From an uncultured Alphaproteobacteria bacterium (GTDB lineage Bacteria; Pseudomonadota; Alphaproteobacteria; HIMB59; GCA-002718135): 64,000 nt of DNA. The DNA is taken from contig CABYXC010000006.1 in NCBI GenBank assembly GCA_902522865.1, positions 1-64,000 on the forward strand, in the 5' to 3' direction. A model generated the notes under the pieces. The model searched no databases and was not told where the DNA came from. It was given only the letters and a program-made list of their open reading frames with translations. Made by a program: the position numbers and the translations under genes. This document shows, piece by piece, positions 1 to 64,000 of this stretch; the first letter of the stretch is position 1; the number at the start of each line of letters is the position of its first letter.

Positions 1-2
1 CA

Positions 3-116
3 AAAAAAAATAAAGTTAAAATTTCATGTATTGGGAAAATTATTAAAGAAAAAGGAATTCATTTCGATTCACATTTAGACGTGAAGAACTTCAATAAATT
101 TGATCATTTCTCCTAA
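3..116 (+). CDS. thiL: Probable thiamine-monophosphate kinase, C-terminal fragment
   Basis: The window opens inside an open frame of 37 codons that ends in TAA at 114-116. The residues include IGKIIKEKGIHFDS and end in FDHFS. This resembles the C-terminus of ThiL, which usually ends with an IG.I....G segment and a short GYDHF-like tail. ThiL makes thiamine diphosphate from thiamine monophosphate with ATP. A thiL gene just before the membrane pyrophosphatase gene would fit a common alphaproteobacterial order. Only the tail is visible, so the call rests on a short resemblance and position. Confidence 0.5.
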   Translation, partial: KKNKVKISCIGKIIKEKGIHFDSHLDVKNFNKFDHFS

Positions 117-161
117 AAACTTGATTTTTTCTATAGTTTCTGACATATCACCCAAAATTTT

Positions 162-167
162 AAGGAG
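162..167 (+). promoter_or_regulatory. Shine-Dalgarno of hppA
   Basis: AAGGAG lies six bases before the ATG at 174 and supports that start. Most genes in this window lack so clear a site, so hppA is probably well translated. Confidence 0.8.
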
Positions 168-173
168 TTTTAA

Positions 174-2279
174 ATGACAACACTGCAAATATTAATTGTT
201 TTATGCGGTCTAGCTGCCGTTCTTTATGGTCTAGTGACATCTAGACAAATTTTATCGCTTGGTTCTGGAAATGATAAAATGCAGGAAATTGCTGGTGCAA
301 TTCAAGAGGGGGCTAGGGCTTATTTAAATAGACAGTATATGACAATAGCAATTGTGGGTGTTGTTATTTTTGCTCTCATATGGATAGTATTTGATTTGGC
401 TTCAGGGATTGGCTTTCTAATAGGTGCTTTTTTTTCTGGTGCTGCAGGTTATGTTGGAATGAATATATCTGTAAGATCAAATGTTCGCACAACACATGCA
501 GCAAGTAAAAGTTTAGCTGAAGGTTTGTCTGTTTCTTTTAAGGCTGGTGCAGTAACTGGAATGTTAGTTGCAGGTTTTGCTCTTCTTTCAATTGCTATTT
601 TCTATTTTGTTTTACATAATTCTGGTTCATTTCCAGGAAGAGAAATTGTAGCACCTTTAGTATCATTAGGTTTTGGAGCTTCATTAATTTCAATTTTTGC
701 AAGGTTGGGTGGCGGTATTTTTACCAAAGGTGCGGACGTTGGAGCCGATTTAGTTGGTAAAGTTGAAGCTGGTATTCCAGAGGATGATCCAAGAAATCCT
801 GCTGTTATTGCAGATAATGTTGGAGATAACGTTGGTGATTGTGCAGGAATGGCTGCTGATCTATTTGAGACTTATGTAGTTACAGTAGTAGCAACAATGG
901 TTTTAGCTTCTATATTTTTTATTGAAAACTCTTATACAATGATGATGTTCCCATTGGCAATTGCAGGTGTTTGCGCACTTACAAGCATAATTGGTACATA
1001 CTTTGTAAGACTTGGTAAAAATAATAATATTATGGCTGCTCTCTACAGAGGATTTGCAGTCTCTGCTATCCTTTCTGCTGTGCTATTATATTTTGTTACA
1101 GATTATATCGTTGGTTTAAATAATGTTTTGCTAGTTGAAGGAACATCCACTCAGTTTACTGGAATGTCACTTTTTATATGTGGTCTTCTGGGATTAATAA
1201 TTACAGGCTTAATTATATGGGTAACCGAATATTATACTGGTACTAATTATAGACCTGTTCAAAGTATTGCTCAATCTTCAACAACAGGACATGGAACAAA
1301 CGTAATTCAAGGTCTTGCAATTAGTTTAGAAGCAACTGCACTACCTGCACTAATTATTGTTGCGGGAATTATTGCAACTTATTCTCTAGCTGGTTTATTT
1401 GGTATTGCGATTGCTGTTACTACCATGTTAGCCTTAGCTGGAATGGTAGTTGCTTTAGATGCGTATGGCCCAGTTACTGATAATGCAGGTGGTATAGCCG
1501 AAATGTCGAACTTAGAAGAAAGTGTTAGAAAAACCACTGACGCACTTGATGCAGTTGGGAATACAACTAAAGCTGTAACCAAAGGGTATGCAATCGGCTC
1601 TGCAGGATTGGGAGCGCTTGTTTTATTTGCAGCATACACTGAAGATCTCGATCATTTTGCCAAAGATCCAAGTAGTCCTTTATATGGTATAGAAGTTTCT
1701 TTTGATTTATCTAATCCCTATGTAGTTGTTGGATTGCTTTTAGGCGGTTTATTACCTTTCTTATTTGGAGCTTTAAGTATGACAGCAGTTGGAAGAGCAG
1801 CTGGTTCAGTTGTATTAGAGGTAAGAAGACAATTTAAAGAAATTCCTGGTATTATGGAAGGTAAAGGTAAGCCAGAATATGGTACTTGTGTAGACATTCT
1901 TACTAAATCAGCAATAAAAGAGATGATTGTGCCATCTATGCTACCGGTACTATCACCTATTGTTGTATATTTTGTTATTTTATTCATCGCCGGTCAATCA
2001 GCTGCCTTATCTTGTTTGGGCGCATTATTGCTTGGTGTAATTATCACAGGTTTATTTGTTGCCATTAGTATGACTGCAGGAGGTGGTGCTTGGGATAATG
2101 CAAAAAAATACATTGAAGATGGTAATCATGGAGGAAAAGGAAGTGAAGCTCATAAAGCTGCAGTTACAGGTGACACTGTAGGTGATCCTTATAAAGATAC
2201 AGCAGGTCCAGCGGTAAACCCTATGATTAAAATAACAAATATTGTAGCACTTCTACTTTTAGCTGCGATATCTTTATAA
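174..2279 (+). CDS. hppA: K+-independent H+-translocating membrane pyrophosphatase
   Basis: This is an integral membrane pump of 701 residues that couples pyrophosphate hydrolysis to proton export. The family signature is intact: [13 protein letters not shown] near residue 186, then [19 protein letters not shown] near 203, and the C-terminal [14 protein letters not shown] motif. The subtype can be read at [10 protein letters not shown]: Lys466 and Thr469 occupy the sites that mark the K+-independent class, where K+-dependent enzymes have Ala and Ala/Gly. About 16 membrane segments are expected. It follows a probable thiL and meets bamE tail to tail with four bases between. With the proteorhodopsin downstream it forms a second energy-conserving proton pump. 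Confidence 0.96.
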
Positions 2280-2283
2280 AAAT

Positions 2284-2712
2284 TTATGGAGTAGTTGGTA
2301 ACTCTTGTTGTGTTCCAACTCCTCCGAATATTTTTTCTAACAAACCTCTTTTGATAATTTCATTTGAAGTTTTATCATCTGCTAACTTAATGTTAGCAAT
2401 ATCTTTAGTATCAAAAACTTTGGATTCAATTATTTGACCATTTGCGTTTATCTTAAACACAAAAACATAACTATAATTTGTTTCCTTATTAAAAATTGAT
2501 TTTCTTTGACTTTTTTCAGAAAAATAAAAAAATTTATTTTCTATTGGATCAATATAACTTGGATAACCTAATTCATTAATTAACTTTTCTTTATTCACAT
2601 AATTTATTTTTTTAAAATTATTTTGACTCAAAACTTTGCCGGAATAAGTTGTTTTATTTGTGCAGTTTGCTAAAACAAAAAAGAAACATATATATATTAT
2701 TAACTTTCTCAT
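2284..2712 (-). CDS. bamE: Outer membrane assembly lipoprotein BamE (SmpA/OmlA)
   Basis: This is a 142-residue lipoprotein with a signal peptide ending in LANC, so Cys17 is the lipidated residue. The segment NKEKLINELGYPSYIDPIENKFFYFSE has the BamE fold pattern, in which a helix leads into a G.P.....F.Y strand. BamE helps the BAM complex fold beta-barrel proteins in the outer membrane. The gene lies head to head with the bc1 chaperone gene, as is common in alphaproteobacteria, but only three bases separate the two start codons. Its promoter must therefore lie within the neighbouring coding sequence. The tail beyond residue 125 is poorly conserved. Confidence 0.85.
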   Translation of the reverse strand: MRKLIIYICFFFVLANCTNKTTYSGKVLSQNNFKKINYVNKEKLINELGYPSYIDPIENKFFYFSEKSQRKSIFNKETNYSYVFVFKINANGQIIESKVFDTKDIANIKLADDKTSNEIIKRGLLEKIFGGVGTQQELPTTP

Positions 2713-2715
2713 TAG

Positions 2716-3207
2716 ATGATATTACAATACTTAAAAAAAAAAGAAAATAAAGAGCAAATCATTGCAACTAAACAGTATAAAAAAATTTTATCTGAAAGTA
2801 CTAAATTTTTAAAAGATAATGATTTCTTCAAATCAAAAGATTTTAAGACATCTTTTGAAATTGTTTCAATCTTCATAATTATGTTTATTCGCAAAAACTT
2901 GCTAAAAGATAATAGAAAAAAATATCTCAAAGTTAATGAAGAATTAGTATCATTATTCATTTTAGATCTTGATGAGTCTTTAAGAGAAAAAGGAATTGGA
3001 GATATGTCAATTGGTAAGTATGTTAAATCATATGTTAAAAAATTTTATTTTAGGATAAGTAAATTTCCAAATGACAATAACCTACATAAAAATGAATATT
3101 TTATTGAATATCTTAGAATTACAAATTTAATAAATAATGATGATTATATTAATATTTCCAGAAAATTTAATGATAAATTTGAGGAATTTATAAATTGTAC
3201 ATATTAA
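2716..3207 (+). CDS. Ubiquinol-cytochrome c chaperone (CBP3-like)
   Basis: This is a 163-residue soluble protein. The segment DLDESLREKGIGDMSIGKYVKS (about residues 76-97) matches the D.D.SLRE.G.GD.S..K signature of the CBP3/UQCC1 family, which assists assembly of cytochrome b in the bc1 complex. The N-terminus, MILQYLKKK followed by a helix, lines up with how family members usually begin, which supports the ATG at 2716 although it lies three bases from the divergent bamE start. Position between bamE and rpmF is typical for alphaproteobacteria. No Shine-Dalgarno is visible. Confidence 0.82.
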   Translation: MILQYLKKKENKEQIIATKQYKKILSESTKFLKDNDFFKSKDFKTSFEIVSIFIIMFIRKNLLKDNRKKYLKVNEELVSLFILDLDESLREKGIGDMSIGKYVKSYVKKFYFRISKFPNDNNLHKNEYFIEYLRITNLINNDDYINISRKFNDKFEEFINCTY

Positions 3208-3279
3208 CATTTTTAATTTTTCATAAATTATTGAATATTTATCTTGAATTAATTTTAAAAACTAATATTTGGGAAAAAA

Positions 3280-3471
3280 ATGGCAGTTCCTAAAAGAAAA
3301 ACAAGTGTTTCAAAAAGAAATATGAGAAGATCTCATGACTCTATAAAAAAACTTAACGTTATTTTGGACAAAGATTCTGGAGAACCAAGGCTACCGCATC
3401 AGATCGATTTATCAACTGGTATGTATAAAGGTCGACAAATTCTAAAAAAGAAAACACAAGAAAATAAATAA
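3280..3471 (+). CDS. rpmF: 50S ribosomal protein L32
   Basis: A 63-residue basic protein beginning [20 protein letters not shown], the diagnostic L32 N-terminus. It lacks the paired cysteines of zinc-binding L32 forms, as is normal in alphaproteobacteria. L32 is part of the large ribosomal subunit near the exit region. The gene starts a run rpmF-plsX-ihfA-merR. The DUF177 (YceD) gene that usually precedes rpmF is not present; only 72 AT-rich bases separate it from the chaperone gene. Confidence 0.97.
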
Positions 3472-3475
3472 AATC

Positions 3476-4489
3476 ATGTCTGAAAGGCAAGTAGTAATTG
3501 CCATAGATGCAATGGGTGGAGAAAATAGCCCCTATAAAGTTTTAAAGGGGGCTGAAATATTTCAAAAGATAGAAAAAAATACTAAAATTGTTTTTTTTGG
3601 TGATGAAAAACTAATAAAGAAAATTATAAAAAAAAATAATATTAAAATTTTCAATTATGAAATTAAAAATACGCAAGATACTATTTTAGATGATGATAAT
3701 GTAAACACAATATTAAGATCAAAAAAGAATAGTAGTATTTACAAAGGGTTGGAATTTGCAAAAAATAATGAAAACTCTGGTTTTGTATCATCTGGAAGTA
3801 CAGCTGCGATAATGGTACTATCTAGGTTGCATATGGGGATGATCAAAGGTATTGATAGACCTGCAATTTGTTCTTTAGTTCCAAATAAAATAAACTTTTC
3901 ACTAATGTTAGATTTAGGAGCAAATGTGATAGTTACTGGTGCCAATTTATTACAATTTGCGTTGATGGGTTTTTGTTACTATTCAATAATAAATAAAAAT
4001 ACTAAACCAAAGATAGGTATTTTGAACATTGGAACAGAGAATAATAAAGGTTTAGAATTTCTTCAAGAGGCAGCAGATTTAATTCAATCAAGTTTTTTAA
4101 AAGAACATTTTATAGGTTTTGTAGAACCAAATAAAATTACATCCGGAGATTGTGATATAATTGTTTCTGACGGTTATACTGGAAATATTATGCTTAAATC
4201 TGCAGAGGGTATTTCAAACTTTATTACTTCAAATTTAAGAGATATGTTTAATAAATCATTAATTAATAAAATTTCTTATAAATTAATTGAAAAAGACTTA
4301 AAAAAATTGAAAGATCAAGTTAATCCAGACATTTATAATGGAGCAACCTTAATAGGTTTAAATGGTATATCTGTTAAAAGTCATGGTAATGCCAACCCTA
4401 TTGCATTTAGTTATGCATTGAAACAGTGTCATAATTTTATTACTAATGACCTTAATAAACAAATTATAAAATCTATTAAAAATATATGA
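3476..4489 (+). CDS. plsX: Phosphate acyltransferase PlsX
   Basis: This 337-residue enzyme converts acyl-ACP to acyl-phosphate for phospholipid synthesis at the membrane face. Family landmarks are AIDAMGGENSP at the N-terminus, GFVSSGSTAAIMVLS around residue 100, RPAICSLVP, LDLGAN near 147, NIGTENNKG, and the C-terminal GA.LIGLNGISVKSHGNA motif. It starts four bases after the rpmF stop and its stop overlaps the ihfA start by four bases (ATGA). In most alphaproteobacteria fabH sits between plsX and ihfA; here it does not. Confidence 0.96.
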   Translation: MSERQVVIAIDAMGGENSPYKVLKGAEIFQKIEKNTKIVFFGDEKLIKKIIKKNNIKIFNYEIKNTQDTILDDDNVNTILRSKKNSSIYKGLEFAKNNENSGFVSSGSTAAIMVLSRLHMGMIKGIDRPAICSLVPNKINFSLMLDLGANVIVTGANLLQFALMGFCYYSIINKNTKPKIGILNIGTENNKGLEFLQEAADLIQSSFLKEHFIGFVEPNKITSGDCDIIVSDGYTGNIMLKSAEGISNFITSNLRDMFNKSLINKISYKLIEKDLKKLKDQVNPDIYNGATLIGLNGISVKSHGNANPIAFSYALKQCHNFITNDLNKQIIKSIKNI

Positions 4490-4791
4490 TTAACAAACAA
4501 AATATATCTAGAGATGAAATTGCTGAAGCAATGAAAAATGAATTTGGTTTCAATAGAAGACTTTGCTTGGATATTGTTAATGATATATTACATATAATAA
4601 TTGATGGTCTTCAGTCAGATAAAAAGGTAAAAATTCATAACTTTGGAACATTTAAACTTACTTATAAAAATAGTAGAATAGGAAGAAATCCTAAAACTAA
4701 AGAAGAATACAAGATTTCTAGTAGAAACGTAATTTCTTTTAAAGCTAGTAAAATATTATTAAGATACATTAATGGAAACATTGATGAATAA
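4486..4791 (+). CDS. ihfA: Integration host factor alpha / HU-family protein
   Basis: A 101-residue DNA-bending protein. It has the typical helix pair at the N-terminus, then VKIHNFGTFKLTYKNSRIGRNPKT (about residues 47-70), which holds the beta arm with the RNP motif that intercalates at kinks. ISSRNVISFKASKILL completes the HU/IHF fold. Position downstream of plsX and directly before a MerR-type gene is the standard ihfA context in alphaproteobacteria, so alpha rather than beta is preferred. It overlaps plsX by four bases and abuts the next start (TAA then ATG). Confidence 0.9.
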   Translation: MINKQNISRDEIAEAMKNEFGFNRRLCLDIVNDILHIIIDGLQSDKKVKIHNFGTFKLTYKNSRIGRNPKTKEEYKISSRNVISFKASKILLRYINGNIDE

Positions 4792-5175
4792 ATGACTTAC
4801 AAAAAATATCTAAATATTTCAGAAGTTTCTAAATTACTTCAAATTGAAGAACATAAAATTAGATATTGGGATTCTCCTGACCCAAAAACAAATAAATTTA
4901 GAGTTGAGGGTATTTCAACTAAAAGTAAGGGTGGCACAAGATATTTTAATAAAGAAAATATTAAAAAATTACAAAAACTAAAGAATATTTTATATGATGG
5001 GAACTCTCATAATCATTCTATAAAATTAGCTGAGAAGATATTATCTTCTGATAATAAATTACCTTTACAAATTAATAAAAATTTAAACAATTCTATGAAT
5101 TCATATAATGACAAAAAAATTAGTCAGATTCTTAATAAAATGAGAATATTGTTGAAAAAAGATAGTATTAAATAA
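4792..5175 (+). CDS. MerR-family transcriptional regulator
   Basis: A 127-residue protein with the MerR winged helix at the N-terminus: NISEVSKLLQIEEHKIRYWD (about residues 8-27) followed by GGTRYFNKENIKKLQKLK. Family members encoded after ihfA keep this short form with no recognised effector domain, and none is visible here. There is no cysteine cluster for metal sensing. The gene is translationally linked to ihfA. Its target is unknown. Confidence 0.85.
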   Translation: MTYKKYLNISEVSKLLQIEEHKIRYWDSPDPKTNKFRVEGISTKSKGGTRYFNKENIKKLQKLKNILYDGNSHNHSIKLAEKILSSDNKLPLQINKNLNNSMNSYNDKKISQILNKMRILLKKDSIK

Positions 5176-5320
5176 TTTATAAAAAAAAAATACATATATT
5201 TCAATAATTTAAATCAAATATTTATACAAAAAATAAGAAAAAAAAAATTATTTTTAATGTTTTATTTGTCCGTCAATTAAAATATATGAAGCTCATCTTA
5301 TTAGTAAGGAAACAAACTAT

Positions 5321-5326
5321 AAGGAG
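5321..5326 (+). promoter_or_regulatory. Shine-Dalgarno of proteorhodopsin
   Basis: AAGGAG stands five bases before the ATG at 5332. The 156-base leader region 5176-5331 is extremely A/T-rich with long A tracts. I see no convincing -35/-10 pair in it, though a promoter must be present because the gene upstream is a low-copy regulator. Confidence 0.75.
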
Positions 5327-5331
5327 TTTTT

Positions 5332-6096
5332 ATGTTAAATAAGACTAGTCTATTAGGTATCATTGCTGCAACTATAGCTTTTATTGCAGTTCCAGCATTT
5401 GCTGCCGATACTTTCCTAGGTGAAGGTGATTTTGTAGGTATTACGTTCTGGATTGTTTCAATTGGAATGTGGGCATCTACTATTTTCTTTTTTTATGAAG
5501 GTATGAGAGTTTCTTCTAAATGGAGAACTTCAATGGTTGTTGCAGGGCTTATTACTTTTATAGCTGCTGTACATTACATGTATATGAGAGACTTTTGGGT
5601 TGCTACAGGTGAGTCACCAACAGTATATAGATATATTGACTGGATACTAACTGTACCACTTCAAATGGTTGAATTCTTTTTAATTCTAGTTGCTGCCGGC
5701 GCAGCTGTATCTAGTGGTGCATTCTACAGATTGCTCATTGGTACACTGGTTATGATTGTTGGTGGATATCTTGGGGAAGCAGGTCATATTTCGGTATTAC
5801 TTGGCTTCATCATTGGTATGATTGGTTGGGCTGTAATCATTTGGGAAATTTTCCGAGGTGAAGCAAGTCAAGCTGCTACAACTAAAGAATCAGTAACGTC
5901 TGCATTTAATGCAATGAGATTAATTGTATTAGTTGGATGGGCTATCTATCCTCTTGGATATGTATTCGGTTTAATGATGGGTTCGGTTGATGCTGACACT
6001 TTAAACTGGATTTATAACCTTGCAGATTTTATTAATAAAATCTTATTCGGTTTAATTATCTGGAACGCTGCTGCTAAAGACTCAGCAACTGCATAA
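5332..6096 (+). CDS. Blue-absorbing proteorhodopsin, light-driven proton pump
   Basis: A 254-residue seven-helix retinal protein with a cleavable signal peptide (to about AFA-ADT). Key residues can be placed by homology to green proteorhodopsin: His81 (H75), proton acceptor Asp103 (D97), Thr107 (T101), proton donor Glu114 (E108), and Schiff-base Lys236 (K231) in NLADFINKILFGLIIW. The Asp/Thr/Glu set is that of an outward proton pump rather than a sodium pump or sensor. Gln111 sits at the spectral tuning site (105), which predicts blue absorption, as in open-ocean strains. No carotenoid or retinal genes are adjacent, so retinal synthesis must be encoded elsewhere. A strong terminator follows, making it a single-gene unit. 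Confidence 0.97.
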   Translation: MLNKTSLLGIIAATIAFIAVPAFAADTFLGEGDFVGITFWIVSIGMWASTIFFFYEGMRVSSKWRTSMVVAGLITFIAAVHYMYMRDFWVATGESPTVYRYIDWILTVPLQMVEFFLILVAAGAAVSSGAFYRLLIGTLVMIVGGYLGEAGHISVLLGFIIGMIGWAVIIWEIFRGEASQAATTKESVTSAFNAMRLIVLVGWAIYPLGYVFGLMMGSVDADTLNWIYNLADFINKILFGLIIWNAAAKDSATA

Positions 6097-6120
6097 TTAA
6101 ATATCTAAATAATATTTAAA

Positions 6121-6149
6121 AAAACCCTCTATTTAGAGGGTTTTTTTTA
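6121..6149 (+). terminator. Rho-independent terminator after proteorhodopsin
   Basis: AAAACCCTCT (6121-6130), loop ATTT, AGAGGGTTTT (6135-6144) then further T residues. It is a ten-pair hairpin with a T tract and closes the proteorhodopsin transcript before rplM. Confidence 0.93.
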
Positions 6150-6194
6150 TTAAATTATTGACTTAATTTTTCAATATATGTATTTGGGCACGCG

Positions 6195-6653
6195 ATGAAA
6201 ACATTCTCTCTTAAAAAAAATAATATTAAGAAAAAGTGGGTCTTAATTGATGCTAAAGATGCAGTTTTAGGTAGACTAGCTGTAATTTCTGCAAATATCC
6301 TAAGAGGTAAAAATAAGCCTGAATATACCCCTAATCAGGACTGTGGCGACAATCTGATAATAATTAATTCTGATAAAATTCATTTAAAAGGCAAAAAAGC
6401 TGATAATAAAATTTATTACAGACATACTGGATATCCTGGAGGAATAAAAGAAACAACTCCTAACAAAATGAAAGAAAAAAATAAATCTGATGAAATGATT
6501 AAACTTGCAATAAAAAGAATGATCCCAAAAGGTCCATTAGGTAGACAACAATTGTCTAACTGCAAGATATATAGAGATCAAAATCATAAGCATGAAGCTC
6601 AAAACCCTCAAACAATTGATATTACATCAATGAATCTTAAAAATAAAATTTAA
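6195..6653 (+). CDS. rplM: 50S ribosomal protein L13
   Basis: A 152-residue protein with family landmarks [15 protein letters not shown] (residues 15-29), [27 protein letters not shown] and the [10 protein letters not shown] motif. L13 is an early-assembling large-subunit protein. It is followed two bases later by rpsI, the universal pairing. A TTGACT element at 6158-6163 may be the -35 of this pair, but the matching -10 is weak. No clear Shine-Dalgarno is seen before the ATG. Confidence 0.97.
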
Positions 6654-6655
6654 CC

Positions 6656-7084
6656 ATGGAAAATCAAGAAAATCAAACTGAAAATATTTTAGATAATAAA
6701 GAAAGAGCTTACGCAACTGGAAAAAGAAAAAATTCTATTGCTAGAGTTTGGTTAAAAAGAGGTACTGGAGAAATAAAGATTAACGGAAAACCTCTTGAGA
6801 AATACTTTTCAAGACCTGTTCTACAAATGATAGTTAACCAGCCTTTAGATGTTGTGAAAGCTGATAATTCATATGAGATTATGGCTTCTGTTAAAGGTGG
6901 AGGGCTTTCTGGTCAGGCAGGTGCAATAAGGCATGGTATTAGCAAAGCGCTAAGTCTTTATGATCAGTCAAATAGACCACCTCTAAAAAAAGTTGGTTTT
7001 CTTACAAGAGATCCAAGAGTTGTTGAAAGAAAAAAAGCTGGTTTAGCAAAAGCCAGAAGAAGTTATCAATTCTCTAAGAGATAA
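6656..7084 (+). CDS. rpsI: 30S ribosomal protein S9
   Basis: A 142-residue protein. After an acidic N-terminal extension of about 16 residues comes [21 protein letters not shown], the S9 signature, then [19 protein letters not shown] and the basic tail ending SYQFSKR, which reaches the P-site tRNA. The N-terminal extension is common in alphaproteobacterial S9. It is paired with rplM and followed six bases later by argC. Confidence 0.97.
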
Positions 7085-7090
7085 ATTTTC

Positions 7091-8119
7091 ATGAAAGATA
7101 AGATTAAAGTAGCCGTTTTAGGCTCTACTGGCTATGTTGGTATGGAGTTAGTAAAAATTCTATCAAATCATTATTACGTAGATATAAACTTTTTAGGATC
7201 AGAAACTATTCATGATAGTTATCTAAATAATATTGAAAACACAAAAGAATATAACCAACTTCCTCTATTAAAACCTAATGATAGTTTTAATGCTGAAGAA
7301 AGTGATTATGTATTCTTAGCTTTACCTCATGCAGTATCTAATAAATATGTAAAAAAATATTTTAATAAAATTAATATTATAGATTTATCTGCAGACTTTA
7401 GATTAGATAATTTTGATGTTTATAAAAAAAATTATGGCAACGAACATGAGTGCAAAGAGTATTTAAAAAACTTTATTTATGGTCTTGTTGAGATTAACAG
7501 AGAAAAAATATTAGATTCAAAAAATATAGCAGTACCTGGTTGCTACCCAACTTCTATTTTATTACCATTAATACCTTTAGTAAAAAATAAACTAATTAAT
7601 ACCGAGAATATAATAATAGATTCGAAATCAGGCTATAGTGGAGCAGGAAAGAAATTTGATTTCAATCAAATGAAATCAAAAAATGATTATAATTTTTATA
7701 ATTATAATACAAATAATCACAGGCATATTGCAGAAATCAAACAAGAACTTGATAAGCATAACTCTGAAAATGAAGTAAAGTTTTCATTTAATCCTCACAT
7801 TCTCCCAAATTTTAGAGGTATGATTTCTACAATCTATTGTGATCTAAATAATGGGATTAAAAAAACTGATATTATAAATTTATTCCAGAACTTACAAAAA
7901 ATAAATCCTTTTATAAAGTATATCGATAATGATGAAGTGCTTGATTTTTTTTCTATTCAAAACTCTAATTATTGTAAAATAAAAACTTTTGATCATTATA
8001 GTGAAGATAAATTGATTATAGTCAGTGCAATAGATAATTTAATCAAGGGTGCTGCTGGTCAAGCAGTACAATGTTTTAATATAGCAGAAAATATTGAAGA
8101 AACACTATCTTTAGTATGA
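7091..8119 (+). CDS. argC: N-acetyl-gamma-glutamyl-phosphate reductase
   Basis: A 342-residue enzyme of arginine synthesis that reduces N-acetylglutamyl phosphate to the semialdehyde with NADPH. The N-terminal dinucleotide site is VAVLGSTGYVGMELVKIL. The active-site cysteine is in VPGCYPTSILLPL (about residues 149-161), and SGYSGAGK follows. Length matches the long ArgC form found in alphaproteobacteria. argC after rplM-rpsI is a common alphaproteobacterial order. Its stop overlaps the next start by four bases. Confidence 0.95.
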   Translation: MKDKIKVAVLGSTGYVGMELVKILSNHYYVDINFLGSETIHDSYLNNIENTKEYNQLPLLKPNDSFNAEESDYVFLALPHAVSNKYVKKYFNKINIIDLSADFRLDNFDVYKKNYGNEHECKEYLKNFIYGLVEINREKILDSKNIAVPGCYPTSILLPLIPLVKNKLINTENIIIDSKSGYSGAGKKFDFNQMKSKNDYNFYNYNTNNHRHIAEIKQELDKHNSENEVKFSFNPHILPNFRGMISTIYCDLNNGIKKTDIINLFQNLQKINPFIKYIDNDEVLDFFSIQNSNYCKIKTFDHYSEDKLIIVSAIDNLIKGAAGQAVQCFNIAENIEETLSLV

Positions 8120-8301
8120 TTAAATACTTTACAGCCTTCCTTCTTTCCCTTTTTATCTTTTCATGTGGATATCCTGATATTGATAATGTTCCTGATTTTA
8201 AAGATGCAAAATTAACTGATGAAGAATTATTAGATTATTGTAGTATTTCTCATACTGATAAAAAAGATATAGATAAATGTATTAATGATTATAAAAGCTA
8301 A
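8116..8301 (+). CDS. Small predicted lipoprotein, unknown function
   Basis: A 61-residue protein with a hydrophobic signal ending LFIFSC, so Cys17 is a likely lipidation site. The mature part is very acidic (PDIDNVPDFKDAKLTDEELLDYC) and has two more cysteines near residues 42 and 55, which could form a disulfide in the periplasm. It is translationally coupled to argC by an ATGA overlap and lies nine bases from hom. I recognise no family. The overlap, the signal and the lipobox argue that it is a real gene. Confidence 0.65.
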   Translation: MIKYFTAFLLSLFIFSCGYPDIDNVPDFKDAKLTDEELLDYCSISHTDKKDIDKCINDYKS

Positions 8302-8309
8302 ATATTATT

Positions 8310-9608
8310 ATGAATAAGCTTAATATTGGTATAGCGGGATTGGGAAATGTTGGGTCAGCACTAGTTGAAACAATAGAAGAGAATAAAAATTATTTCCTTG
8401 AAAAAAATGATGTAGAATTGAACATAGTTGGAATATCTGCCAAGACAAAAAATAAAAAAAGGTATTTTAATGTATCAAATTACACTTGGTATGATGATCC
8501 AAGAGAAATGTCTAAAGATGATAATTGTGATGTAATTGTTGAATTGATTGGTGAAGAAAAAGGAATTAGCTATGAAATAATTGAAACAGCATTAAAAAAT
8601 AAAAAACATGTTGTAACAGGTAATAAAGCTTTAATAGCTAATCATGGAAAAGAATTATTTGAATTAGCTAATATACATTCACTAGCCTTATCGTATGAAG
8701 CTGCTGTTGCAGGTGGCATACCAGTAATAAAAACAATAAAAAATTCAATTAGTTTAGATAGAATTAATAAAATTTCTGGAATTTTAAATGGAACTACAAA
8801 TTACATTTTAACCAAAATGCAACAAGATAATTTATCCTTTGATGAAGTTCTTAAAATTGCTAAAGATAAAGGATTTACTTCTGATCAGGAATCAAAATTA
8901 GATATTGGTGGGTATGATGCAGCTCACAAGTTAACAATACTATCAACTTTATGTTTTAAATCAAATTTAAACTTTAATAATAATTATATTGAAGGAATAT
9001 CAAATATTAAAATTGAAGATATTAATTTTGCTAAAAAATTAGGATACAAGATAAAGTTAATATCTGAAGCCTCCATAATTGAAGGAAAAATTTCAAACTT
9101 TACTTCACCAAAATTAGTTTCAATGGATAATCCCTTAGCAAGTGTTGATAATGCTCTTAATGCGATTAATATTGAAACTATTCATCTAGAAAATTTATTT
9201 TTAGAGGGTGAAGGAGCAGGGGGGAAGCCAACTGCCAGTTCTGTCTTGTCTGATTTATATGATATATCTCAGAATGAAAAATTTAATAATTTGGGTTTTA
9301 AAATTGATAATTTACAAAGTTTTGAAAAATATTCAGTAGAAAATATAATTAATAGTTATTACCTAAGAATAATGACAGAAGACAAACCTGGCGTTCTTTC
9401 ATCAATTACTAATTATTTTAGTGATTTTGATATATCTGTAAAAAAAATACTTCAACTTCCCGAGAGTTCTGAAGCAGATAAACCTATACCTATTATAATA
9501 ACTACTCATAATATTCAGAAAGAAAAATTAAGTAATGTAATTAATAAAATTGAAGGTTTAGAATTTGTAAAAGAAAAAATTACTGTACTTGCTATTCATG
9601 ATAATTAA
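8310..9608 (+). CDS. hom: Homoserine dehydrogenase with ACT domain
   Basis: A 432-residue enzyme making homoserine from aspartate semialdehyde for threonine and methionine. It has the nucleotide site IGIAGLGNVGSALVETI, the substrate region KISGILNGTTNYILTKM (about 155-171) and SKLDIGGYDAAHKLTIL. A C-terminal ACT domain (from about 350, YYLRIMTEDKPGVLSSI) suggests feedback control by an amino acid, usually threonine. In many alphaproteobacteria the order is hom-glpX-recJ; here glpX is absent and recJ follows after five bases. Confidence 0.96.
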   Translation: MNKLNIGIAGLGNVGSALVETIEENKNYFLEKNDVELNIVGISAKTKNKKRYFNVSNYTWYDDPREMSKDDNCDVIVELIGEEKGISYEIIETALKNKKHVVTGNKALIANHGKELFELANIHSLALSYEAAVAGGIPVIKTIKNSISLDRINKISGILNGTTNYILTKMQQDNLSFDEVLKIAKDKGFTSDQESKLDIGGYDAAHKLTILSTLCFKSNLNFNNNYIEGISNIKIEDINFAKKLGYKIKLISEASIIEGKISNFTSPKLVSMDNPLASVDNALNAINIETIHLENLFLEGEGAGGKPTASSVLSDLYDISQNEKFNNLGFKIDNLQSFEKYSVENIINSYYLRIMTEDKPGVLSSITNYFSDFDISVKKILQLPESSEADKPIPIIITTHNIQKEKLSNVINKIEGLEFVKEKITVLAIHDN

Positions 9609-9613
9609 TTAAT

Positions 9614-11362
9614 GTGAATATTGAAAAATCACTATCCGATAACTTTTGGGCAGAAAAGCAAATAGACTTTAAGCACATTCAAGCTCTTTCACAAAAAAAA
9701 TCAATTTCTGAAATTTTTTCAAAACTTCTAATTTCAAGAGGTGTTTTCGAAGATAATTATGATAATTATATAAATCCCAATCTTTTAAATAATCTTCCGG
9801 ATCCTTTTGAACTTAAAGATATGAAAAAAGGAATTGAAAGATGCATTGAGGCTTTAAAAAATAATGAAAAGATTGGAATAATCGCTGATTATGATGTTGA
9901 TGGATCAACTTCTGCTTCAATTTTATATAAATTTTTAAATAATTATACCAACAATCTTGTTTGTAAAATACCGCATAGATTATCCGAGGGCTATGGTCCA
10001 AATGTAAGGCTTATGAATGAAATGCTTAATGAAAAAATTACACTATTGTTTACACTGGATTGTGGTACATCAGCATTTAACTCAATTGATTTGCCTGATT
10101 TCAGAAGTATTGAGGTTATAGTAATAGATCATCATTTAAGTGAATTTAAACTTCCAAAAGTCCATTCGGTAATTAATCCAAATCGTTTTGATGAAAGCAA
10201 TAATAATTATAAAGATTTTGCTGCAGTGGCAGTAACTTTTCTTTTTTTAATGGGTTTAAGAAAGCAAATTAGAGAATTAAAATTATTTTCAAATATAAAA
10301 GAACCAAATTTGATGTCACATTTAGACTTAGTTGCTGTTGGAACAATTTGCGATATTGTTAATATTAACAATTACAATAGATCAATTGTTAGTAAAGGTT
10401 TGGAACTAATTAGAAGTCGAAAAAATAAATCAATATCAAAAATATTAGATAACTCTAATATCAGTCATGAACCTTTAGCTAAAGATATTGGTTTTGTCTT
10501 AGGGCCACAAATTAACGCTGCGAGTAGAATTGATGACTCTTCTTTATCCTCCAAACTTCTGATATCAAATGATGATTCTGAAATAGAAACTATTTCTAGA
10601 AAACTATTTTTAATTAATGAAAAGAGAAAATTAATTGAACAAAATATATTCAATGAAGCAATTGAGCAAATAAAAGATAAAGAAAATAAAAAATTTATTA
10701 TTGTTTATAAAGAGAATTGGCACCAAGGTGTTTTAGGTATAGTTGCCAGTAAAATAGTCGCTCTTTATAACAAACCGACATTTGTATTTTCTTTTATTAA
10801 TAATGTTGGATCTGGCTCAGGCAGATCTATAGATCAAATTGATATTGGTAGTATTGTTCTTGAACTTAAGGCAAATAATTTAATAGAAGATGGGGGTGGT
10901 CATAAAATGGCAGTAGGTTTAAAAATAAATAAAAAAAAATTAGATAAAATAGATGAATTTTTAGTTAAAAAATTTGATTCATATCATGATAATTTTTTTG
11001 AAAAAAAAATGTTTTATGACAGTGAAATTTCTGTAAATCAAATAAACAAATATTTTTTAGATAATTTAGAACTATTAGAACCTCACGGCAAAGGTAATGA
11101 AGAACCTCAATTTTTAATCAAAGATATAGTAATTGATCAGGTTAAAAATATAAAAAATAAACATATTTTAATTTTTTTTAAAAATGATGTAGGTGAAAAT
11201 TTAAAAGGTATATCATTCAACAGTATGAATACCCTTATTGGTGATTATCTTCTGAAGTTTAATAAATTTAAATTTCATATTTTGTGTTCTATTAAAAAAG
11301 ATAACTTCTCAAGTAATCAGATGCCCCAAATACTGATCCATGATGTGAAAGTAATCAATTAA
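9614..11362 (+). CDS. recJ: Single-stranded-DNA-specific exonuclease RecJ
   Basis: A 582-residue 5'-3' exonuclease used in recombination and mismatch repair. DHH phosphoesterase motifs are present: IIADYDVDGSTSASIL (motif I), LFTLDCGTSA, and VIDHHLSE (the DHH triad). The DHHA1 domain carries GSGRSIDQIDI and GGGHKMAVGL. The start is GTG at 9614; the ATG two bases earlier reads ATGTGA and stops at once, so GTG is forced. The gene closes the rplM-to-recJ run just before tRNA-Glu. Confidence 0.95.
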   Translation: MNIEKSLSDNFWAEKQIDFKHIQALSQKKSISEIFSKLLISRGVFEDNYDNYINPNLLNNLPDPFELKDMKKGIERCIEALKNNEKIGIIADYDVDGSTSASILYKFLNNYTNNLVCKIPHRLSEGYGPNVRLMNEMLNEKITLLFTLDCGTSAFNSIDLPDFRSIEVIVIDHHLSEFKLPKVHSVINPNRFDESNNNYKDFAAVAVTFLFLMGLRKQIRELKLFSNIKEPNLMSHLDLVAVGTICDIVNINNYNRSIVSKGLELIRSRKNKSISKILDNSNISHEPLAKDIGFVLGPQINAASRIDDSSLSSKLLISNDDSEIETISRKLFLINEKRKLIEQNIFNEAIEQIKDKENKKFIIVYKENWHQGVLGIVASKIVALYNKPTFVFSFINNVGSGSGRSIDQIDIGSIVLELKANNLIEDGGGHKMAVGLKINKKKLDKIDEFLVKKFDSYHDNFFEKKMFYDSEISVNQINKYFLDNLELLEPHGKGNEEPQFLIKDIVIDQVKNIKNKHILIFFKNDVGENLKGISFNSMNTLIGDYLLKFNKFKFHILCSIKKDNFSSNQMPQILIHDVKVIN

Positions 11363-11406
11363 ATAATTTGAAAAAAATCAAAATATCTACTATATACCAA
11401 CAACGT

Positions 11407-11481
11407 GTCCCCTTCGTCTATCGGTTAGGACATCAGGTTTTCATCCTGAAAAGAGGAGTTCGACTCTCCTAGGGGATGCCA
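11407..11481 (+). tRNA. tRNA-Glu (TTC)
   Basis: A full cloverleaf: acceptor GTCCCCT paired with AGGGGAT (one G-T pair), anticodon stem CAGG/CCTG with loop TTTTCAT giving anticodon TTC at 11440-11442, T arm GGAGTTCGACTCTCC, discriminator G and encoded CCA at 11479-11481. Length is 75. Confidence 0.97.
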
Positions 11482-11486
11482 CTAAT

Positions 11487-12473
11487 TTAGGGGCATAGGA
11501 TTATTGACCCTACCGAATTTCTTGATTGAATTAACTTATGAGCCTCATTAGCTTCAGATAATTTAAATTTTTTGAATATATTAGGCTTAATTTCTTTATT
11601 TTTAATTTTTGAAAACAATTTATTACTACATTCTTCTAGCTCTTCTGAATTACGAATATAATGCATTAATGTTGGTCTAGTATAATATAAACTTTTAGGA
11701 TTAAATGTACTATGAAGATTGACATCATCTACCATTCCGGAAGATTGTCCAAAAGATACCATTAGCCCTCTAAATTTTAAGCATTTTAAAGAGATATCAA
11801 AAGTATCTTTGCCTACTCCATCATAAACAACATTAACTCCCTCATTGTTAGTTAATTTTAAAACATTGCTATGAACATCCTCTTGTTTATAATTAATAGT
11901 GAATTCACATCCGTTTTCTTTTGCTAATGATGCTTTTTCATCAGTACTAACAGTTCCTATCATTTTAGCTCCTATGGATTTTGCCCATTGACTAGCAATT
12001 AATCCTACACCTCCAGCAGCTGCATGAAATAAAAAAACTTCATCTTTTTGTAATTTATATAACCTTTCAAAAAGGTATTCGACCGTCATTCCCTGCAATA
12101 ATATTGAAGCAGCTTCATCATTTGAAATATATTCTGGTAATTTGACAACTCTTTGAGCATCAAAATCTCTAACTTCGCAATAAGCACCAATTGGAGGACT
12201 GAAGGAGTACGCCACTCTATCACCAACTTTTAAGTTCGATACATTATCTCCAATTTCTATTACATCTCCTGCTGCTTCTACTCCTAAACAAAAAGGGATT
12301 TCTACAGGTAACGGGTATATTCCTGTTCTATGATACGTATCTATGTAGTTAATACCAATTGAAGTTTGGTTAATTCTGACCATATTTTCTTCAACATTTT
12401 TAGGTAAGTCATAGTTTTCGTATTTTAAGACTTCTGGACCACCTAGTTTAGTGACTATAATTCTATTTGGCAT
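11487..12473 (-). CDS. Zinc-independent quinone oxidoreductase (QOR/MDR family)
   Basis: A 328-residue NADPH:quinone reductase of the medium-chain dehydrogenase superfamily. It starts with MPNRIIVTKLGGPEVLKYE, typical of QOR, and has FHAAAGGVGLIASQWAKSIGAKMIGTVS (about 147-174) as the Rossmann site. The structural zinc cysteines of alcohol dehydrogenases are absent, as expected for QOR. It overlaps the upstream acetoacetyl-CoA synthetase gene by 11 bases, so the two are co-translated. A role with ketone-body metabolism is not evident from the sequence. Confidence 0.92.
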   Translation of the reverse strand: MPNRIIVTKLGGPEVLKYENYDLPKNVEENMVRINQTSIGINYIDTYHRTGIYPLPVEIPFCLGVEAAGDVIEIGDNVSNLKVGDRVAYSFSPPIGAYCEVRDFDAQRVVKLPEYISNDEAASILLQGMTVEYLFERLYKLQKDEVFLFHAAAGGVGLIASQWAKSIGAKMIGTVSTDEKASLAKENGCEFTINYKQEDVHSNVLKLTNNEGVNVVYDGVGKDTFDISLKCLKFRGLMVSFGQSSGMVDDVNLHSTFNPKSLYYTRPTLMHYIRNSEELEECSNKLFSKIKNKEIKPNIFKKFKLSEANEAHKLIQSRNSVGSIILCP

Positions 12474-14412
12474 AATTATTATTTAAGTTTTTATATACTA
12501 ATTCGAATTCTTTTAAACATTCTGGATTTGCCAATGATTCTTCATTTTCAATACTTTCACCATTAATTAATTTTTTAATTAAAATTTCAACTATTTTACC
12601 ACTTCTAGTTCTAGGTATTTCACTAACAGCATATATTTGTGAGGGTATATGCTTGAAAGAAAGATTAATTTTTATTTCATCTATTATTTTAGATCTTAAA
12701 TTTTCATTAAATTCATAATTATTATTCAAAACAACAAACAATATAATTTGTGTATCATTTTTTAATTTATATTCCACTGCAACTGCTTCCTGAACTTCTC
12801 TAATATTTTCAATTACTCTATAAATTTCTGCAGTACCTATTCTTACTCCTCCAGAATTTAGAGTTGCATCTGATCGACCATAAATTACATAACCACCATT
12901 TATAGTTTTTTTAATATAATCTCCATGATACCAAATGTTTTCATATTTACTAAAATAAGAATTAAAATATTTTTTATTACCAGGATCGTTCCAAAAATAT
13001 AATGGCATTGATGGAAAAGATGACTTACATACTAGTTCTCCCTTTTGATTTTCGATTGAATTTCCTTTTTCATCAAATACATCAACATCCATTCCAAGAG
13101 CTTTACACTGAATTTCTCCACTATAGACATTCATTAATGGATTACCGGTAACAAAACACGAAACTAAATCAGTGCCACCACTTATAGATTCAAGATGGAT
13201 ATTTGATTTTATGTTTTCATAAACGTATTCAAATGATTCATTAACTAAAGGAGATCCTGTTGAAGCTAGTGTATTTAAACTATTTAATTTAAAACTTTCC
13301 TTAATTTTAATTTTATTATTTTTTAAAGTATCTAAAAATTTTGCACCAGTGCCAAAAAAATTAATGTCTTCTTCTTCTGCTATTTCAAAAAGATGTTTAT
13401 TGTTGGGGGTAAAAGGCGATCCATCATATAAAATTATAGTCGCTTTTGATGCTAAAGCAGAAACTAACCAATTCCACATCATCCAACCACAAGTAGTAAA
13501 ATAAAAAACTCTATTTTTTTCCTTAATATCACAATGAAGCACATGTTCTTTTTTGTGTTGTATTAGCGCTCCGCCAGAACTGTGAACAATACATTTTGGT
13601 ACTCCTGTAGTTCCACTTGAATAAAGAATATACAGTGGGTGATTAAAATTAAATTTTTCAAATTTACTATATTCAATTTCTTGTTGTAAAATATTGTATA
13701 AATTATCGTATTCAAAATCTAGTTGATAATCTGTTTCATTAAATTCATATGGTATTAAAATAATTTTTTCTATACTTGGAATATTATATATTACATCTTC
13801 TATAACTTTTGTCGTATCAACTTTTTTATTATTATAAAAATAATAATCTGAAAATAATAATACTTTTGGTTCAATTTGTTTAAATCTATCTATAATTGCT
13901 TTTTTACCAAAATCTGATGAACATGATGACCAAATAGCACCTAATTGTGCTGTAGATAAAAATGAAATTACAGTTTCAGGTATATTAGGAAGTATAGCAG
14001 CTACCCTATCATTTTTTTCAATTTTATTATTTTTTAAATAATTTGAAAATTTAAAAACTGCACTTCTAAGCTCTCTCCAAGAGTAGTTTCTTTTAATTTT
14101 TTTTTCAGAGTGAAATATTATTGAATCATCATCATCTTTTCTTGTTAAACAATTTTCAGCATAATTTATTTCACATTCGTCAAAAAATTTATTTTTAGTA
14201 AATTCAGGTGCTGATTTAAAAATTTTACCTTTTTTTTCACCAACAAAATTTGTAAAATCCCACACATTGCTCCAAAATTCATTTTTATTTTTTATGCTCC
14301 AATTATGCAAGTCATCATAATTTTTTATGTTTAAATCTTTATCTAGTTGATTGATAAACTTGTGGAGGTTTGTTTTTTTATTATTTGGAGACCACAACTT
14401 TATGTTGTGCAT
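12463..14412 (-). CDS. Acetoacetyl-CoA synthetase
   Basis: A 649-residue adenylate-forming enzyme that activates acetoacetate to acetoacetyl-CoA. It has the AMP-binding loop YILYSSGTTGVPKCIVHSSGG (about 267-287), the WYHGDY and YGRSDATLNSGGVRIG motifs, and the catalytic lysine in RTRSGKIVE near the C-terminus. The N-terminal ACAS_N region, with WSIKNKNEFW and WDF, and the overall length fit acetoacetyl-CoA rather than acetyl-CoA synthetase. It is encoded six bases downstream of irr and overlaps the oxidoreductase gene. Its product would be a substrate for thiolases such as the one at 30316-31455. Confidence 0.9.
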   Translation of the reverse strand: MHNIKLWSPNNKKTNLHKFINQLDKDLNIKNYDDLHNWSIKNKNEFWSNVWDFTNFVGEKKGKIFKSAPEFTKNKFFDECEINYAENCLTRKDDDDSIIFHSEKKIKRNYSWRELRSAVFKFSNYLKNNKIEKNDRVAAILPNIPETVISFLSTAQLGAIWSSCSSDFGKKAIIDRFKQIEPKVLLFSDYYFYNNKKVDTTKVIEDVIYNIPSIEKIILIPYEFNETDYQLDFEYDNLYNILQQEIEYSKFEKFNFNHPLYILYSSGTTGVPKCIVHSSGGALIQHKKEHVLHCDIKEKNRVFYFTTCGWMMWNWLVSALASKATIILYDGSPFTPNNKHLFEIAEEEDINFFGTGAKFLDTLKNNKIKIKESFKLNSLNTLASTGSPLVNESFEYVYENIKSNIHLESISGGTDLVSCFVTGNPLMNVYSGEIQCKALGMDVDVFDEKGNSIENQKGELVCKSSFPSMPLYFWNDPGNKKYFNSYFSKYENIWYHGDYIKKTINGGYVIYGRSDATLNSGGVRIGTAEIYRVIENIREVQEAVAVEYKLKNDTQIILFVVLNNNYEFNENLRSKIIDEIKINLSFKHIPSQIYAVSEIPRTRSGKIVEILIKKLINGESIENEESLANPECLKEFELVYKNLNNNYAK

Positions 14413-14418
14413 AATAAA

Positions 14419-14874
14419 TTAATTCTTTTTTTCGTCTTCTTTAAGAGATCTGACTCTTACAATTACATCAATATTATGTAATGAAAGACAAGCTGGTATA
14501 GAAGGTATATCGAGATTAATATTTTTTGTAGGGATATCATGTATTTTGCCTTCATCTTCAATATATAGATGATAATGAGATTTATTATTATTGCAATAGA
14601 GTGATTTGTTTTGATCAACAACTATTTCTCTTATCAATCCTAATGAGGTGAATTGTTTTAAAGTATTATAAATTGTAGCCATTGAAATTTTTCTATCTTC
14701 ATTTTTTACTTCATCAAAAAGATTTTCAGCAGATATATGTCTGTCACCTTTTTCAAAAATTAACTTAGCTAAAATCCTTCTTTGTTTTGTAGGTCTAATA
14801 CCACTTTCCTCTATTTTTTTCAGTGCACGGCTGTACTGACTTAGAGGATCAATTACTTTGTTTTCTGCTCTCAT
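14419..14874 (-). CDS. irr: Fur-family regulator, Irr type
   Basis: A 151-residue Fur-superfamily repressor. The winged helix is GIRPTKQRRILAKLIF..., followed by HISAENLFDEV and MATIYNTLKQFTSLGLI. The dimerisation region has SHYHLYIEDEGKIHDIP and ends with HNIDVIVRV, which resembles Irr (haem-responsive iron regulator of alphaproteobacteria) more than Fur, and lacks the CxxC zinc pairs of classical Fur. Irr acts as the main iron regulator in many members of this class. Its start lies 16 bases from a divergent hydrolase gene, so regulatory sites are squeezed into coding sequence. Confidence 0.8.
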   Translation of the reverse strand: MRAENKVIDPLSQYSRALKKIEESGIRPTKQRRILAKLIFEKGDRHISAENLFDEVKNEDRKISMATIYNTLKQFTSLGLIREIVVDQNKSLYCNNNKSHYHLYIEDEGKIHDIPTKNINLDIPSIPACLSLHNIDVIVRVRSLKEDEKKN

Positions 14875-14885
14875 AATATTATAAT
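14858..14885 (+). promoter_or_regulatory. Predicted sigma-70 promoter giving a leaderless transcript
   Basis: TTGTTT (14858-14863), a 16-base spacer and a perfect TATAAT (14880-14885). The usual initiation distance would put the first base at or within the ATG at 14891, so the hydrolase message would have no leader. No Shine-Dalgarno is present, which agrees. The -35 lies inside irr coding sequence. Confidence 0.5.
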
Positions 14886-14890
14886 AAATA

Positions 14891-15688
14891 ATGAATTACA
14901 TTTTTTCTGCAATTTTTCTATATTTTTTTTTAGGTTTCCTTTTATATATCTTTCAAAGACGCATCGTTTTTAACAAATCAGGGCATCCAGGCAAACCAAA
15001 GGATTATAACTTAGATAATACAGAAGAAGTTTACATTAAAACTGAGGATAACTTAGAGCTGTTATCATGGTATCATAAAGGGAATAATTCACTCCCCTTA
15101 CTAGTTTATTTTCATGGAAATTCTTTTCATATCGGAGATAGGGCCTACAGAATCCAGAGGTATATTGAAAAGAATTGGAGCGTACTTTTAGTTTCCTGGA
15201 GAGGTTTTGGTGGTAATGAAGGAAATCCAACAGAAAAAAATTTATATAAAGATGCAGAAGCAGTATTAAAATGGGTTAAAAATAATACTGAATTTAATTT
15301 CAAAGAATTAGTGGTTTATGGAGAATCACTCGGATCTGGCGCTGCAGTAGAAATAGGTACAAAATACGAATTTTTATCTATTGTTTTAGAAGCGCCATTT
15401 ACGTCTATCAATGATATTGCAAAAAAAAGATATAAAATATTTCCAACAAAATATTTAGTTAAGGATAAATTCGATAACTTCAGCAAAATTGATAAAATAA
15501 CATCTCCATTGCTTATCATTAGTGGAAAAAGGGATGAAATTGTACCACATGACCACAGTATCAAGCTTTATGATAAAGCAAAAGTTATAAAAAAGAGTGT
15601 TTTTATTGACGAAGCAATACACAATAATCTATATGATTTCGGGATTGAAAAAGACGTAATTGGCTTTAATTTAAAACTATGGAAATAG
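14891..15688 (+). CDS. Membrane-anchored alpha/beta hydrolase (BEM46/YfhR-like)
   Basis: A 265-residue serine hydrolase with an N-terminal membrane anchor (residues 1-22) followed by the RRIVFNKSG.PG..PKDYNL region typical of this group. The oxyanion segment is VYFHGNSFHIGDRAYRIQ, the nucleophile Ser is in YGESLGSGAAVE (about residue 148), the acid is in ISGKRDEIVP and the catalytic His is near HNNLYDFG. Substrate is unknown; relatives are annotated as esterases or peptidases. It overlaps nhaD by ten bases. Confidence 0.88.
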   Translation: MNYIFSAIFLYFFLGFLLYIFQRRIVFNKSGHPGKPKDYNLDNTEEVYIKTEDNLELLSWYHKGNNSLPLLVYFHGNSFHIGDRAYRIQRYIEKNWSVLLVSWRGFGGNEGNPTEKNLYKDAEAVLKWVKNNTEFNFKELVVYGESLGSGAAVEIGTKYEFLSIVLEAPFTSINDIAKKRYKIFPTKYLVKDKFDNFSKIDKITSPLLIISGKRDEIVPHDHSIKLYDKAKVIKKSVFIDEAIHNNLYDFGIEKDVIGFNLKLWK

Positions 15689-16980
15689 ATCTAACAACTT
15701 CATATGTAGGCATTTTAAGCCTTATTGTATTTGTTCTTGCATATGCTGTTGTAATGGCTGAAGAATTTAGCCATTTAAGAAAATCTAAACCAGTTATTAT
15801 TTCAGCTGCTGTAATATGGGCCATTATAGCTTTCCATTTTTCTTCTGATAAGCAATATGCCAAAGAAATTGAGTATGCTTTAGAGCATAATATCTTAGAA
15901 TTTGCAGAACTTTTCCTATTTCTTCTCGTTGCTATGACTTACATCAATGCTTTAGAAGAAAGAAAAGTTTTTGATGTAGTCAGATACCAACTAACATCAA
16001 GGGGATTTAGCTTTAGACAATTGTTTATATTCACAGGTATAATTACTTTTTTCTTATCTCCTATAGCTGATAACTTAACAACTGCACTAGTCATGTGCTC
16101 TGTAGTAATGGCCTGTGGTAAAGGTAATACAAAATTTATATCTATTGGTTGTATTAATATAGTTGTCGCAGCAAATGCAGGTGGTGCTTTCAGTCCATTT
16201 GGAGATATAACTACCTTAATGGTATGGCAGGCTGGTATTGTTGAATTTTTTACATTTTTTAAAATATTTTTTCCTTCTGTGGTTAATTACATAATTCCTG
16301 CAGCAGTTATGTATTTCTTTATTCCAAATGAAAAACCACAAATTAGTTCTGATAGAGAATATATGAAAAGAGGTGGACGAGTAATTATCTTTTTAGGTTT
16401 GCTTACAATTTTTAGTGCTGTAAACTTCCATAATATTCTTCACTTGCCTCCAATGCTTGGCATGATGTTTGGTCTTGGTCTTCTTGGGTTATATTCTTTT
16501 TATTTACAAATTACACATGACCCATCTGTTGAAGACGAAAAATTTGATTTCTTTAGAAAAGTTTCAAGAGCTGAATGGGACACTTTATTATTCTTCTTTG
16601 GAGTTATTTTAAGTGTAGGTGGCTTAGGGTTTATAGGTTACTTAACTGTTGTTTCAGAATTCTTATATATTGGTCTTGGCCCAACAATGGCAAATTCTAT
16701 AGTAGGCGTTCTTTCAGCTATCGTAGATAATATACCAGTGATGTTTGCTGTAATTACTATGAGACCGGAAATGTCAATTGATCAGTGGTTACTCGTTACA
16801 TTAACAACAGGAGTTGGTGGTAGCCTATTGTCAATTGGTTCAGCTGCAGGTGTAGCACTTATGGGACAAGCGAGAGGGTATTACACTTTTTTTGGACATT
16901 TAAAATGGACTCCAGTTATATTTATTGGTTATGTAGCAAGTATTTATCTTCACGTTTTAATGGCTGATTTGCCTTGGTAA
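15679..16980 (+). CDS. nhaD: Na+/H+ antiporter NhaD
   Basis: A 433-residue membrane protein of the ion transporter superfamily with about 12 segments. Family landmarks are FFLSPIADNLTTALVMCSVV (about 124-143), AANAGGAFSPFGDITTLMVWQAG, the second-half repeat VGVLSAIVDNIPVMFA, and TTGVGGSLLSIGSAAGVALMG. NhaD exchanges sodium for protons and is common in marine bacteria, where it can turn the proton force made by rhodopsin and PPase into a sodium gradient. It overlaps the hydrolase gene by 10 bases and the convergent thiP by 31. Confidence 0.93.
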   Translation: MEIDLTTSYVGILSLIVFVLAYAVVMAEEFSHLRKSKPVIISAAVIWAIIAFHFSSDKQYAKEIEYALEHNILEFAELFLFLLVAMTYINALEERKVFDVVRYQLTSRGFSFRQLFIFTGIITFFLSPIADNLTTALVMCSVVMACGKGNTKFISIGCINIVVAANAGGAFSPFGDITTLMVWQAGIVEFFTFFKIFFPSVVNYIIPAAVMYFFIPNEKPQISSDREYMKRGGRVIIFLGLLTIFSAVNFHNILHLPPMLGMMFGLGLLGLYSFYLQITHDPSVEDEKFDFFRKVSRAEWDTLLFFFGVILSVGGLGFIGYLTVVSEFLYIGLGPTMANSIVGVLSAIVDNIPVMFAVITMRPEMSIDQWLLVTLTTGVGGSLLSIGSAAGVALMGQARGYYTFFGHLKWTPVIFIGYVASIYLHVLMADLPW

Positions 16981-18539
16981 TTTAAATTATCAATTAATAA
17001 AAAAATGATCATACTTAGTATTAAAATTATACCAGCAACAAAAGAAGCTTCGTTAAATTTATAGACACTAATCAATTTATATAAGTAAGATGGCAAGGTA
17101 TCAAAGTTTTGATCTTTAAAAAATGATATTATTGTAAAATCACCAAAAGTAATAACCGTCGAAAATGCAAAAACAAAAATTATATTTTTCTTAATCATTG
17201 GCAGTAAAATAATAAAATAATTTCTTATGCTTATTCGGAAAGTTTGCTGAAAATTTTCAAAATTTAAAAAAATATTTTTCAGGTTATTAAACAGTATTAA
17301 TATACAAAAAGGTAATAAGAATAGACAATTTATCAAAACTATCACAAAATATTTAAAAAATTGCACATATCTTAATTCACCTAATATAATAAAATAACCA
17401 AGACTAAATATAATTGGAGAAATAATTATTATTGAAGAGCTTATTAAAAAAATTGATTGCTGAAAAATCATATTTTTATAGTTTATTACAAGTATAGATG
17501 AAATTATAAACCCAGATATACTAACAATTATTCCTGTAGTAACTGAAATAATAAGAGAGTTAAAAAAAGATCCTAAAAATTTTTCATTAATTAAAGATAA
17601 ATAAATACCATTTTTTATAAAATGATAAATTACAGAAATTATTGGAGAAAAAAGAAATATCGAAAAAAATACAATTATTAAAAAATCTATAATTTTTATA
17701 GCTTTGTATTTTTGATGAGGATGAATAAAATTAATTTGATCTATTTCAAAAAAATTTGAACCTTTTAATTTGTAAAAACCAATAAATAAAAAAAATAAAC
17801 AGATAAAAATTTGTAAAAAACTAAGTAATATTGCTTTATTAAAATTTAGTTCAAAAAGTGCATATTGATAAATTGCCACCTCAATTGTAGAATATATAGG
17901 TCCACCACCTAACGCCATTACTATTGCAAAACTTAAAAAACAAAGAGAGAATATTATTGAGAACACAGTAAAAAAATTTTGTCTTATATAAGGAATCTCT
18001 AATTTTAGAAGATTGCCAAAAAAAGTAATGTTTAGAGAGCTAGATATTTCATAATATTTTAAAGGAATACTATTTAACGATTGAAAAAATAATCGAGTAG
18101 CAAATGGTGTATTTAGAAGTATATGGGCAATTAAAATTGCTTTTATTCCAAAAATTGTCTCTATTGATAAATTCTCGTACAAATTAAAATATGAGTTATA
18201 AAAACCATTATTTCCAAAGAGTTTAATAACTGCAAACACAATTAAGATTGTCGGTATCACAAAGCAAAAACCACAAAGAGAAATGATAAATTTAATAATT
18301 TTTAAATTCCTATGTCTATTTAATGCTAATGCGAATGGAATAGCTAAAAAACAACTTAATAATGCTGAAAGAAAAGCTTGATATAATGAAAAATAAATTA
18401 AACGATGTGTATATGAATTTTGAAAAAAATTATAAATATTGCCCAAATCAAAGTTAATTTTTGAAAAAATACCTATGAAAGGTAATAGAATAATTAATCC
18501 AAAAATAAATAATACTGAAAAATTATATTTATTATACAA
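16950..18539 (-). CDS. thiP: Thiamine ABC transporter permease ThiP
   Basis: A 529-residue double-length permease with two six-helix halves, each with a BPD-type coupling loop: YYEISSSLNITFFGNLLKLEIPYIRQN in the first half and FQQTFRISIRNYFIILLPMIKKN in the second. The segment SFAIVMALGGGPIYSTIEVAIYQYALFELNFNKA is typical of ThiP. It follows thiB by five bases, behind a TPP riboswitch, so thiamine or a pyrimidine precursor is the likely cargo. The ATPase ThiQ that normally follows is missing; the next gene is convergent nhaD, with which it shares 31 bases. Confidence 0.9.
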   Translation of the reverse strand: MYNKYNFSVLFIFGLIILLPFIGIFSKINFDLGNIYNFFQNSYTHRLIYFSLYQAFLSALLSCFLAIPFALALNRHRNLKIIKFIISLCGFCFVIPTILIVFAVIKLFGNNGFYNSYFNLYENLSIETIFGIKAILIAHILLNTPFATRLFFQSLNSIPLKYYEISSSLNITFFGNLLKLEIPYIRQNFFTVFSIIFSLCFLSFAIVMALGGGPIYSTIEVAIYQYALFELNFNKAILLSFLQIFICLFFLFIGFYKLKGSNFFEIDQINFIHPHQKYKAIKIIDFLIIVFFSIFLFSPIISVIYHFIKNGIYLSLINEKFLGSFFNSLIISVTTGIIVSISGFIISSILVINYKNMIFQQSIFLISSSIIIISPIIFSLGYFIILGELRYVQFFKYFVIVLINCLFLLPFCILILFNNLKNIFLNFENFQQTFRISIRNYFIILLPMIKKNIIFVFAFSTVITFGDFTIISFFKDQNFDTLPSYLYKLISVYKFNEASFVAGIILILSMIIFLLIDNLNYQGKSAIKT

Positions 18540-18544
18540 TTTAT

Positions 18545-19528
18545 TTACGAGGCATTAAGCCACTCATCAATCCATTTTTCTTTATTTTTATTAATATCTT
18601 TTGGATTCATTTGAATAAAGTTAGGAACATCTAGTTTATCAAATGCTTCAGGTAAATCTTTTATATTTGTAATAGGATACATAATATTTGTTGAAGGTAT
18701 GACTGATTGAAATTCTTCTGATAACATAAAGTTAAGAAATTTATTTGCTAAATCTTTATTTTTTGAATTATTTAAAATGCCTGCAAATTCAATTGTTATA
18801 TAATTTCCCTCTTCAAAAGTTGTAGCAAGAATATCATACCTTTCTTCAAACATTATATGTGCGGCTGGAGATGTTGTATAACTTAAAACCATGTCAGCTT
18901 CTCCTGCCATAAAAAAATTATAATAGGCATCTGTCCATCCTTTGGTAACGGAAATAATTTTTTTATTTAATTTTTTCCATTCATCCCCAGCTTTATCTCC
19001 ATATAATGCTTTCATCCAAGTTAATAATCCTAAACCAGGGGTAGAGGTTCTCGGGTCTTGAATTACAATTCTAGCATTAGTAGAATTAATCAACTCATCC
19101 ATTGATTTTGGAGGTGTTGCTAAATTTGCTTCATTATACACAAAGGAAAAGTATCCATAATTATATGGAACAAATTTATTACTTTCCCATTTTAATGGTA
19201 AATTAATTACGTTGTTTATGTCATTGATATTATGAGTTGTAAAAAGCTCAGATTGTTCGGCTAAATCAAATAAATTCATATCAAGACCTAAAACTATATC
19301 TGCCTTGGACGTATCACCTTCTAAAATAACTTTATTCAATAATGTTGCTGCACTGTCTACAGCAACAAATTCTACATCAGCATTATGTTTTTCTTCAAAT
19401 ATTTTTTCAATTATGGGTCCTGGACCCCATTCTGATACAAAAGAGTCGTATGTATAAATAGTTAGTTTCTCTGCATAGATTGAGAAAGAAATAAATAACG
19501 TAGTTAAAAAAATTAGTTTTGTTTTCAT
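18545..19528 (-). CDS. thiB: Thiamine ABC transporter substrate-binding protein
   Basis: A 327-residue periplasmic protein with a signal peptide ending near SIYAEK. The mature start KLTIYTYDSFVSEWGPGP and the segment VLGLDMNLFDLAEQSELF are typical of ThiB (TbpA). The region GLLTWMKALYGDKAGDEWKKL...VTKGWTDAYYNFFMAGEADMVLSYTTSPAAH forms the cleft, with aromatic residues that stack on thiamine. The ATG at 19528 lies directly after the riboswitch, whose 3' strand contains the ribosome site. It is the first gene of thiBP. Confidence 0.95.
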   Translation of the reverse strand: MKTKLIFLTTLFISFSIYAEKLTIYTYDSFVSEWGPGPIIEKIFEEKHNADVEFVAVDSAATLLNKVILEGDTSKADIVLGLDMNLFDLAEQSELFTTHNINDINNVINLPLKWESNKFVPYNYGYFSFVYNEANLATPPKSMDELINSTNARIVIQDPRTSTPGLGLLTWMKALYGDKAGDEWKKLNKKIISVTKGWTDAYYNFFMAGEADMVLSYTTSPAAHIMFEERYDILATTFEEGNYITIEFAGILNNSKNKDLANKFLNFMLSEEFQSVIPSTNIMYPITNIKDLPEAFDKLDVPNFIQMNPKDINKNKEKWIDEWLNAS

Positions 19529-19530
19529 GT

Positions 19531-19597
19531 TTCCTCCGCTGGCATTATCCAGATCAGGTTAAAAGGGTATAAATCTCAGCATTTAAGCACCCCATAT
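19531..19597 (-). promoter_or_regulatory. TPP riboswitch (thi box)
   Basis: Read on the minus strand, the leader has GGGGTGC, then TGCTGAGA, then ACCC, then AACCTGATCTGG, and ends CCAGCGGAGGAAACATG. The CTGAGA and CCTGATCTGGATAATGCCAGCG elements are the conserved pyrimidine- and diphosphate-sensing arms. The GGAGG at the 3' end (19533-19537, minus) serves both as riboswitch strand and as the thiB Shine-Dalgarno, so binding of thiamine diphosphate would directly hide it. No separate expression platform is visible. Confidence 0.96.
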
Positions 19598-19600
19598 TTA

Positions 19601-19629
19601 ATTATAATAAATATTATTTTATAAAACAA
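19601..19629 (-). promoter_or_regulatory. Promoter of thiBP
   Basis: On the minus strand TTGTTT (19624-19629) is followed by a 17-base spacer and a perfect TATAAT (19601-19606). Initiation would fall at about 19594, right where the riboswitch begins, which supports both calls. Confidence 0.75.
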
Positions 19630-19676
19630 ACATAAAAGATTGTTTTTAGGTTATTTATGAATATAACAAATTTTTT

Positions 19677-19753
19677 CGGGGAGTAGCGCAGCCTGGTAGC
19701 GCACCTGGTTTGGGACCAGGGGGTCGAAGGTTCGAATCCTTTCTCCCCGACCA
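19677..19753 (+). tRNA. tRNA-Pro (TGG)
   Basis: Acceptor CGGGGAG pairs with CTCCCCG. The anticodon stem CTGG/CCAG holds loop TTTGGGA, giving anticodon TGG at 19711-19713. The T arm is AAGGTTCGAATCCTT, the discriminator is A, and CCA is encoded at 19751-19753. Length is 77. Confidence 0.97.
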
Positions 19754-19760
19754 TAGATAA

Positions 19761-20918
19761 ATGTTTAACTTTCATTCAACAGCTAGCTTGATTTTTGGTA
19801 ATGAAACAGCAATTAATTCAAGTGATCAAATTGTAAATTTGTTAGGAAAAAATATTTTTGTAATAACTGATGAAGGATTAACAGAATTAGGATTGTACGA
19901 TAAAACAATTAAAAAACTTCAATCAAACTCAAATATAAATATATTTGATAAAGTTGAATCTGATCCTTCAAAATCTACTTTATTAAAAGCATTTGATGAA
20001 GCAGCAGATTTCAAATCAACTGGAGTTTTAGGTTTTGGAGGCGGTTCATCTATGGATGTTGCAAAACTTATATCTTTACTTCTTGGGTCTAATCAGAATA
20101 TCGATACGATATGGGGGGTTAATAATGCAAAAGGTCCAAGAATACCACTTGTACTAATTCCTACAACAGCAGGAACTGGTTCAGAAGTTACACCAATTTC
20201 AATAATTACGATGGATGACAAAGAAAAAAAAGCTGTTTCTTCAAAACTTATTTTACCTGATCTTGCTATTTTAGATCCATCATTAACTATTAATCTACCT
20301 CCAAATATAACTGCATCAACTGGAATAGATGCTATGGTTCATGCAATCGAAGCTTATACTTCTATAAATCCTAACAACAATCCTATTTCAAAAATGTTAT
20401 CTATAGAAGCACTCAAGTTTCTCGGATCATCAATTAAAACTGCTGTATTTGAGGGGCATAATATAAATGCCAGATCAAATATGCTATTTGGATCAATGCT
20501 AGCAGGTAAAGCTTTTGCAAATTCTCCAGTAGCAGCAGTACATGCTTTGGCATATCCTATAGGAGGTCTCTTTAATATATCTCATGGACTTTCAAACTCT
20601 TTAGTTCTTCCAAGTGTTATGAAATTTAATTCCATAAACAAAGAAACAAAAAAAAATTACGCTAATCTTGCACCATTTGTATTTAAAGATTTAGATAATA
20701 GCAAAAGTGATGAGATTGTGTGTAACAATTTTATAGATAGTTTAGAAAGTTTGTCTAAGGAACTTAAATTACCTTATAGGCTAAGAGATTTAGAAATTCC
20801 TGAGGAAGCTTGCCAATTGATGGCTAATGAAGCAATGAAACAAACTAGATTATTAGTTAATAATCCACGTAAAATTGAAGAATCTGACGCCTTTAATATA
20901 TACAAATCTGTTTGGTAG
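19761..20918 (+). CDS. Iron-containing alcohol dehydrogenase
   Basis: A 385-residue class III (Fe) alcohol dehydrogenase. It has the NAD-binding [13 protein letters not shown] (about 92-104), [15 protein letters not shown], the metal-binding region [12 protein letters not shown] (about 191-202), and [21 protein letters not shown], which supplies the remaining histidines. It acts in the cytoplasm on a small alcohol or aldehyde that cannot be named from sequence. The ATG lies seven bases after the tRNA-Pro CCA end, so it is probably expressed from the tRNA promoter or from one within the tRNA region. Confidence 0.93.
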
Positions 20919-20968
20919 ATTTTGTTTACTTATAACTTAATTTACCTATTTAAATAAATTAGACCTTA

Positions 20969-22579
20969 ATGATAAAATCAACTGTTAATCAATTTGCAAA
21001 TTCTCTTGGGTTAAACAAAGATGAATATATTCCAGAGGGCAGAGCTTCCTTTTCACTGTTTAAAATTGAAATTCTATCTGGATTAACTGTTGCAATCGCC
21101 CTTGTTCCAGAAGCAATTGCATTCGCTTTTGTAGCAGGTGTAGCACCTCTTTCAGGATTGTACGCAGCTTTTATTGTAGGATTAGTAACTGCAATTTTTG
21201 GCGGGAGACCTGGAATGATTTCGGGAGCAACAGGAGCATTGGCTGTTGTTATGGTTTCATTAGTATCGGAACATGGAGTCCAATACTTATTTGCAACTGT
21301 AATCCTGATGGGAATTTTACAATTTCTTGCAGGAATTTTTAAATTAGGAAAATTTATGAGAATGGTTCCTCAACCTGTAATGCTAGGTTTTGTAAACGGT
21401 TTAGCTATAGTAATTGGTTTATCCCAATTACATCAATTTCAAATATATAACTTTGATGGAACATTTACATGGATGTCAGGAGAAGTGCTTACATATTCTT
21501 TAGTATTAGTTTTATTAACCATGTTAATCATATGGTACTTGCCTAGGGTTACTAAATTCATACCATCTACATTAGCTGCAATTCTTCTTGTTACTTTTCT
21601 AGTTTTATTTTTAGATTTACCTGTTCCAAGAGTAGGGGATTTAGCAAGTGTAGCAGGAGGGTTTCCAAATTTTTCTATTCCAACAGTTCCACTTAATTTA
21701 GATACCTTTTTCATTATTTTTCCTTATGCAATTATTTTGGCAGCAATTGGATTAATTGAAAGTCTTCTAACTCTTAATCTAGTAGGAGAAATAACAAATA
21801 AAAAGGGTGGGACAAGACAAGAATGTTTAGCTCAAGGTGTTGCTAATGGTATAACAGGCTTTTTTGGTGGTATGGGTGGTTGCGCTATGATTGGACAATC
21901 GATGATAAATGTAAAATCAGGAGGCAGAACAAGAATTGCTGGCATATCGGCAGCAATTTTTTTACTAATTTTCATTCTTTATACTTCAAATTTAATTGAA
22001 CTTATTCCTATTGCATCATTGGTAGGGGTTATGTTTATGGTTGTAATTGGAACATTTGCTTGGAATTCACTAAAATTATTATTTGTTGTTCCTCGTTCGG
22101 ATGCATTGGTAATTGTTTTAGTTACTTTAATAACTGTATTAGAAGATTTAGCAGTTGCTGTAGTTGCTGGTGTTATTATTAATGCACTAGTATTTGCGTG
22201 GAAATCTGCTTCAAGAATTAGAGCAATTGAGAGACAATCAAGAACAGAAAAGGGTGCTAAGGTATATGAAATTGAAGGACCTCTCTTTTTTAGTTCCACT
22301 AATAGTTTTTTAGAAATTTTTAAGCCTTCCGAAGATCCTGATTTAGTAATAATAGATTTTGCAAATTCAAAAGTTATTGATCAATCTGCTTTAAAAGCAA
22401 TTGAGGATATTGCAGAAAGATATTCCAAATTAGGAAAACAAGTAAAGTTAAGACATCTTACAAAGGATTGCCACAGCCTTTTAAGAAAAACAGGTCAATT
22501 GATAGTTGATAGTGATGATGATCCTGACTATGGAATAGCTGTTGACTACGGTGTTAAATTAGGAATTTTTGGTAAATAA
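20969..22579 (+). CDS. SulP-family anion transporter with STAS domain
   Basis: A 536-residue protein. The membrane part (about residues 25-410) has the SulP signatures ALVPEAIAFAFVAGVAPLSGLYAAF and GGRPGMISGATGALAVVM. The C-terminal STAS domain (about 430-525) contains VIIDFANSKVIDQSALKAI. Members move sulfate, bicarbonate or other anions. With no carbonic anhydrase or sulfate assimilation gene adjacent, the substrate cannot be told. It ends against the minus-strand ytoQ-like gene with no intervening base. Confidence 0.92.
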   Translation: MIKSTVNQFANSLGLNKDEYIPEGRASFSLFKIEILSGLTVAIALVPEAIAFAFVAGVAPLSGLYAAFIVGLVTAIFGGRPGMISGATGALAVVMVSLVSEHGVQYLFATVILMGILQFLAGIFKLGKFMRMVPQPVMLGFVNGLAIVIGLSQLHQFQIYNFDGTFTWMSGEVLTYSLVLVLLTMLIIWYLPRVTKFIPSTLAAILLVTFLVLFLDLPVPRVGDLASVAGGFPNFSIPTVPLNLDTFFIIFPYAIILAAIGLIESLLTLNLVGEITNKKGGTRQECLAQGVANGITGFFGGMGGCAMIGQSMINVKSGGRTRIAGISAAIFLLIFILYTSNLIELIPIASLVGVMFMVVIGTFAWNSLKLLFVVPRSDALVIVLVTLITVLEDLAVAVVAGVIINALVFAWKSASRIRAIERQSRTEKGAKVYEIEGPLFFSSTNSFLEIFKPSEDPDLVIIDFANSKVIDQSALKAIEDIAERYSKLGKQVKLRHLTKDCHSLLRKTGQLIVDSDDDPDYGIAVDYGVKLGIFGK

Positions 22580-23041
22580 TTAAAACTCTAATGATCCTTC
22601 AACAGAATACTGTAAAATATTTACAATCTCATCAACGTTTTTTGTAACAGCAAGAGCTGCTGCATCTACTTCTTTTAAAGCATGTTGATGTTCATCACTA
22701 TGCATTATTATAATAGATTTATTCAAGGCTGATGCATATCCTGCATCAAAAGCAGCATTCCATTGTTTATATTTATCACCAAAACGCACTATAACTATAT
22801 CTGCTTTTTGAATTGAATTTCTAGTTCGTATGGCATTTATTTTGGCTCCTTTGTTATCGTGCCAAAATTTTTTTTCTTCATCGCCAAGTATTTTTACCCC
22901 AACATCATCTGATAATTCATGATTGGTAGTTGGGCTTGAAAACTGTATTTCTAAATTTTTTGATTTACATTTATCTATAATCTCATCTCGCCAATTAGTA
23001 TGAATTTCACCAGATAAGTAAACTTTTAATTTCATTTTCAA
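22580..23041 (-). CDS. YtoQ-family protein
   Basis: A 153-residue protein starting MKMKLKVYLSGEIHTNWRDEI, the typical YtoQ opening (VYLSGEIHT.WR). Later segments ADIVIVRFGDKYKQWNAAFDAGYASALNKSIIIMH recall nucleoside 2-deoxyribosyltransferases, to which YtoQ is distantly related. Function is not established. It overlaps nothing but lies two bases after the methyltransferase gene, suggesting an operon. Confidence 0.82.
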   Translation of the reverse strand: MKMKLKVYLSGEIHTNWRDEIIDKCKSKNLEIQFSSPTTNHELSDDVGVKILGDEEKKFWHDNKGAKINAIRTRNSIQKADIVIVRFGDKYKQWNAAFDAGYASALNKSIIIMHSDEHQHALKEVDAAALAVTKNVDEIVNILQYSVEGSLEF

Positions 23042-23043
23042 AA

Positions 23044-23814
23044 TTAACCTAAATATGCTGCAGTTAATACCGGAAAACTTGTAAATCCAAAATTACCTAT
23101 CTTTTCAGATTTATTTAATTGTTTTCTCCAATCATCTACTTTGTCTTCTGAAACACCTTGGCTTAAAGCAAATTTACTTAACATGGTTTCATAAAAAATT
23201 GCAGGTGAATTATTATCTCTATTTGTAATTAAATACGATAAATTTTGAGAACTTATATTTTTATATCCAAGTTTTTTTAATTTACCATTTAAATCAAGTG
23301 GAAGCATTTGGTGAAAACAATGCGCTCTAAATGCTTCATGAATGAGATCATTAATTTCTTTTTCTGGTCCATAAAATCTAAAATAGTCCCAAAGAATTGA
23401 GACATTAACAAATTTAGAATTAGTTTTAGAAATTCTTTTTATTTCCTTTAAGGATGTATCTATATCTTCAATATATTCTAATGTTTGTGTAGCTGTAATT
23501 TTATCACATGATGCATCATCTATATTGATATCATCAGCAGTCGTACAAATAAGTTCCACATTATTTTGATCTTTACATTTATTGCTTGCAACATCTAATT
23601 GATCTTGACTTGGATCAATTCCTATTACTTTGCCTTGCTCTCCAACAGATAATGAAATTTCTTCGACTAAATGACCACCACCACATCCAATATCAATAAC
23701 AGTTTCATTAGTCTCTAAATTTAAGGCATTTACAATAGCTAATCTTCGTGAAACTCCAGCATAACCATTCGCTATTTTTTGTTGAATAATACTAGTTTCA
23801 TTATCAAATTTCAT
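23044..23814 (-). CDS. Class I SAM-dependent methyltransferase
   Basis: A 256-residue protein with motif I VIDIGCGGGHLVEEI (about residues 38-52), motif II VIGIDPSQDQLDVA, and a post-motif DKITATQTLEYIEDIDTSLKEI typical of UbiE-like and related small-molecule methylases. The C-terminal third is specific and suggests a defined substrate, not recognised here. It heads a two-gene minus-strand unit with the YtoQ-like gene, and diverges from a small membrane protein gene over 49 bases. Confidence 0.88.
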   Translation of the reverse strand: MKFDNETSIIQQKIANGYAGVSRRLAIVNALNLETNETVIDIGCGGGHLVEEISLSVGEQGKVIGIDPSQDQLDVASNKCKDQNNVELICTTADDINIDDASCDKITATQTLEYIEDIDTSLKEIKRISKTNSKFVNVSILWDYFRFYGPEKEINDLIHEAFRAHCFHQMLPLDLNGKLKKLGYKNISSQNLSYLITNRDNNSPAIFYETMLSKFALSQGVSEDKVDDWRKQLNKSEKIGNFGFTSFPVLTAAYLG

Positions 23815-23863
23815 TTTCTTATTTTTCTTATATATTTTTTAGTTATATAAAAAATACATATAA

Positions 23864-24274
23864 ATGGAATATCAAATAACAAAAATATTAATTATTTCTT
23901 TTTTTAGCTCGATATTGATTTCTTTATTTTTAAACACAAGATACATTATTTTTTTCAAAAAATTTTCAAAAAATAAAAAAATCTTATTAAATTTATTTAT
24001 TTATTTTTTTTCTTTTTTGACATTAATTTTAATTAATTATTTATTGGGTCTTAATGGATTGACTTCTTTAATAATCTTCAACGCTGCAATCATTACACTT
24101 ATATACTTTGAATTAGCTCTATATTTAGAAAAGGTTTTTTGGGATGATTTTTTAGGAAATTCACTTCCAAAATCAATCAATATGCTTATCAGTTTCGTTG
24201 TAATGATGAATTTTGGTTATTTTACTCTTATGTTTTACATAAAGATCTTAGATATTGATTATTTTGTCACATAA
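23864..24274 (+). CDS. Small four-helix membrane protein, unknown
   Basis: A 136-residue, very hydrophobic protein with four predicted membrane helices (about residues 5-30, 42-62, 64-86, 104-130) and basic loops. The WDDFLGNSLPKSINMLISF segment joins helices three and four. I recognise no family. It is alone on its strand here, followed by 90 AT-rich bases that hold a seven-pair dyad at 24314-24333 (TATGAAA and TTTCATA). Confidence 0.6.
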   Translation: MEYQITKILIISFFSSILISLFLNTRYIIFFKKFSKNKKILLNLFIYFFSFLTLILINYLLGLNGLTSLIIFNAAIITLIYFELALYLEKVFWDDFLGNSLPKSINMLISFVVMMNFGYFTLMFYIKILDIDYFVT

Positions 24275-24364
24275 GTATCAACCTATATTAATATACAAAA
24301 TAGTTATAATTTTTATGAAATAATATTTTCATATTAATAAAATATTTATTATTAATAATTTAGT

Positions 24365-25063
24365 ATGAATAAGGTTTTGTTTGTATTACATCAAAAAACT
24401 TCCGTTCCAGGAGATGTAGGAAATAAATTTAGAGATAGGGGATATGTTGCTGAAATATGTAGACCGCCTTTAGGTGAAGAACTTCCTTCTAATATTAACC
24501 AATATTCAGCTATAGTTGTATTTGGTGCACCAGGAAGTATTAACGATGAAGATGAATATATAAGTAAAGAATTAGAATGGATAAACAGAGTTATAAAAAC
24601 TGAAATTCCTTATCTTGGAATATGTTTTGGTGCGCAATTATTAGCTAAATGTTTAGGTTCAGAAATAACAACTAATAAAGACGGGCTTTCAGAAATTGGT
24701 TTTTATAAAATTGAGCCAACTGAAAATGCAAAAAATCTTTTTAATTCTCAAAAGATTTTTTTTCAATTTCATTCTGAAGGTTTTTCTCTTCCTACAGGCT
24801 GTGAGTTATTAGCAAGGGGTGAAATTTTTAATAATCAAGCTTTTAAATATCAAAATTGTTATGCTCTCCAATTTCATCCAGAAGTAAATTTTAAACTTCA
24901 TATTAGATGGTTGTATTTAGTGTTATTAAAAAATCCAAAAAAATTATTTGCTAAGGGTGCTCAAAATATATTTGTTCAACTTTATTATCGTTACAAATAT
25001 AATAAAAATATATCAAATTGGTTAGATTCATTTTTAGATCAGTATTTTTTAAAAAAAACTTAA
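24365..25063 (+). CDS. Class I glutamine amidotransferase-like protein
   Basis: A 232-residue GATase1-fold protein. The nucleophile Cys is in YLGICFGAQLLAKCLG (about residues 80-95), and the His-Glu pair is in LQFHPEVNF (about 168). This is the set of a working class I glutaminase domain. No synthetase domain is attached, and it resembles the free-standing GMP synthase-like group, some of which cleave gamma-glutamyl compounds. A GTG-started MOSC gene follows 12 bases later. Confidence 0.86.
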   Translation: MNKVLFVLHQKTSVPGDVGNKFRDRGYVAEICRPPLGEELPSNINQYSAIVVFGAPGSINDEDEYISKELEWINRVIKTEIPYLGICFGAQLLAKCLGSEITTNKDGLSEIGFYKIEPTENAKNLFNSQKIFFQFHSEGFSLPTGCELLARGEIFNNQAFKYQNCYALQFHPEVNFKLHIRWLYLVLLKNPKKLFAKGAQNIFVQLYYRYKYNKNISNWLDSFLDQYFLKKT

Positions 25064-25075
25064 ATGCTAATATAA

Positions 25076-25834
25076 GTGAAAATTAAAAACCTATATTTTT
25101 CACCTGTAAAATCTCTTTCTTTTAATAATGTAGATGCTTTAGAAATAATTAAAAATATTGGTATAAAAAATGATCGAATATTTGCTTTCACTAATAATCT
25201 TAATTTTGAAAATATAGAATTAATAAAAAATGATCCTTTAAAAAGAGAAATTTATAAATTCTTATCATTAAAAAAATATCCTGAATTAAATGAATATAAT
25301 TTTTTATTAGAAAATAATTTTTTAATACTAGAATTTAAAAATAATATAATTTTAAAGACAGATATTGATAATCAACATGAAGTAAAAATCTTATGTAGTA
25401 AACTTGAAGATATTTTACCAAATATAAATAATATCAATTTGTTAAAAGATAATATGAATCCTTTTTTTGATACTATGCCAAATAAATCAATATCATTAAT
25501 AAATTTAAACAGTATTAAAGATTTTGAAAAACTATCTAATCATCAAATTGAACATGAGCGTTTTAGAGGAAATATATATGTAGAGGATTTAGATAAATGG
25601 GAAGAAAGAAAGCTAGTAGGTAATGTTTTATCAATTAATGATTTAAAATTTAAAGTAATTAAAGAAATTCCCAGATGTTCAGCAACCAATATAAAACCCA
25701 AAACTTCTGATATAAATCTTAATATTCCTTTTAATTTAAAAAAAATATACAACCATATAAATTTAGGAATATATTTAGATCCTTTAAATGATGGTAAAAT
25801 AAATAAAGGTGATCTTATAAAAATTAATGAATAA
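25076..25834 (+). CDS. MOSC-domain protein
   Basis: A 252-residue protein whose C-terminal half is a MOSC domain: ERFRGNIYVEDLDKWEERKLVGN, then IKEIPRCSATNIKPKTSDIN with the conserved cysteine expected to carry the sulfur, then NLGIYLDPLNDGKINKGDLIKI. The N-terminal MOSC_N beta barrel (MKIKNLYFSPVKSLS) is also present. Such proteins handle molybdenum cofactor sulfur or act in N-hydroxylated-compound reduction. The start is GTG. It overlaps the downstream permease gene by eight bases, although the two functions do not obviously match. Confidence 0.85.
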   Translation: MKIKNLYFSPVKSLSFNNVDALEIIKNIGIKNDRIFAFTNNLNFENIELIKNDPLKREIYKFLSLKKYPELNEYNFLLENNFLILEFKNNIILKTDIDNQHEVKILCSKLEDILPNINNINLLKDNMNPFFDTMPNKSISLINLNSIKDFEKLSNHQIEHERFRGNIYVEDLDKWEERKLVGNVLSINDLKFKVIKEIPRCSATNIKPKTSDINLNIPFNLKKIYNHINLGIYLDPLNDGKINKGDLIKINE

Positions 25835-26951
25835 ATTCTTATTAAATCATTCAGAAAAACTTACAGGATATCTATTAATTCTTCCTGCTGTTTTAATAAT
25901 CAGCCTATTTGGAATTTTTCCCGTTTTTTTTGGAATGTACATGAGTGTACACAAGTGGAAAGTTTTTAAAGGGAGATTTTTAGGATTTGAGAATTATCAA
26001 AGAATACTTGGAGACATACCAGCTTTTTGGTTATTTGTTTTAGGATTATTATTATTGATATTGAGTTATGGATTGTGGAGTGAATTAAAAAATAAAGTTA
26101 AAAATAAAATTTATTTAGCAATTTTATCTATAGTAATATTATTTATTGGAATAATTTTAATTAATATCAACTGGGAAAAAATGATTTTAACCGGTGATGA
26201 AGACTATCTTTACTCTCTTATTTATACTTTTTATTATTCATTTTTCACTATAATTTTTGAGGTTGGATTAGGGTTAGTCATAGCATTTGCTCTGTACCAA
26301 AAACTAGCTGGTAAACAATTCTTTCAAATGATTTTACTATTTCCTTACATTACTCCTGCAGTAATGGGTGCTGCAGTCTTTTTTTTAATATTTGGTAAAG
26401 CTGAAAATTCTTTTTTAAATCAGCTAATAGGAGTATTTGGTTTTGAGCCTCAAATGTGGTTATTTGATAAAAGACCTATTACCGAAGTTTTATTTGGAAT
26501 AAAAATAGAAGGTTTACTAGCTGGACCAAGTTTGGCTCTAATGTCATCAATCATATATGGAATATGGTCTTATACTGGCTACTATGCAATAATTTTACTT
26601 GCGGGTTTATCAATAATACCATCTGACTTATATGAGGCAGCTAAAGCAGAGGGAGCTAGTCGATGGCAAACATTTATTAAAATTACCATACCACTATTAA
26701 TGCCTATTATATTTTTTCTAATGTTGACTGGTTTTATAAATACCTTTCAAGCTTTCAATAGTATTTTTGTTATGCAAACTTCTTCTGCTGGAGATACAAT
26801 GGATGTTGTTACAATAGAAATTTTTGATCATTTTTGGGGTAGGGTGAAATATGGTTATGCTGCAGCTGAAGGAGTAATTTTATTTATACTTCTAAATATT
26901 TTAGCAATATCACAATATGTAATTTTTAGAAAAAGGTTAAGTTATGACTAG
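25827..26951 (+). CDS. Sugar-type ABC transporter permease (MalF-like)
   Basis: A 374-residue permease. The C-terminal part has the coupling loop LYEAAKAEGASRWQTFIKITIPLL (EAA motif). The family core is preceded by an extra stretch (about residues 65-125) with two additional membrane segments, which makes it longer than the usual 290-320. LLLFPYITPAVMGAAVFFLIFG is typical of the CUT1 group. It works with the MalG-like permease that overlaps by eight bases and the binding protein after it. The ATPase is not encoded here. Confidence 0.9.
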   Translation: MNKFLLNHSEKLTGYLLILPAVLIISLFGIFPVFFGMYMSVHKWKVFKGRFLGFENYQRILGDIPAFWLFVLGLLLLILSYGLWSELKNKVKNKIYLAILSIVILFIGIILININWEKMILTGDEDYLYSLIYTFYYSFFTIIFEVGLGLVIAFALYQKLAGKQFFQMILLFPYITPAVMGAAVFFLIFGKAENSFLNQLIGVFGFEPQMWLFDKRPITEVLFGIKIEGLLAGPSLALMSSIIYGIWSYTGYYAIILLAGLSIIPSDLYEAAKAEGASRWQTFIKITIPLLMPIIFFLMLTGFINTFQAFNSIFVMQTSSAGDTMDVVTIEIFDHFWGRVKYGYAAAEGVILFILLNILAISQYVIFRKRLSYD

Positions 26952-27789
26952 AATTATTAATGCTGAAACAAGGATACCTTATTTAATTTTATTAATAGTT
27001 TTTATTATTTCAATTTACCCATTTTTTTACATGATATCAACATCATTAATGACAGCTGGAGAAGCATCAAATCAATATTTATTTCCAAAAAAATTGATGT
27101 TTGAAAATTATTATGAAGTTTGGACATCTAATAGATTCCAACGTTATACATTTAATAGTTTAATAATAAGTTCAATAATTGTCATTGGTGTTTTATTAAC
27201 TAGTATTCCAGCAGCATACTCTTTTGCTAAAATAGAATTCCCATTTAAAAATATAATATTCTATATGTTGTTACTTTCATTAATGATTCCTGAAATCATT
27301 ACATTATTACCTCATTTATTAATTATTAGAGGGGAAATTATTCCATTGCCATTTGGACCTTCTTGGATGAATAGTCTTCAAGGTTTAACAGTTCCATTTA
27401 TGGGAAATATATTTGTAATTTTCTTATTAAGACAATATTTTAAAAAGATACCAAATGAGCTCTGGGATGCTGCAAGGCTTGATGGATCTTCTCATTTAAA
27501 TTTTTTACTCAAGGTAGTAATCCCAATGAGCAAACCTATTATTGTGACAGTCTCTTTATTTACTTTTATTATAGCGTGGAATAGTTTTGCTTGGCCTTTA
27601 CTTATATTAACTAGAGATGATTGGTATCCTGTAACAGTTTCTATCTATAGTTTTGTGAGAGAAGTGGGACCTAATTTTAATTTATTGATGGCAGCTTGCT
27701 TAATTGCAATTTTTCCAATTTTAGTATTATACTTTTTTACTCAGAAGTTATTCATAGAAAGTATATCAAACTTTGGATTAAAAGAATAA
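26944..27789 (+). CDS. Sugar-type ABC transporter permease (MalG-like)
   Basis: A 281-residue permease with six membrane segments and the EAA loop ELWDAARLDGSSHLNFLLKVVIPMSKP (about 176-202). The N-terminal region ending ISIYPFFYMISTSLMTAGEA and the late AWNSFAWPLLILTRDDWYPVT are typical of the MalG/CUT1 group. It forms the channel with its MalF-like partner. The binding protein gene follows after 68 bases, which probably hold an extra promoter. Confidence 0.92.
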   Translation: MTRIINAETRIPYLILLIVFIISIYPFFYMISTSLMTAGEASNQYLFPKKLMFENYYEVWTSNRFQRYTFNSLIISSIIVIGVLLTSIPAAYSFAKIEFPFKNIIFYMLLLSLMIPEIITLLPHLLIIRGEIIPLPFGPSWMNSLQGLTVPFMGNIFVIFLLRQYFKKIPNELWDAARLDGSSHLNFLLKVVIPMSKPIIVTVSLFTFIIAWNSFAWPLLILTRDDWYPVTVSIYSFVREVGPNFNLLMAACLIAIFPILVLYFFTQKLFIESISNFGLKE

Positions 27790-27857
27790 ATCAGTAATTT
27801 TTTTGTAACAAAACTTTAATTTTACCTCTATATTAATTAATATTTTACGGGGTGATT

Positions 27858-29192
27858 ATGAAATTTTATAAATATATTTTAAATTTCTTTTTAGCTTCTT
27901 TATTTTTTATCTCCTCGCAATCATTCGCAATAACTGCACAAGATATTGAAAATGCAGATCCTTCAGGTCAAACTGTTGAATTCTGGGTTCAATATTCAGA
28001 TGAAAGATTAGATGCAATGATGGCAAGAGCTGAAAGATTTGAAGCTGAAACAGGAATAAAAGTTAATGTTGTTCACAAAGGGCATTATGGAAAAGTTCAA
28101 TCTGCTATGATGTCTGCTGCAGGAACAAAAGATATAGCAGACGTTGCAAGAGGTTATGGTAATGCTGCTGCAGATATGTACTTAATTGGTGCTTCAATTG
28201 ATCAAAATATTTTAGCAAATAGTAAAAAATGGGGTGTTTCTCAAGATGATATAGCAGATTGGGGTGCAAACTGGACTGTTGGCTTTTCACCATATTTTGA
28301 TGGAAATCCAAAACTCTTACATGAAGTTGGAAAATCAATAGAGGTCCTTTACTACAATGCAGATTGGTTAAAGGAACTAGGTTTAGATGCTCCTAAAACT
28401 CCTGCTGATTTTGCGGAAGCAGCATGTGCTGCGACCAATCAAGATTACAGTGGTAAGATGGGTGAAGATGTTCCAAGTTATGGATATGAAATAGATACTG
28501 ATGCAAGTAACTTTGCAGCATGGGTATTTGCTCATGGAGGTGATGTATTTGACTATGATAATGGTCAGTATATTTACAATGGACCTAAAGCCATTGAAGC
28601 TATGGAATTCATTCAAGGAATGGCTAAGAAAGGATGCGCAATAGTTGCAAGAGGTAAATACACTGACCAGCAATACTTAGGACAAGGTTCTGTTTTATTT
28701 GCTGCAGGATCTACTTCTGGTATCACTTATTTCCAGAAAGCCATTGAAGAGGGTTACAATGGTAATTGGGATGTAGCTCCATTATCATACACCACTAGTG
28801 AACCAGTGCTTAATTTATATGGCGGTGGTTTAATTATGGGAAATTCAGGAGATGCTGATAGAATGGTAGCGGCATATCAGTGGATGAAATATATTTCTAA
28901 TACTGAGAACTCAGCAGTTTGGTCAACTGAAAGTGGATATGGTTTTGTTAGAACTTCTTCTGCAGATCATCCATTAATTGCTGAAAAAAGAGCTGAATTA
29001 CCTCAATATGATAAATCATTAACAATGGTTCAATACGGAAAAGGTGAGCCATCTGTGCCTGGCTATTATTCAGTTAGAGGTGAGGTTGAAAAAGCTTATG
29101 CAGCAATCATTAATGGTGATGATATCATTTCAACATTAAATCAATTAAATGAAGATGCTAATGCAATATTAGCTGATGCAACTGCAGAGTAG
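27858..29192 (+). CDS. ABC transporter substrate-binding protein, family 1
   Basis: A periplasmic sugar-type binding protein of 444 residues. The ATG at 27858 is preferred over the GTG two codons earlier, because it begins a clean signal peptide (MKFYKYILNFFLASLFF to about QSFA-ITA). Mature segments include EFWVQYSDERLDAMMARAERFEAETGIKV and the cleft region VLYYNADWLKELGLDAPKTP. Codon use is less AT-rich than its neighbours, as expected for an abundant protein. Cargo is unknown; relatives bind oligosaccharides or polyols. Confidence 0.93.
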   Translation: MKFYKYILNFFLASLFFISSQSFAITAQDIENADPSGQTVEFWVQYSDERLDAMMARAERFEAETGIKVNVVHKGHYGKVQSAMMSAAGTKDIADVARGYGNAAADMYLIGASIDQNILANSKKWGVSQDDIADWGANWTVGFSPYFDGNPKLLHEVGKSIEVLYYNADWLKELGLDAPKTPADFAEAACAATNQDYSGKMGEDVPSYGYEIDTDASNFAAWVFAHGGDVFDYDNGQYIYNGPKAIEAMEFIQGMAKKGCAIVARGKYTDQQYLGQGSVLFAAGSTSGITYFQKAIEEGYNGNWDVAPLSYTTSEPVLNLYGGGLIMGNSGDADRMVAAYQWMKYISNTENSAVWSTESGYGFVRTSSADHPLIAEKRAELPQYDKSLTMVQYGKGEPSVPGYYSVRGEVEKAYAAIINGDDIISTLNQLNEDANAILADATAE

Positions 29193-29213
29193 TTTAATTA
29201 TTTTACTTTTATT

Positions 29214-29239
29214 AAGGGTGGTTTATACCACCCTTTTTT
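29214..29239 (+). terminator. Rho-independent terminator after the binding-protein gene
   Basis: AAGGGTGGT (29214-29222), loop TTAT, ACCACCCTT (29227-29235) with a T run to 29239. The T run touches the ATG of the next gene at 29240. Confidence 0.93.
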
Positions 29240-29800
29240 ATGATAATTGTTTGTTCTCTTAATGATTTACCTCATGTGTGTGAAAGCATACAGCCCAAAT
29301 ATCTTGTATCAGTAATTGATCCAGGATATGCACCAGAAACACCTAAGGGTGTAAAAAATCATTTAAAGCTAGGATTTGACGATATTATTGAAATTAGTAG
29401 CAATAATAAAATATTTCGACTGAATACTGATGAAATACCACAAATTCTACCTGCTGAAGAGCATGTAAATTCAATAGCTAATTTTACTTCTACTTATGCT
29501 TATGATGAAGATATTGTTATTCATTGTTGGTGTGGTGTCTCAAGATCAATGGCAACAGCTACTTATTTACTATGTAGAGAAAACAAAACTAATATCGAAA
29601 ATACAATTAAATATATTCGTAATCTTGCACCTCATGCAAACCCAAATAAATTATTGATAAATCACTTTGAAAAGAAATTAAATGTTAGCAATCAAATCTC
29701 AAAATCATTTTTAAAATTCCCTTATACTAAAACATACGATTGTTCTTCAAATTTTGCACCTGTTACTTTATTTGATATAAAAGACATTGAAAAAAACTAA
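29240..29800 (+). CDS. Dual-specificity/tyrosine-type protein phosphatase family
   Basis: A 186-residue protein with the active-site loop HCWCGVSRSMATA (about residues 95-107), a form of the C(X)5R P-loop. The N-terminus MIIVCSLNDLPHVCESIQPKYLVSVID is what alphaproteobacterial relatives show, so the start at 29240 is likely despite lying on the last base pairs of the preceding terminator. It ends with an overlap of one base on apt (TAATG). Substrate is unknown; relatives are annotated as tyrosine phosphatases. Confidence 0.85.
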   Translation: MIIVCSLNDLPHVCESIQPKYLVSVIDPGYAPETPKGVKNHLKLGFDDIIEISSNNKIFRLNTDEIPQILPAEEHVNSIANFTSTYAYDEDIVIHCWCGVSRSMATATYLLCRENKTNIENTIKYIRNLAPHANPNKLLINHFEKKLNVSNQISKSFLKFPYTKTYDCSSNFAPVTLFDIKDIEKN

Positions 29801-30315
29801 TGAAAGAATACGTTCGAACAATTGCTGATTATCCTGTTGAAGGAATTCAATTCAGAGATATTACAACATTGTTGCAAAATGCAGGACATTTTAAGCAAGT
29901 CATTGATGACATGGTAAAACCATGGCAAAATAAAAAAATAGATGCAGTTTTAAGCATAGAGTCTCGTGGATTCATTATGGCAGGCGCAATAGCTTATTTT
30001 TTAAATGCAGCATTTGTTCCTTTGAGAAAGCCTCATAAACTTCCATTTGATACTTTCAAAACCTCATACGACTTAGAATACGGATCAACTGAAATGCACA
30101 TTCATACAGATGCCTTAGATGGTCATAAAGATTTACTAATTATTGATGATCTTTTAGCAACAGGTGGAACCGCACTTGCGGCGGTAGAGTTAATTAAAAA
30201 GTTTGAAGACAAAAATATTGTTGGTGCAGGTTTTATAATAAATTTACCAGATTTAAGTGGTGATAAAAAACTAAATAAAAAAGGAATTGAGATACATTCT
30301 TTAATGGAGTTTTAA
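29800..30315 (+). CDS. apt: Adenine phosphoribosyltransferase
   Basis: A 171-residue purine salvage enzyme that joins adenine and PRPP to AMP. It has the FRDITTLLQ segment after IADYPVEGIQ, VLSIESRGFIMAGAIAY, the RKP hood-like loop RKPHKLPF and the PRPP-binding LLIIDDLLATGGTALAAVEL (about residues 116-135). In this genome it can recycle the adenine released by MtnP. It is wedged between the phosphatase and thiolase genes with no spacing. Confidence 0.96.
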   Translation: MKEYVRTIADYPVEGIQFRDITTLLQNAGHFKQVIDDMVKPWQNKKIDAVLSIESRGFIMAGAIAYFLNAAFVPLRKPHKLPFDTFKTSYDLEYGSTEMHIHTDALDGHKDLLIIDDLLATGGTALAAVELIKKFEDKNIVGAGFIINLPDLSGDKKLNKKGIEIHSLMEF

Positions 30316-31455
30316 ATGAGAAATGCAGTTATTGTGGGTTACAAAAGATCACCCTTCACTTTTGCCCGTAAAGGTGAGATGGCTAATATAAGACCAGAAG
30401 ACATTCTATCACAAACAATAAATCAATTACTTAATGAAATTCAAATTAATAAAAATGACATTGAGGACATTATTACTGGCTGTGCGTATCCAGAAGGAGC
30501 GCAAGGTAATAATATTGCTAAAATTGTTTCTTTCATGACAGATATGCCAGAACATGTAGCAGGTATGACAGTCAACAGATGGTGCGGTTCTTCAATGCAA
30601 GCTATTCATGATGCAACTGGTGCGATTGCAATTAACTCTGGAGACGTTTTTTTATGTTGTGGTGTAGAAAGTATGACATTTATACCTATGAATGGTTTAA
30701 CATACGATCCTCATCCTCAATTAAATAAAGATAATCCAAATGTATATATGTCTATGGGTATTACAGCTGAAAATGTTGCAAAAAAATTTAATATTTCTCG
30801 AAAAGAACAACAAGATTTTGCTATTAGCAGCCATTCTAAAGCTAATTTAGCTAGAGAATCAAATTTGTTCGACAATGAAATAGTTTCTATAATAAATAAT
30901 GACGAGAAAATTAATAAAGATGGTGGAATTCGACCTAACACCTCACATGAAATTTTAGATGGGTTAAAACTTGCTTTTGACGAAAATGGAACAGTTACAG
31001 CTGGTACAGCCTCACCATTAACAGATGGAGCATCAGCAGTAATTGTTTGTGAGGAAGAATATGCAAAAAAAAATAATCTAAATATTTTAGCTCGTATTAA
31101 ATCTACAGCTGTAGTTGGTTGTCCACCAGAATTAATGGGTCTTGGCCCAATTAATGCATCTAAAAAAGCTTTAAAAAGAGCTAATTTATCTATTTCTGAT
31201 ATTAATATTGTGGAACTAAATGAGGCATTTGCTTCTCAATCTTTAGCATGTATTAAAGAATTAAAGATGGACATAAATAAAGTAAATATACATGGTGGAG
31301 CAATAGCATTAGGCCACCCTTTAGGTGCTACTGGAGCAAGAATTACAGGTAAACTTGCAACTTTATTGCAAAATAATAATAAAAAGTATGGATTAGCGAC
31401 ACAATGTATAGGTTTAGGTCAAGGTATTGCAACTGTGTTAGAAAATATTAATTAA
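30316..31455 (+). CDS. Acetyl-CoA acyltransferase (thiolase)
   Basis: A 379-residue thiolase. The acylated Cys is in NRWCGSSMQAIHDATGAI (about residue 89), ELNEAFASQSL carries the asparagine motif, GGAIALGHPLGATGARI has the catalytic His (about 337), and QCIGLGQGIA holds the second Cys (about 367). The N-terminus RNAVIVGYKRSPFTFARKGEMANIRPEDI resembles FadA-like acyltransferases rather than biosynthetic PhaA. Paired with the acyl-CoA dehydrogenase downstream it suggests beta-oxidation. Confidence 0.93.
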   Translation: MRNAVIVGYKRSPFTFARKGEMANIRPEDILSQTINQLLNEIQINKNDIEDIITGCAYPEGAQGNNIAKIVSFMTDMPEHVAGMTVNRWCGSSMQAIHDATGAIAINSGDVFLCCGVESMTFIPMNGLTYDPHPQLNKDNPNVYMSMGITAENVAKKFNISRKEQQDFAISSHSKANLARESNLFDNEIVSIINNDEKINKDGGIRPNTSHEILDGLKLAFDENGTVTAGTASPLTDGASAVIVCEEEYAKKNNLNILARIKSTAVVGCPPELMGLGPINASKKALKRANLSISDINIVELNEAFASQSLACIKELKMDINKVNIHGGAIALGHPLGATGARITGKLATLLQNNNKKYGLATQCIGLGQGIATVLENIN

Positions 31456-31460
31456 ATAAT

Positions 31461-33236
31461 ATGCAAATTTATAAAACACCACTACGTGAGTTTAAATTTC
31501 TAATTGAAGATTTTTTAAATCTTAAGGAAAGTCAAACATTAAAAAAATTAGATTTAGAAACAAGCGATCTAATGCTTATTATTGAAGAAGCAGCAAAACT
31601 ATGTGAAGAAACCTTACTCCCGCTTAATCAAAGTGGAGATAGTGAAGGATGTTCATTTAATAATGGAGTTGTGACTGCACCAGAAGGATTTAAAGAAGCT
31701 TATAAAACTTTTTCTGAAAATGGTTGGCAGGGACTGAAAGTAAAAGAAGAATTTGGTGGCCAAAACCTACCTTATATTATGAATATGATTTTAGATGAAA
31801 TGATAAGCTCCACTAATATGTCATTTGGTCTTTATCCTGGTCTTACAGCAAATGCAATCGATGCAATTGAAAAGAGTGCTAATGAAGATTTGAAAAATAC
31901 TTATTTACCAAATTTAACTAGTGGTAAGTGGACAGGAACAATGAATTTAACTGAGCCTCAATGTGGAACAGATCTTGGATTAAGTAAAACAATGGCAACA
32001 CCTTTAGATGATGGAAGTTATAGCATTACTGGTACCAAAATTTTTATTACCTGTGGAGAACATGATCTAAGTGAAAATATAATTCATTTAGTACTAGCAA
32101 GAACACCTAATGCGCCCCCTGGTATAAAAGGTATAAGTTTATTCTTGGTTCCTAAATTTTTACCTAATGGAAGTGGTGATTTTGTTGAAAGAAATAAAGT
32201 TGAATGTGGATCAATAGAAAAAAAGATGGGCATTCATGCTAGTCCAACCTGCGTAATGCATTACAATGAAGCTAAGGGGTGGTTAGTAGGCGATATTAAT
32301 AAAGGAATGAGAGCTATGTTTATAATGATGAATGGAGCTCGTTTATTTGTAGGCATACAAGGTTTAGGTTTATCAGAAACTGCTTATCAATCAGCACTTT
32401 ATTATTCGAAAGAGCGTTTACAAGGAAAATTATCTTCCAGCAATCAAGTAGCTGATCCTATAATTGTTCATCCTGAAATAAGAAAAAACTTATTGTATAT
32501 AAAATCCATTAATGAAGCAGTTAGAGGTTTAACTTTATTGGCTGGAAATCATTTTGATAATATTGAAAATTCTTCAGATGATAAAGAAAAGAAATTATCT
32601 GAAAATTTTATAGCACTTATGACGCCAATTATTAAATCATATGCTTCAGACAAATCTGTAGAAAATACAAATCGAGCGATGCAAATCTACGGAGGTCATG
32701 GTTTTATTACTGACCATGGAATGGAACAATTAGTAAGAGATGCTAGAATTACAACAATCTATGAAGGAACGAACGGAATTCAAGCTCTAGATTTGATAGG
32801 AAGAAAATTACAAACTGATAATGGTGCATTATTTAATGAATTTTTTACGATGATTGATAATTATCAAGTTAAAATTTCTAATAATCAAGATATGAAAAAA
32901 TATATTGATTTATTTATGCCTTCATATGATTCTTATAAAAGTATTTTTGAATATATTAAATTGTTAAATGATGAAAATGAAATTAATTCTCATGCTGTAG
33001 AATTTTTAAATTTATCATCTTTGATTTCTCTAGGTTATATTTGGCTACAATATATAGAAATTTCATTAACAAAATTAGAAAAGCAAGATGAAAGTTTTTA
33101 TAAATCTAAAATTGAAACTGGTAACTTCTTTTTAACTAAATTATTAAGTGAAACTCAAGTTCTTTGTCAAAATATAAAATCTGGTGGAAAATACTATAAT
33201 GATTATAATGATAAATATTTTGAAACAGCAATCTAA
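31461..33236 (+). CDS. Acyl-CoA dehydrogenase, long form (DmdC-like subfamily)
   Basis: A 591-residue FAD enzyme. Landmarks are MNLTEPQCGTDLGLSKT (about 156-172), TGTKIFITCGEHDLSENIIHLVLAR, PGIKGISLFLVPKF, the IYGGHGFITDHGMEQLVRDARI block, and the catalytic Glu in ITTIYEGTNGIQALDL. The roughly 590-residue form with this C-terminal extension is shared with DmdC, the 3-methylmercaptopropionyl-CoA dehydrogenase of DMSP demethylation, and with fatty-acid paralogues. Sequence alone cannot tell which. It overlaps the next gene by one base. Confidence 0.9.
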   Translation: MQIYKTPLREFKFLIEDFLNLKESQTLKKLDLETSDLMLIIEEAAKLCEETLLPLNQSGDSEGCSFNNGVVTAPEGFKEAYKTFSENGWQGLKVKEEFGGQNLPYIMNMILDEMISSTNMSFGLYPGLTANAIDAIEKSANEDLKNTYLPNLTSGKWTGTMNLTEPQCGTDLGLSKTMATPLDDGSYSITGTKIFITCGEHDLSENIIHLVLARTPNAPPGIKGISLFLVPKFLPNGSGDFVERNKVECGSIEKKMGIHASPTCVMHYNEAKGWLVGDINKGMRAMFIMMNGARLFVGIQGLGLSETAYQSALYYSKERLQGKLSSSNQVADPIIVHPEIRKNLLYIKSINEAVRGLTLLAGNHFDNIENSSDDKEKKLSENFIALMTPIIKSYASDKSVENTNRAMQIYGGHGFITDHGMEQLVRDARITTIYEGTNGIQALDLIGRKLQTDNGALFNEFFTMIDNYQVKISNNQDMKKYIDLFMPSYDSYKSIFEYIKLLNDENEINSHAVEFLNLSSLISLGYIWLQYIEISLTKLEKQDESFYKSKIETGNFFLTKLLSETQVLCQNIKSGGKYYNDYNDKYFETAI

Positions 33237-33541
33237 TGACTATAAAAATTTATAAACCTTCTAAATCTTCCATGCAGTCAGGTTTTAAAAAAACCAAATT
33301 GTGGCTAGCAGAATATATTTCTAACGTAGAAAAAGTAAAAGATTCTTTAATGGGATGGAATAGTTCATTAGACACCAAATCTCAGATTAAACTTTTTTTT
33401 GATACGAAAGAGCAAGCTATTGAATGGGCAAAAAAAAATAATTATCAATATTTTGTCGAAGAACCAAAGCAAAGAAAAATTAAACCAAAAAGTTATGCTT
33501 CAAATTTTGATACAAATAGAAAAGAGCCTTGGACACATTAA
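33236..33541 (+). CDS. NADH dehydrogenase accessory subunit, NDUFS4 family
   Basis: A 101-residue protein of the ETC_C1_NDUFA4 family, homologous to the 18 kDa subunit of mitochondrial complex I. It shows the I.YKPSKSSMQSG opening, WLAEY, LMGWNSSLDTKSQIKLFFDTKEQAIEWAKKNN and the C-terminal KPKSYASNFDTNRKEPWTH motif. It occurs in alphaproteobacteria as an assembly or stability subunit of NADH dehydrogenase. It overlaps the dehydrogenase gene by one base and precedes tRNA-Arg. Confidence 0.93.
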   Translation: MTIKIYKPSKSSMQSGFKKTKLWLAEYISNVEKVKDSLMGWNSSLDTKSQIKLFFDTKEQAIEWAKKNNYQYFVEEPKQRKIKPKSYASNFDTNRKEPWTH

Positions 33542-33588
33542 GTATAATTTCTTTCTTTATTTTTTAGACTATGATAAATGAAAACTAT

Positions 33589-33664
33589 GCGCCCGTAGCT
33601 CAGTGGATAGAGCAACCGCCTTCTAAGCGGTAGGTCAAATGTTCGAATCATTTCGGGCGCGCCA
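33589..33664 (+). tRNA. tRNA-Arg (TCT)
   Basis: Acceptor GCGCCCG pairs with CGGGCGC. The anticodon stem CCGC/GCGG holds loop CTTCTAA, giving anticodon TCT at 33622-33624. The T arm is AATGTTCGAATCATT, the discriminator is G, and CCA is encoded at 33662-33664. Length is 76. It reads AGA, the most used arginine codon in this AT-rich DNA. Confidence 0.97.
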
Positions 33665-33668
33665 AATA

Positions 33669-34289
33669 TTAAATTTTTGCCACATCCTCATCTATAAACG
33701 CATTAAAAGAAACTGACCTTCTTTCTTCATCAGAAAAGAATGGGTACACTGTATGCATCATATAACTAGGAAATATAAATAAATCTCCAACCTCAGGCTT
33801 AACATCATACACGGAAGAAACTAAAAGTTGTGTTGACCCATGTACAAATGCTATTTTTCCGTTGTTATTTTGATCTTTGTATGATGACCCCAAGTCATTT
33901 GGCATTTTTGTATACATAACTCCTGACAGATGACCATCATGCCAATGAATTGGATTATAATCACTCTCAAATTGACAAACAGCCCAACTAGATTTTAAAT
34001 CAAATTTCTTAATTTCTTTTTGTAATGTTGATTTTACAAAATTAAATACGAATTTATAAATAGTATCTTTTAAATGCCGATCGAGAAATTCTTTTGTTAG
34101 TCTAATTTCATATTTAATTTCTCCAGCTAATTGTTTACCATGATACAATTCATCAATTTTATTTTCATCTTTCAATATTTCATCAATATGATTGTTAATT
34201 ATATTGATTGTATCTTCATGTAATTTATATTTACCGATAGCTGGAGAAAACGGTCTTATAATTTGTCCTTGAATCATATTCTCGTTCAT
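33669..34289 (-). CDS. Putative 2-oxoglutarate/Fe(II)-dependent oxygenase
   Basis: A 206-residue protein with a jelly-roll iron site: the HWHDGH stretch (about residues 118-123) supplies the HxD pair, MMHTVYPFF (about 180) supplies the distal His, and RRSVSFNAF supplies the Arg that binds 2-oxoglutarate. This is the pattern of the TIGR02466-like hydroxylases common in marine bacteria and their phages. The substrate is unknown. It converges on tRNA-Arg with four bases between, and its start is 48 bases from a divergent GFA gene. Confidence 0.8.
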   Translation of the reverse strand: MNENMIQGQIIRPFSPAIGKYKLHEDTINIINNHIDEILKDENKIDELYHGKQLAGEIKYEIRLTKEFLDRHLKDTIYKFVFNFVKSTLQKEIKKFDLKSSWAVCQFESDYNPIHWHDGHLSGVMYTKMPNDLGSSYKDQNNNGKIAFVHGSTQLLVSSVYDVKPEVGDLFIFPSYMMHTVYPFFSDEERRSVSFNAFIDEDVAKI

Positions 34290-34337
34290 TTTTTATTAAC
34301 TTTAATTATATTAAACTTTATAATATACTTAAATAAA

Positions 34338-34679
34338 ATGAAATATAATTTAAATTGTCATTGCGGTGCTGTTCAAATAGAAGTTTCAACAGACTTAGAG
34401 GTCATAAAACAGTGTAACTGTTCTATTTGTATAAGAAAAAATGCTAAAATGTGTATGATCCCTAAAGAAGCAATAAACATTCTTAAAGGAAAAGAAAACT
34501 TAACCTCTTACAAATTTAATACAATGATTGCCGAACATTTTTTTTGTAAAACTTGTGGTATCTATACTCATCATCATAGGAGAAGTGACCCAAATGGAGC
34601 AGCTATAAATATTGGATGTATAGATGAAATTGATCCTTTTAAGTATGAAGCTGACATTATTGATATGAAAAATAAATAA
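34338..34679 (+). CDS. GFA-family protein (glutathione-dependent formaldehyde-activating fold)
   Basis: A 113-residue zinc protein. The ATG at 34338 gives the normal start MKYNLNCHCGAVQIEV. Zinc ligands are in CHCG, CNCSIC and FFCKTCGIYTHH. GFA-fold proteins were named for a formaldehyde activity that most members probably lack; many are of unknown function. An upstream in-frame ATG at 34263 would add 25 hydrophobic residues that overlap the divergent gene and are not part of the family. It lies just before the iol/mtn cluster. Confidence 0.85.
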   Translation: MKYNLNCHCGAVQIEVSTDLEVIKQCNCSICIRKNAKMCMIPKEAINILKGKENLTSYKFNTMIAEHFFCKTCGIYTHHHRRSDPNGAAINIGCIDEIDPFKYEADIIDMKNK

Positions 34680-34683
34680 TTTT

Positions 34684-35670
34684 ATGTCATTTGAATTTTT
34701 AGTTTCGAAAATTCAAAAAAATAATTTTTTACTCATAGGTAGAGCAGGAATTGATATTTATCCTGACCCACCAGGGACTAAAACTGAGAATGCCAAATCC
34801 TTTGTTACTCATCTTGGAGGATCCTCTGCAAATATGGGTGTCCAATTAACATTATTTGGAGGTAATTGTAATTTACTGTCGAGAGTATCTGATGATGCTT
34901 TAGGTAGATTGGCTATTAACCAACTAAATTATTATGGGGTTAAAAACAAATTAGTAAAATTTGAAAAAAATGAGTCAAGAATTTCTTTCGCTATAGTTGA
35001 AACTACAGTTAAAGATCATCAATCAATAATTTATAGGCATAAAGCTTCTGATTTATTTTTAAACAAAGATGATATTGAAAATGCCAATATACAAAATTTT
35101 GATTTTTTATTAATTACTGGAACTTCTTTAGCAGCTGAGCCTTCGAGAAGTGCCACTTTATATGCTTTGGAAATAGCAAATAAAAATAATATTCCTGTAA
35201 TTATGGACATTGATTATAGACCATATACTTGGGAGTCATCAAAAAAAGCAAAAGAAGTTTATAATTTGGCAGCAAATAAATGTAGTGGTGTAATTGGAAA
35301 TGATGATGAGTTTGGAGTATTAGCTGGTGATTACAACAATGGTTTGGATCATGCTAGACAATTAGCTAAAAATATAAGCTTAATTATTTATAAAAAAGGT
35401 GAAAAAGGCTCTATAACTTTTGCAATGAACAAAGTAATTAAAAAGGGAATATTTCCTGTTAAACCTTTGAAACCAACTGGAGCTGGTGATGCATTTATGG
35501 GTTCATTAATTGGATCAATGTTAAAAGCTAATGATTTAGAAAAATCTATAGAAATTGGTTCAGCCGCAGCAGCCATTGTAGTAACAAAAGTTGGTTGTGC
35601 TCCAGCAATGCCAAATTTAAATGAAATTTTAGAGTTTATGAAATATAATAAAATTAATGAAGGAGAATAA
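34684..35670 (+). CDS. iolC: 5-dehydro-2-deoxygluconokinase-like PfkB kinase (IolC)
   Basis: A 328-residue ribokinase-family sugar kinase. The IolC-like features are IGRAGIDIYPDPPGT at the N-terminus, THLGGSSANMGVQL, and MDIDYRPYTWES. The PfkB anion hole and base are in KPTGAGDAFMGSLIGS (about residues 261-276). IolC phosphorylates 5-dehydro-2-deoxygluconate in inositol breakdown. Here iolB and an iolJ-like aldolase follow in order, which supports that role. It overlaps the first iolB ATG but ends two bases before the likely start at 35672. Confidence 0.88.
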   Translation: MSFEFLVSKIQKNNFLLIGRAGIDIYPDPPGTKTENAKSFVTHLGGSSANMGVQLTLFGGNCNLLSRVSDDALGRLAINQLNYYGVKNKLVKFEKNESRISFAIVETTVKDHQSIIYRHKASDLFLNKDDIENANIQNFDFLLITGTSLAAEPSRSATLYALEIANKNNIPVIMDIDYRPYTWESSKKAKEVYNLAANKCSGVIGNDDEFGVLAGDYNNGLDHARQLAKNISLIIYKKGEKGSITFAMNKVIKKGIFPVKPLKPTGAGDAFMGSLIGSMLKANDLEKSIEIGSAAAAIVVTKVGCAPAMPNLNEILEFMKYNKINEGE

Positions 35671-35671
35671 T

Positions 35672-36514
35672 ATGCATATTCCACCATTTGATAATAAAAA
35701 CAAGCCAATTGTAGATATTGAAGACAGTAGAGTTCCTTTAAATTATTTTAACATAGTAAAATTAAATAAAGATCAATCTTTTGAATATCAAACACCTGGT
35801 TATGAAACATGTATAGTACCTGCTACTGGAACAATTAATGTAGAAATTGAAGGAATAAAAGTTGAGGCATTAGGCACTAGAATAGTTGATGTGTGGGATG
35901 GAGAGCCAGAAGGTGTTTATGTTCCGTCTAATACAAAAGCTCAATTTACATCTTTAGTAAATAATTCAGAAATTTTTATTGCTGGCGCAAAGTATGATAA
36001 AACCCTAGAACCATTTGCTGTTAGAACAAATGAAATTGATTTAGTTCAGTACGGCTCTGATGATACCAAAACTCATAGAAAAATTAAACATATTTTAGGC
36101 GCTAAGCATCATGATAAAGTTGGAAGATTGCTTTGTAATGAACTTTATACCGTTGGGCAGGGAGGTTGGTCGGGGTTCCCACCTCATAAGCATGATACAG
36201 ATCGTCTACCTGATGAAACTAGACATGATGAAACGTATAATTACAGATTTAAACCTAATAATGGATTTGGTTTTCAGATGTTTCAACAAGTTGATGATAA
36301 AGTTGGGAAAGCTGAGCATATAATTAATGGCTCAACCATCATGATTAGAACGGGCTATCATCCTTGTGTTGTTGCACCTGGATATGAGATGTATTATTTC
36401 ACAATTCTTGGGGGACTATCCCAAAGATCTCTTGTGCAATTTTTTCAACCTGAACATGCATATCAAGTTGAAACCATTCCTGGTATTAAAGATATGATTG
36501 CTAAATATAAATGA
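35672..36514 (+). CDS. iolB: 5-deoxy-glucuronate isomerase (IolB)
   Basis: A 280-residue cupin isomerase converting 5-deoxyglucuronate to 5-dehydro-2-deoxygluconate. AAGGAG at 35660-35665, six bases before ATG 35672, selects this start over one five codons upstream. Family features are the two-cupin build and, in the second half, GGWSGFPPHKHD (about 168-179), RHDETYNYRFKPNNGFGFQM, and a late HPCVVAPGYEMYYF. The His and Glu residues form the metal site. It overlaps the aldolase gene by four bases. Confidence 0.93.
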   Translation: MHIPPFDNKNKPIVDIEDSRVPLNYFNIVKLNKDQSFEYQTPGYETCIVPATGTINVEIEGIKVEALGTRIVDVWDGEPEGVYVPSNTKAQFTSLVNNSEIFIAGAKYDKTLEPFAVRTNEIDLVQYGSDDTKTHRKIKHILGAKHHDKVGRLLCNELYTVGQGGWSGFPPHKHDTDRLPDETRHDETYNYRFKPNNGFGFQMFQQVDDKVGKAEHIINGSTIMIRTGYHPCVVAPGYEMYYFTILGGLSQRSLVQFFQPEHAYQVETIPGIKDMIAKYK

Positions 36515-37344
36515 CAGCAGTAAATTTAAAAACTTTACTAACTAAAGCTAATCGTAATAATTATTCTGTAGCTGGATTAGTCGTAATTAGTTGGGAAGAT
36601 GCTATTGCTTACACAGAGGCTGCACATGAAACAAAAATTCCAATCATTCTACAAGCAGGACCTTCTTGTAGACAATATACTCCTGTTTCTATTTTGGGAA
36701 AAATGTTTAGACATCTTGCTGAACAAACAAAAACGCCTATTTGTTGTCATTTAGATCATGGATTTTCATATGATGAATGTATCGAAGGAATCGAATCTGG
36801 TTTTACATCAGTAATGTTTGATGGATCAAAACTTCCTTTAAATAAAAATATCAAAATTAGTTCACAAATATCAAATATTGCTCATAAACATAATATTTCA
36901 GTTGAAGGTGAAGTAGGTATAGTAGGTTATCATAATGGCAATACATCTTTTGGAACAGATATTGAGGAAGCAAAAAAATATAGTTTAGAGAGTGGAGTAG
37001 ATGCTATGGCAATATCAGTTGGTAATACACATTTGCAACAATCAAAGATAGCAAGAATAGATTATAATAAAATCTTAAAAATTCAAAAAATATCCAAACT
37101 ACCTTTAGTTTTGCATGGTAGTAGTGGTATAAATTCTAATATGAGAAAAAAAATAGCAAGAAACACGAAAGTAGCTAAATTTAACATAGGCACCGAATTA
37201 AGAATAACAGCATGTAAAAGCTTAAGAAAAAGTTATAATAAAAAAAAATCAAGTTTTGATAAAATAGAAATAATAAAGCCTTCAATAATTGAATTAAAAA
37301 AACATACAAAGAAAATAATAAAAAATATTGGGCCAATAAAATGA
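36511..37344 (+). CDS. iolJ: Class II aldolase, IolJ/FbaA-like
   Basis: A 277-residue zinc aldolase. Zinc ligands and substrate residues are visible in CHLDHGFSYDECIEGIESGFTSVMFDGS (about residues 82-109), GEVG, AISVGNTHLQQ and LHGSSGI, followed by KFNIGTELR. Class II aldolases of this type cleave fructose bisphosphate, tagatose bisphosphate or 6-phospho-5-dehydro-2-deoxygluconate. Position after iolC-iolB favours the last, giving DHAP and malonate semialdehyde. It overlaps mtnP by four bases. Confidence 0.85.
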   Translation: MTAVNLKTLLTKANRNNYSVAGLVVISWEDAIAYTEAAHETKIPIILQAGPSCRQYTPVSILGKMFRHLAEQTKTPICCHLDHGFSYDECIEGIESGFTSVMFDGSKLPLNKNIKISSQISNIAHKHNISVEGEVGIVGYHNGNTSFGTDIEEAKKYSLESGVDAMAISVGNTHLQQSKIARIDYNKILKIQKISKLPLVLHGSSGINSNMRKKIARNTKVAKFNIGTELRITACKSLRKSYNKKKSSFDKIEIIKPSIIELKKHTKKIIKNIGPIK

Positions 37345-38225
37345 ATGTCTTGGGCTTTATTGGTGGAAGTGGAATTTATAAACTAGAATTTTTAACTAAC
37401 ATAAAAGAACATAAAATTAAATCTTCATTTGGCGATCCCTCAGGTCCAATTATTGAAGGTAAAATAGATAATAACACAGTATATTTTTTATCACGTCATG
37501 GAGAAGGTCATACTTTTTCACCATCTTCCATAAATTATTGCGCCAATATTGATTGTTTAAAACAAGTTGGTGTAACCGATTTGATATCTCTTTCAGCCGT
37601 AGGTTCTTTAAAAGATAATTTAAAACCAGGTACATTTGTTATTGTTGATCAATTTATAGATAGAACAATAAACAGAAAAAAAAGTTTTTTTGATAAAGGA
37701 ATAGTTGCTCATGTTCCTATGGCTCATCCAACATGTGAAGTTTTGATGAATTTATCAAAAAATATATGTGAAAATATTAAAATCAATTATTCATTTGGTG
37801 GAACATATCTTGCAATGGAAGGACCTCAGTTTTCAACTTATGCTGAGTCAAATCTTTATATTGATTGGGGTTGTGATGTTATAGGAATGACAAATATGCC
37901 AGAAGCAAAATTAGCAAGAGAAGCGGAAATTAGATATTGTTCTATCTCCATGGTTACAGATTATGATTGCTGGCATCCAGATCATGATAAAGTAGATTTA
38001 AGTATGATTATAAAAACCTTAAATGATAATGTTGATAATTCAAAAAATTTTATTAAAAATTTTAGCTCAAAATACTATGAAGGTGTATCTTTTGAAAATG
38101 ATAAAACATCCAATATTTTAGATACATCTATAATTACAAAAAAAGAATTTTGGGATAAAGACTTAGAGAATAATTTATCCAATATATTAAAAAGATATAA
38201 GAAAAATTCTAATGCTAGTAAATGA
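37341..38225 (+). CDS. mtnP: S-methyl-5'-thioadenosine phosphorylase
   Basis: A 294-residue enzyme splitting methylthioadenosine with phosphate into adenine and methylthioribose 1-phosphate. It has the phosphate loop GFIGGSGIYKLE, FLSRHGEGHTFSPSSINY (about 49-66), DLISLSAVGSL, and the purine site MEGPQFSTYAES (about 156). The order MtnP then MtnA is metabolic. It overlaps the aldolase gene upstream (4 bases) and mtnA downstream (14 bases). Confidence 0.95.
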   Translation: MNVLGFIGGSGIYKLEFLTNIKEHKIKSSFGDPSGPIIEGKIDNNTVYFLSRHGEGHTFSPSSINYCANIDCLKQVGVTDLISLSAVGSLKDNLKPGTFVIVDQFIDRTINRKKSFFDKGIVAHVPMAHPTCEVLMNLSKNICENIKINYSFGGTYLAMEGPQFSTYAESNLYIDWGCDVIGMTNMPEAKLAREAEIRYCSISMVTDYDCWHPDHDKVDLSMIIKTLNDNVDNSKNFIKNFSSKYYEGVSFENDKTSNILDTSIITKKEFWDKDLENNLSNILKRYKKNSNASK

Positions 38226-39291
38226 TAAACATTTAACAACTATTTGGTATGATAAAGCTAAAGAAGTTGTAAAAATAATAGATCAAAGGCTTCTACCATT
38301 TGAATTAAAGATTGTAGAATTAAAAACACTAGAAGATTTTTGTTTTGCTATTAAAGAAATGCAAGTGAGGGGTGCACCCTTAATAGGTGTAACTGCTGCA
38401 TATGGAATGTATGTAGCATCTAAAAATACTAAAAATTTTTCAGAATTAGAAAAAGCAGGTTATAGTCTTAAGTCAACAAGACCTACAGCAGTTAATTTAT
38501 CCTGGGCAGTAGATAAAATTATTACTGAGATTAAAGATATGGAAAAATCTAACTTACAGGAAATAATTCTTTCAATTGCTAATGAGATCAGAGATCAAGA
38601 TATAATTAATTGTAAAGCTATAGGTGAAAATGGATCTAAACTTATTGAAAATGTTTACAAAAAAACACAAAAAAAAGTAAATGTTTTGACTCACTGTAAT
38701 GCTGGGTGGTTAGCTGCTGTTGATTGGGGAACTGCTTTAGCACCTATATTTATTGCAAATCAAAAAAAAATCCCAATACATGTTTGGATTGATGAAACCA
38801 GACCTAGAAATCAAGGTTTCAGTCTTACAGCTTGGGAATTAATGAATGAAAAGATAGAAAATTCATTAATCGTAGACAACGTCGGCGGTCATTTAATGCA
38901 AAATGGCATGATAGATCTTTGTATAACTGGAACAGACAGAACCTCTTTAAATGGTGATGTTTGTAATAAAATTGGCACATATTTAAAGGCGTTAGCAGCA
39001 AAAGATAATGATATTCCTTTTTACGTTGCAGCACCAATTTCTAGTATAGATTTTAATATTAAAAATGGAGTAAAAGAAATACCTATAGAAGAAAGAGACC
39101 CAGAAGAAGTATCCATTATTGAAGGTATTGACGAAAATAATAATAGAAAGAAAATTAAAATTATACCTGAAGGTTCAAACTGTAAAAACTATGCCTTCGA
39201 TATAACTCCAGCAAAATATATTACTAAATTGATTACAGAAAAAGGAGTTGTAGATAGTAATGAAGAATCTATAGGTGGACTAAAAAATTAA
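38212..39291 (+). CDS. mtnA: S-methyl-5-thioribose-1-phosphate isomerase
   Basis: A 359-residue isomerase turning methylthioribose 1-phosphate into methylthioribulose 1-phosphate. Conserved segments are MQVRGAPLIGVTAAYGMYVAS (about 47-67), THCNAGWLAAVDWGTAL with the catalytic Cys (about 162), and ITGTDRTSLNGDVCNKIGTYLKALAA with the catalytic Asp. It is distinguished from eIF2B-like relatives by these motifs. The MtnB dehydratase that would continue the methionine salvage pathway is absent; an aldolase fusion follows instead. Confidence 0.95.
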   Translation: MLVNDKHLTTIWYDKAKEVVKIIDQRLLPFELKIVELKTLEDFCFAIKEMQVRGAPLIGVTAAYGMYVASKNTKNFSELEKAGYSLKSTRPTAVNLSWAVDKIITEIKDMEKSNLQEIILSIANEIRDQDIINCKAIGENGSKLIENVYKKTQKKVNVLTHCNAGWLAAVDWGTALAPIFIANQKKIPIHVWIDETRPRNQGFSLTAWELMNEKIENSLIVDNVGGHLMQNGMIDLCITGTDRTSLNGDVCNKIGTYLKALAAKDNDIPFYVAAPISSIDFNIKNGVKEIPIEERDPEEVSIIEGIDENNNRKKIKIIPEGSNCKNYAFDITPAKYITKLITEKGVVDSNEESIGGLKN

Positions 39292-39292
39292 T

Positions 39293-41305
39293 ATGAAAAA
39301 TGAATGGAAAGAAAGTTTAGCTAAAAAATATATCAAAGAATATAAGTTAAAGAAAGTCAGCACAGATTTAGCATTAAGAATATATTCAACGCATTTATTA
39401 GGTAATAATCCAGAACTTGTTTTACATGGAGGAGGAAATACATCTGTAAAATCAAATAAAAAAAATTTATTTGGAAAAGATAACGATGTGCTTTTTGTAA
39501 AAGGAAGTGGATGGGATATGTCAAACCTAAATGAAAGAGGATTACCAGGTCTGTATCTTGATCCTTTACTTAAAACTTTATCCTTAAAAAAAATGAGTGA
39601 TGAAAAGATGGTTAATTATTTGAGATCAAACTTACTTGACTCAAGTTCTCCTAATCCATCAATTGAAACTCTTTTACATGCTTATTTGCCATTTAAATAT
39701 GTAGATCATACACATTCAAATGCGATTTTAAGTTTAGTCAATCTAGATAATTCAAAAGAGATATTAAATAAAATTTATAAAGATAAAATTGCAATAGTTC
39801 CCTATGTAATGCCAGGATTTGAACTTGCTAAATTATGTCATATGGTAATTTCAAAAAATCATAAAGTTGAAGGATTAATACTTTTAAATCATGGCATTTT
39901 CACTTTTGGCAGTTCAGCAAAACAAAGTTATGATAGAATGATTAAGCTTGTAACATTAGCTGAAAATTATTTAAACAAGAAAAAAAAATTAATAAAATAT
40001 AATATTAATAACAAAAAAATAAATATTACCGATGTTCAGCTATGTATTAGAAATTTATATCATTTCTTTACAAATAAAAAATGGATAATAAAATTTAATA
40101 ATAAGGTTGAAGATGTAAAATTTACAAATCGAAAAGATTTATTTAATTTATTTAATAAAGGACCTGTTACGCCTGATCATGTTATTAGAATAAAATCAGA
40201 ACCATTAATAATACCCAATAAACATTTATCATCTAGCAAAATGATATCTAATAATATTAACGCATATATTAAAAAATATAAAAATTATTTTAAAAAATAT
40301 AAAAAAAATATTACAAATTCCAAAATTGCTGATCCTTTACCAAGAATCATTATTTTAGAAGGAATAGGTTTTCTATCAATAGGTCTTAATAAAAAAGAAA
40401 TGCAAGTTTCCTATGATATATTTGATGCAATGAAAAAAGTTATAATTAAAGCAAATTTAGTTTCGAAATTTAAATCAATTAACAATACAGATATTTTTAA
40501 AATGGAATACTGGCCATTAGAAAGAGCAAAATTGAATAATCAAAATACAAAAAAATTTAGTGGAAATGTTGCAGTAATTACAGGTGGAGCTGGAAAAATT
40601 GGAAGCGCGATTGCAAATAAATTTATAAATGAAAATATTGAAGTTATACTTTTAGATAAAAATTTTAAAAATCTTGATGTAAATATCAAAAAGAAATGCC
40701 TATGTATTGCATGTGATTTAACTAATAATTCTCAAATTAATAAAGCATTAAATAAGATATTAAAATTATTCGGTGGTATAGATATTCTAATAGCAAACTC
40801 TGGTGCTGCATTTCAAGGCAGTATGCTAAATGTAAAAAAAGATATTTTGGAAAAAAGTTTAGAGGTAAATTTTTATAGTCATCATAATATAGTCCAAAAA
40901 ATTGCAAATATTATGGTATCACAAGGTTTTGGAGGTTCCATTTCTCTTAATTTGTCAAAACAATCTATAAATCCTGGTAAGGATTTTGGACCATATGGTA
41001 TCGCAAAAGCTAGTTCGTTATTTTCTATGAAACAATATGCTTTAGAATTTGGAAAATATAATATTCGAGTTAATGGAATTAATGCTGATCGTATAAAAAG
41101 TGGTTTATTAACTGATCAGTTTATTAAAGAGAGAGCAAAAGCTAGAAATATGTCTTCAACTGAATATTTAAATAATAATTTACTTCAAAAGCAAGTAACT
41201 GCAGAAGATGTTGCTGAAGCATTTTTTGCTCAGTTATCCTTTGAAAAAACAACCGGGAATATTATTACTGTTGATGGCGGTAATATTGAGGCTAGTTTAA
41301 GATAG
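39293..41305 (+). CDS. Bifunctional class II aldolase / short-chain dehydrogenase fusion
   Basis: A 670-residue fusion. The N-terminal class II aldolase/adducin domain (about 1-330) has LHGGGNTSVKS, FVKGSGWDM, the zinc pair in VDHTHSNA and LLNHGIFTFGSS. The C-terminal short-chain dehydrogenase (about 420-670) has VITGGAGKIGSAIA, ANSGAAFQG and the YGIAK catalytic Tyr-Lys. This build is known from alphaproteobacterial rhamnulose-phosphate aldolase/lactaldehyde dehydrogenases. Directly after mtnA, it would more plausibly cleave methylthioribulose 1-phosphate (and 5-deoxyribulose 1-phosphate) to DHAP and an aldehyde, and then oxidise or reduce that aldehyde. Confidence 0.88.
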   Translation: MKNEWKESLAKKYIKEYKLKKVSTDLALRIYSTHLLGNNPELVLHGGGNTSVKSNKKNLFGKDNDVLFVKGSGWDMSNLNERGLPGLYLDPLLKTLSLKKMSDEKMVNYLRSNLLDSSSPNPSIETLLHAYLPFKYVDHTHSNAILSLVNLDNSKEILNKIYKDKIAIVPYVMPGFELAKLCHMVISKNHKVEGLILLNHGIFTFGSSAKQSYDRMIKLVTLAENYLNKKKKLIKYNINNKKINITDVQLCIRNLYHFFTNKKWIIKFNNKVEDVKFTNRKDLFNLFNKGPVTPDHVIRIKSEPLIIPNKHLSSSKMISNNINAYIKKYKNYFKKYKKNITNSKIADPLPRIIILEGIGFLSIGLNKKEMQVSYDIFDAMKKVIIKANLVSKFKSINNTDIFKMEYWPLERAKLNNQNTKKFSGNVAVITGGAGKIGSAIANKFINENIEVILLDKNFKNLDVNIKKKCLCIACDLTNNSQINKALNKILKLFGGIDILIANSGAAFQGSMLNVKKDILEKSLEVNFYSHHNIVQKIANIMVSQGFGGSISLNLSKQSINPGKDFGPYGIAKASSLFSMKQYALEFGKYNIRVNGINADRIKSGLLTDQFIKERAKARNMSSTEYLNNNLLQKQVTAEDVAEAFFAQLSFEKTTGNIITVDGGNIEASLR

Positions 41306-41722
41306 GTGTTATTAAAATTTTTAGAAAAAATTGGAAGAAAGAAAATTGTTCTAGATAGAGGACCATCTCATCCAGAATTTCATAAAGCAAAACCATGGAT
41401 GGAAAGATACTACCTATTATTTAGAAAAAGACCAAAATGGTTTCCATTTAACATCCTTATACATAAAATGTTAGATGATGATCATGGTGAAGGAGTTCAT
41501 AATCATCTTTGTCCTTATATAACAATTATTTTAAAAGGTGGTTATTGGGAAACAACAAAAAAAGGAAAATTTTGGAGATCCCCTGGATATATTGGTTTTA
41601 GGTCCGCTGACCATTTGCACAGAGTTGACTTAAAACCAAATACAAACACAATGACATTATTTATTCCTGGACCTTTTGGTTTTAGAAAAACTAAAAGAGC
41701 TGATTATAAAACAAAAATATAA
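41306..41722 (+). CDS. Cupin-like protein, unknown
   Basis: A 138-residue protein from GTG at 41306, directly after the aldolase-fusion stop. The core reads GVHNHLCPYITIILKGGYWETTKKGKFWRSPGYIGFRSADHLHRVDL (about residues 65-111), a cupin barrel with HxH and late His candidates for metal binding. I recognise no named family. Position as the last gene of the iol/mtn run suggests it serves that pathway, for example as an isomerase or dioxygenase, but that is inference. Confidence 0.68.
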   Translation: MLLKFLEKIGRKKIVLDRGPSHPEFHKAKPWMERYYLLFRKRPKWFPFNILIHKMLDDDHGEGVHNHLCPYITIILKGGYWETTKKGKFWRSPGYIGFRSADHLHRVDLKPNTNTMTLFIPGPFGFRKTKRADYKTKI

Positions 41723-41735
41723 TTATTAATAAAAA

Positions 41736-42470
41736 TTAAATTGTTCCATCGTATATTAACTTATATCCACTCAAAAAAAGTAAAACATAGACAATATTAA
41801 AAAATAATTTTTCTGGAATTCTTTTTTGTAGAAAGTACCCAAGTAAAACACTAATAAAAGCTAGAGGCAGTAAATAGAGAGAAATCATAAGATTTGAAGG
41901 CGCTAATAATCCCACAAAATAATATGGAACTAATTTAACAAGATTTATAACCATAAATGCTAAGGTCATTGTTCCAATAAATGAAATTTTATCTAGCTTT
42001 AAAGGCAACATATAAAAATTAATTGGCGGATTTCCTGCATGAATTAAAAAACTTGTATATCCAGCAACAGATGACCAAAAGTATCCTTTAAGTTTTGTTG
42101 GTTTTAGTAAATAATTATTTTTCTGAATAAATGAAACTAGAACAAAAATAATTGATATAATACCAACCATTATTCTTATCTGATCTTCGTTTGTAAACTC
42201 AAAAGTTAAAGTTCCAAATAAAATTCCAATTATTGATGCTGGGATTACAATTTTTAAAATACTATTTATCCATTTTTTCCAATACAAATAAATTGCTGAA
42301 AAATCCATTATTATTAAAAGTGGCAACAATATTCCTGCAGCTTGTAAAGGACTCATTGCAAATGACATAACTGGCACAGCTAACATTGCTATAGGTCCAG
42401 GTACACCACCTTTAGATAAACCAAATACAAAAACTCCCAAAGACGCAAAAATATAAAAATATAAGTCCAT
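41736..42470 (-). CDS. TauE/SafE-family membrane transporter
   Basis: A 244-residue protein with about eight membrane segments. It has the DUF81 (TauE/SafE) pattern: FGLSKGGVPGPIAMLAVPVMS in the first half and TSFLIHAGNPPINFYMLPLKLDKISFIGT in the second, which are the repeated pore-facing motifs. Members export or import sulfite, sulfoacetate or other organosulfur anions. It starts one base after the beta-lyase gene, next to methylthio-sugar disposal, so a sulfur compound is a reasonable guess for cargo. Confidence 0.88.
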   Translation of the reverse strand: MDLYFYIFASLGVFVFGLSKGGVPGPIAMLAVPVMSFAMSPLQAAGILLPLLIIMDFSAIYLYWKKWINSILKIVIPASIIGILFGTLTFEFTNEDQIRIMVGIISIIFVLVSFIQKNNYLLKPTKLKGYFWSSVAGYTSFLIHAGNPPINFYMLPLKLDKISFIGTMTLAFMVINLVKLVPYYFVGLLAPSNLMISLYLLPLAFISVLLGYFLQKRIPEKLFFNIVYVLLFLSGYKLIYDGTI

Positions 42471-43637
42471 TTAATTAAAAATTTTTAATCCACTTTTTAT
42501 ATCTTTTATTTGATCATCAACATCTTCCAATCCACAATACAATCTAATTAAAGTTCCAGTATTTCTATTTTTAAACTCTCTTTTATCTAGTGGAGGAAAA
42601 GTAATAAGACTATCAAATCCACCCCAACTGTATCCCAATTTAAATATTTTAAGTTTATTAAAAAATTTTTCAATTTGATTATTTGAATATTTCTTTTTAA
42701 GCATAAATGAAAATAAACCAGTACTACCAGAGAAATCTCTTTTCCATATTTTATGATTTTTTGTATGCGGTAATGCTGGATGAAAAACATCAGATACAAG
42801 ATCATGTTGTAATAAATATTTCGCCATTAATAATGCATTTTTTTCAATTTCTCTCATTCGAATTTCAAGTGTAGGCAATCCTCTAATTGCTAAATAAACT
42901 TCTTCTGAACCAGGACATATACCTAAAGTTTTTGAGGATGATCTTATTTTTTTGGAATATTTTTTATTAGATGAAACGAAACCGATTAATACATCCGAGT
43001 GACCATTTATATATTTTGTTCCGGCATCTATAATAATATCAATACCTAATTTAATTGGATTACAAAATAACGGTGAAGCCCAAGTATTATCCATAACAGT
43101 TGGTATTTTATTTTTTTTAGCAATTTTTGTAATGAAAGGTATATCAATAATATCAAAAGTTGCTGTTCCTGGCGACTCTAAATAAATTAGTTTTGTTTTA
43201 CTGTTGATTAATTTCCGAAAATTTTTAATATTTTTTGTTGGATGAAAATATTTTATTTTAACATTATATTGTTTAAGGATCTTTTCACAAAAAGTTCTAG
43301 TAGGACTATAAACACTATCATTTATTAAAACCTCATCACCAGATTTTAAAAAGGTAAAAAAAGGAATTACTATAGAGGCTAATCCTGATGGTGATAGTAC
43401 AGTATCATTGCAGTTATATAAAAAAGAAATACTGTCTTCTAACTGCTTATGAAATGGATTTTTATTTATTCCATAAAATGTTGTTCTATCGTCAAAATTT
43501 TTAATATCATTTAAGTAATCTTTAAAAGTATTAAAGATCATTGTAGAGCCCTTATAGGTACCAGGGTTGATAAACCCTTTTTGTTTAAGAGGATTTCTGC
43601 CTATTTTGGTTAATTTTGTTTTTATTTTCATAAACAA
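42471..43637 (-). CDS. metC: Cystathionine beta-lyase / Cys-Met metabolism PLP enzyme
   Basis: A 388-residue PLP enzyme of the gamma-family. The cofactor lysine is in IDAGTKYINGHSDVLIGFVSS (about residues 204-224), with YLESPGTATFDIID and VMDNTWASPLF ahead of it. The C-terminal SWGGFDSLITFPP and RLYCGLEDVDDQIKDI fit cystathionine beta-lyase (MetC) rather than gamma-synthase, though family substrate calls are often wrong. Two in-frame ATGs lie at the start (residues 1 and 3). It forms a unit with the TauE-type gene. Confidence 0.87.
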   Translation of the reverse strand: MFMKIKTKLTKIGRNPLKQKGFINPGTYKGSTMIFNTFKDYLNDIKNFDDRTTFYGINKNPFHKQLEDSISFLYNCNDTVLSPSGLASIVIPFFTFLKSGDEVLINDSVYSPTRTFCEKILKQYNVKIKYFHPTKNIKNFRKLINSKTKLIYLESPGTATFDIIDIPFITKIAKKNKIPTVMDNTWASPLFCNPIKLGIDIIIDAGTKYINGHSDVLIGFVSSNKKYSKKIRSSSKTLGICPGSEEVYLAIRGLPTLEIRMREIEKNALLMAKYLLQHDLVSDVFHPALPHTKNHKIWKRDFSGSTGLFSFMLKKKYSNNQIEKFFNKLKIFKLGYSWGGFDSLITFPPLDKREFKNRNTGTLIRLYCGLEDVDDQIKDIKSGLKIFN

Positions 43638-43709
43638 CTAAATATTGTATAAGCCTAAATCTTTATACACAAATTGTAGTAGGCAATTCTAAGCTTAACA
43701 AATCTATTA

Positions 43710-43738
43710 TTGGGATTAACTTATTAATTTGTTATAGG
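43710..43738 (+). promoter_or_regulatory. Possible promoter of aapJ
   Basis: TTGGGA (43710-43715), a 17-base spacer, TATAGG (43733-43738). Each element matches four of six consensus bases. It leaves a leader of about 45 bases before the ATG at 43793. The GGAG at 43781-43784 is the ribosome site. Confidence 0.35.
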
Positions 43739-43792
43739 GAAGCAATCTTTGAAAAAAGATATTTAAATAATTATTTAAACGGAGAAAATAAT

Positions 43793-44797
43793 ATGAAAAA
43801 ACTATTATCTATCTTTGCAGTTGTAGCGTTTGCTTTTTCAGCACATGCTGGAACTCTTGATGATGTTAAAAATAGAGGTTTTCTAAAATGTGGAGTAACA
43901 ACTGGTCTTGCTGGTTTTGCTGCTCCAGATGATAGCGGTGAATGGGCTGGTCTAGATGCAGATATGTGTCGTGCAGTTGCTGTAGCTGTTTTTGGAGACC
44001 GTTCAAAAGTAGAATTTATTACTACTACAGGTAAATCTCGTTTCCCAACATTAGCTTCTGGTGAAGTTGATATGTTAGCGAGAAACACAACTTGGACAAT
44101 TAGCCGTGATGTTAATCTTGGTTTTGAGTTCGTAGGTGTAAACTTCTACGATGGACAAGGTTTCATGGTTCCATCTGCTCTTGGTGTATCAAGTGCAACT
44201 GAGCTTGATGGTGCTACTGTATGTATCCAAACTGGTACTACTACAGAGTTAAACCTTGCTGACTTCTTTAGATTAAATGGAATTAGCTACGAAGCACTTC
44301 CAATTGAAACTAATGATGAAGGTAAAGAAAACTTATTTGCTGGAAGATGTGACGTATACACAACTGACGCATCAGGTCTTTCTTCAACAAGAGCTGCTGC
44401 TTCTAATCCAGATAAATGGGTTGTATTACCAGAAATTATTTCAAAAGAACCACTTGGTCCACTTGTAAGACATGGTGACCACCAGTGGGGTGACGTAGTT
44501 CGTTGGTCTTTAAATGCAATGATTATTGCTGAAGAACTAGGTATTACATCTGAAAACGTTGATGCTCAAACTAGCTCTAATGTTCCTGAAGTACTAAGAC
44601 TTCTTGGTGTTGAAGGTAACTATGGAGAAATGCTTGAGCTAAGTAATGATTGGGCTTACCAAATTATCAAACAAATTGGTAACTACTCAGAATCATACGA
44701 AGCAAACGTAGGTCCAGACACACCTCTAGAAATTGCAAGAGGTTTAAATGCTCTATGGACTCAAGGTGGTATTTTATACGCACCTCCATTCAGATAA
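43793..44797 (+). CDS. aapJ: General L-amino acid ABC transporter, binding protein
   Basis: A 334-residue periplasmic protein. The signal peptide runs to about AHA-GTL. Mature segments TLDDVKNRGFLKCGVTTGLAGFAAPDDSGEWAGLDADMCRAVAVAVFGD and FPTLASGEVDMLARNTTWTISRD are diagnostic for AapJ/BztA. It binds a broad range of L-amino acids. Base composition and codon use are less AT-rich than in the permease genes, in line with very high expression. An attenuator-like hairpin lies between it and aapQ. Confidence 0.96.
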   Translation: MKKLLSIFAVVAFAFSAHAGTLDDVKNRGFLKCGVTTGLAGFAAPDDSGEWAGLDADMCRAVAVAVFGDRSKVEFITTTGKSRFPTLASGEVDMLARNTTWTISRDVNLGFEFVGVNFYDGQGFMVPSALGVSSATELDGATVCIQTGTTTELNLADFFRLNGISYEALPIETNDEGKENLFAGRCDVYTTDASGLSSTRAAASNPDKWVVLPEIISKEPLGPLVRHGDHQWGDVVRWSLNAMIIAEELGITSENVDAQTSSNVPEVLRLLGVEGNYGEMLELSNDWAYQIIKQIGNYSESYEANVGPDTPLEIARGLNALWTQGGILYAPPFR

Positions 44798-44817
44798 ATC
44801 TTAATTAAATTTAAAAC

Positions 44818-44845
44818 GGGGGGTTTTAAACCCCCCATTTTTTTT
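44818..44845 (+). terminator. Attenuator/terminator between aapJ and aapQ
   Basis: GGGGGG (44818-44823), loop TTTTAAA, CCCCCC (44831-44836), A, then a T run to 44845. It lies between the binding-protein gene and the permease genes, so it probably lets only part of the transcripts continue. Confidence 0.9.
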
Positions 44846-44858
44846 GTATATACTAGCG

Positions 44859-46022
44859 ATGCGATCTAACTTAGGTTTCTTTTCTGATGAAAAATTTAGA
44901 TCCATTTTTTTTCAAACTTTAGTTGTAGGTTTATTTGCCCTAGGGTTATTTTTTGTAATAAGTACAACTTCTTACAACTTAGAAAAAAGAAATATCGCAA
45001 CTGGTTGGAGTTTTCTTCAAAATCCAGCTGGCTTTGATATAAGTTTTTCCCCCTTCTTAGAATTTAAATCAACCGATACACATTTAAAAGTTTATTTTGT
45101 AGGAGTCTTAAATACTCTTTTGGTGTCAATAACAGGTTGTATAGCTGCAACAATTTTAGGTTTTATATTGGGCATAGTAAGACTATCTTCAAATTGGTTA
45201 TTAAGTCGACTAGTTTATATTTACGTTGAATTTTCAAGAAATGTACCCTTACTTCTTCAAATAATTTTATGGTATAGTATTTTAATTCAACTTCCTCGTG
45301 TTAAGCAATCATTACAAGTTCTTGATGTATTTTATATTTCAAACAGAGGATTGTATTCTCCAAGACCAATATTTGAAAGTGGATTTTCATATGTATTAAT
45401 TGCAATTGTATTGGCTTTAATTTCAAGTTTCTTAATAAATAGATGGGCAAAAAAAAGACAAGATAAGACAGGTCAACAATTCCCAGTATTCTCAAGTTCA
45501 ATCGGATTAATATTTATTATTCCATTAATTTTATTTTTTATTCTTGGTTCACCTTTGTCTTTTGAGCATCCAGAATTAAAAGGTTTTAACTTTAAAGGCG
45601 GTCTAGTTATTAGACCTGAATTTATAGCAATGTTTTTAGCATTATCAATTTACACAGCAGCTTTCATTTCTGAAATAGTTAGAGCAGGAATAATGTCTGT
45701 CTCAAAAGGACAAAGAGAGGCATCTGCTGCTATAGGTTTAAAACAAACATGGATAATGAGACTAATCATTATACCCCAAGCTCTTAGAGTGATTGTCCCT
45801 CCACTAACAAGTCAGTATTTAAACTTAACTAAAAATTCTTCTTTAGGAATTGCTGTCGGATACGCTGACCTTGTTCACGGTTTTGGAGGAATAAGTTTAA
45901 ATCAAACTGGCCAAGCTATTGAATGTATGGCAATTGTTATGGCAACTTATTTGTCAATTAGTCTGACAATATCTTTCTTTATGAACATTTATAATAGAAG
46001 TATACAATTTAAGGAAAAGTAA
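44859..46022 (+). CDS. aapQ: General L-amino acid ABC transporter, permease AapQ
   Basis: A 387-residue permease from the ATG at 44859; the TTG five codons earlier lies in the terminator T run and is unlikely. It has the LNTLLVSITGCIAATILGFILGI region, EFSRNVPLLLQIILWY, and the coupling loop REASAAIGLKQTWIMRLIIIPQALRVIVPPLTSQYLNL. The long periplasmic insert between helices is characteristic of AapQ/BztB. No Shine-Dalgarno is visible. It overlaps aapM by one base. Confidence 0.94.
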   Translation: MRSNLGFFSDEKFRSIFFQTLVVGLFALGLFFVISTTSYNLEKRNIATGWSFLQNPAGFDISFSPFLEFKSTDTHLKVYFVGVLNTLLVSITGCIAATILGFILGIVRLSSNWLLSRLVYIYVEFSRNVPLLLQIILWYSILIQLPRVKQSLQVLDVFYISNRGLYSPRPIFESGFSYVLIAIVLALISSFLINRWAKKRQDKTGQQFPVFSSSIGLIFIIPLILFFILGSPLSFEHPELKGFNFKGGLVIRPEFIAMFLALSIYTAAFISEIVRAGIMSVSKGQREASAAIGLKQTWIMRLIIIPQALRVIVPPLTSQYLNLTKNSSLGIAVGYADLVHGFGGISLNQTGQAIECMAIVMATYLSISLTISFFMNIYNRSIQFKEK

Positions 46023-47155
46023 TGAACGAAATGAATGAAGTTAGAAAACCACCAGTTGCAACAACAGGTATTATTGGTTGGTTACGAATAAATTTATTCT
46101 TCAATTGGACAAACTCATTAATAACTTTATTTGTTATTTATTGTTTGTATCAGTTTATCCCTTGGATTTTAGATTGGACAATATTCTCAGCTGACTTCAA
46201 ATATAATTATCTTGGTGAACAAATTACTAACCAAGAAATGTGTTCACGAAATTTAGATCCTGAAAATGGTGGAGCTTGTTGGGCAGTTATATATGTAAGG
46301 TTTTATCAATTTATTTATGGATTTTATCCAAGGGTTGAAGTTTGGAGAGTTAATTTAGCGTATGTGATGTTAGCTTTTGCGCTGCTACCTCTTTTGTATG
46401 CAAAACTTCCGTATAGAAAGTACTTCTTATATTTTACATACATTTTTCCTGTTATTGCTTATTTTTTACTTAATGGTGGCTTGGGATTTACTGAAGTCTC
46501 TACTAACAAATGGGGCGGTCTTCTAGTAACACTTGTCCTAGGCTGTACTGGAATTGCATTAGCCTTTCCTATTGGAATTATGTTGGCTTTAGGAAGAAGA
46601 TCTAAGTTACCAGTTATAAGTATGATGTGTACATTGTTTATTGAGTTTATTAGAGGTGTTCCTCTTATAACTTTATTATTCTTTGGAATGGTAATGCTTC
46701 CTCTTTTTTTACCAGAAGGAATAGACATGGATGGTTTGGTAAGAGTTCTTGTTGCCGTTACTTTATTTCAATCCGCTTATATGGCAGAAGTTATAAGAGG
46801 AGGACTACAGGCAATACCTCCTGGCCAATATGAAGCTGCTAAATCACTTGGGATGTCTTATTGGAGAATGAATTTATTAATAATTCTTCCTCAAGCTATT
46901 AGAATTTCTATACCACCAATTGTCAACACATCTATAGGTTTATTTAAGGACACAACTTTAGTAATTATTGTAGGAATATTGGATTTATTAGGAATTGGAA
47001 GAGGTACTTTAGCGGATACCAATTGGTTAGGTTTATCTTATGAAATTTACTTTTTTGTAAGTTTGGTATTTTTTATATTCACATTTGGAATGTCTAGATA
47101 CAGTTTGTATTTGGAAAAGAAATTAAAAACAGGTATTAATATGGGGGCTGATTAA
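46022..47155 (+). CDS. aapM: General L-amino acid ABC transporter, permease AapM
   Basis: A 377-residue permease, the partner of Aap[32 protein letters not shown] (about 160-190), [23 protein letters not shown] and the coupling loop [33 protein letters not shown] are family features. The segment [24 protein letters not shown] lies in a periplasmic loop with two cysteines that may form a disulfide. One-base overlap with aapQ, one-base gap to aapP. Confidence 0.95.
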
Positions 47156-47156
47156 A

Positions 47157-47900
47157 ATGAGTGAAAAATCTATAATTTCATTAAAAAATGTTAATAAGTG
47201 GTTTGGGGATTTTCATGTATTACAAGATGTAAATCTTGAAGTTAAGAAGAAAGAAAGAATTGTAGTTTGTGGTCCTTCTGGTTCTGGTAAATCCACAATG
47301 ATCAGATGTATTAATAGATTGGAAGAGCACCAAGAAGGTTCAATTATTGTTGATGGAATTGAGTTAACAGGAAATTTAAAAAATATTGATAATGTTAGAA
47401 AAGAAGTTGGGATGGTATTCCAGCAATTTAATTTATTCCCTCATTTATCTGTAAAAGAAAATATAACGTTAGCACCAATTTGGGTTAAAAAAATGCCAAA
47501 GGCGGAAGCAGAGGAACTGGCTATGAGGCAGTTAGAAATAGTAAAAATTCCTGAACAAGCCAACAAGTATCCTGGTCAATTATCTGGTGGTCAACAACAA
47601 AGAGTAGCAATTGCTAGATCTCTTGCAATGAATCCTAACATCATGCTTTTTGATGAACCAACTTCAGCTCTAGATCCTGAAATGATAAAAGAAGTTTTAG
47701 ATGTTATGGTTGATTTGGCAAACGGTGGAATGACTATGATTGTTGTTACTCACGAAATGGGTTTTGCTAAAACAGTTGCTGATAGAATGGTGTTTATGGA
47801 TGAAGGTAAAATTGTTGAGGAAGCTAGCCCAGATAAGTTTTTCAATAATCCAGAGAGTGATCGTACAAAGTTATTCTTAAGTCAAATTCTTCATCAGTAA
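47157..47900 (+). CDS. aapP: General L-amino acid ABC transporter, ATPase AapP
   Basis: A 247-residue ATPase with Walker [10 protein letters not shown] (about residues 36-44), Q-loop [10 protein letters not shown], signature [15 protein letters not shown], Walker [13 protein letters not shown] and the switch His in [10 protein letters not shown]. It powers AapJQM. It is the only ABC ATPase in the window, although two further importers lack one; polar amino-acid ATPases are not known to serve those types. Confidence 0.97.
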
Positions 47901-47901
47901 T

Positions 47902-48603
47902 TTAAGAAGATAACAATAAATTAACTCTTCTATTCATTTTACCTTTGTTTTCTATTTTGCCGATTTGAATTTTACCTATCTCATTAGTTGATTTCACATG
48001 TGTACCACCACAAGGTTGTAAATCAATATCACCAATTCTAATTAATCTTATTTTACCATCTACTTGCGGAGGTTTTACTGACATAGTTCTGACTAGTTCA
48101 GGTTTTTCTTCCAATATACTACTTTCAATTACTTCACTAGTAACGGTATGATTATCTTCAACCAACAAATTTATTTTTTCTTCTAATTCTTCTTTATTTA
48201 TTTGTTTATCTGGATCATTAAAATCTAATCGACTTTTTTCATAACCAATTTGACCGCCAGTTACTCCTAAAGGGACTATAGAACACAACAAGTGCAGTGC
48301 AGTATGCATTCTCATATGCTTGTATCGTAAATCCCAATTTATTTTTCCAATTATGTCAGCATTCTCTTCAAGATCTTTGAGATCATCTACAATATTTATT
48401 ATTTTATTATTTTCTTTAATAGTATCTAAAACTTCTATTTTTATACTTTCAGCTTCTATTGCACCTGTGTCCCCAGGTTGACCACCACTTTTTGCATAAA
48501 ATGCTGTCTTATCTAACTCAATACGATTTTCTTCTTTCACAATACCTGTAATTTTTGCTTTAAATTCTCTAAGGTATGCATCATCTTCAAATAATTTTGT
48601 CAT
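47902..48603 (-). CDS. Alanyl-tRNA editing protein AlaX-type
   Basis: A 233-residue free-standing editing domain related to the second half of AlaRS. The zinc site is in HMRMHTALHLLC (HxxxH, about residues 97-101) and in CGGTHVKSTNEIG (Cys and His near 199-203). YAKSGGQPGDTG in the N-terminal part is the glycine-rich motif of medium AlaX. It removes serine or glycine from mischarged tRNA-Ala. It converges on aapP with one base between. Confidence 0.9.
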   Translation of the reverse strand: MTKLFEDDAYLREFKAKITGIVKEENRIELDKTAFYAKSGGQPGDTGAIEAESIKIEVLDTIKENNKIINIVDDLKDLEENADIIGKINWDLRYKHMRMHTALHLLCSIVPLGVTGGQIGYEKSRLDFNDPDKQINKEELEEKINLLVEDNHTVTSEVIESSILEEKPELVRTMSVKPPQVDGKIRLIRIGDIDLQPCGGTHVKSTNEIGKIQIGKIENKGKMNRRVNLLLSS

Positions 48604-48636
48604 AGCGTTTTTTAACAGTATTTTAAAAATATTATA

Positions 48637-48664
48637 TTGACTTTTTTCTCATTCTGAATAAATT
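48637..48664 (+). promoter_or_regulatory. Promoter of umuDC
   Basis: TTGACT (48637-48642), 16-base spacer, TAAATT (48659-48664). It lies directly before the LexA box, so a bound repressor would cover the start site. Leader to the umuD ATG is about 70 bases and very AT-rich. Confidence 0.6.
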
Positions 48665-48665
48665 A

Positions 48666-48680
48666 GAACAAAAGTAGAAC
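48666..48680 (+). promoter_or_regulatory. LexA box, alphaproteobacterial direct-repeat type
   Basis: GAAC at 48666-48669 and GAAC at 48677-48680 with exactly seven bases between, which is GTTC-N7-GTTC on the other strand. This is the known operator of alphaproteobacterial LexA. It sits just downstream of the umuDC promoter elements, as expected for SOS control of a mutagenic polymerase. Confidence 0.85.
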
Positions 48681-48742
48681 AAATAATTTTATAAATAATA
48701 TAATTATTATTTATCAATTATTTAAATATTTTTTCTAATATT

Positions 48743-49180
48743 ATGTCTAAAAAAATAGAAAACTTAATATTTAAAGCTGAATCCAAAGGAGATCAAATAA
48801 CACCTTATTTTCTTGATACAGTATCTGCAGGTTTTCCATCTCCAGCTACTGATTATATGGAAAACAAACTTGATCTTAATGAATATTTGGTTCAACGTCC
48901 AACAGCAACCTATATCGTTAAAGCTAATGGCCCTTCTATGACCGATGCAGGCATATTATCAGGTGATTTACTTATTGTTGATAGAAGTATTACACCTCGT
49001 AACGACAATATTGTTATAGCCTCTATCTTTGGTGATCTAACAGTTAAAAAACTGAAAAAGAAAGATCAGTCACTATTTTTAATTTCTGCCAATAGTGAGT
49101 ATCCTAGTATTCAAGTTAAAGAGGAAATGGAGTGTTTTATATGGGGGGTAGTGACATATGTCATACACAAAACTACTTAG
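48743..49180 (+). CDS. umuD: DNA polymerase V subunit UmuD (S24 peptidase)
   Basis: A 145-residue self-cleaving protein. The scissile bond would be Ala29-Gly30 in SAGFPSPA, the serine nucleophile is Ser65 in NGPSM, and the general base is Lys102 in DLTVKK; these mirror Ser60 and Lys97 of the E. coli protein. There is no N-terminal winged helix, so it is UmuD and not LexA. After RecA-stimulated cleavage UmuD' would activate UmuC. Its end overlaps umuC by 23 bases. Confidence 0.95.
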   Translation: MSKKIENLIFKAESKGDQITPYFLDTVSAGFPSPATDYMENKLDLNEYLVQRPTATYIVKANGPSMTDAGILSGDLLIVDRSITPRNDNIVIASIFGDLTVKKLKKKDQSLFLISANSEYPSIQVKEEMECFIWGVVTYVIHKTT

Positions 49181-50462
49181 TAGAAATCATAACTCAGTAA
49201 ATCAATCTATAGCATTGATAGATTGCAATAATTTTTATGCGTCATGTGAAAGAATATTTAATCCAAAACTTATAGGAAAACCAATTGTCGTACTTTCGAA
49301 TAATGATGGTTGTATCATTGCGCGATCAAAAGAAGCAAAAAAATTAGGGATAAAAATGGGTGAGCCTTATTTTAAAGCAAAAAATATTATTGAAAAAAAT
49401 GATGTTAAAGTTTTTTCATCTAATTATTCTCTGTATGGTGATATTTCTCAGAGAGTAATGGAGACTTTATCAAGTTTCTCTTCAGAGGTAGAAATCTACT
49501 CTATAGATGAAGCATTTCTTGGTTTAAATGGTTTTGAGAACTATGAGCTAAACACTTATTGCAGACATATTAGGCAAACGATTAATAGGTGGGTTGGTAT
49601 TCCAGTTAGTATTGGAGTGGGGCCAACAAAAACACTATCCAAAATAGCTAATCATCTAGCAAAAAAACAATCAGACTATAAAGGTGTGTGCATACTAAAA
49701 AACAAAATAGAAATAAAAAAAGCATTAGAATTCACATCTATTGAAGAAGTATGGGGCATTGGAAGAAGATTATCTCTTTTCCTGAAAAAATATAATATTC
49801 ATAATGCTTATCAATTTTCACAAATGGACAGAGGATGGATAAGAAAAAATATGGGTGTAGTGGGAGAGAAGACATACTTAGAATTAAATAGCGTATCGTG
49901 TTTAGAGCTTGATTTGGTTCCAAGTGATAAACAAAGTTGTTGTGTTTCAAGATCATTTAGTCAGCCAATAGAAAAATTATTTGATTTGGAGGAATCAATA
50001 TCAACTTATGGATCAAGAGTATCAGAGAAAATAAGGGAAGAGGGGTTAGTGGCTGAATCAATGAGTGTTTTTGTTTTAACTAATCATTTTAATAGAAGGG
50101 AGAAACAATATTCAAATTCAATAAAACTACATTTACCTTTTCCAACAAATAATAGCATAAAAATTGTTAAAAGAGCTCTTGAAGGAATTAGAAAAATATA
50201 TCGACCAGGATTTCGTTATAAAAAAGCTGGAATTATATTATATGGTCTTAGCAGGCAAAATGTAACTAGAGGATTGCTTGATTATGACCGTGATACATCA
50301 GATAGAATAATGAATACTATTGATAATATTAATTCTAGATATGGAAGTTCAACTTTAAAGATAGCCTCTGAAGGTATAGAAAAAATATGGAAGATGAAAA
50401 GAGAAAACGTATCCCCATGTTACACAACACGTTTTGAAGAATTGGTGGAGGTTAAGGCTTAG
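49158..50462 (+). CDS. umuC: DNA polymerase V catalytic subunit UmuC (Y family)
   Basis: A 434-residue translesion polymerase. It has ALIDCNNFYASCERIFNP (first metal Asp and steric gate region), NNDGCIIARSKEAKKLGIKMGEPYF, and YSIDEAFLGLNG with the catalytic Asp-Glu. The little finger follows, and the C-terminus retains the UmuC-specific DUF4113-type tail (SRYGSSTLKIASEG.EK.WKMKRENVSPCYTTRFEEL). The ATG at 49158 adds about 20 residues before the usual start point; no closer ATG exists. It is followed by the island at 50.47 kb with no terminator. Confidence 0.95.
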   Translation: MSYTKLLSRNHNSVNQSIALIDCNNFYASCERIFNPKLIGKPIVVLSNNDGCIIARSKEAKKLGIKMGEPYFKAKNIIEKNDVKVFSSNYSLYGDISQRVMETLSSFSSEVEIYSIDEAFLGLNGFENYELNTYCRHIRQTINRWVGIPVSIGVGPTKTLSKIANHLAKKQSDYKGVCILKNKIEIKKALEFTSIEEVWGIGRRLSLFLKKYNIHNAYQFSQMDRGWIRKNMGVVGEKTYLELNSVSCLELDLVPSDKQSCCVSRSFSQPIEKLFDLEESISTYGSRVSEKIREEGLVAESMSVFVLTNHFNRREKQYSNSIKLHLPFPTNNSIKIVKRALEGIRKIYRPGFRYKKAGIILYGLSRQNVTRGLLDYDRDTSDRIMNTIDNINSRYGSSTLKIASEGIEKIWKMKRENVSPCYTTRFEELVEVKA

Positions 50463-50469
50463 ATAAAAA

Positions 50470-50497
50470 TGACTACCCCGAGCAAGGCCCCAACTGG
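50470..50497 (+). repeat. Degenerate copy of the tRNA-Asn 3' end (possible attachment site)
   Basis: This GC-rich stretch, unusual for the region, aligns with 55275-55301, the 3' end of tRNA-Asn including its CCA, read in the same orientation. By eye 19 of 27 aligned bases match with one inserted A; both begin TG.CT then CCCCG. It lies eight bases after the umuC stop, at the other border of the four-gene island. It may be an old integration scar; chance similarity is possible. Confidence 0.35.
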
Positions 50498-50536
50498 TAA
50501 AAAATCAAGTAGCAAAACATTGATAAAATGAAAATA

Positions 50537-50606
50537 TTGTAATTATACATAATTATAAATGTAATAATACACAATTAATATTGTAATATTACAAAAATAT
50601 TGTAAT
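50537..50606 (+). promoter_or_regulatory. Phased TTGTAAT repeat array upstream of the island operon
   Basis: TTGTAAT at 50537, ATGTAAT at 50559, TTGTAAT at 50581 and TTGTAAT at 50600: spacings of 22, 22 and 19 bases, two helical turns each for the first two. The third copy is part of a perfect 14-base palindrome, TTGTAATATTACAA (50581-50594). The last copy ends nine bases before the ATG at 50616, covering the usual ribosome site. This looks like a multi-site operator for a regulator, probably one encoded by the island. Confidence 0.6.
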
Positions 50607-50615
50607 ATAAGTATT

Positions 50616-50843
50616 ATGATCAATAAAAATGAAGATAAATTTATAAAATTAGCAAATATAAGGGTCAATAAAGCTATAAAATTAATCAGACTAATTGGTA
50701 ACCTATCTAATAAAAGTCATTATTCTTATGATGATAAAAAGGCAAAAAAAATTATCGATGCTCTTCAAAAAGAATTAAATTTAATAAAAAATAAATTTAA
50801 CAATCCCAAAGGCGGAAGGGAAGATACGGATTTTGAATTATAA
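50616..50843 (+). CDS. Island gene 1: small helical protein, unknown
   Basis: A 75-residue basic, helical protein. The core KLANIRVNKAIKLIRLIGNLSNKSHYSYDDKKAKKIIDALQKELNLIKNKF has the look of a conserved domain with a helix, an NLSN turn and a second helix, and the tail KGGREDTDFEL is polar. I recall similar small proteins beside phage-defence and restriction genes, but cannot name a family. Its stop codon directly precedes the next start, and it is the first gene after the repeat array. Confidence 0.6.
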   Translation: MINKNEDKFIKLANIRVNKAIKLIRLIGNLSNKSHYSYDDKKAKKIIDALQKELNLIKNKFNNPKGGREDTDFEL

Positions 50844-51419
50844 ATGAAAAACAAAATAGACATAAGATCATTAAGTAATGAGTATATAATTCTTCTAGCG
50901 CTTTATAAAGAGGCTGGAGAAGATGGTTTGGCAGATGTTGAGGATATTGCTGTATCAGCTGATAAATTAGTTAAGAAAAAGTTTAGATGGAAAAAGTATA
51001 AAAAATATATTGATTTATCATTGGTAAAATCCCTTTTGGCTAATTCAAGAGAGAGAGTAAAAATAGTTAATGGTGGAAAAGATGGATGGTATTTAACAAA
51101 AAAAGGAATTAAAATTATTAACGAGTTAAAAAATAAAATATCATATAGTGGTCAAAGACTAGAAAGGTTAAGTAAATTTGATAAGAATAAAATAATATTT
51201 GAATCCAATAGAGTTTTAACAAGCAATATTTACAAAAAATATTGTATTGATGAAAAAATTACAATCCCCGAAATAAAAAAAATTTTTAAAATTGATAAAT
51301 ACGCATCTGAAATTGAAAAACGTAAAGCAGTAACAAACTTAATCCGATTACTGAAAGACAATGAAGAGATAAATAAATTTTTAAAGACAATTAAAAAAAG
51401 GATATTAAATAATGAATAG
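50844..51419 (+). CDS. Island gene 2: winged-helix protein, unknown
   Basis: A 191-residue protein. Residues about 12-95 look like a winged helix: an N-terminal helix EYIILLALYKEAGEDGLADVEDIA, then a helix SLVKSLLANSRERVKIVNGG and the wing DGWYLTKKGIKIINEL. The second half is basic and helical with no recognised domain. It could be the DNA-binding partner of the ATPase encoded next, which it overlaps by eight bases. No catalytic motif is seen. Confidence 0.6.
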   Translation: MKNKIDIRSLSNEYIILLALYKEAGEDGLADVEDIAVSADKLVKKKFRWKKYKKYIDLSLVKSLLANSRERVKIVNGGKDGWYLTKKGIKIINELKNKISYSGQRLERLSKFDKNKIIFESNRVLTSNIYKKYCIDEKITIPEIKKIFKIDKYASEIEKRKAVTNLIRLLKDNEEINKFLKTIKKRILNNE

Positions 51420-53031
51420 AAAAGTAAAAACTCACGTAGGTAGAGATTTAATTCAAAATGGTGAATATTTTTATCACCCTCCCAAGGCTATATTAGAATA
51501 TATTAAAAATGGATATAATTATAAAAAACCAGCTCTAAATGCAGAGGTAAATGTAAAAATAGATATTACAAATGATGTAATATCAATCTCTGATAATGGA
51601 AGAGGAATGAGTAACTCAGAAATTAACGATCAGTTTCTCGTAATGCATGGTGAAAACCAAGATAGAAAAAAAAATAATCCCACTGATGGTATGTTTGGTA
51701 CTGGGAAATGTGCTTTTTTAGGTATTGCAAATATTTTAGAAGTAAAGACAGCACAAAAAGGTAAATTTAATCATTTTATAATTAGTAGGAAAGAGATTAA
51801 AGGCATTAAAGGAACTGAAGATATACCTGTAACTTCAATAAAAACTGATATTGTTACTGATTTGGAAGATGGTACATTAATTGAATGTAAAGAGCTTAAA
51901 AATCATGTCAAAAAAAATAAAAATTTAGTTGCTCAAATTACCTCCTTAACTAAAAAAATTATTAGAAATAAAAAAGATACAAAAGTATTCATACAAAATA
52001 ATTTAGTTGAAATAAAAGATCCAGAAATTGATTTCTATGAAAAATTTCCAACAGATCAAAATGAAGAATTAAAAAAAATTATTAAAAATACAAACCTTGT
52101 AATTAATGTTTCAAAATCGTTTTTAGATAATGATGAAATGGGTATAAATATATATTCAAAAACTGTTCATTTAGACAAAACTTTAGGAGGATTAGATAAT
52201 AATCAATATTCAAAATTTATCTTTGGTGAAATCAGTATAGATGAACTTAGTAATTATAATGAAGGAGAACTATTCAATAATAACAGGGACGGTCTAAATA
52301 AAAATCATCCTTTGGTAAAAAATTTAATCAATTTTATAGGACAATCTGTCGAAAACATTATAAAAAAAATACAAGATAACCAAAAAGATAAAAAAAAGAA
52401 AGAAGAAGACAAGAAACTTGATAAATTTTCTGAAGAAATAGAAAATAAAATAAATAAATTTTGGAATAATCTTCAAACAAAACCTGAAAATCAATTAGCC
52501 GGTATGAGTAAAGGTAAGGCTAATATAATTTCCAAAATTCAAAGAGATATGCTTGTAAAGGGTGATGAAAAATCAACAACTTTAGAAGAAAATAATGATC
52601 TAAGGCTGTTAACAGATAAGAAAATTAAAGATAAAAATAAAAAAAATAACTATAAAAATAGAAAAGAAGACGAAAATAGTGAAAAGAACTCTAAATCTAT
52701 TAACAAAAATATTAATTCTAAATCACGTTATTCTGTTGTTATTAAAGATTTAGGTAACGAAGAAAATAGATGTTTATGGAGACCGGATAGAAGTACTATT
52801 TATATTAATACTGGTCATGAACAAATTAAAAATTTAAGAATTAAATACGGTTCAGAAGATAAATTTTTTAGATTTTTTATACAAGACCTGGCATTTTCAG
52901 AATTTGTGTATGCTATAGTAAGGCAATATATGGATGAAAAAATAGTTACAAACCCTATGGATGCTTTTTTTTATTATCAGGAATTTATTGATGATTTTTC
53001 AAGACAAAATATTATATTAGATGACGATTAA
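51412..53031 (+). CDS. Island gene 3: GHKL/Hsp90-like ATPase
   Basis: A 539-residue protein with an N-terminal Bergerat-fold ATPase. The N-box is EYIKN (Glu29, Asn33), the G1 box is SDNGRGM (Asp61, Gly63, Gly65), and the G2 loop is GMFGTGK (93-99), so catalysis and lid residues are intact. The middle (about 130-330) resembles the transducer part of GyrB/MutL-type proteins. A lysine-rich linker (about 395-435) leads to a C-terminal domain with NRCLWRPDRSTIYINTGHEQ. It is not HtpG, MutL, GyrB or a histidine kinase. It overlaps both neighbours by 8 and 11 bases. Confidence 0.82.
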   Translation: MNRKVKTHVGRDLIQNGEYFYHPPKAILEYIKNGYNYKKPALNAEVNVKIDITNDVISISDNGRGMSNSEINDQFLVMHGENQDRKKNNPTDGMFGTGKCAFLGIANILEVKTAQKGKFNHFIISRKEIKGIKGTEDIPVTSIKTDIVTDLEDGTLIECKELKNHVKKNKNLVAQITSLTKKIIRNKKDTKVFIQNNLVEIKDPEIDFYEKFPTDQNEELKKIIKNTNLVINVSKSFLDNDEMGINIYSKTVHLDKTLGGLDNNQYSKFIFGEISIDELSNYNEGELFNNNRDGLNKNHPLVKNLINFIGQSVENIIKKIQDNQKDKKKKEEDKKLDKFSEEIENKINKFWNNLQTKPENQLAGMSKGKANIISKIQRDMLVKGDEKSTTLEENNDLRLLTDKKIKDKNKKNNYKNRKEDENSEKNSKSINKNINSKSRYSVVIKDLGNEENRCLWRPDRSTIYINTGHEQIKNLRIKYGSEDKFFRFFIQDLAFSEFVYAIVRQYMDEKIVTNPMDAFFYYQEFIDDFSRQNIILDDD

Positions 53032-55273
53032 AGAACACGATTTAATCATTCCATCATTAAAAATTATATATGAAAATAAAAATGGAATTACAACTTCTGA
53101 TCTTTTAGAACTATTGAGACAAAATCTTAAACCAACTGGAGAAGATTTAAAGATATTAGAAAATAGAAATGATGATAAATTTTCACAAAAAGTTAGAAAC
53201 TTAAAGTCTCACAAAACTCTAGAAAATTTAGGATATGCTAGATTTCATAACAACTGCTTTTTTATTACTGATAAGGGTAAAGCTGAACTTTTAAATAGTG
53301 AATTAAATTTCAGTAACAATATTAATATTTATAAAGAAAATATAATTCTTTTTTCTCTTATAAGTGAAAATGATTTGCCAATAAGAATTAAAAATTTTGC
53401 AGATGAAAATAATATTAAATATGTTTTTGAATTACTAATATTTTACAAAGAAAATAATATGATGTCTATTCCCGCATTAGGGAAAGGAACAATCAATTTA
53501 TTAATTAATTTTTTTAAAGTTAATAAATTAAACACTTCAGAAATTTATCAGGAATTAAAATTAAACGATCCCTATAAATTTTTGACTAGTAAATCTGATA
53601 GCATACTATTAGATAATTTAACTTTATTTACTTCCATTTATCAATATCAATTTCCTGCAAGAATAGAAAATTTTTGTAATGAATTAAATATTACATTTGT
53701 ATACGAATTATTTATTTTAATAAAATCAACAAATAAAAATAAACTTCCTAATATCGGTAGAGGTTCATTGCAAATAATAGAGAAATTTTTTTTAGAAAAA
53801 AATCTCAATGATATAGAAATATATAAAAACTTAATTTCTATTGATGTGATTCAATTCATGAAAGATCACAATGACGAAATTAATAAATTTGAATTATCTT
53901 TAAATTTAAAAACAAATTATATTGATGAATTTTTTTTCAAAAATATTGAAAATTCAGGATCAAAAGATAAAATAAGAGAAATAAAAATCGTTTGTTCTAG
54001 ATATGGTCTTAGAGGTCACAAAAAACTTACACTGCAAGCAATTGGTGAATTTTACAATATTTCAAGAGAAAGAATCAGGCAAATTCAAAGTAAGTCAATA
54101 TCAAGAATAAAAAAAACACCACAACTTAAATCATTATTAGAAATTTTTTATAAAAAAATTGAATCTTTTAATTTTATTACTTTAGATGAATTACAAAAAA
54201 AAAATTTATTAAAGTATGATTTTAACTATGTATATTTGAACGAATTTCATAATGATATTTCTTTAAATAATGAAAAATCTTTTTTGGTGGATAAATTAGA
54301 AGATAAATATTTTTATTTTAAAAATAAAAAATTTTACAGTGATGCACAAAAGATAATTTTATTTATTAAAAGAACTGATGGTCTAAATAAACAATTTACA
54401 TCGTTTGATGTATTACTAAAAAAATATAAAGATTTCTTTGCAAAAGTTAATATTATTTATTTTTTAGAACAATTTGATGATCTATTAATTGATGTGCAAA
54501 AAAAAGTAGTTTTTTATTATAAATCACATCATTTTATTAGGCATAATATCTCTAAAATTAAAAATATAATTAATGATAAATTTTCTATCAATGATTTATA
54601 TTCTCAAATAAATAGACATTATAGAAGGCATATACCCTCAAAAAAAATTCTAATAGAATATTTGCAAAAAGGTGATTATAATTTTGATGATAATTATTTA
54701 TATTTTGATAATATTGAAACTGAAAAATTATCAAAATTAGAACAAAATTTAGTAAATTATATTATTAATCATAATAATCGTATGTTTGTTGAAGACATCT
54801 CAGAATTTGCAATTGAATGTGATTATGAATTGAATAGTTCTATATTAGTTTATCTTAAGAATAATCCTCTTTTTAAAAATATTGCTAAAAATATATTTAC
54901 TTTAGCAAATGTTTATCTATCTCCATTTCAAATTATTGAGTTTCAAAACCAAAGGGATGATTTAAATAAAAAATATAAAAGCAACTATGAAACTTCTTGG
55001 GCGGATAAAAAATTTAAAGTAATTTTACAGCCAGCTCCTTATACTATATCATTTTGCAAATTTTTTATAAAATCTTCAATTTTAGACATTATTGGATCAA
55101 ATAGCGAATTTGAATGTATAAATTTAAGAGACGTTATGGTTTATACAACTAACAATACTATTTATTCTAATAGCAATTTTTTTACTTCAATACGAGTTAG
55201 AAGAGGTGATAAAGTTGAGTTCATTTTTGACTTAGAAAACAAATTTGTTTCAATAGACAAAATCACAAATTAA
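53021..55273 (+). CDS. Island gene 4: winged helix, alpha-CTD-like repeats and sigma-4-like HTH
   Basis: A 750-residue protein, very AT-rich. Residues 1-95 resemble an Mrr-N-type winged helix (TTSDLLELL..., then YARFHNNCFFITDKGKAELL). Two repeats near 115-165 and 205-258 have the pattern of the RNA polymerase alpha C-terminal domain (IPALGKGTINLLINFF and LPNIGRGSLQIIEKFF). Residues about 336-366 (LQAIGEFYNISRERIRQIQ) match the sigma region 4 HTH that reads -35 elements. Residues 370-750 are unknown. Its stop codon is one base from the CCA end of tRNA-Asn. Confidence 0.7.
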   Translation: MTIKEHDLIIPSLKIIYENKNGITTSDLLELLRQNLKPTGEDLKILENRNDDKFSQKVRNLKSHKTLENLGYARFHNNCFFITDKGKAELLNSELNFSNNINIYKENIILFSLISENDLPIRIKNFADENNIKYVFELLIFYKENNMMSIPALGKGTINLLINFFKVNKLNTSEIYQELKLNDPYKFLTSKSDSILLDNLTLFTSIYQYQFPARIENFCNELNITFVYELFILIKSTNKNKLPNIGRGSLQIIEKFFLEKNLNDIEIYKNLISIDVIQFMKDHNDEINKFELSLNLKTNYIDEFFFKNIENSGSKDKIREIKIVCSRYGLRGHKKLTLQAIGEFYNISRERIRQIQSKSISRIKKTPQLKSLLEIFYKKIESFNFITLDELQKKNLLKYDFNYVYLNEFHNDISLNNEKSFLVDKLEDKYFYFKNKKFYSDAQKIILFIKRTDGLNKQFTSFDVLLKKYKDFFAKVNIIYFLEQFDDLLIDVQKKVVFYYKSHHFIRHNISKIKNIINDKFSINDLYSQINRHYRRHIPSKKILIEYLQKGDYNFDDNYLYFDNIETEKLSKLEQNLVNYIINHNNRMFVEDISEFAIECDYELNSSILVYLKNNPLFKNIAKNIFTLANVYLSPFQIIEFQNQRDDLNKKYKSNYETSWADKKFKVILQPAPYTISFCKFFIKSSILDIIGSNSEFECINLRDVMVYTTNNTIYSNSNFFTSIRVRRGDKVEFIFDLENKFVSIDKITN

Positions 55274-55274
55274 T

Positions 55275-55349
55275 TGGCTCCCCGGGCCGGGCTCGAACCA
55301 GCGACCGATCGGTTAACAGCCGATTGCTCTACCACTGAGCTACCGAGGA
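55275..55349 (-). tRNA. tRNA-Asn (GTT)
   Basis: On the minus strand: acceptor TCCTCGG with CCGGGGA, D arm GCTCAGTGGTAGAGC, anticodon arm ATCGGCTGTTAACCGAT with anticodon GTT, T arm CTGGTTCGAGCCCGG, then discriminator G and encoded CCA at 55277-55275. Length 75. Its 3' end borders the island. Confidence 0.97.
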
Positions 55350-55396
55350 ACACAATTTTGTTGATAATAAAAAAAAATTAAAAAACAAGAAAAATT

Positions 55397-55470
55397 TGGA
55401 GGCTCGGAGCGGAATCGAACCGCTGTGCAAGGCTTTGCAGGCCCCTACATCACCACTCTGCCACCGAGCC
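55397..55470 (-). tRNA. tRNA-Cys (GCA)
   Basis: On the minus strand: acceptor GGCTCGG with CCGAGCC, D arm with GGCAGAGTGGTGATGT, anticodon arm GGCCTGCAAAGCC with anticodon GCA, T arm GCGGTTCGATTCCGC, discriminator T and encoded CCA at 55399-55397. Length 74. tRNA-Asn lies 47 bases downstream, so the two are probably one transcript. Confidence 0.97.
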
Positions 55471-55481
55471 TAAAAAAAATG

Positions 55482-55510
55482 ACAATTATCACTATATTAT
55501 TTCTAGTCAA
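55482..55510 (-). promoter_or_regulatory. Possible promoter of tRNA-Cys/tRNA-Asn
   Basis: On the minus strand TTGACT (55505-55510) lies upstream of tRNA-Cys. Its partner is less clear: GATAAT gives a 14-base spacer and TAATTG a 16-base one. The rest of 55471-55594 is AT-rich with no other signal that I can see. Confidence 0.35.
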
Positions 55511-55594
55511 TTAATGAAAAAAAATTCTAAAGATTAATAATATAATTTAAATAATTGATTATATAATAGGTTTATATAAAGCATCCTTTAAGAA

Positions 55595-56254
55595 ATGAGT
55601 GAAACATTTGAAATTGCAAGAAAAAATATGGTTGTTAATCAGTTGAGACCAAACAAAATTAATGAAGAAAATATATTACAAATATTTGAAAAAACTCCTA
55701 AAGAAAAATATTTGGATGTCAGCTTAGGTAAGAATTGTTACTTAGATAATAATTTAGATATAACTGACAAAAGAGGATATCTTAAAAATTTACACCTAGC
55801 TCAAATTATAAAATATTCAAAAATTTTACCTAATGATAAGGTATTGCATATAGGTGGCTTAACGGGCTACTTTTCCGCTCTAATTAGCTCACTATGTAGA
55901 GAACTTCATGTTGTAGAAGAAAATAGAGAACTATTTAAATTACTAGAACATAATATTAACAATACTGAAAATACTAATATTAGTTTATTTAATCATAATT
56001 TATTAGATGGATTACCTCATGAAGCTCCATTCAACTTAATTATTATTGACGGACCTATATTTAAAATAACTGATAAGTTAAAAAAGCAACTAGCAATGAA
56101 TGGAGGAAGGTTAATATATATTAAAAAAATATATGATAATTTGGGTAAAGCTTATAAAATTATAAGAAATGAAGATTTGTATTCATCTGAGTATTTATTT
56201 GATGTAATGAGTAGTTATCAAATCCAAGAACAACAAGAGGATTTTAAATTTTAA
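55595..56254 (+). CDS. Protein-L-isoaspartate O-methyltransferase family
   Basis: A 219-residue PCMT-family protein. It opens FEIARKNMVVNQLRPNKI, as in the alphaproteobacterial group encoded upstream of tolC, and has the SAM segment VLHIGGLTGYFSALISSLC (about residues 84-102) and LVEENRELF-like acidic loop. The glycine loop is degenerate compared with the usual G.G.GY, so repair of isoaspartate is not certain. Its stop directly precedes the tolC start. Confidence 0.85.
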   Translation: MSETFEIARKNMVVNQLRPNKINEENILQIFEKTPKEKYLDVSLGKNCYLDNNLDITDKRGYLKNLHLAQIIKYSKILPNDKVLHIGGLTGYFSALISSLCRELHVVEENRELFKLLEHNINNTENTNISLFNHNLLDGLPHEAPFNLIIIDGPIFKITDKLKKQLAMNGGRLIYIKKIYDNLGKAYKIIRNEDLYSSEYLFDVMSSYQIQEQQEDFKF

Positions 56255-57541
56255 ATGAGATCATTTATATTATTGTTATTACTTATTTATTCTAAATCTA
56301 TATTTGCTCTGTCGATTGATGATTCTGTTAAAAGTACGATTGCAAATAATTTGAAGGTAAAAATTGCTTTTGAAAAACTGAATGAAAGCAAAGAAACTAT
56401 TGAGGTAGCTATAGGCAAAAAACTTCCTACAGTTACTGGCACAATTTCTGGTACATATAGTAATAGTGATACAACATCAGCAGCTGGTGTATCAACAACA
56501 CCAGAGACTTTTACAGATAAATATAAAATTAGTATTACTCAAAATTTATATGATGGTGGTGTAAAAAGTTTAGAAATTGAAAGATCAAAAATTATTTACG
56601 AAAATGCAGTTATAAACTTTTATAAAACAGTTCAAGATCTATCATTAACAGCTGTAGAAGGTTATTTAACCGTAATAAATTATGAAAAATCATTAGAGGC
56701 TTCCGAAAAGAATTTTGATTCTGTTTCAAGATTTTTAGAAGAAGTAAAATTAAAATATGAATTGGGCTCAGCAACCATAACTGAATTGAAAAATGCTGAG
56801 AGTGCTTTTTCAATTGCAGAATCAAATCTTTTTTCAGCCGAACAAAACTACAAAGTTAGCTTAAAAACATTTAAATCAATTGTTGGTAAAGAAGCTATTA
56901 ATTTAGAAGATTATGTGAATATAGAAGACGATTTGAATTTTGATAATATACTTTCTGATGTTTTGAAGAATAATTTTAATATTTTAATTGCTCAAAATAG
57001 TATTAAAATTAAAGAACTTGATCTCTCAAAAGAAAAAAGTTCTAATAGACCTACCTTAGATATAACAGCTTCTACTGAGTATTCGGATGGTTCACGAATA
57101 GATGCAGGAAGTGAAAATACCAATGCATCATTAGGGTTAACTTTAACAATTCCTATATTTCAGCAAAACATTGACAAATCAGACATTAGAAAAATAAATT
57201 CTCAAATTTTACAAACTGAAATTGAGTTAGAGGATCTTAAAGAAAGTTTAAATATTGAGGTATCAAACTATTATAAAAACTATTTAGTTAGTAAATCAGA
57301 TTTAAATACATCTCTATTAACTATAGAATATGCAAATACTCTTCTAGAAAGTACTCAAGAGGAATACAACCTTGGGACAAAATCTATCACTGATCTAATA
57401 GAAGCAGAAACTAATCTTTTAAACGTAAATGTTGAATATTTTAATGCAAATAAAAACTATCTGATTAATTATTTTAATTTACTAGCTTTAGATGGCTCAC
57501 TGATTAAATTATTTGAGGAGTATCTTCCTAGCTATAATTAG
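56255..57541 (+). CDS. tolC: TolC-family outer membrane efflux protein
   Basis: A 428-residue protein with a signal peptide ending near SIFA-LSI. It has the duplicated coiled-coil/beta layout of TolC: TVTGTISGTYSNSD and TLDITASTEYSDGSR mark the two beta-barrel strand pairs, and LKYELGSATITELKNAESAFSIAESNL and EEYNLGTKSITDLIEAETNLLNVNVEYFNA the two equivalent helices with the conserved YE.G....T.L.....L pattern. It forms the exit duct for type I secretion or drug efflux; no partner pump is adjacent. Confidence 0.93.
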   Translation: MRSFILLLLLIYSKSIFALSIDDSVKSTIANNLKVKIAFEKLNESKETIEVAIGKKLPTVTGTISGTYSNSDTTSAAGVSTTPETFTDKYKISITQNLYDGGVKSLEIERSKIIYENAVINFYKTVQDLSLTAVEGYLTVINYEKSLEASEKNFDSVSRFLEEVKLKYELGSATITELKNAESAFSIAESNLFSAEQNYKVSLKTFKSIVGKEAINLEDYVNIEDDLNFDNILSDVLKNNFNILIAQNSIKIKELDLSKEKSSNRPTLDITASTEYSDGSRIDAGSENTNASLGLTLTIPIFQQNIDKSDIRKINSQILQTEIELEDLKESLNIEVSNYYKNYLVSKSDLNTSLLTIEYANTLLESTQEEYNLGTKSITDLIEAETNLLNVNVEYFNANKNYLINYFNLLALDGSLIKLFEEYLPSYN

Positions 57542-57578
57542 AGTTTTATTAATTTAATTAAACATTTATAATACTTAT

Positions 57579-57863
57579 ATGAATACAAAAAATTCTATCA
57601 ATGAATCTCTTGAAGTCATACGAAGAGCACTTGAAGATGAAAAAAAAGATTCAAATAAACATTCTTCATCTAACATTTTAATACTTAATCAAAAGGTTAA
57701 CAGTGATGGTACAATAAAATTACTTCAAAAAGACGAAGAGATAAATAGTGAAATTAATGATATTATAGACCAAAAACTTTCCTATCTTGTAGAAAATAAA
57801 ATTGAAAAAATACTTGATGAGAAAATCCCAAAATTACTAAAAAATTATTTCGATTCAAAATAG
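57579..57863 (+). CDS. PopZ-like protein (DUF2497), short form
   Basis: A 94-residue acidic protein. The N-terminal helix NSINESLEVIRRALEDEKKD and the C-terminal helices DIIDQKLSYLVENKIEKILDEKIPKLLKNYF match the two conserved ends of the DUF2497/PopZ family, which in Caulobacter forms a polar hub. The proline-rich spacer of PopZ is missing, leaving a minimal protein. Position between tolC and valS is typical for the family in alphaproteobacteria. It starts 37 bases after tolC. Confidence 0.8.
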   Translation: MNTKNSINESLEVIRRALEDEKKDSNKHSSSNILILNQKVNSDGTIKLLQKDEEINSEINDIIDQKLSYLVENKIEKILDEKIPKLLKNYFDSK

Positions 57864-57868
57864 TTACG

Positions 57869-60496
57869 ATGCAGCTTGATAAATTTTTTGATTTTTTAAA
57901 AGATGAAAAAAATCTTTATTCCCAATGGGAGCAATCAAATTGTTTTAAACCACAAAAAGGAGGTGAACCTTATTCTATAATGATGCCACCACCTAATGTT
58001 ACAGGTAGCTTACATATGGGTCATGCTTTAACCTTCACTATTCAAGATATATTAATCAGATACCATAGAATGAAGGGTATGGAAGTATTGTGGCAAGCAG
58101 GGACAGATCATGCAGGAATAGCTACTCAGATGGTCGTTGAAAGAAAATTAAGTGAATCAAACTTAGATCGACGATCTCTAGGTAGAGAAAAGTTTATTGA
58201 AAAAGTATGGGAATGGAAAAAAGAGTCGGGTGGTCAAATAAGTAATCAATTAAGAAGACTTGGTGCTTCTGCAGATTGGTCAAGAGAAAGATTTACTATG
58301 GATGAAGGACTTTCTAATGCAGTTAAGAAAGTTTTTGTTAATTTATTTAAAGATGGAATTATTTATAAAGATAAGAGATTGGTGAATTGGGATCCAAAAC
58401 TTTTAACAGCTATTTCTGATCTAGAAGTAGAACAAAGAGATACTGAAGGAAGTTTATGGCATATTAAATATCCTATAGATGAAAATAATCATATTATTGT
58501 TGCAACAACAAGACCTGAGACAATGTTAGGTGATACTGCAGTTGCCGTTCATCCAGATGATGAAAAATATAAAAATCTAATTGGCAAATTTTGTAACTTA
58601 CCAATTTCAAATAAGAAAATACCAATCATTGCTGATGAATATGCAGATCCTGAAAAAGGTTCTGGAGCTGTAAAAATTACACCTGCGCATGACTTTAATG
58701 ATTTTGAGGTAGGAAAGAGACATAATTTAGAATTTATTAATATTTTTGATGAAAATGCTAAACTGAACTCAAATGTGCCTGAAGAATTTCAAAATTTAGA
58801 TCGATTTGAAGCCAGAAAACTAATTTTAAAAAAATTAGATGAAATGAATTTATTAATTAAAGAAGAAAAGCAGCAAATGGTTATACCCTATGGCGATAGA
58901 TCAGGTGTTGTTATTGAGCCATGGCTGACAGACCAATGGTTTTGTGATGCTAAAAAATTATCAATTGATCCAATATCAGCTGTTAAAGATAATAGTTCTA
59001 AATTTATTCCCAAACAATGGGAAAATACATTTTATAATTGGATGGAAAATATTCAACCTTGGTGTATTTCGAGACAGTTATGGTGGGGACATCAAATTCC
59101 TGCATGGTATGGCCCTGATAATAAATATTTTGTTAGTGAAACTCTAGAAGGGGCACAAAATCAAGCAAAAGAATTTTATGGAAAGGATGTTGAGCTTAGA
59201 CAAGATGATGACGTTCTAGATACTTGGTTTTCTTCTGCTCTATGGACATTCTCTACTTTGGATTGGCCAAATAAAACCTATGAATTAGATAGATTTTATC
59301 CTAGCAACGTCTTAGTTACTGGTTTTGATATCATATTTTTTTGGGTTGCACGGATGATGATGATGGGTTCTTATTTTATGAAGGAAACTCCATTTAAAGA
59401 TATTTATATTCATCCTTTAATACGTGATGAAAAAGGACAAAAAATGTCTAAATCAAAAGGGAACATAATTGATCCTTTAGATTTATTAGATAAATATGGC
59501 GCTGATACATTAAGATTTACACTAACAGCACTATTAAATCCTGGACGAGATGTAAAATTATCTGAAGCTAGAGTTAAAGGATATAAATCATTCACAAATA
59601 AAATTTGGAATGCTGGAAAATTTTTACAATTGAATAATTCAATTTTTATAGATGATATTTCAATTGATTCAATTATTTTTGATGCAAACAAATGGATAAT
59701 AAAAGAATTGAATGATTTAAACACTCAACTTGATCAATTAACTAAAAGGTATTTGTTTCATGAAATAGCCAATAAAATTTATCATTTTGTATGGCATACT
59801 TATTGTGATTGGTACATTGAAATTATTAAACAAAATTTTGAAAATGAAAAATTTGCTGATGAAATTAAAAAAGTTTCTGGATGGACATTTATTCAAGTTT
59901 TAAAGATAATACATCCCATTATGCCATTTATAAGTGAAAAATTATGGAGATCTTTAGTTGATGATAAATCATATTTAATGAACCAAGTTTTTCAAAATTA
60001 TTCAACAAATAATTCTTTTAATAATTCTAAAAAAAACTTCGAAATATTTATTGAATTCATAACATCTATAAGAAATTTGAGATCAGAGCTAAATATACCC
60101 TATAAACAATTAATTAATATCTCCATAGAAGCAAAAAATGAAGAACTTAATAACTTTCTAATTGCCTATAAAAAGGAAATAAGTAATTTTTTAAAAACCA
60201 AAGATATTAGTTTTGATAAAATTCAACCTAATAAGAATTCAGCTTTAGTTGTATTAACATCATTATCAGTTTTAATACCTTTAGATGGTATTATTGACTC
60301 AGAAGCAGAACTAAAAAAATTAAATAAGAAAAAGCAAGTAGAGCAAGAAAAATTTAATAAAGTTAATGATAAATTAAAAAATGATAACTTCATGAATAAA
60401 GCTTCAAAAGAAATTATTAATAAATTTAAAAATGAGGCCAATATTTATAAATCTTCTATTGAAAAAATTGATCAAATAATAAATACTATCAAATAG
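57869..60496 (+). CDS. valS: Valyl-tRNA synthetase
   Basis: An 875-residue class I synthetase. The ATP sites are [13 protein letters not shown] (HIGH motif, about residues 38-50) and [10 protein letters not shown] (KMSKS, about 524). The editing domain with [18 protein letters not shown] and the [16 protein letters not shown] segment are ValS-specific. A C-terminal coiled coil ([19 protein letters not shown]) completes it. Starts five bases after the PopZ-like gene and precedes ilvD by one base. Confidence 0.97.
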
Positions 60497-60497
60497 A

Positions 60498-62228
60498 ATG
60501 GAAGATAAGGGTTCAAATAGAAAATCTAATCTACCTAGTAGATATGTTAGTGTAGGGCCTAAAAGTGCGCCTCATAGATCTTATTATTATGCTATGGGTT
60601 TGAAAGAACATGAAATTTATCAACCATTTGTTGGTGTTGTTAGCACCTGGAATGAATCAGCTCCTTGCAACATTACTCTTCAGGATCAAGCGCAACATGT
60701 GAAAACAGGTGTAAAAGATGCTGGAGGAACACCAAGAGAATTTACAACTATAACAGTAACAGATGGAATTGCCATGGGCCATGAGGCAATGAAATCTTCT
60801 CTTATTAGTAGAGAAGTTATTGCAGACTCCATTGAATTATCTGTGAGAGGTCACTGTTATGACGCAATAGTAGGACTTGCTGGCTGTGATAAATCTTTGC
60901 CAGGTTTAATGATGGCTATGGTTAGATTAAATGTGCCATCTGTATTCATTTATGGGGGGTCAATATTACCTGGAAAATACAAGGGTAAAGATGTTACTGT
61001 TATTGATGTTTTTGAAGCAGTAGGAAAACATGCCGCTGGAACTATCTCAGATCAAGATTTAAAAGATATTGAACAAGTTGCTTGCCCATCTGCTGGATCG
61101 TGTGGAGGTCAGTTTACAGCAAATACAATGGCATGTATTTCTGAAGCAGTTGGTTTAGCTCTAACAAATTCGGCTATGCCACCAGCAGTAAATACTGAAG
61201 AAAGAAAAGCTTATGGTGAAAAGAGTGGTAAAGCTATAATGAATTTATTAGAAAAGAATATAAGACCAAGGGATATAGTAACTATTGATTCATTAGTAAA
61301 CGCTGCAAGAGTAGTTGCAGCTACTGGAGGTTCAACAAATGCAGCACTTCATCTTCCTGCGATAGCGAATGAAGCAGGTTTAAAATTTACATTAAGAGAT
61401 GTTGTAGAAATTTATAATTCGACTCCTTATATCGGAGATATGCAACCTGGAGGAAAGTACGTTGCTAAAGATTTATATGATGTAGGAGGTGTGCCAATTG
61501 TTATTAAATCTTTATTAGATGGTGGTTATATAAATGGAGACTGCATAACTGTTACAGGAAAAACTATAGCTGAAAATCATAAAGAAGTAATATTCCCCAC
61601 AAATCAAGATGTTGTTTATAAATGTGATAATCCAATTAGTGAAAATAGTTCAGTCCTAGGGTTGTGGGGTAATCTTGCTCCAGATGGATGTATATCAAAA
61701 ATAGCAGGTTTAAAAAATTTAACTTTTAAAGGAAAAGCTAAATGTTTTGACTCAGAAGAAGATGCTTTAACTGCAGTTTTAAAAAATGAAATTAAAGCAG
61801 GTGATGCGGTAATAATTAGATATGAAGGTCCTAAGGGAGGACCTGGCATGCGTGAAATGCTTTCAACAACAGGCGCAATATATGGTCAAGGGCTAGGTGA
61901 AACTGTTGCATTAATTACAGATGGAAGATTTTCAGGCGGTACAAGAGGATTTTGTATTGGGCATGTAGGACCAGAAGCAGCAGTAGGAGGTATGATAGGT
62001 TTACTTAAAGATGGGGATGAAATTATTATTGATGCTGTTAAAGGAGAAATCAATGTTACACTTTCAGATGATGAAATAGAAAAGAGAAAAAATGATTGGA
62101 AACCAAGAAAAACTAACCATAATTCTGGATCCATATGGAAATATTCCCAAACTGTTGGTCCAGCTTATGAAGGTGCTGTTACTCAACCAGGCGCAAAAGA
62201 CGAAACTCATACATACGCTGATATTTAA
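60498..62228 (+). CDS. ilvD: Dihydroxy-acid dehydratase
   Basis: A 576-residue iron-sulfur dehydratase of valine, leucine and isoleucine synthesis. Cluster ligands are visible in [17 protein letters not shown] and [28 protein letters not shown] and [23 protein letters not shown] are the late signature. The codon use is moderately less AT-rich. Functionally it links with valS next door: one makes valine, the other charges it. Confidence 0.96.
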
Positions 62229-62230
62229 TA

Positions 62231-63016
62231 TTAATTAACTAATTCAATCGTAACTGGAATGTGATCAGAAGCTTTTTCCCAACCTCTTGGTTCACGATTA
62301 ACATTAACTGATTTAATTAAATCAGTTACTTCTGGAGTAGTAAGAAAATGATCAATTCTAAGACCATTACCTTTTTGCCAATTTCCACCTCTATATCCCC
62401 AAAAAGTCCAGTTTGTATTTCCATCAACAAAGTATTTAACTGTATCAACAAAACCTAGATTTATAAGATTTCTAAATTTTTCTCTTGTTAATGGATGAGC
62501 ACAAGCATCATTTTTAAAATTTTCTGGTGAATAAACGTCTTCATCACCTGGTATCACATTAAAATCTCCACCTATAATTACTGGTTGATTATTATCAATT
62601 AATTCTTTGATATATTTATTAAAATTAATCATCCAATCAATTTTGTAATCAAATTTTTCTGTTTCAATTGGATTTCCATTTGGAAGATAAATATTTATTA
62701 ATTTAATTTTATTTTTTATATTTTTTAAGGATATTTCTGTTTCAATAAATCTGGAATTTACATCTTGGTAATTAGGAATTTTTAAGTTTGAAATTTTTAT
62801 ATTTTCTTTACTGAGTATGGCCACCCCATTCCACGCTTTTTGTCCATTTACATAACATTTATAATTAATATTTTCTAATTCCTTTTTAGGAAAACTTTCA
62901 TTTGTGCATTTTAATTCTTGAATTAAATATAAATCTGATTGATCTTTTTTTATAAATTTTATTAAATGTTCTATTCTTGCATTAACTGAATTTACATTCC
63001 ATGTAGTAATTTTCAT
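62231..63016 (-). CDS. xthA: Exodeoxyribonuclease III
   Basis: A 261-residue AP endonuclease/3' exonuclease. Landmarks are KITTWNVNSVNARIEHL at the N-terminus, LIQELKCTNESFP with the metal Glu, VAILSKENI, INIYLPNGNP, IIGGDFNVIPGDEDVY, and the late NGLRIDHFLTTPEV and SDHIPVTIEL with the catalytic Asp-His. It acts in base excision repair. It is encoded directly after erpA (no spacer). Confidence 0.95.
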   Translation of the reverse strand: MKITTWNVNSVNARIEHLIKFIKKDQSDLYLIQELKCTNESFPKKELENINYKCYVNGQKAWNGVAILSKENIKISNLKIPNYQDVNSRFIETEISLKNIKNKIKLINIYLPNGNPIETEKFDYKIDWMINFNKYIKELIDNNQPVIIGGDFNVIPGDEDVYSPENFKNDACAHPLTREKFRNLINLGFVDTVKYFVDGNTNWTFWGYRGGNWQKGNGLRIDHFLTTPEVTDLIKSVNVNREPRGWEKASDHIPVTIELVN

Positions 63017-63343
63017 TTATATTGAAAAAGAAGTACCACACCCACATGATGAAGATGCTAGTGGATTAGAAATTTTAAATGACGATCCAATCAATTCATT
63101 AACATAATCAATTTTAGATCCTTTTATTAATTCAATTGAAGTTTTATCTATCAATACATCAGCATTTTTATAATTAAAGATTAAATCATCATCATTTGGT
63201 TTATCAGAAAAATCAAATTTATATTGAAATCCAGCACAACCACCACCTAATACGGTAATTCTGAAATAGTTAGATTTTTCAGAGAGAAGTATCTTGTTGA
63301 TATGATTCTGAGCACTTTCAGTTACTTCAATTATATTGTCCAT
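63017..63343 (-). CDS. erpA: Iron-sulfur insertion protein ErpA/HesB type
   Basis: A 108-residue A-type carrier. Cluster-binding cysteines are in GGGCAGFQYKF (about residue 35) and SSCGCGTSF (about 99 and 101), the CX(n)CGC pattern. It hands Fe-S clusters to targets. In many alphaproteobacteria the order is dgt (divergent), erpA, xthA, as here. The start is 54 bases from the divergent dgt start. Confidence 0.93.
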   Translation of the reverse strand: MDNIIEVTESAQNHINKILLSEKSNYFRITVLGGGCAGFQYKFDFSDKPNDDDLIFNYKNADVLIDKTSIELIKGSKIDYVNELIGSSFKISNPLASSSCGCGTSFSI

Positions 63344-63397
63344 TTATCTAAATATTGTTATTAGTTATTTTTTTACAACTATAATATAAATTTTCTT

Positions 63398-64000
63398 ATG
63401 TTCAAACATTTAGCTTCCAATCCAGATAATTCAAATGGAAGATTATATAATGAGCTAGACGAGGATTTGAGAAATCCATTTGAAAGAGATAGAGCTAGAG
63501 TAATTCACTCTAATTCTTTTAGAAAATTAAAACACAAAACCCAAGTTTTTATTGAAAGTGAAAGTGATTATTTTAGGACTAGACTAACTCATTCTTTGGA
63601 AGTTGCCCAAATATCAAGATCAATTTGCAGATTACTTGAATTAGATGAAGATCTAGGTGAAACAGTTGCTCTAGCACATGATTTAGGTCATCCTCCTTTT
63701 GGTCATATTGGAGAAGATGCACTGGATAATTCAATGAAAAAGTTTGGAGGTTTTAATCATAATGATCAAACCCTGAGAGTTTTAACATTTATAGAAAAAA
63801 GACACCCTGATTTTGATGGATTAAATCTAACATGGGAGAGCTTAGAGGGGATAATAAAACATAATGGAATTTTGAGTGATCATTTACCTTATCACTTAGA
63901 TAATTATTCAAAATTACATAATCTAAATCTAACTGATCAACCTTATTTAGAATCACAGATAGCAAGTATATCTGATGATATTGCTTATAATAATCACGAT
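63398..64000 (+). CDS. dgt: Deoxyguanosinetriphosphate triphosphohydrolase-like, 5' part
   Basis: 201 codons from ATG 63398 that run off the window. HD-domain residues are in [13 protein letters not shown] (His), [19 protein letters not shown] (His-Asp), GIIKHNGI and the late [11 protein letters not shown] (Asp). The opening [37 protein letters not shown] is typical of the family. These enzymes release triphosphate from dGTP and other dNTPs. Only the C-terminus is missing. Confidence 0.93.

Follow-up and report, generated by a model that had tools for sequence, protein, structure and literature searches.

What does a row of evenly spaced repeats do in front of a small genomic island of an ocean bacterium? 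To our knowledge, how defence operons stay quiet until infection is an open question, and the regulators that we know of (WYL proteins, CapK/CapS, C proteins, and RptR) cover only some defence systems. The DNA analysed here is a stretch of 64,000 nucleotides (the window), in which umuD and umuC are followed by a non-coding gap and then by four head-to-tail ORFs, genes 1 to 4. The array in this gap most likely serves as the switch that controls a small and mobile cassette, probably an antiviral one. The following features of the gap are discussed, none with an assigned strand:

50463–50615: umuC–gene 1 gap (153 bp, non-coding), containing the array; read from the ORFs, sequence missing from relatives
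50533–50609: phased array; 11-bp units are an alternative reading
50537–50550: array site 1, TTGTAAT at 50537–50543; TTGTAATTATACAT; imperfect 14-bp palindrome
50559–50572: array site 2, ATGTAAT at 50559–50565; ATGTAATAATACAC; imperfect 14-bp palindrome
50581–50594: array site 3, TTGTAAT at 50581–50587; TTGTAATATTACAA; perfect 14-bp palindrome
50600–50613: array site 4, TTGTAAT at 50600–50606; TTGTAATATAAGTA; half-site, immediately 5' of the gene 1 start codon
50583–50603: best match to the gene 1 family operator, GTAATATTACAAAAATATTGT

Inspection of the gap confirmed the layout given in the original prediction: four (T/A)TGTAAT copies at 50537, 50559, 50581, and 50600, spaced by 22, 22, and then 19 bp, with a perfect 14-bp palindrome at 50581–50594, all within the sole upstream non-coding space of the island. 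In sites 1 to 3 each copy forms the left half of a palindrome of the WTGTAATWWTACAW type. The exact form occurs at 2 places in the whole 1.41-Mb assembly, both in the gap, and the remaining palindrome of the three sites is one mismatch away from it; other genomes of the genus each have a few scattered copies of the pattern.

Chance expectations depended on what was counted. In 20,000 dinucleotide shuffles of 50495–50615, four (T/A)TGTAAT copies appeared in 5, an evenly spaced triple in 2, and two 22-bp pairs or two palindromes in none. When no motif was named, four copies of any exact 6-mer were found in 862 of 2000 shuffles and a 14-bp palindrome in 133 of 2000; repeated 6-mers or a lone palindrome of this length are not rare in such AT-rich DNA. 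The outstanding feature of the array, unlike these motif-free counts, is its phasing. Identity at lag 22 was 0.70 (z 4.3), and none of 3000 shuffles gave so high a z anywhere between lags 5 and 40; lag 19 gave a z of 2.9, and lag 11 was not significant in the autocorrelation of the window array. Equal phasing in other AT-rich gaps, which the original prediction had named as evidence to the contrary, was not found among the 18 gaps of the window, where the umuC–gene 1 gap ranked highest at lag 22 (0.66, followed by 0.60). Single 22-bp pairs are ordinary in the genus (42 in 101 other genomes), whereas two consecutive pairs were found, among the genus genomes, in this one only. A relative without the island has three ATGTAAT copies at 11-bp steps (G049:C1:339056-339084).

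Comparison with relatives disclosed how the array came to this position. The features of the island and its insertion site are as follows:

50467–50494, minus strand: degenerate copy of the tRNA-Asn 3' end, att-like remnant; partner 55272–55298
50616–50843, plus strand: gene 1, 75 aa, small helical protein, candidate autoregulator
50844–51419, plus strand: gene 2, 191 aa, perhaps with a winged-helix N-terminus; homologues in L115, L130, and L135
51412–53031, plus strand: gene 3, 539 aa, GHKL-type ATPase; PF13589, E 1.7e-13
53021–55273, plus strand: gene 4, 750 aa, sigma-70 region-4 HTH and alpha-CTD-like domains; PF04545, E 5e-9
55275–55349, minus strand: tRNA-Asn (gtt), intact; 3' end adjoins the island; empty site in relatives

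In close relatives, whose umuC is 97–99% identical, the umuC stop is followed by a few bases and then by tRNA-Asn, so that the island, extending over about 50463–55272, abuts the 3' end of an intact tRNA-Asn. This site was read in 79 other umuC-bearing genomes of the genus (102 searched): tRNA-Asn lies within 45 bp of umuC in 58, and a different insert or spacer of 0.38–2.1 kb occupies the junction in the other 21. The umuC/tRNA-Asn junction is an integration hotspot. The four-gene island was found in none of the 79 genomes and neither was an array match at the site; the array therefore arrived together with the island. The att-like copy close to the left end and the end of tRNA-Asn are identical at 20 of 28 columns of their alignment; 8 of 2000 shuffles scored as high, and so did 3 of 1728 other window stretches. 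The island has 22.3% G+C against 28.9% in the rest of the window. Two hallmarks of a tRNA-associated genomic island, insertion at a tRNA 3' end and an empty site in relatives, are thus present, and an integrase of its own was not found among the four genes, none of which matched integrase, excisionase, or replication families. The iteron reading of the original prediction was rejected, as the sites are palindromes and no replication gene was found in the island.

Other inserts at this junction include those in L040, L043, and L044, and further ones in L219, L226, L227, L256, and others; in three junction inserts the translation reads as an MFS-type transporter, the gene being about 1.25 kb long. 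In L213 (genome G093), tRNA-Asn comes right after umuC and the next gene is 2.66 kb off versus 0.33 kb, which is another insert, downstream of the tRNA pair.

Database comparisons identified genes 3 and 4 better than their two smaller neighbours. Besides its PF04545 match, gene 4 scored slightly below the cut-off of PF03118, and its search against the phylum returned mostly apparent housekeeping sigma factors. Genes 1 and 2 matched no family at useful scores; gene 1 gave a weak match only to phrog_3898, a phage family of unknown function, and no match in PADLOC. The predicted structure of gene 2 has the order helix-helix-helix-strand-strand in a poor model (pLDDT 41). A complete four-gene homologue is present in two other alphaproteobacterial genomes, G680 and G758 (L115 and L116, stretches that appear identical), where gene 3 has full-length homologues at 31%. 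Pelagibacteraceae contigs L130 and L135 combine genes 1 and 2 with another gene, which in L130 is weakly GHKL by Pfam. Single-protein patterns returned no gene 3 relatives from genome contigs and no relatives of genes 3 and 4 from viral contigs, and relatives of genes 2 and 4 were not found on plasmids.

The N-terminus of gene 4 has relatives of its own. Residues 1–65 (window 53021–53215) share 58.5% identity with part of Monoglobales phage CHVD 5762, residues 5–78 share 49% with an open frame of 119 aa in G492, and L115 lacks the stretch. From these alignments, this N-terminus is perhaps a mobile module.

Gene 1 proved to be the widespread member of the operon. Its homologues were kept at 80 genome loci from several phyla, and they occur in 10 viral contigs, in Pelagibacteraceae single-cell contigs, and on plasmids, several of them beside methylase, Vsr, MutH-like, or restriction genes; within the taxonomic order of the window the gene is rare (3 of 162 genomes). 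Its presence in Pelagibacteraceae suggests that the host of the window may belong to the SAR11 group. Most homologues stand immediately 5' of a large gene, and gene 1 of the window is likewise first in its operon, with the array directly upstream. Clustering of the next genes separated 47 of the PDC-M33A kind from groups of 13 (about 816 aa), 8 (about 614 aa), and 4 (gene 2 kind), with others besides; the commonest operon is PDC-M33A/B/C. Many of these next genes resemble GHKL proteins in the motif boxes of their consensus. In an alignment of 36 of 78 next-gene proteins (A6), Pfam recognized HATPase_c_3 in 5 and HATPase_c in 3 members, so that the GHKL nature of the 816-aa class is only putative. 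The gene 1 alignment (A5) holds 78 sequences; near-duplicates, plasmid and unnamed-genome copies, and some sequences that were truncated or had doubtful starts were excluded from it.

The AlphaFold2 model of gene 1 is a two-helix hairpin (mean pLDDT 89.6). Its profile matched only three designed or scaffold proteins in the PDB (E 0.2–0.5), and a second PDB comparison, in which a single chain was aligned, gave no match; the hairpin as modelled corresponds to no known DNA-binding fold. A search for another regulator among the ORFs upstream of gene 1 gave a top cluster at 27 of 88 loci, apparently spurious GC-rich frames. No paper on gene 1, DUF6339, or PDC-M33 was found in the literature searched, a body outside which most subscription papers and preprints lie. 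Gene 1 and its homologues are tiny proteins that form an apparently undescribed family, and cassettes of this kind seem to be under its control in many bacteria.

Variants of this arrangement were seen at single loci. In viral contigs L118 (2712–3521) and L120 (3252–4100), a longer ORF ends with the gene 1 domain in frame. This ORF has a HELAHS or HELSHS motif, is metalloprotease-like (with a weak Astacin match in L120 only), and is surrounded by phage-like genes; an internal start is also possible. Protease-repressor pairs are known, and a viral protease with a possible repressor domain recalls them. A gene 1 domain behind a HELxH metalloprotease-like domain hints at a protease switch or a phage countermeasure. 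In L171, a homologue with a good operator is followed, in the translations read, by IS21-type istA/istB-like ORFs with no ATPase gene, as if the operon had been interrupted.

Upstream of the gene 1 family we found a conserved palindrome with an odd centre, about TACATTTnnnAAATGTA, also written TAYATWTnnnAWATRTA. When gapped palindromic words were enumerated, the arms proved to be nested about a single odd centre, CGTACATTTnnnAAATGTACG. The upstream set consisted of 98 regions with enough clean bases (89 after near-duplicate removal), genes near contig ends being excluded. Inverted repeats are enriched in the 130-bp upstream regions (21 of 98 at p<0.05 and 13 of 98 at p<0.01). The word ACAT-N7-ATGT occurs in 16 of 89 regions versus 0.3 expected, and in 18 of 97 against 1 of 332 controls, which are other upstream regions from these loci. 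A PWM score of at least 12 was reached in 54 of 97 gene 1 upstream regions and in 0 of the 332 controls, the PWM having been trained on these loci; of 150 sampled controls, 8 reached p<0.05 by shuffling, which is about chance. Upstream of gene 1 the operator pattern has about 92 times the density that it has elsewhere in the loci.

The operator is shared between operon classes. A PWM from the PDC-M33 class found sites (p<0.05) in 9/12, 5/8, 14/24, and 1/3 regions of the other classes, the single site in the last of these being the window itself, and the reverse PWM found sites in 30 of 42 regions of the PDC-M33 class; as the PWM start was a consensus from all loci, this cross-validation is not wholly independent. 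Class-wise counts of ACAT-N7-ATGT, which are independent of that starting consensus, gave 10/42 (0.32 expected) and 6/47 (0.22 expected).

Sites are also repeated in phase. Spacings of 9, 11, 20, and 22 bp were found in 12, 36, 12, and 8 pairs, each with at most 0.1 expected, for the PWM trained on the same loci, and the family autocorrelation, with the window excluded, peaks at lags 9, 11, 20, 22, 31, and 33. Tandem palindromes one or two helical turns apart therefore occur in gene 1 operons elsewhere, and the 22-bp phase of the window is a family trait. A promoter-like pair accompanies the operator at 9 of 54 loci with a site, at mixed distances, so that promoter occlusion is not shown.

Whether the window array belongs to this operator is a separate matter, for which the evidence is weaker than for a conserved operator tied to the small-protein family. 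The best site of the window, 50583–50603, has p 0.03 with the PDC-M33-trained PWM and p 0.09 with a PWM trained on all other loci, its AT-rich DNA weakening the test; most half-sites of the window array have TTGTA in place of ATGTA. No significant operator site was found in L130 or in L115, the nearest homologous operon that is complete, both of the window's class. Among tandem sites 11, 20, or 22 bp apart, the window has the 22-bp phase. The match to the family motif is suggestive; given the marginal p, the lack of a site in L115 and L130, and the weakness of the test, we call the array a local, presumably diverged version of the family operator. The expectation that the repeats would stand upstream of homologous operons thus held for the architecture and failed for the literal word: a TTGTAAT array before homologues was rejected, as only 12 of 97 have even a single WTGTAAT in the 150 bp preceding them.

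Co-variation between protein and DNA bears on the choice of binder. One N-terminal column of gene 1 (D, S, E, or N versus K or R) tracks the outer flank of the operator (GT...AC). Among sites chosen by their core only, and in Fisher tests without three loci having neither residue type, the flank followed the residue in 10 of 13 versus 3 of 46 cases (p 1e-6), a figure to be read with the column being the best of about 70 and related sequences not being independent. The trend was seen within the PDC-M33 class (3/3 versus 0/28, p 2e-4) and outside it (7/10 versus 3/18, p 0.011). Gene 1 of the window, with N5, is an exception to the rule. The only protein common to all operon classes is gene 1, and from these comparisons we infer that gene 1 rather than another protein likely binds the window array. 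The original prediction of a phased, autoregulatory array of a mobile cassette was partly upheld, by the insertion at tRNA-Asn and the phased tandem palindromes elsewhere, and has to be revised in its choice of binder, since the operator goes with gene 1 also where genes 2 and 4 are missing.

We hold, with moderate confidence, that the array is a diverged autoregulatory operator of a defence-like operon, probably bound by the gene 1 protein as a dimer. The main rival binder remains gene 2, and an operator of the same operon bound by this winged-helix-like product or by that of gene 4 is an unlikely alternative that draws on several observations: gene 2 is present in class D operons, the window array departs from the family motif, gene 4 has domains of a DNA-binding type, and the helix and strand order of gene 2 would suit such a role despite its low pLDDT. 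The gene of the gene 2 cluster is absent, however, from the other operon classes having the operator, and L115 has genes 2 and 4 without the array. Binding by a trans regulator of host or unknown origin, or by a nucleoid protein silencing AT-rich foreign DNA, appears improbable; the sites are plain AT-rich palindromes in a very AT-rich island and gap, but exact double palindromes occur nowhere else in the genome, and the relatives lack the array.

Two further alternatives dispense with a regulator of the operon. Tandem promoter elements, or a chance feature of AT-rich DNA with no dedicated binder, could be invoked because the 22-bp steps put TTGTAA and TGTAAT 17 bp apart, motif-free counts are not unusual, and single 22-bp pairs are common in the genus. 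Yet promoter-like sites in the gap are at chance level (2 found versus 2.7 expected), on which ground the 22-bp phase as a -35/-10 spacing was rejected and the promoter itself is not located; together with a phasing beyond 3000 shuffles and an operator architecture common to the family, this leaves the explanation with little probability. That the array is a set of arm sites for an integrase or excisionase moving the island is very improbable: it does lie about 40 bp inside the left end, beside the degenerate tRNA-Asn repeat, but no gene of these or replication families matched in the island, so that this reading was rejected, and comparable arrays stand directly before gene 1 in operons elsewhere.

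The nearest system in function is RptR, the RMS-proximal transcriptional regulator of a Type I restriction defence island (PMC12255303). RptR is an all-helical protein of 79 aa and four helices, encoded by the first gene of the defence operon at the head of Type I restriction loci, and it represses its own promoter through palindrome-containing tandem repeats near the start codon, binding the 6-bp TAGCTA in 9-bp repeats (PMC12255303). Gene 1 is also small, helical, and at the head of its operon, with tandem palindromic repeats before the start; it differs from this description in having two helices (in the model), a palindrome of about 17–21 bp, and GHKL-ATPase-like operons. RptR-type repeats (TAGCTA, TAGATA, TATCTA, TATATA) were not found in the gap, and no RptR-type chain was among the PDB matches of gene 1, RptR being compared by description rather than by sequence; we do not claim membership. 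CapK/CapS (PMC13373217) head diverse immune operons, with a dimeric repressor on wide and narrow palindromes. CapS combines STAS and winged-helix parts with a partner kinase, whereas gene 1 is a lone small helical protein. Parts of two further papers (PMC12137116 and PMC12839542) were touched on for comparison.

As to the operon, PDC-M33A/B/C is the commonest one behind gene 1 homologues, and that of the window is of another type; PDC-M33 defence is itself a candidate annotation of PADLOC. Gene 4 shares a sigma region-4 stretch with MzaA, and gene 3 a short GHKL stretch with MzaB, at scores far below the curated cut-offs (41.7 of 800 and 12.8 of 850, respectively). The other Mza components are Z1 and AIPR proteins, none of which was found among the four island genes. 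Membership in the MZA system was rejected, with both cut-offs missed and four genes only. A relative in the genus (L018, genome G081) has a sigma-factor-like ORF of 278 aa, an ORF of 125 aa, a GHKL-like ORF, and the start of a further one, an operon that, from its ORFs, appears to resemble an MZA-type locus.

In the mechanism we propose, the array would be the operator region of the single promoter of the island. The gene 1 product, most likely as a dimer, would bind the phased palindromes before its own start codon, cooperatively and on one face of the DNA, and would keep the four-gene defence-like operon repressed, or at least under autoregulation, until it is released by some signal, perhaps infection. 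Repression rather than activation is presumed here, as is the antiviral role of the operon. It is conceivable, at somewhat less than an even chance, that a new family of portable autoregulators begins with gene 1: two-helix DNA-binding proteins that occur in several phyla, head at least four kinds of GHKL-ATPase-like defence operons, and act through a conserved palindrome in helically phased arrays. If true, a shared small regulator with a recognisable operator would offer a handle on the control of several GHKL-type operons; such operons could be found by their operator, and their derepression during infection could be tested with reporters.
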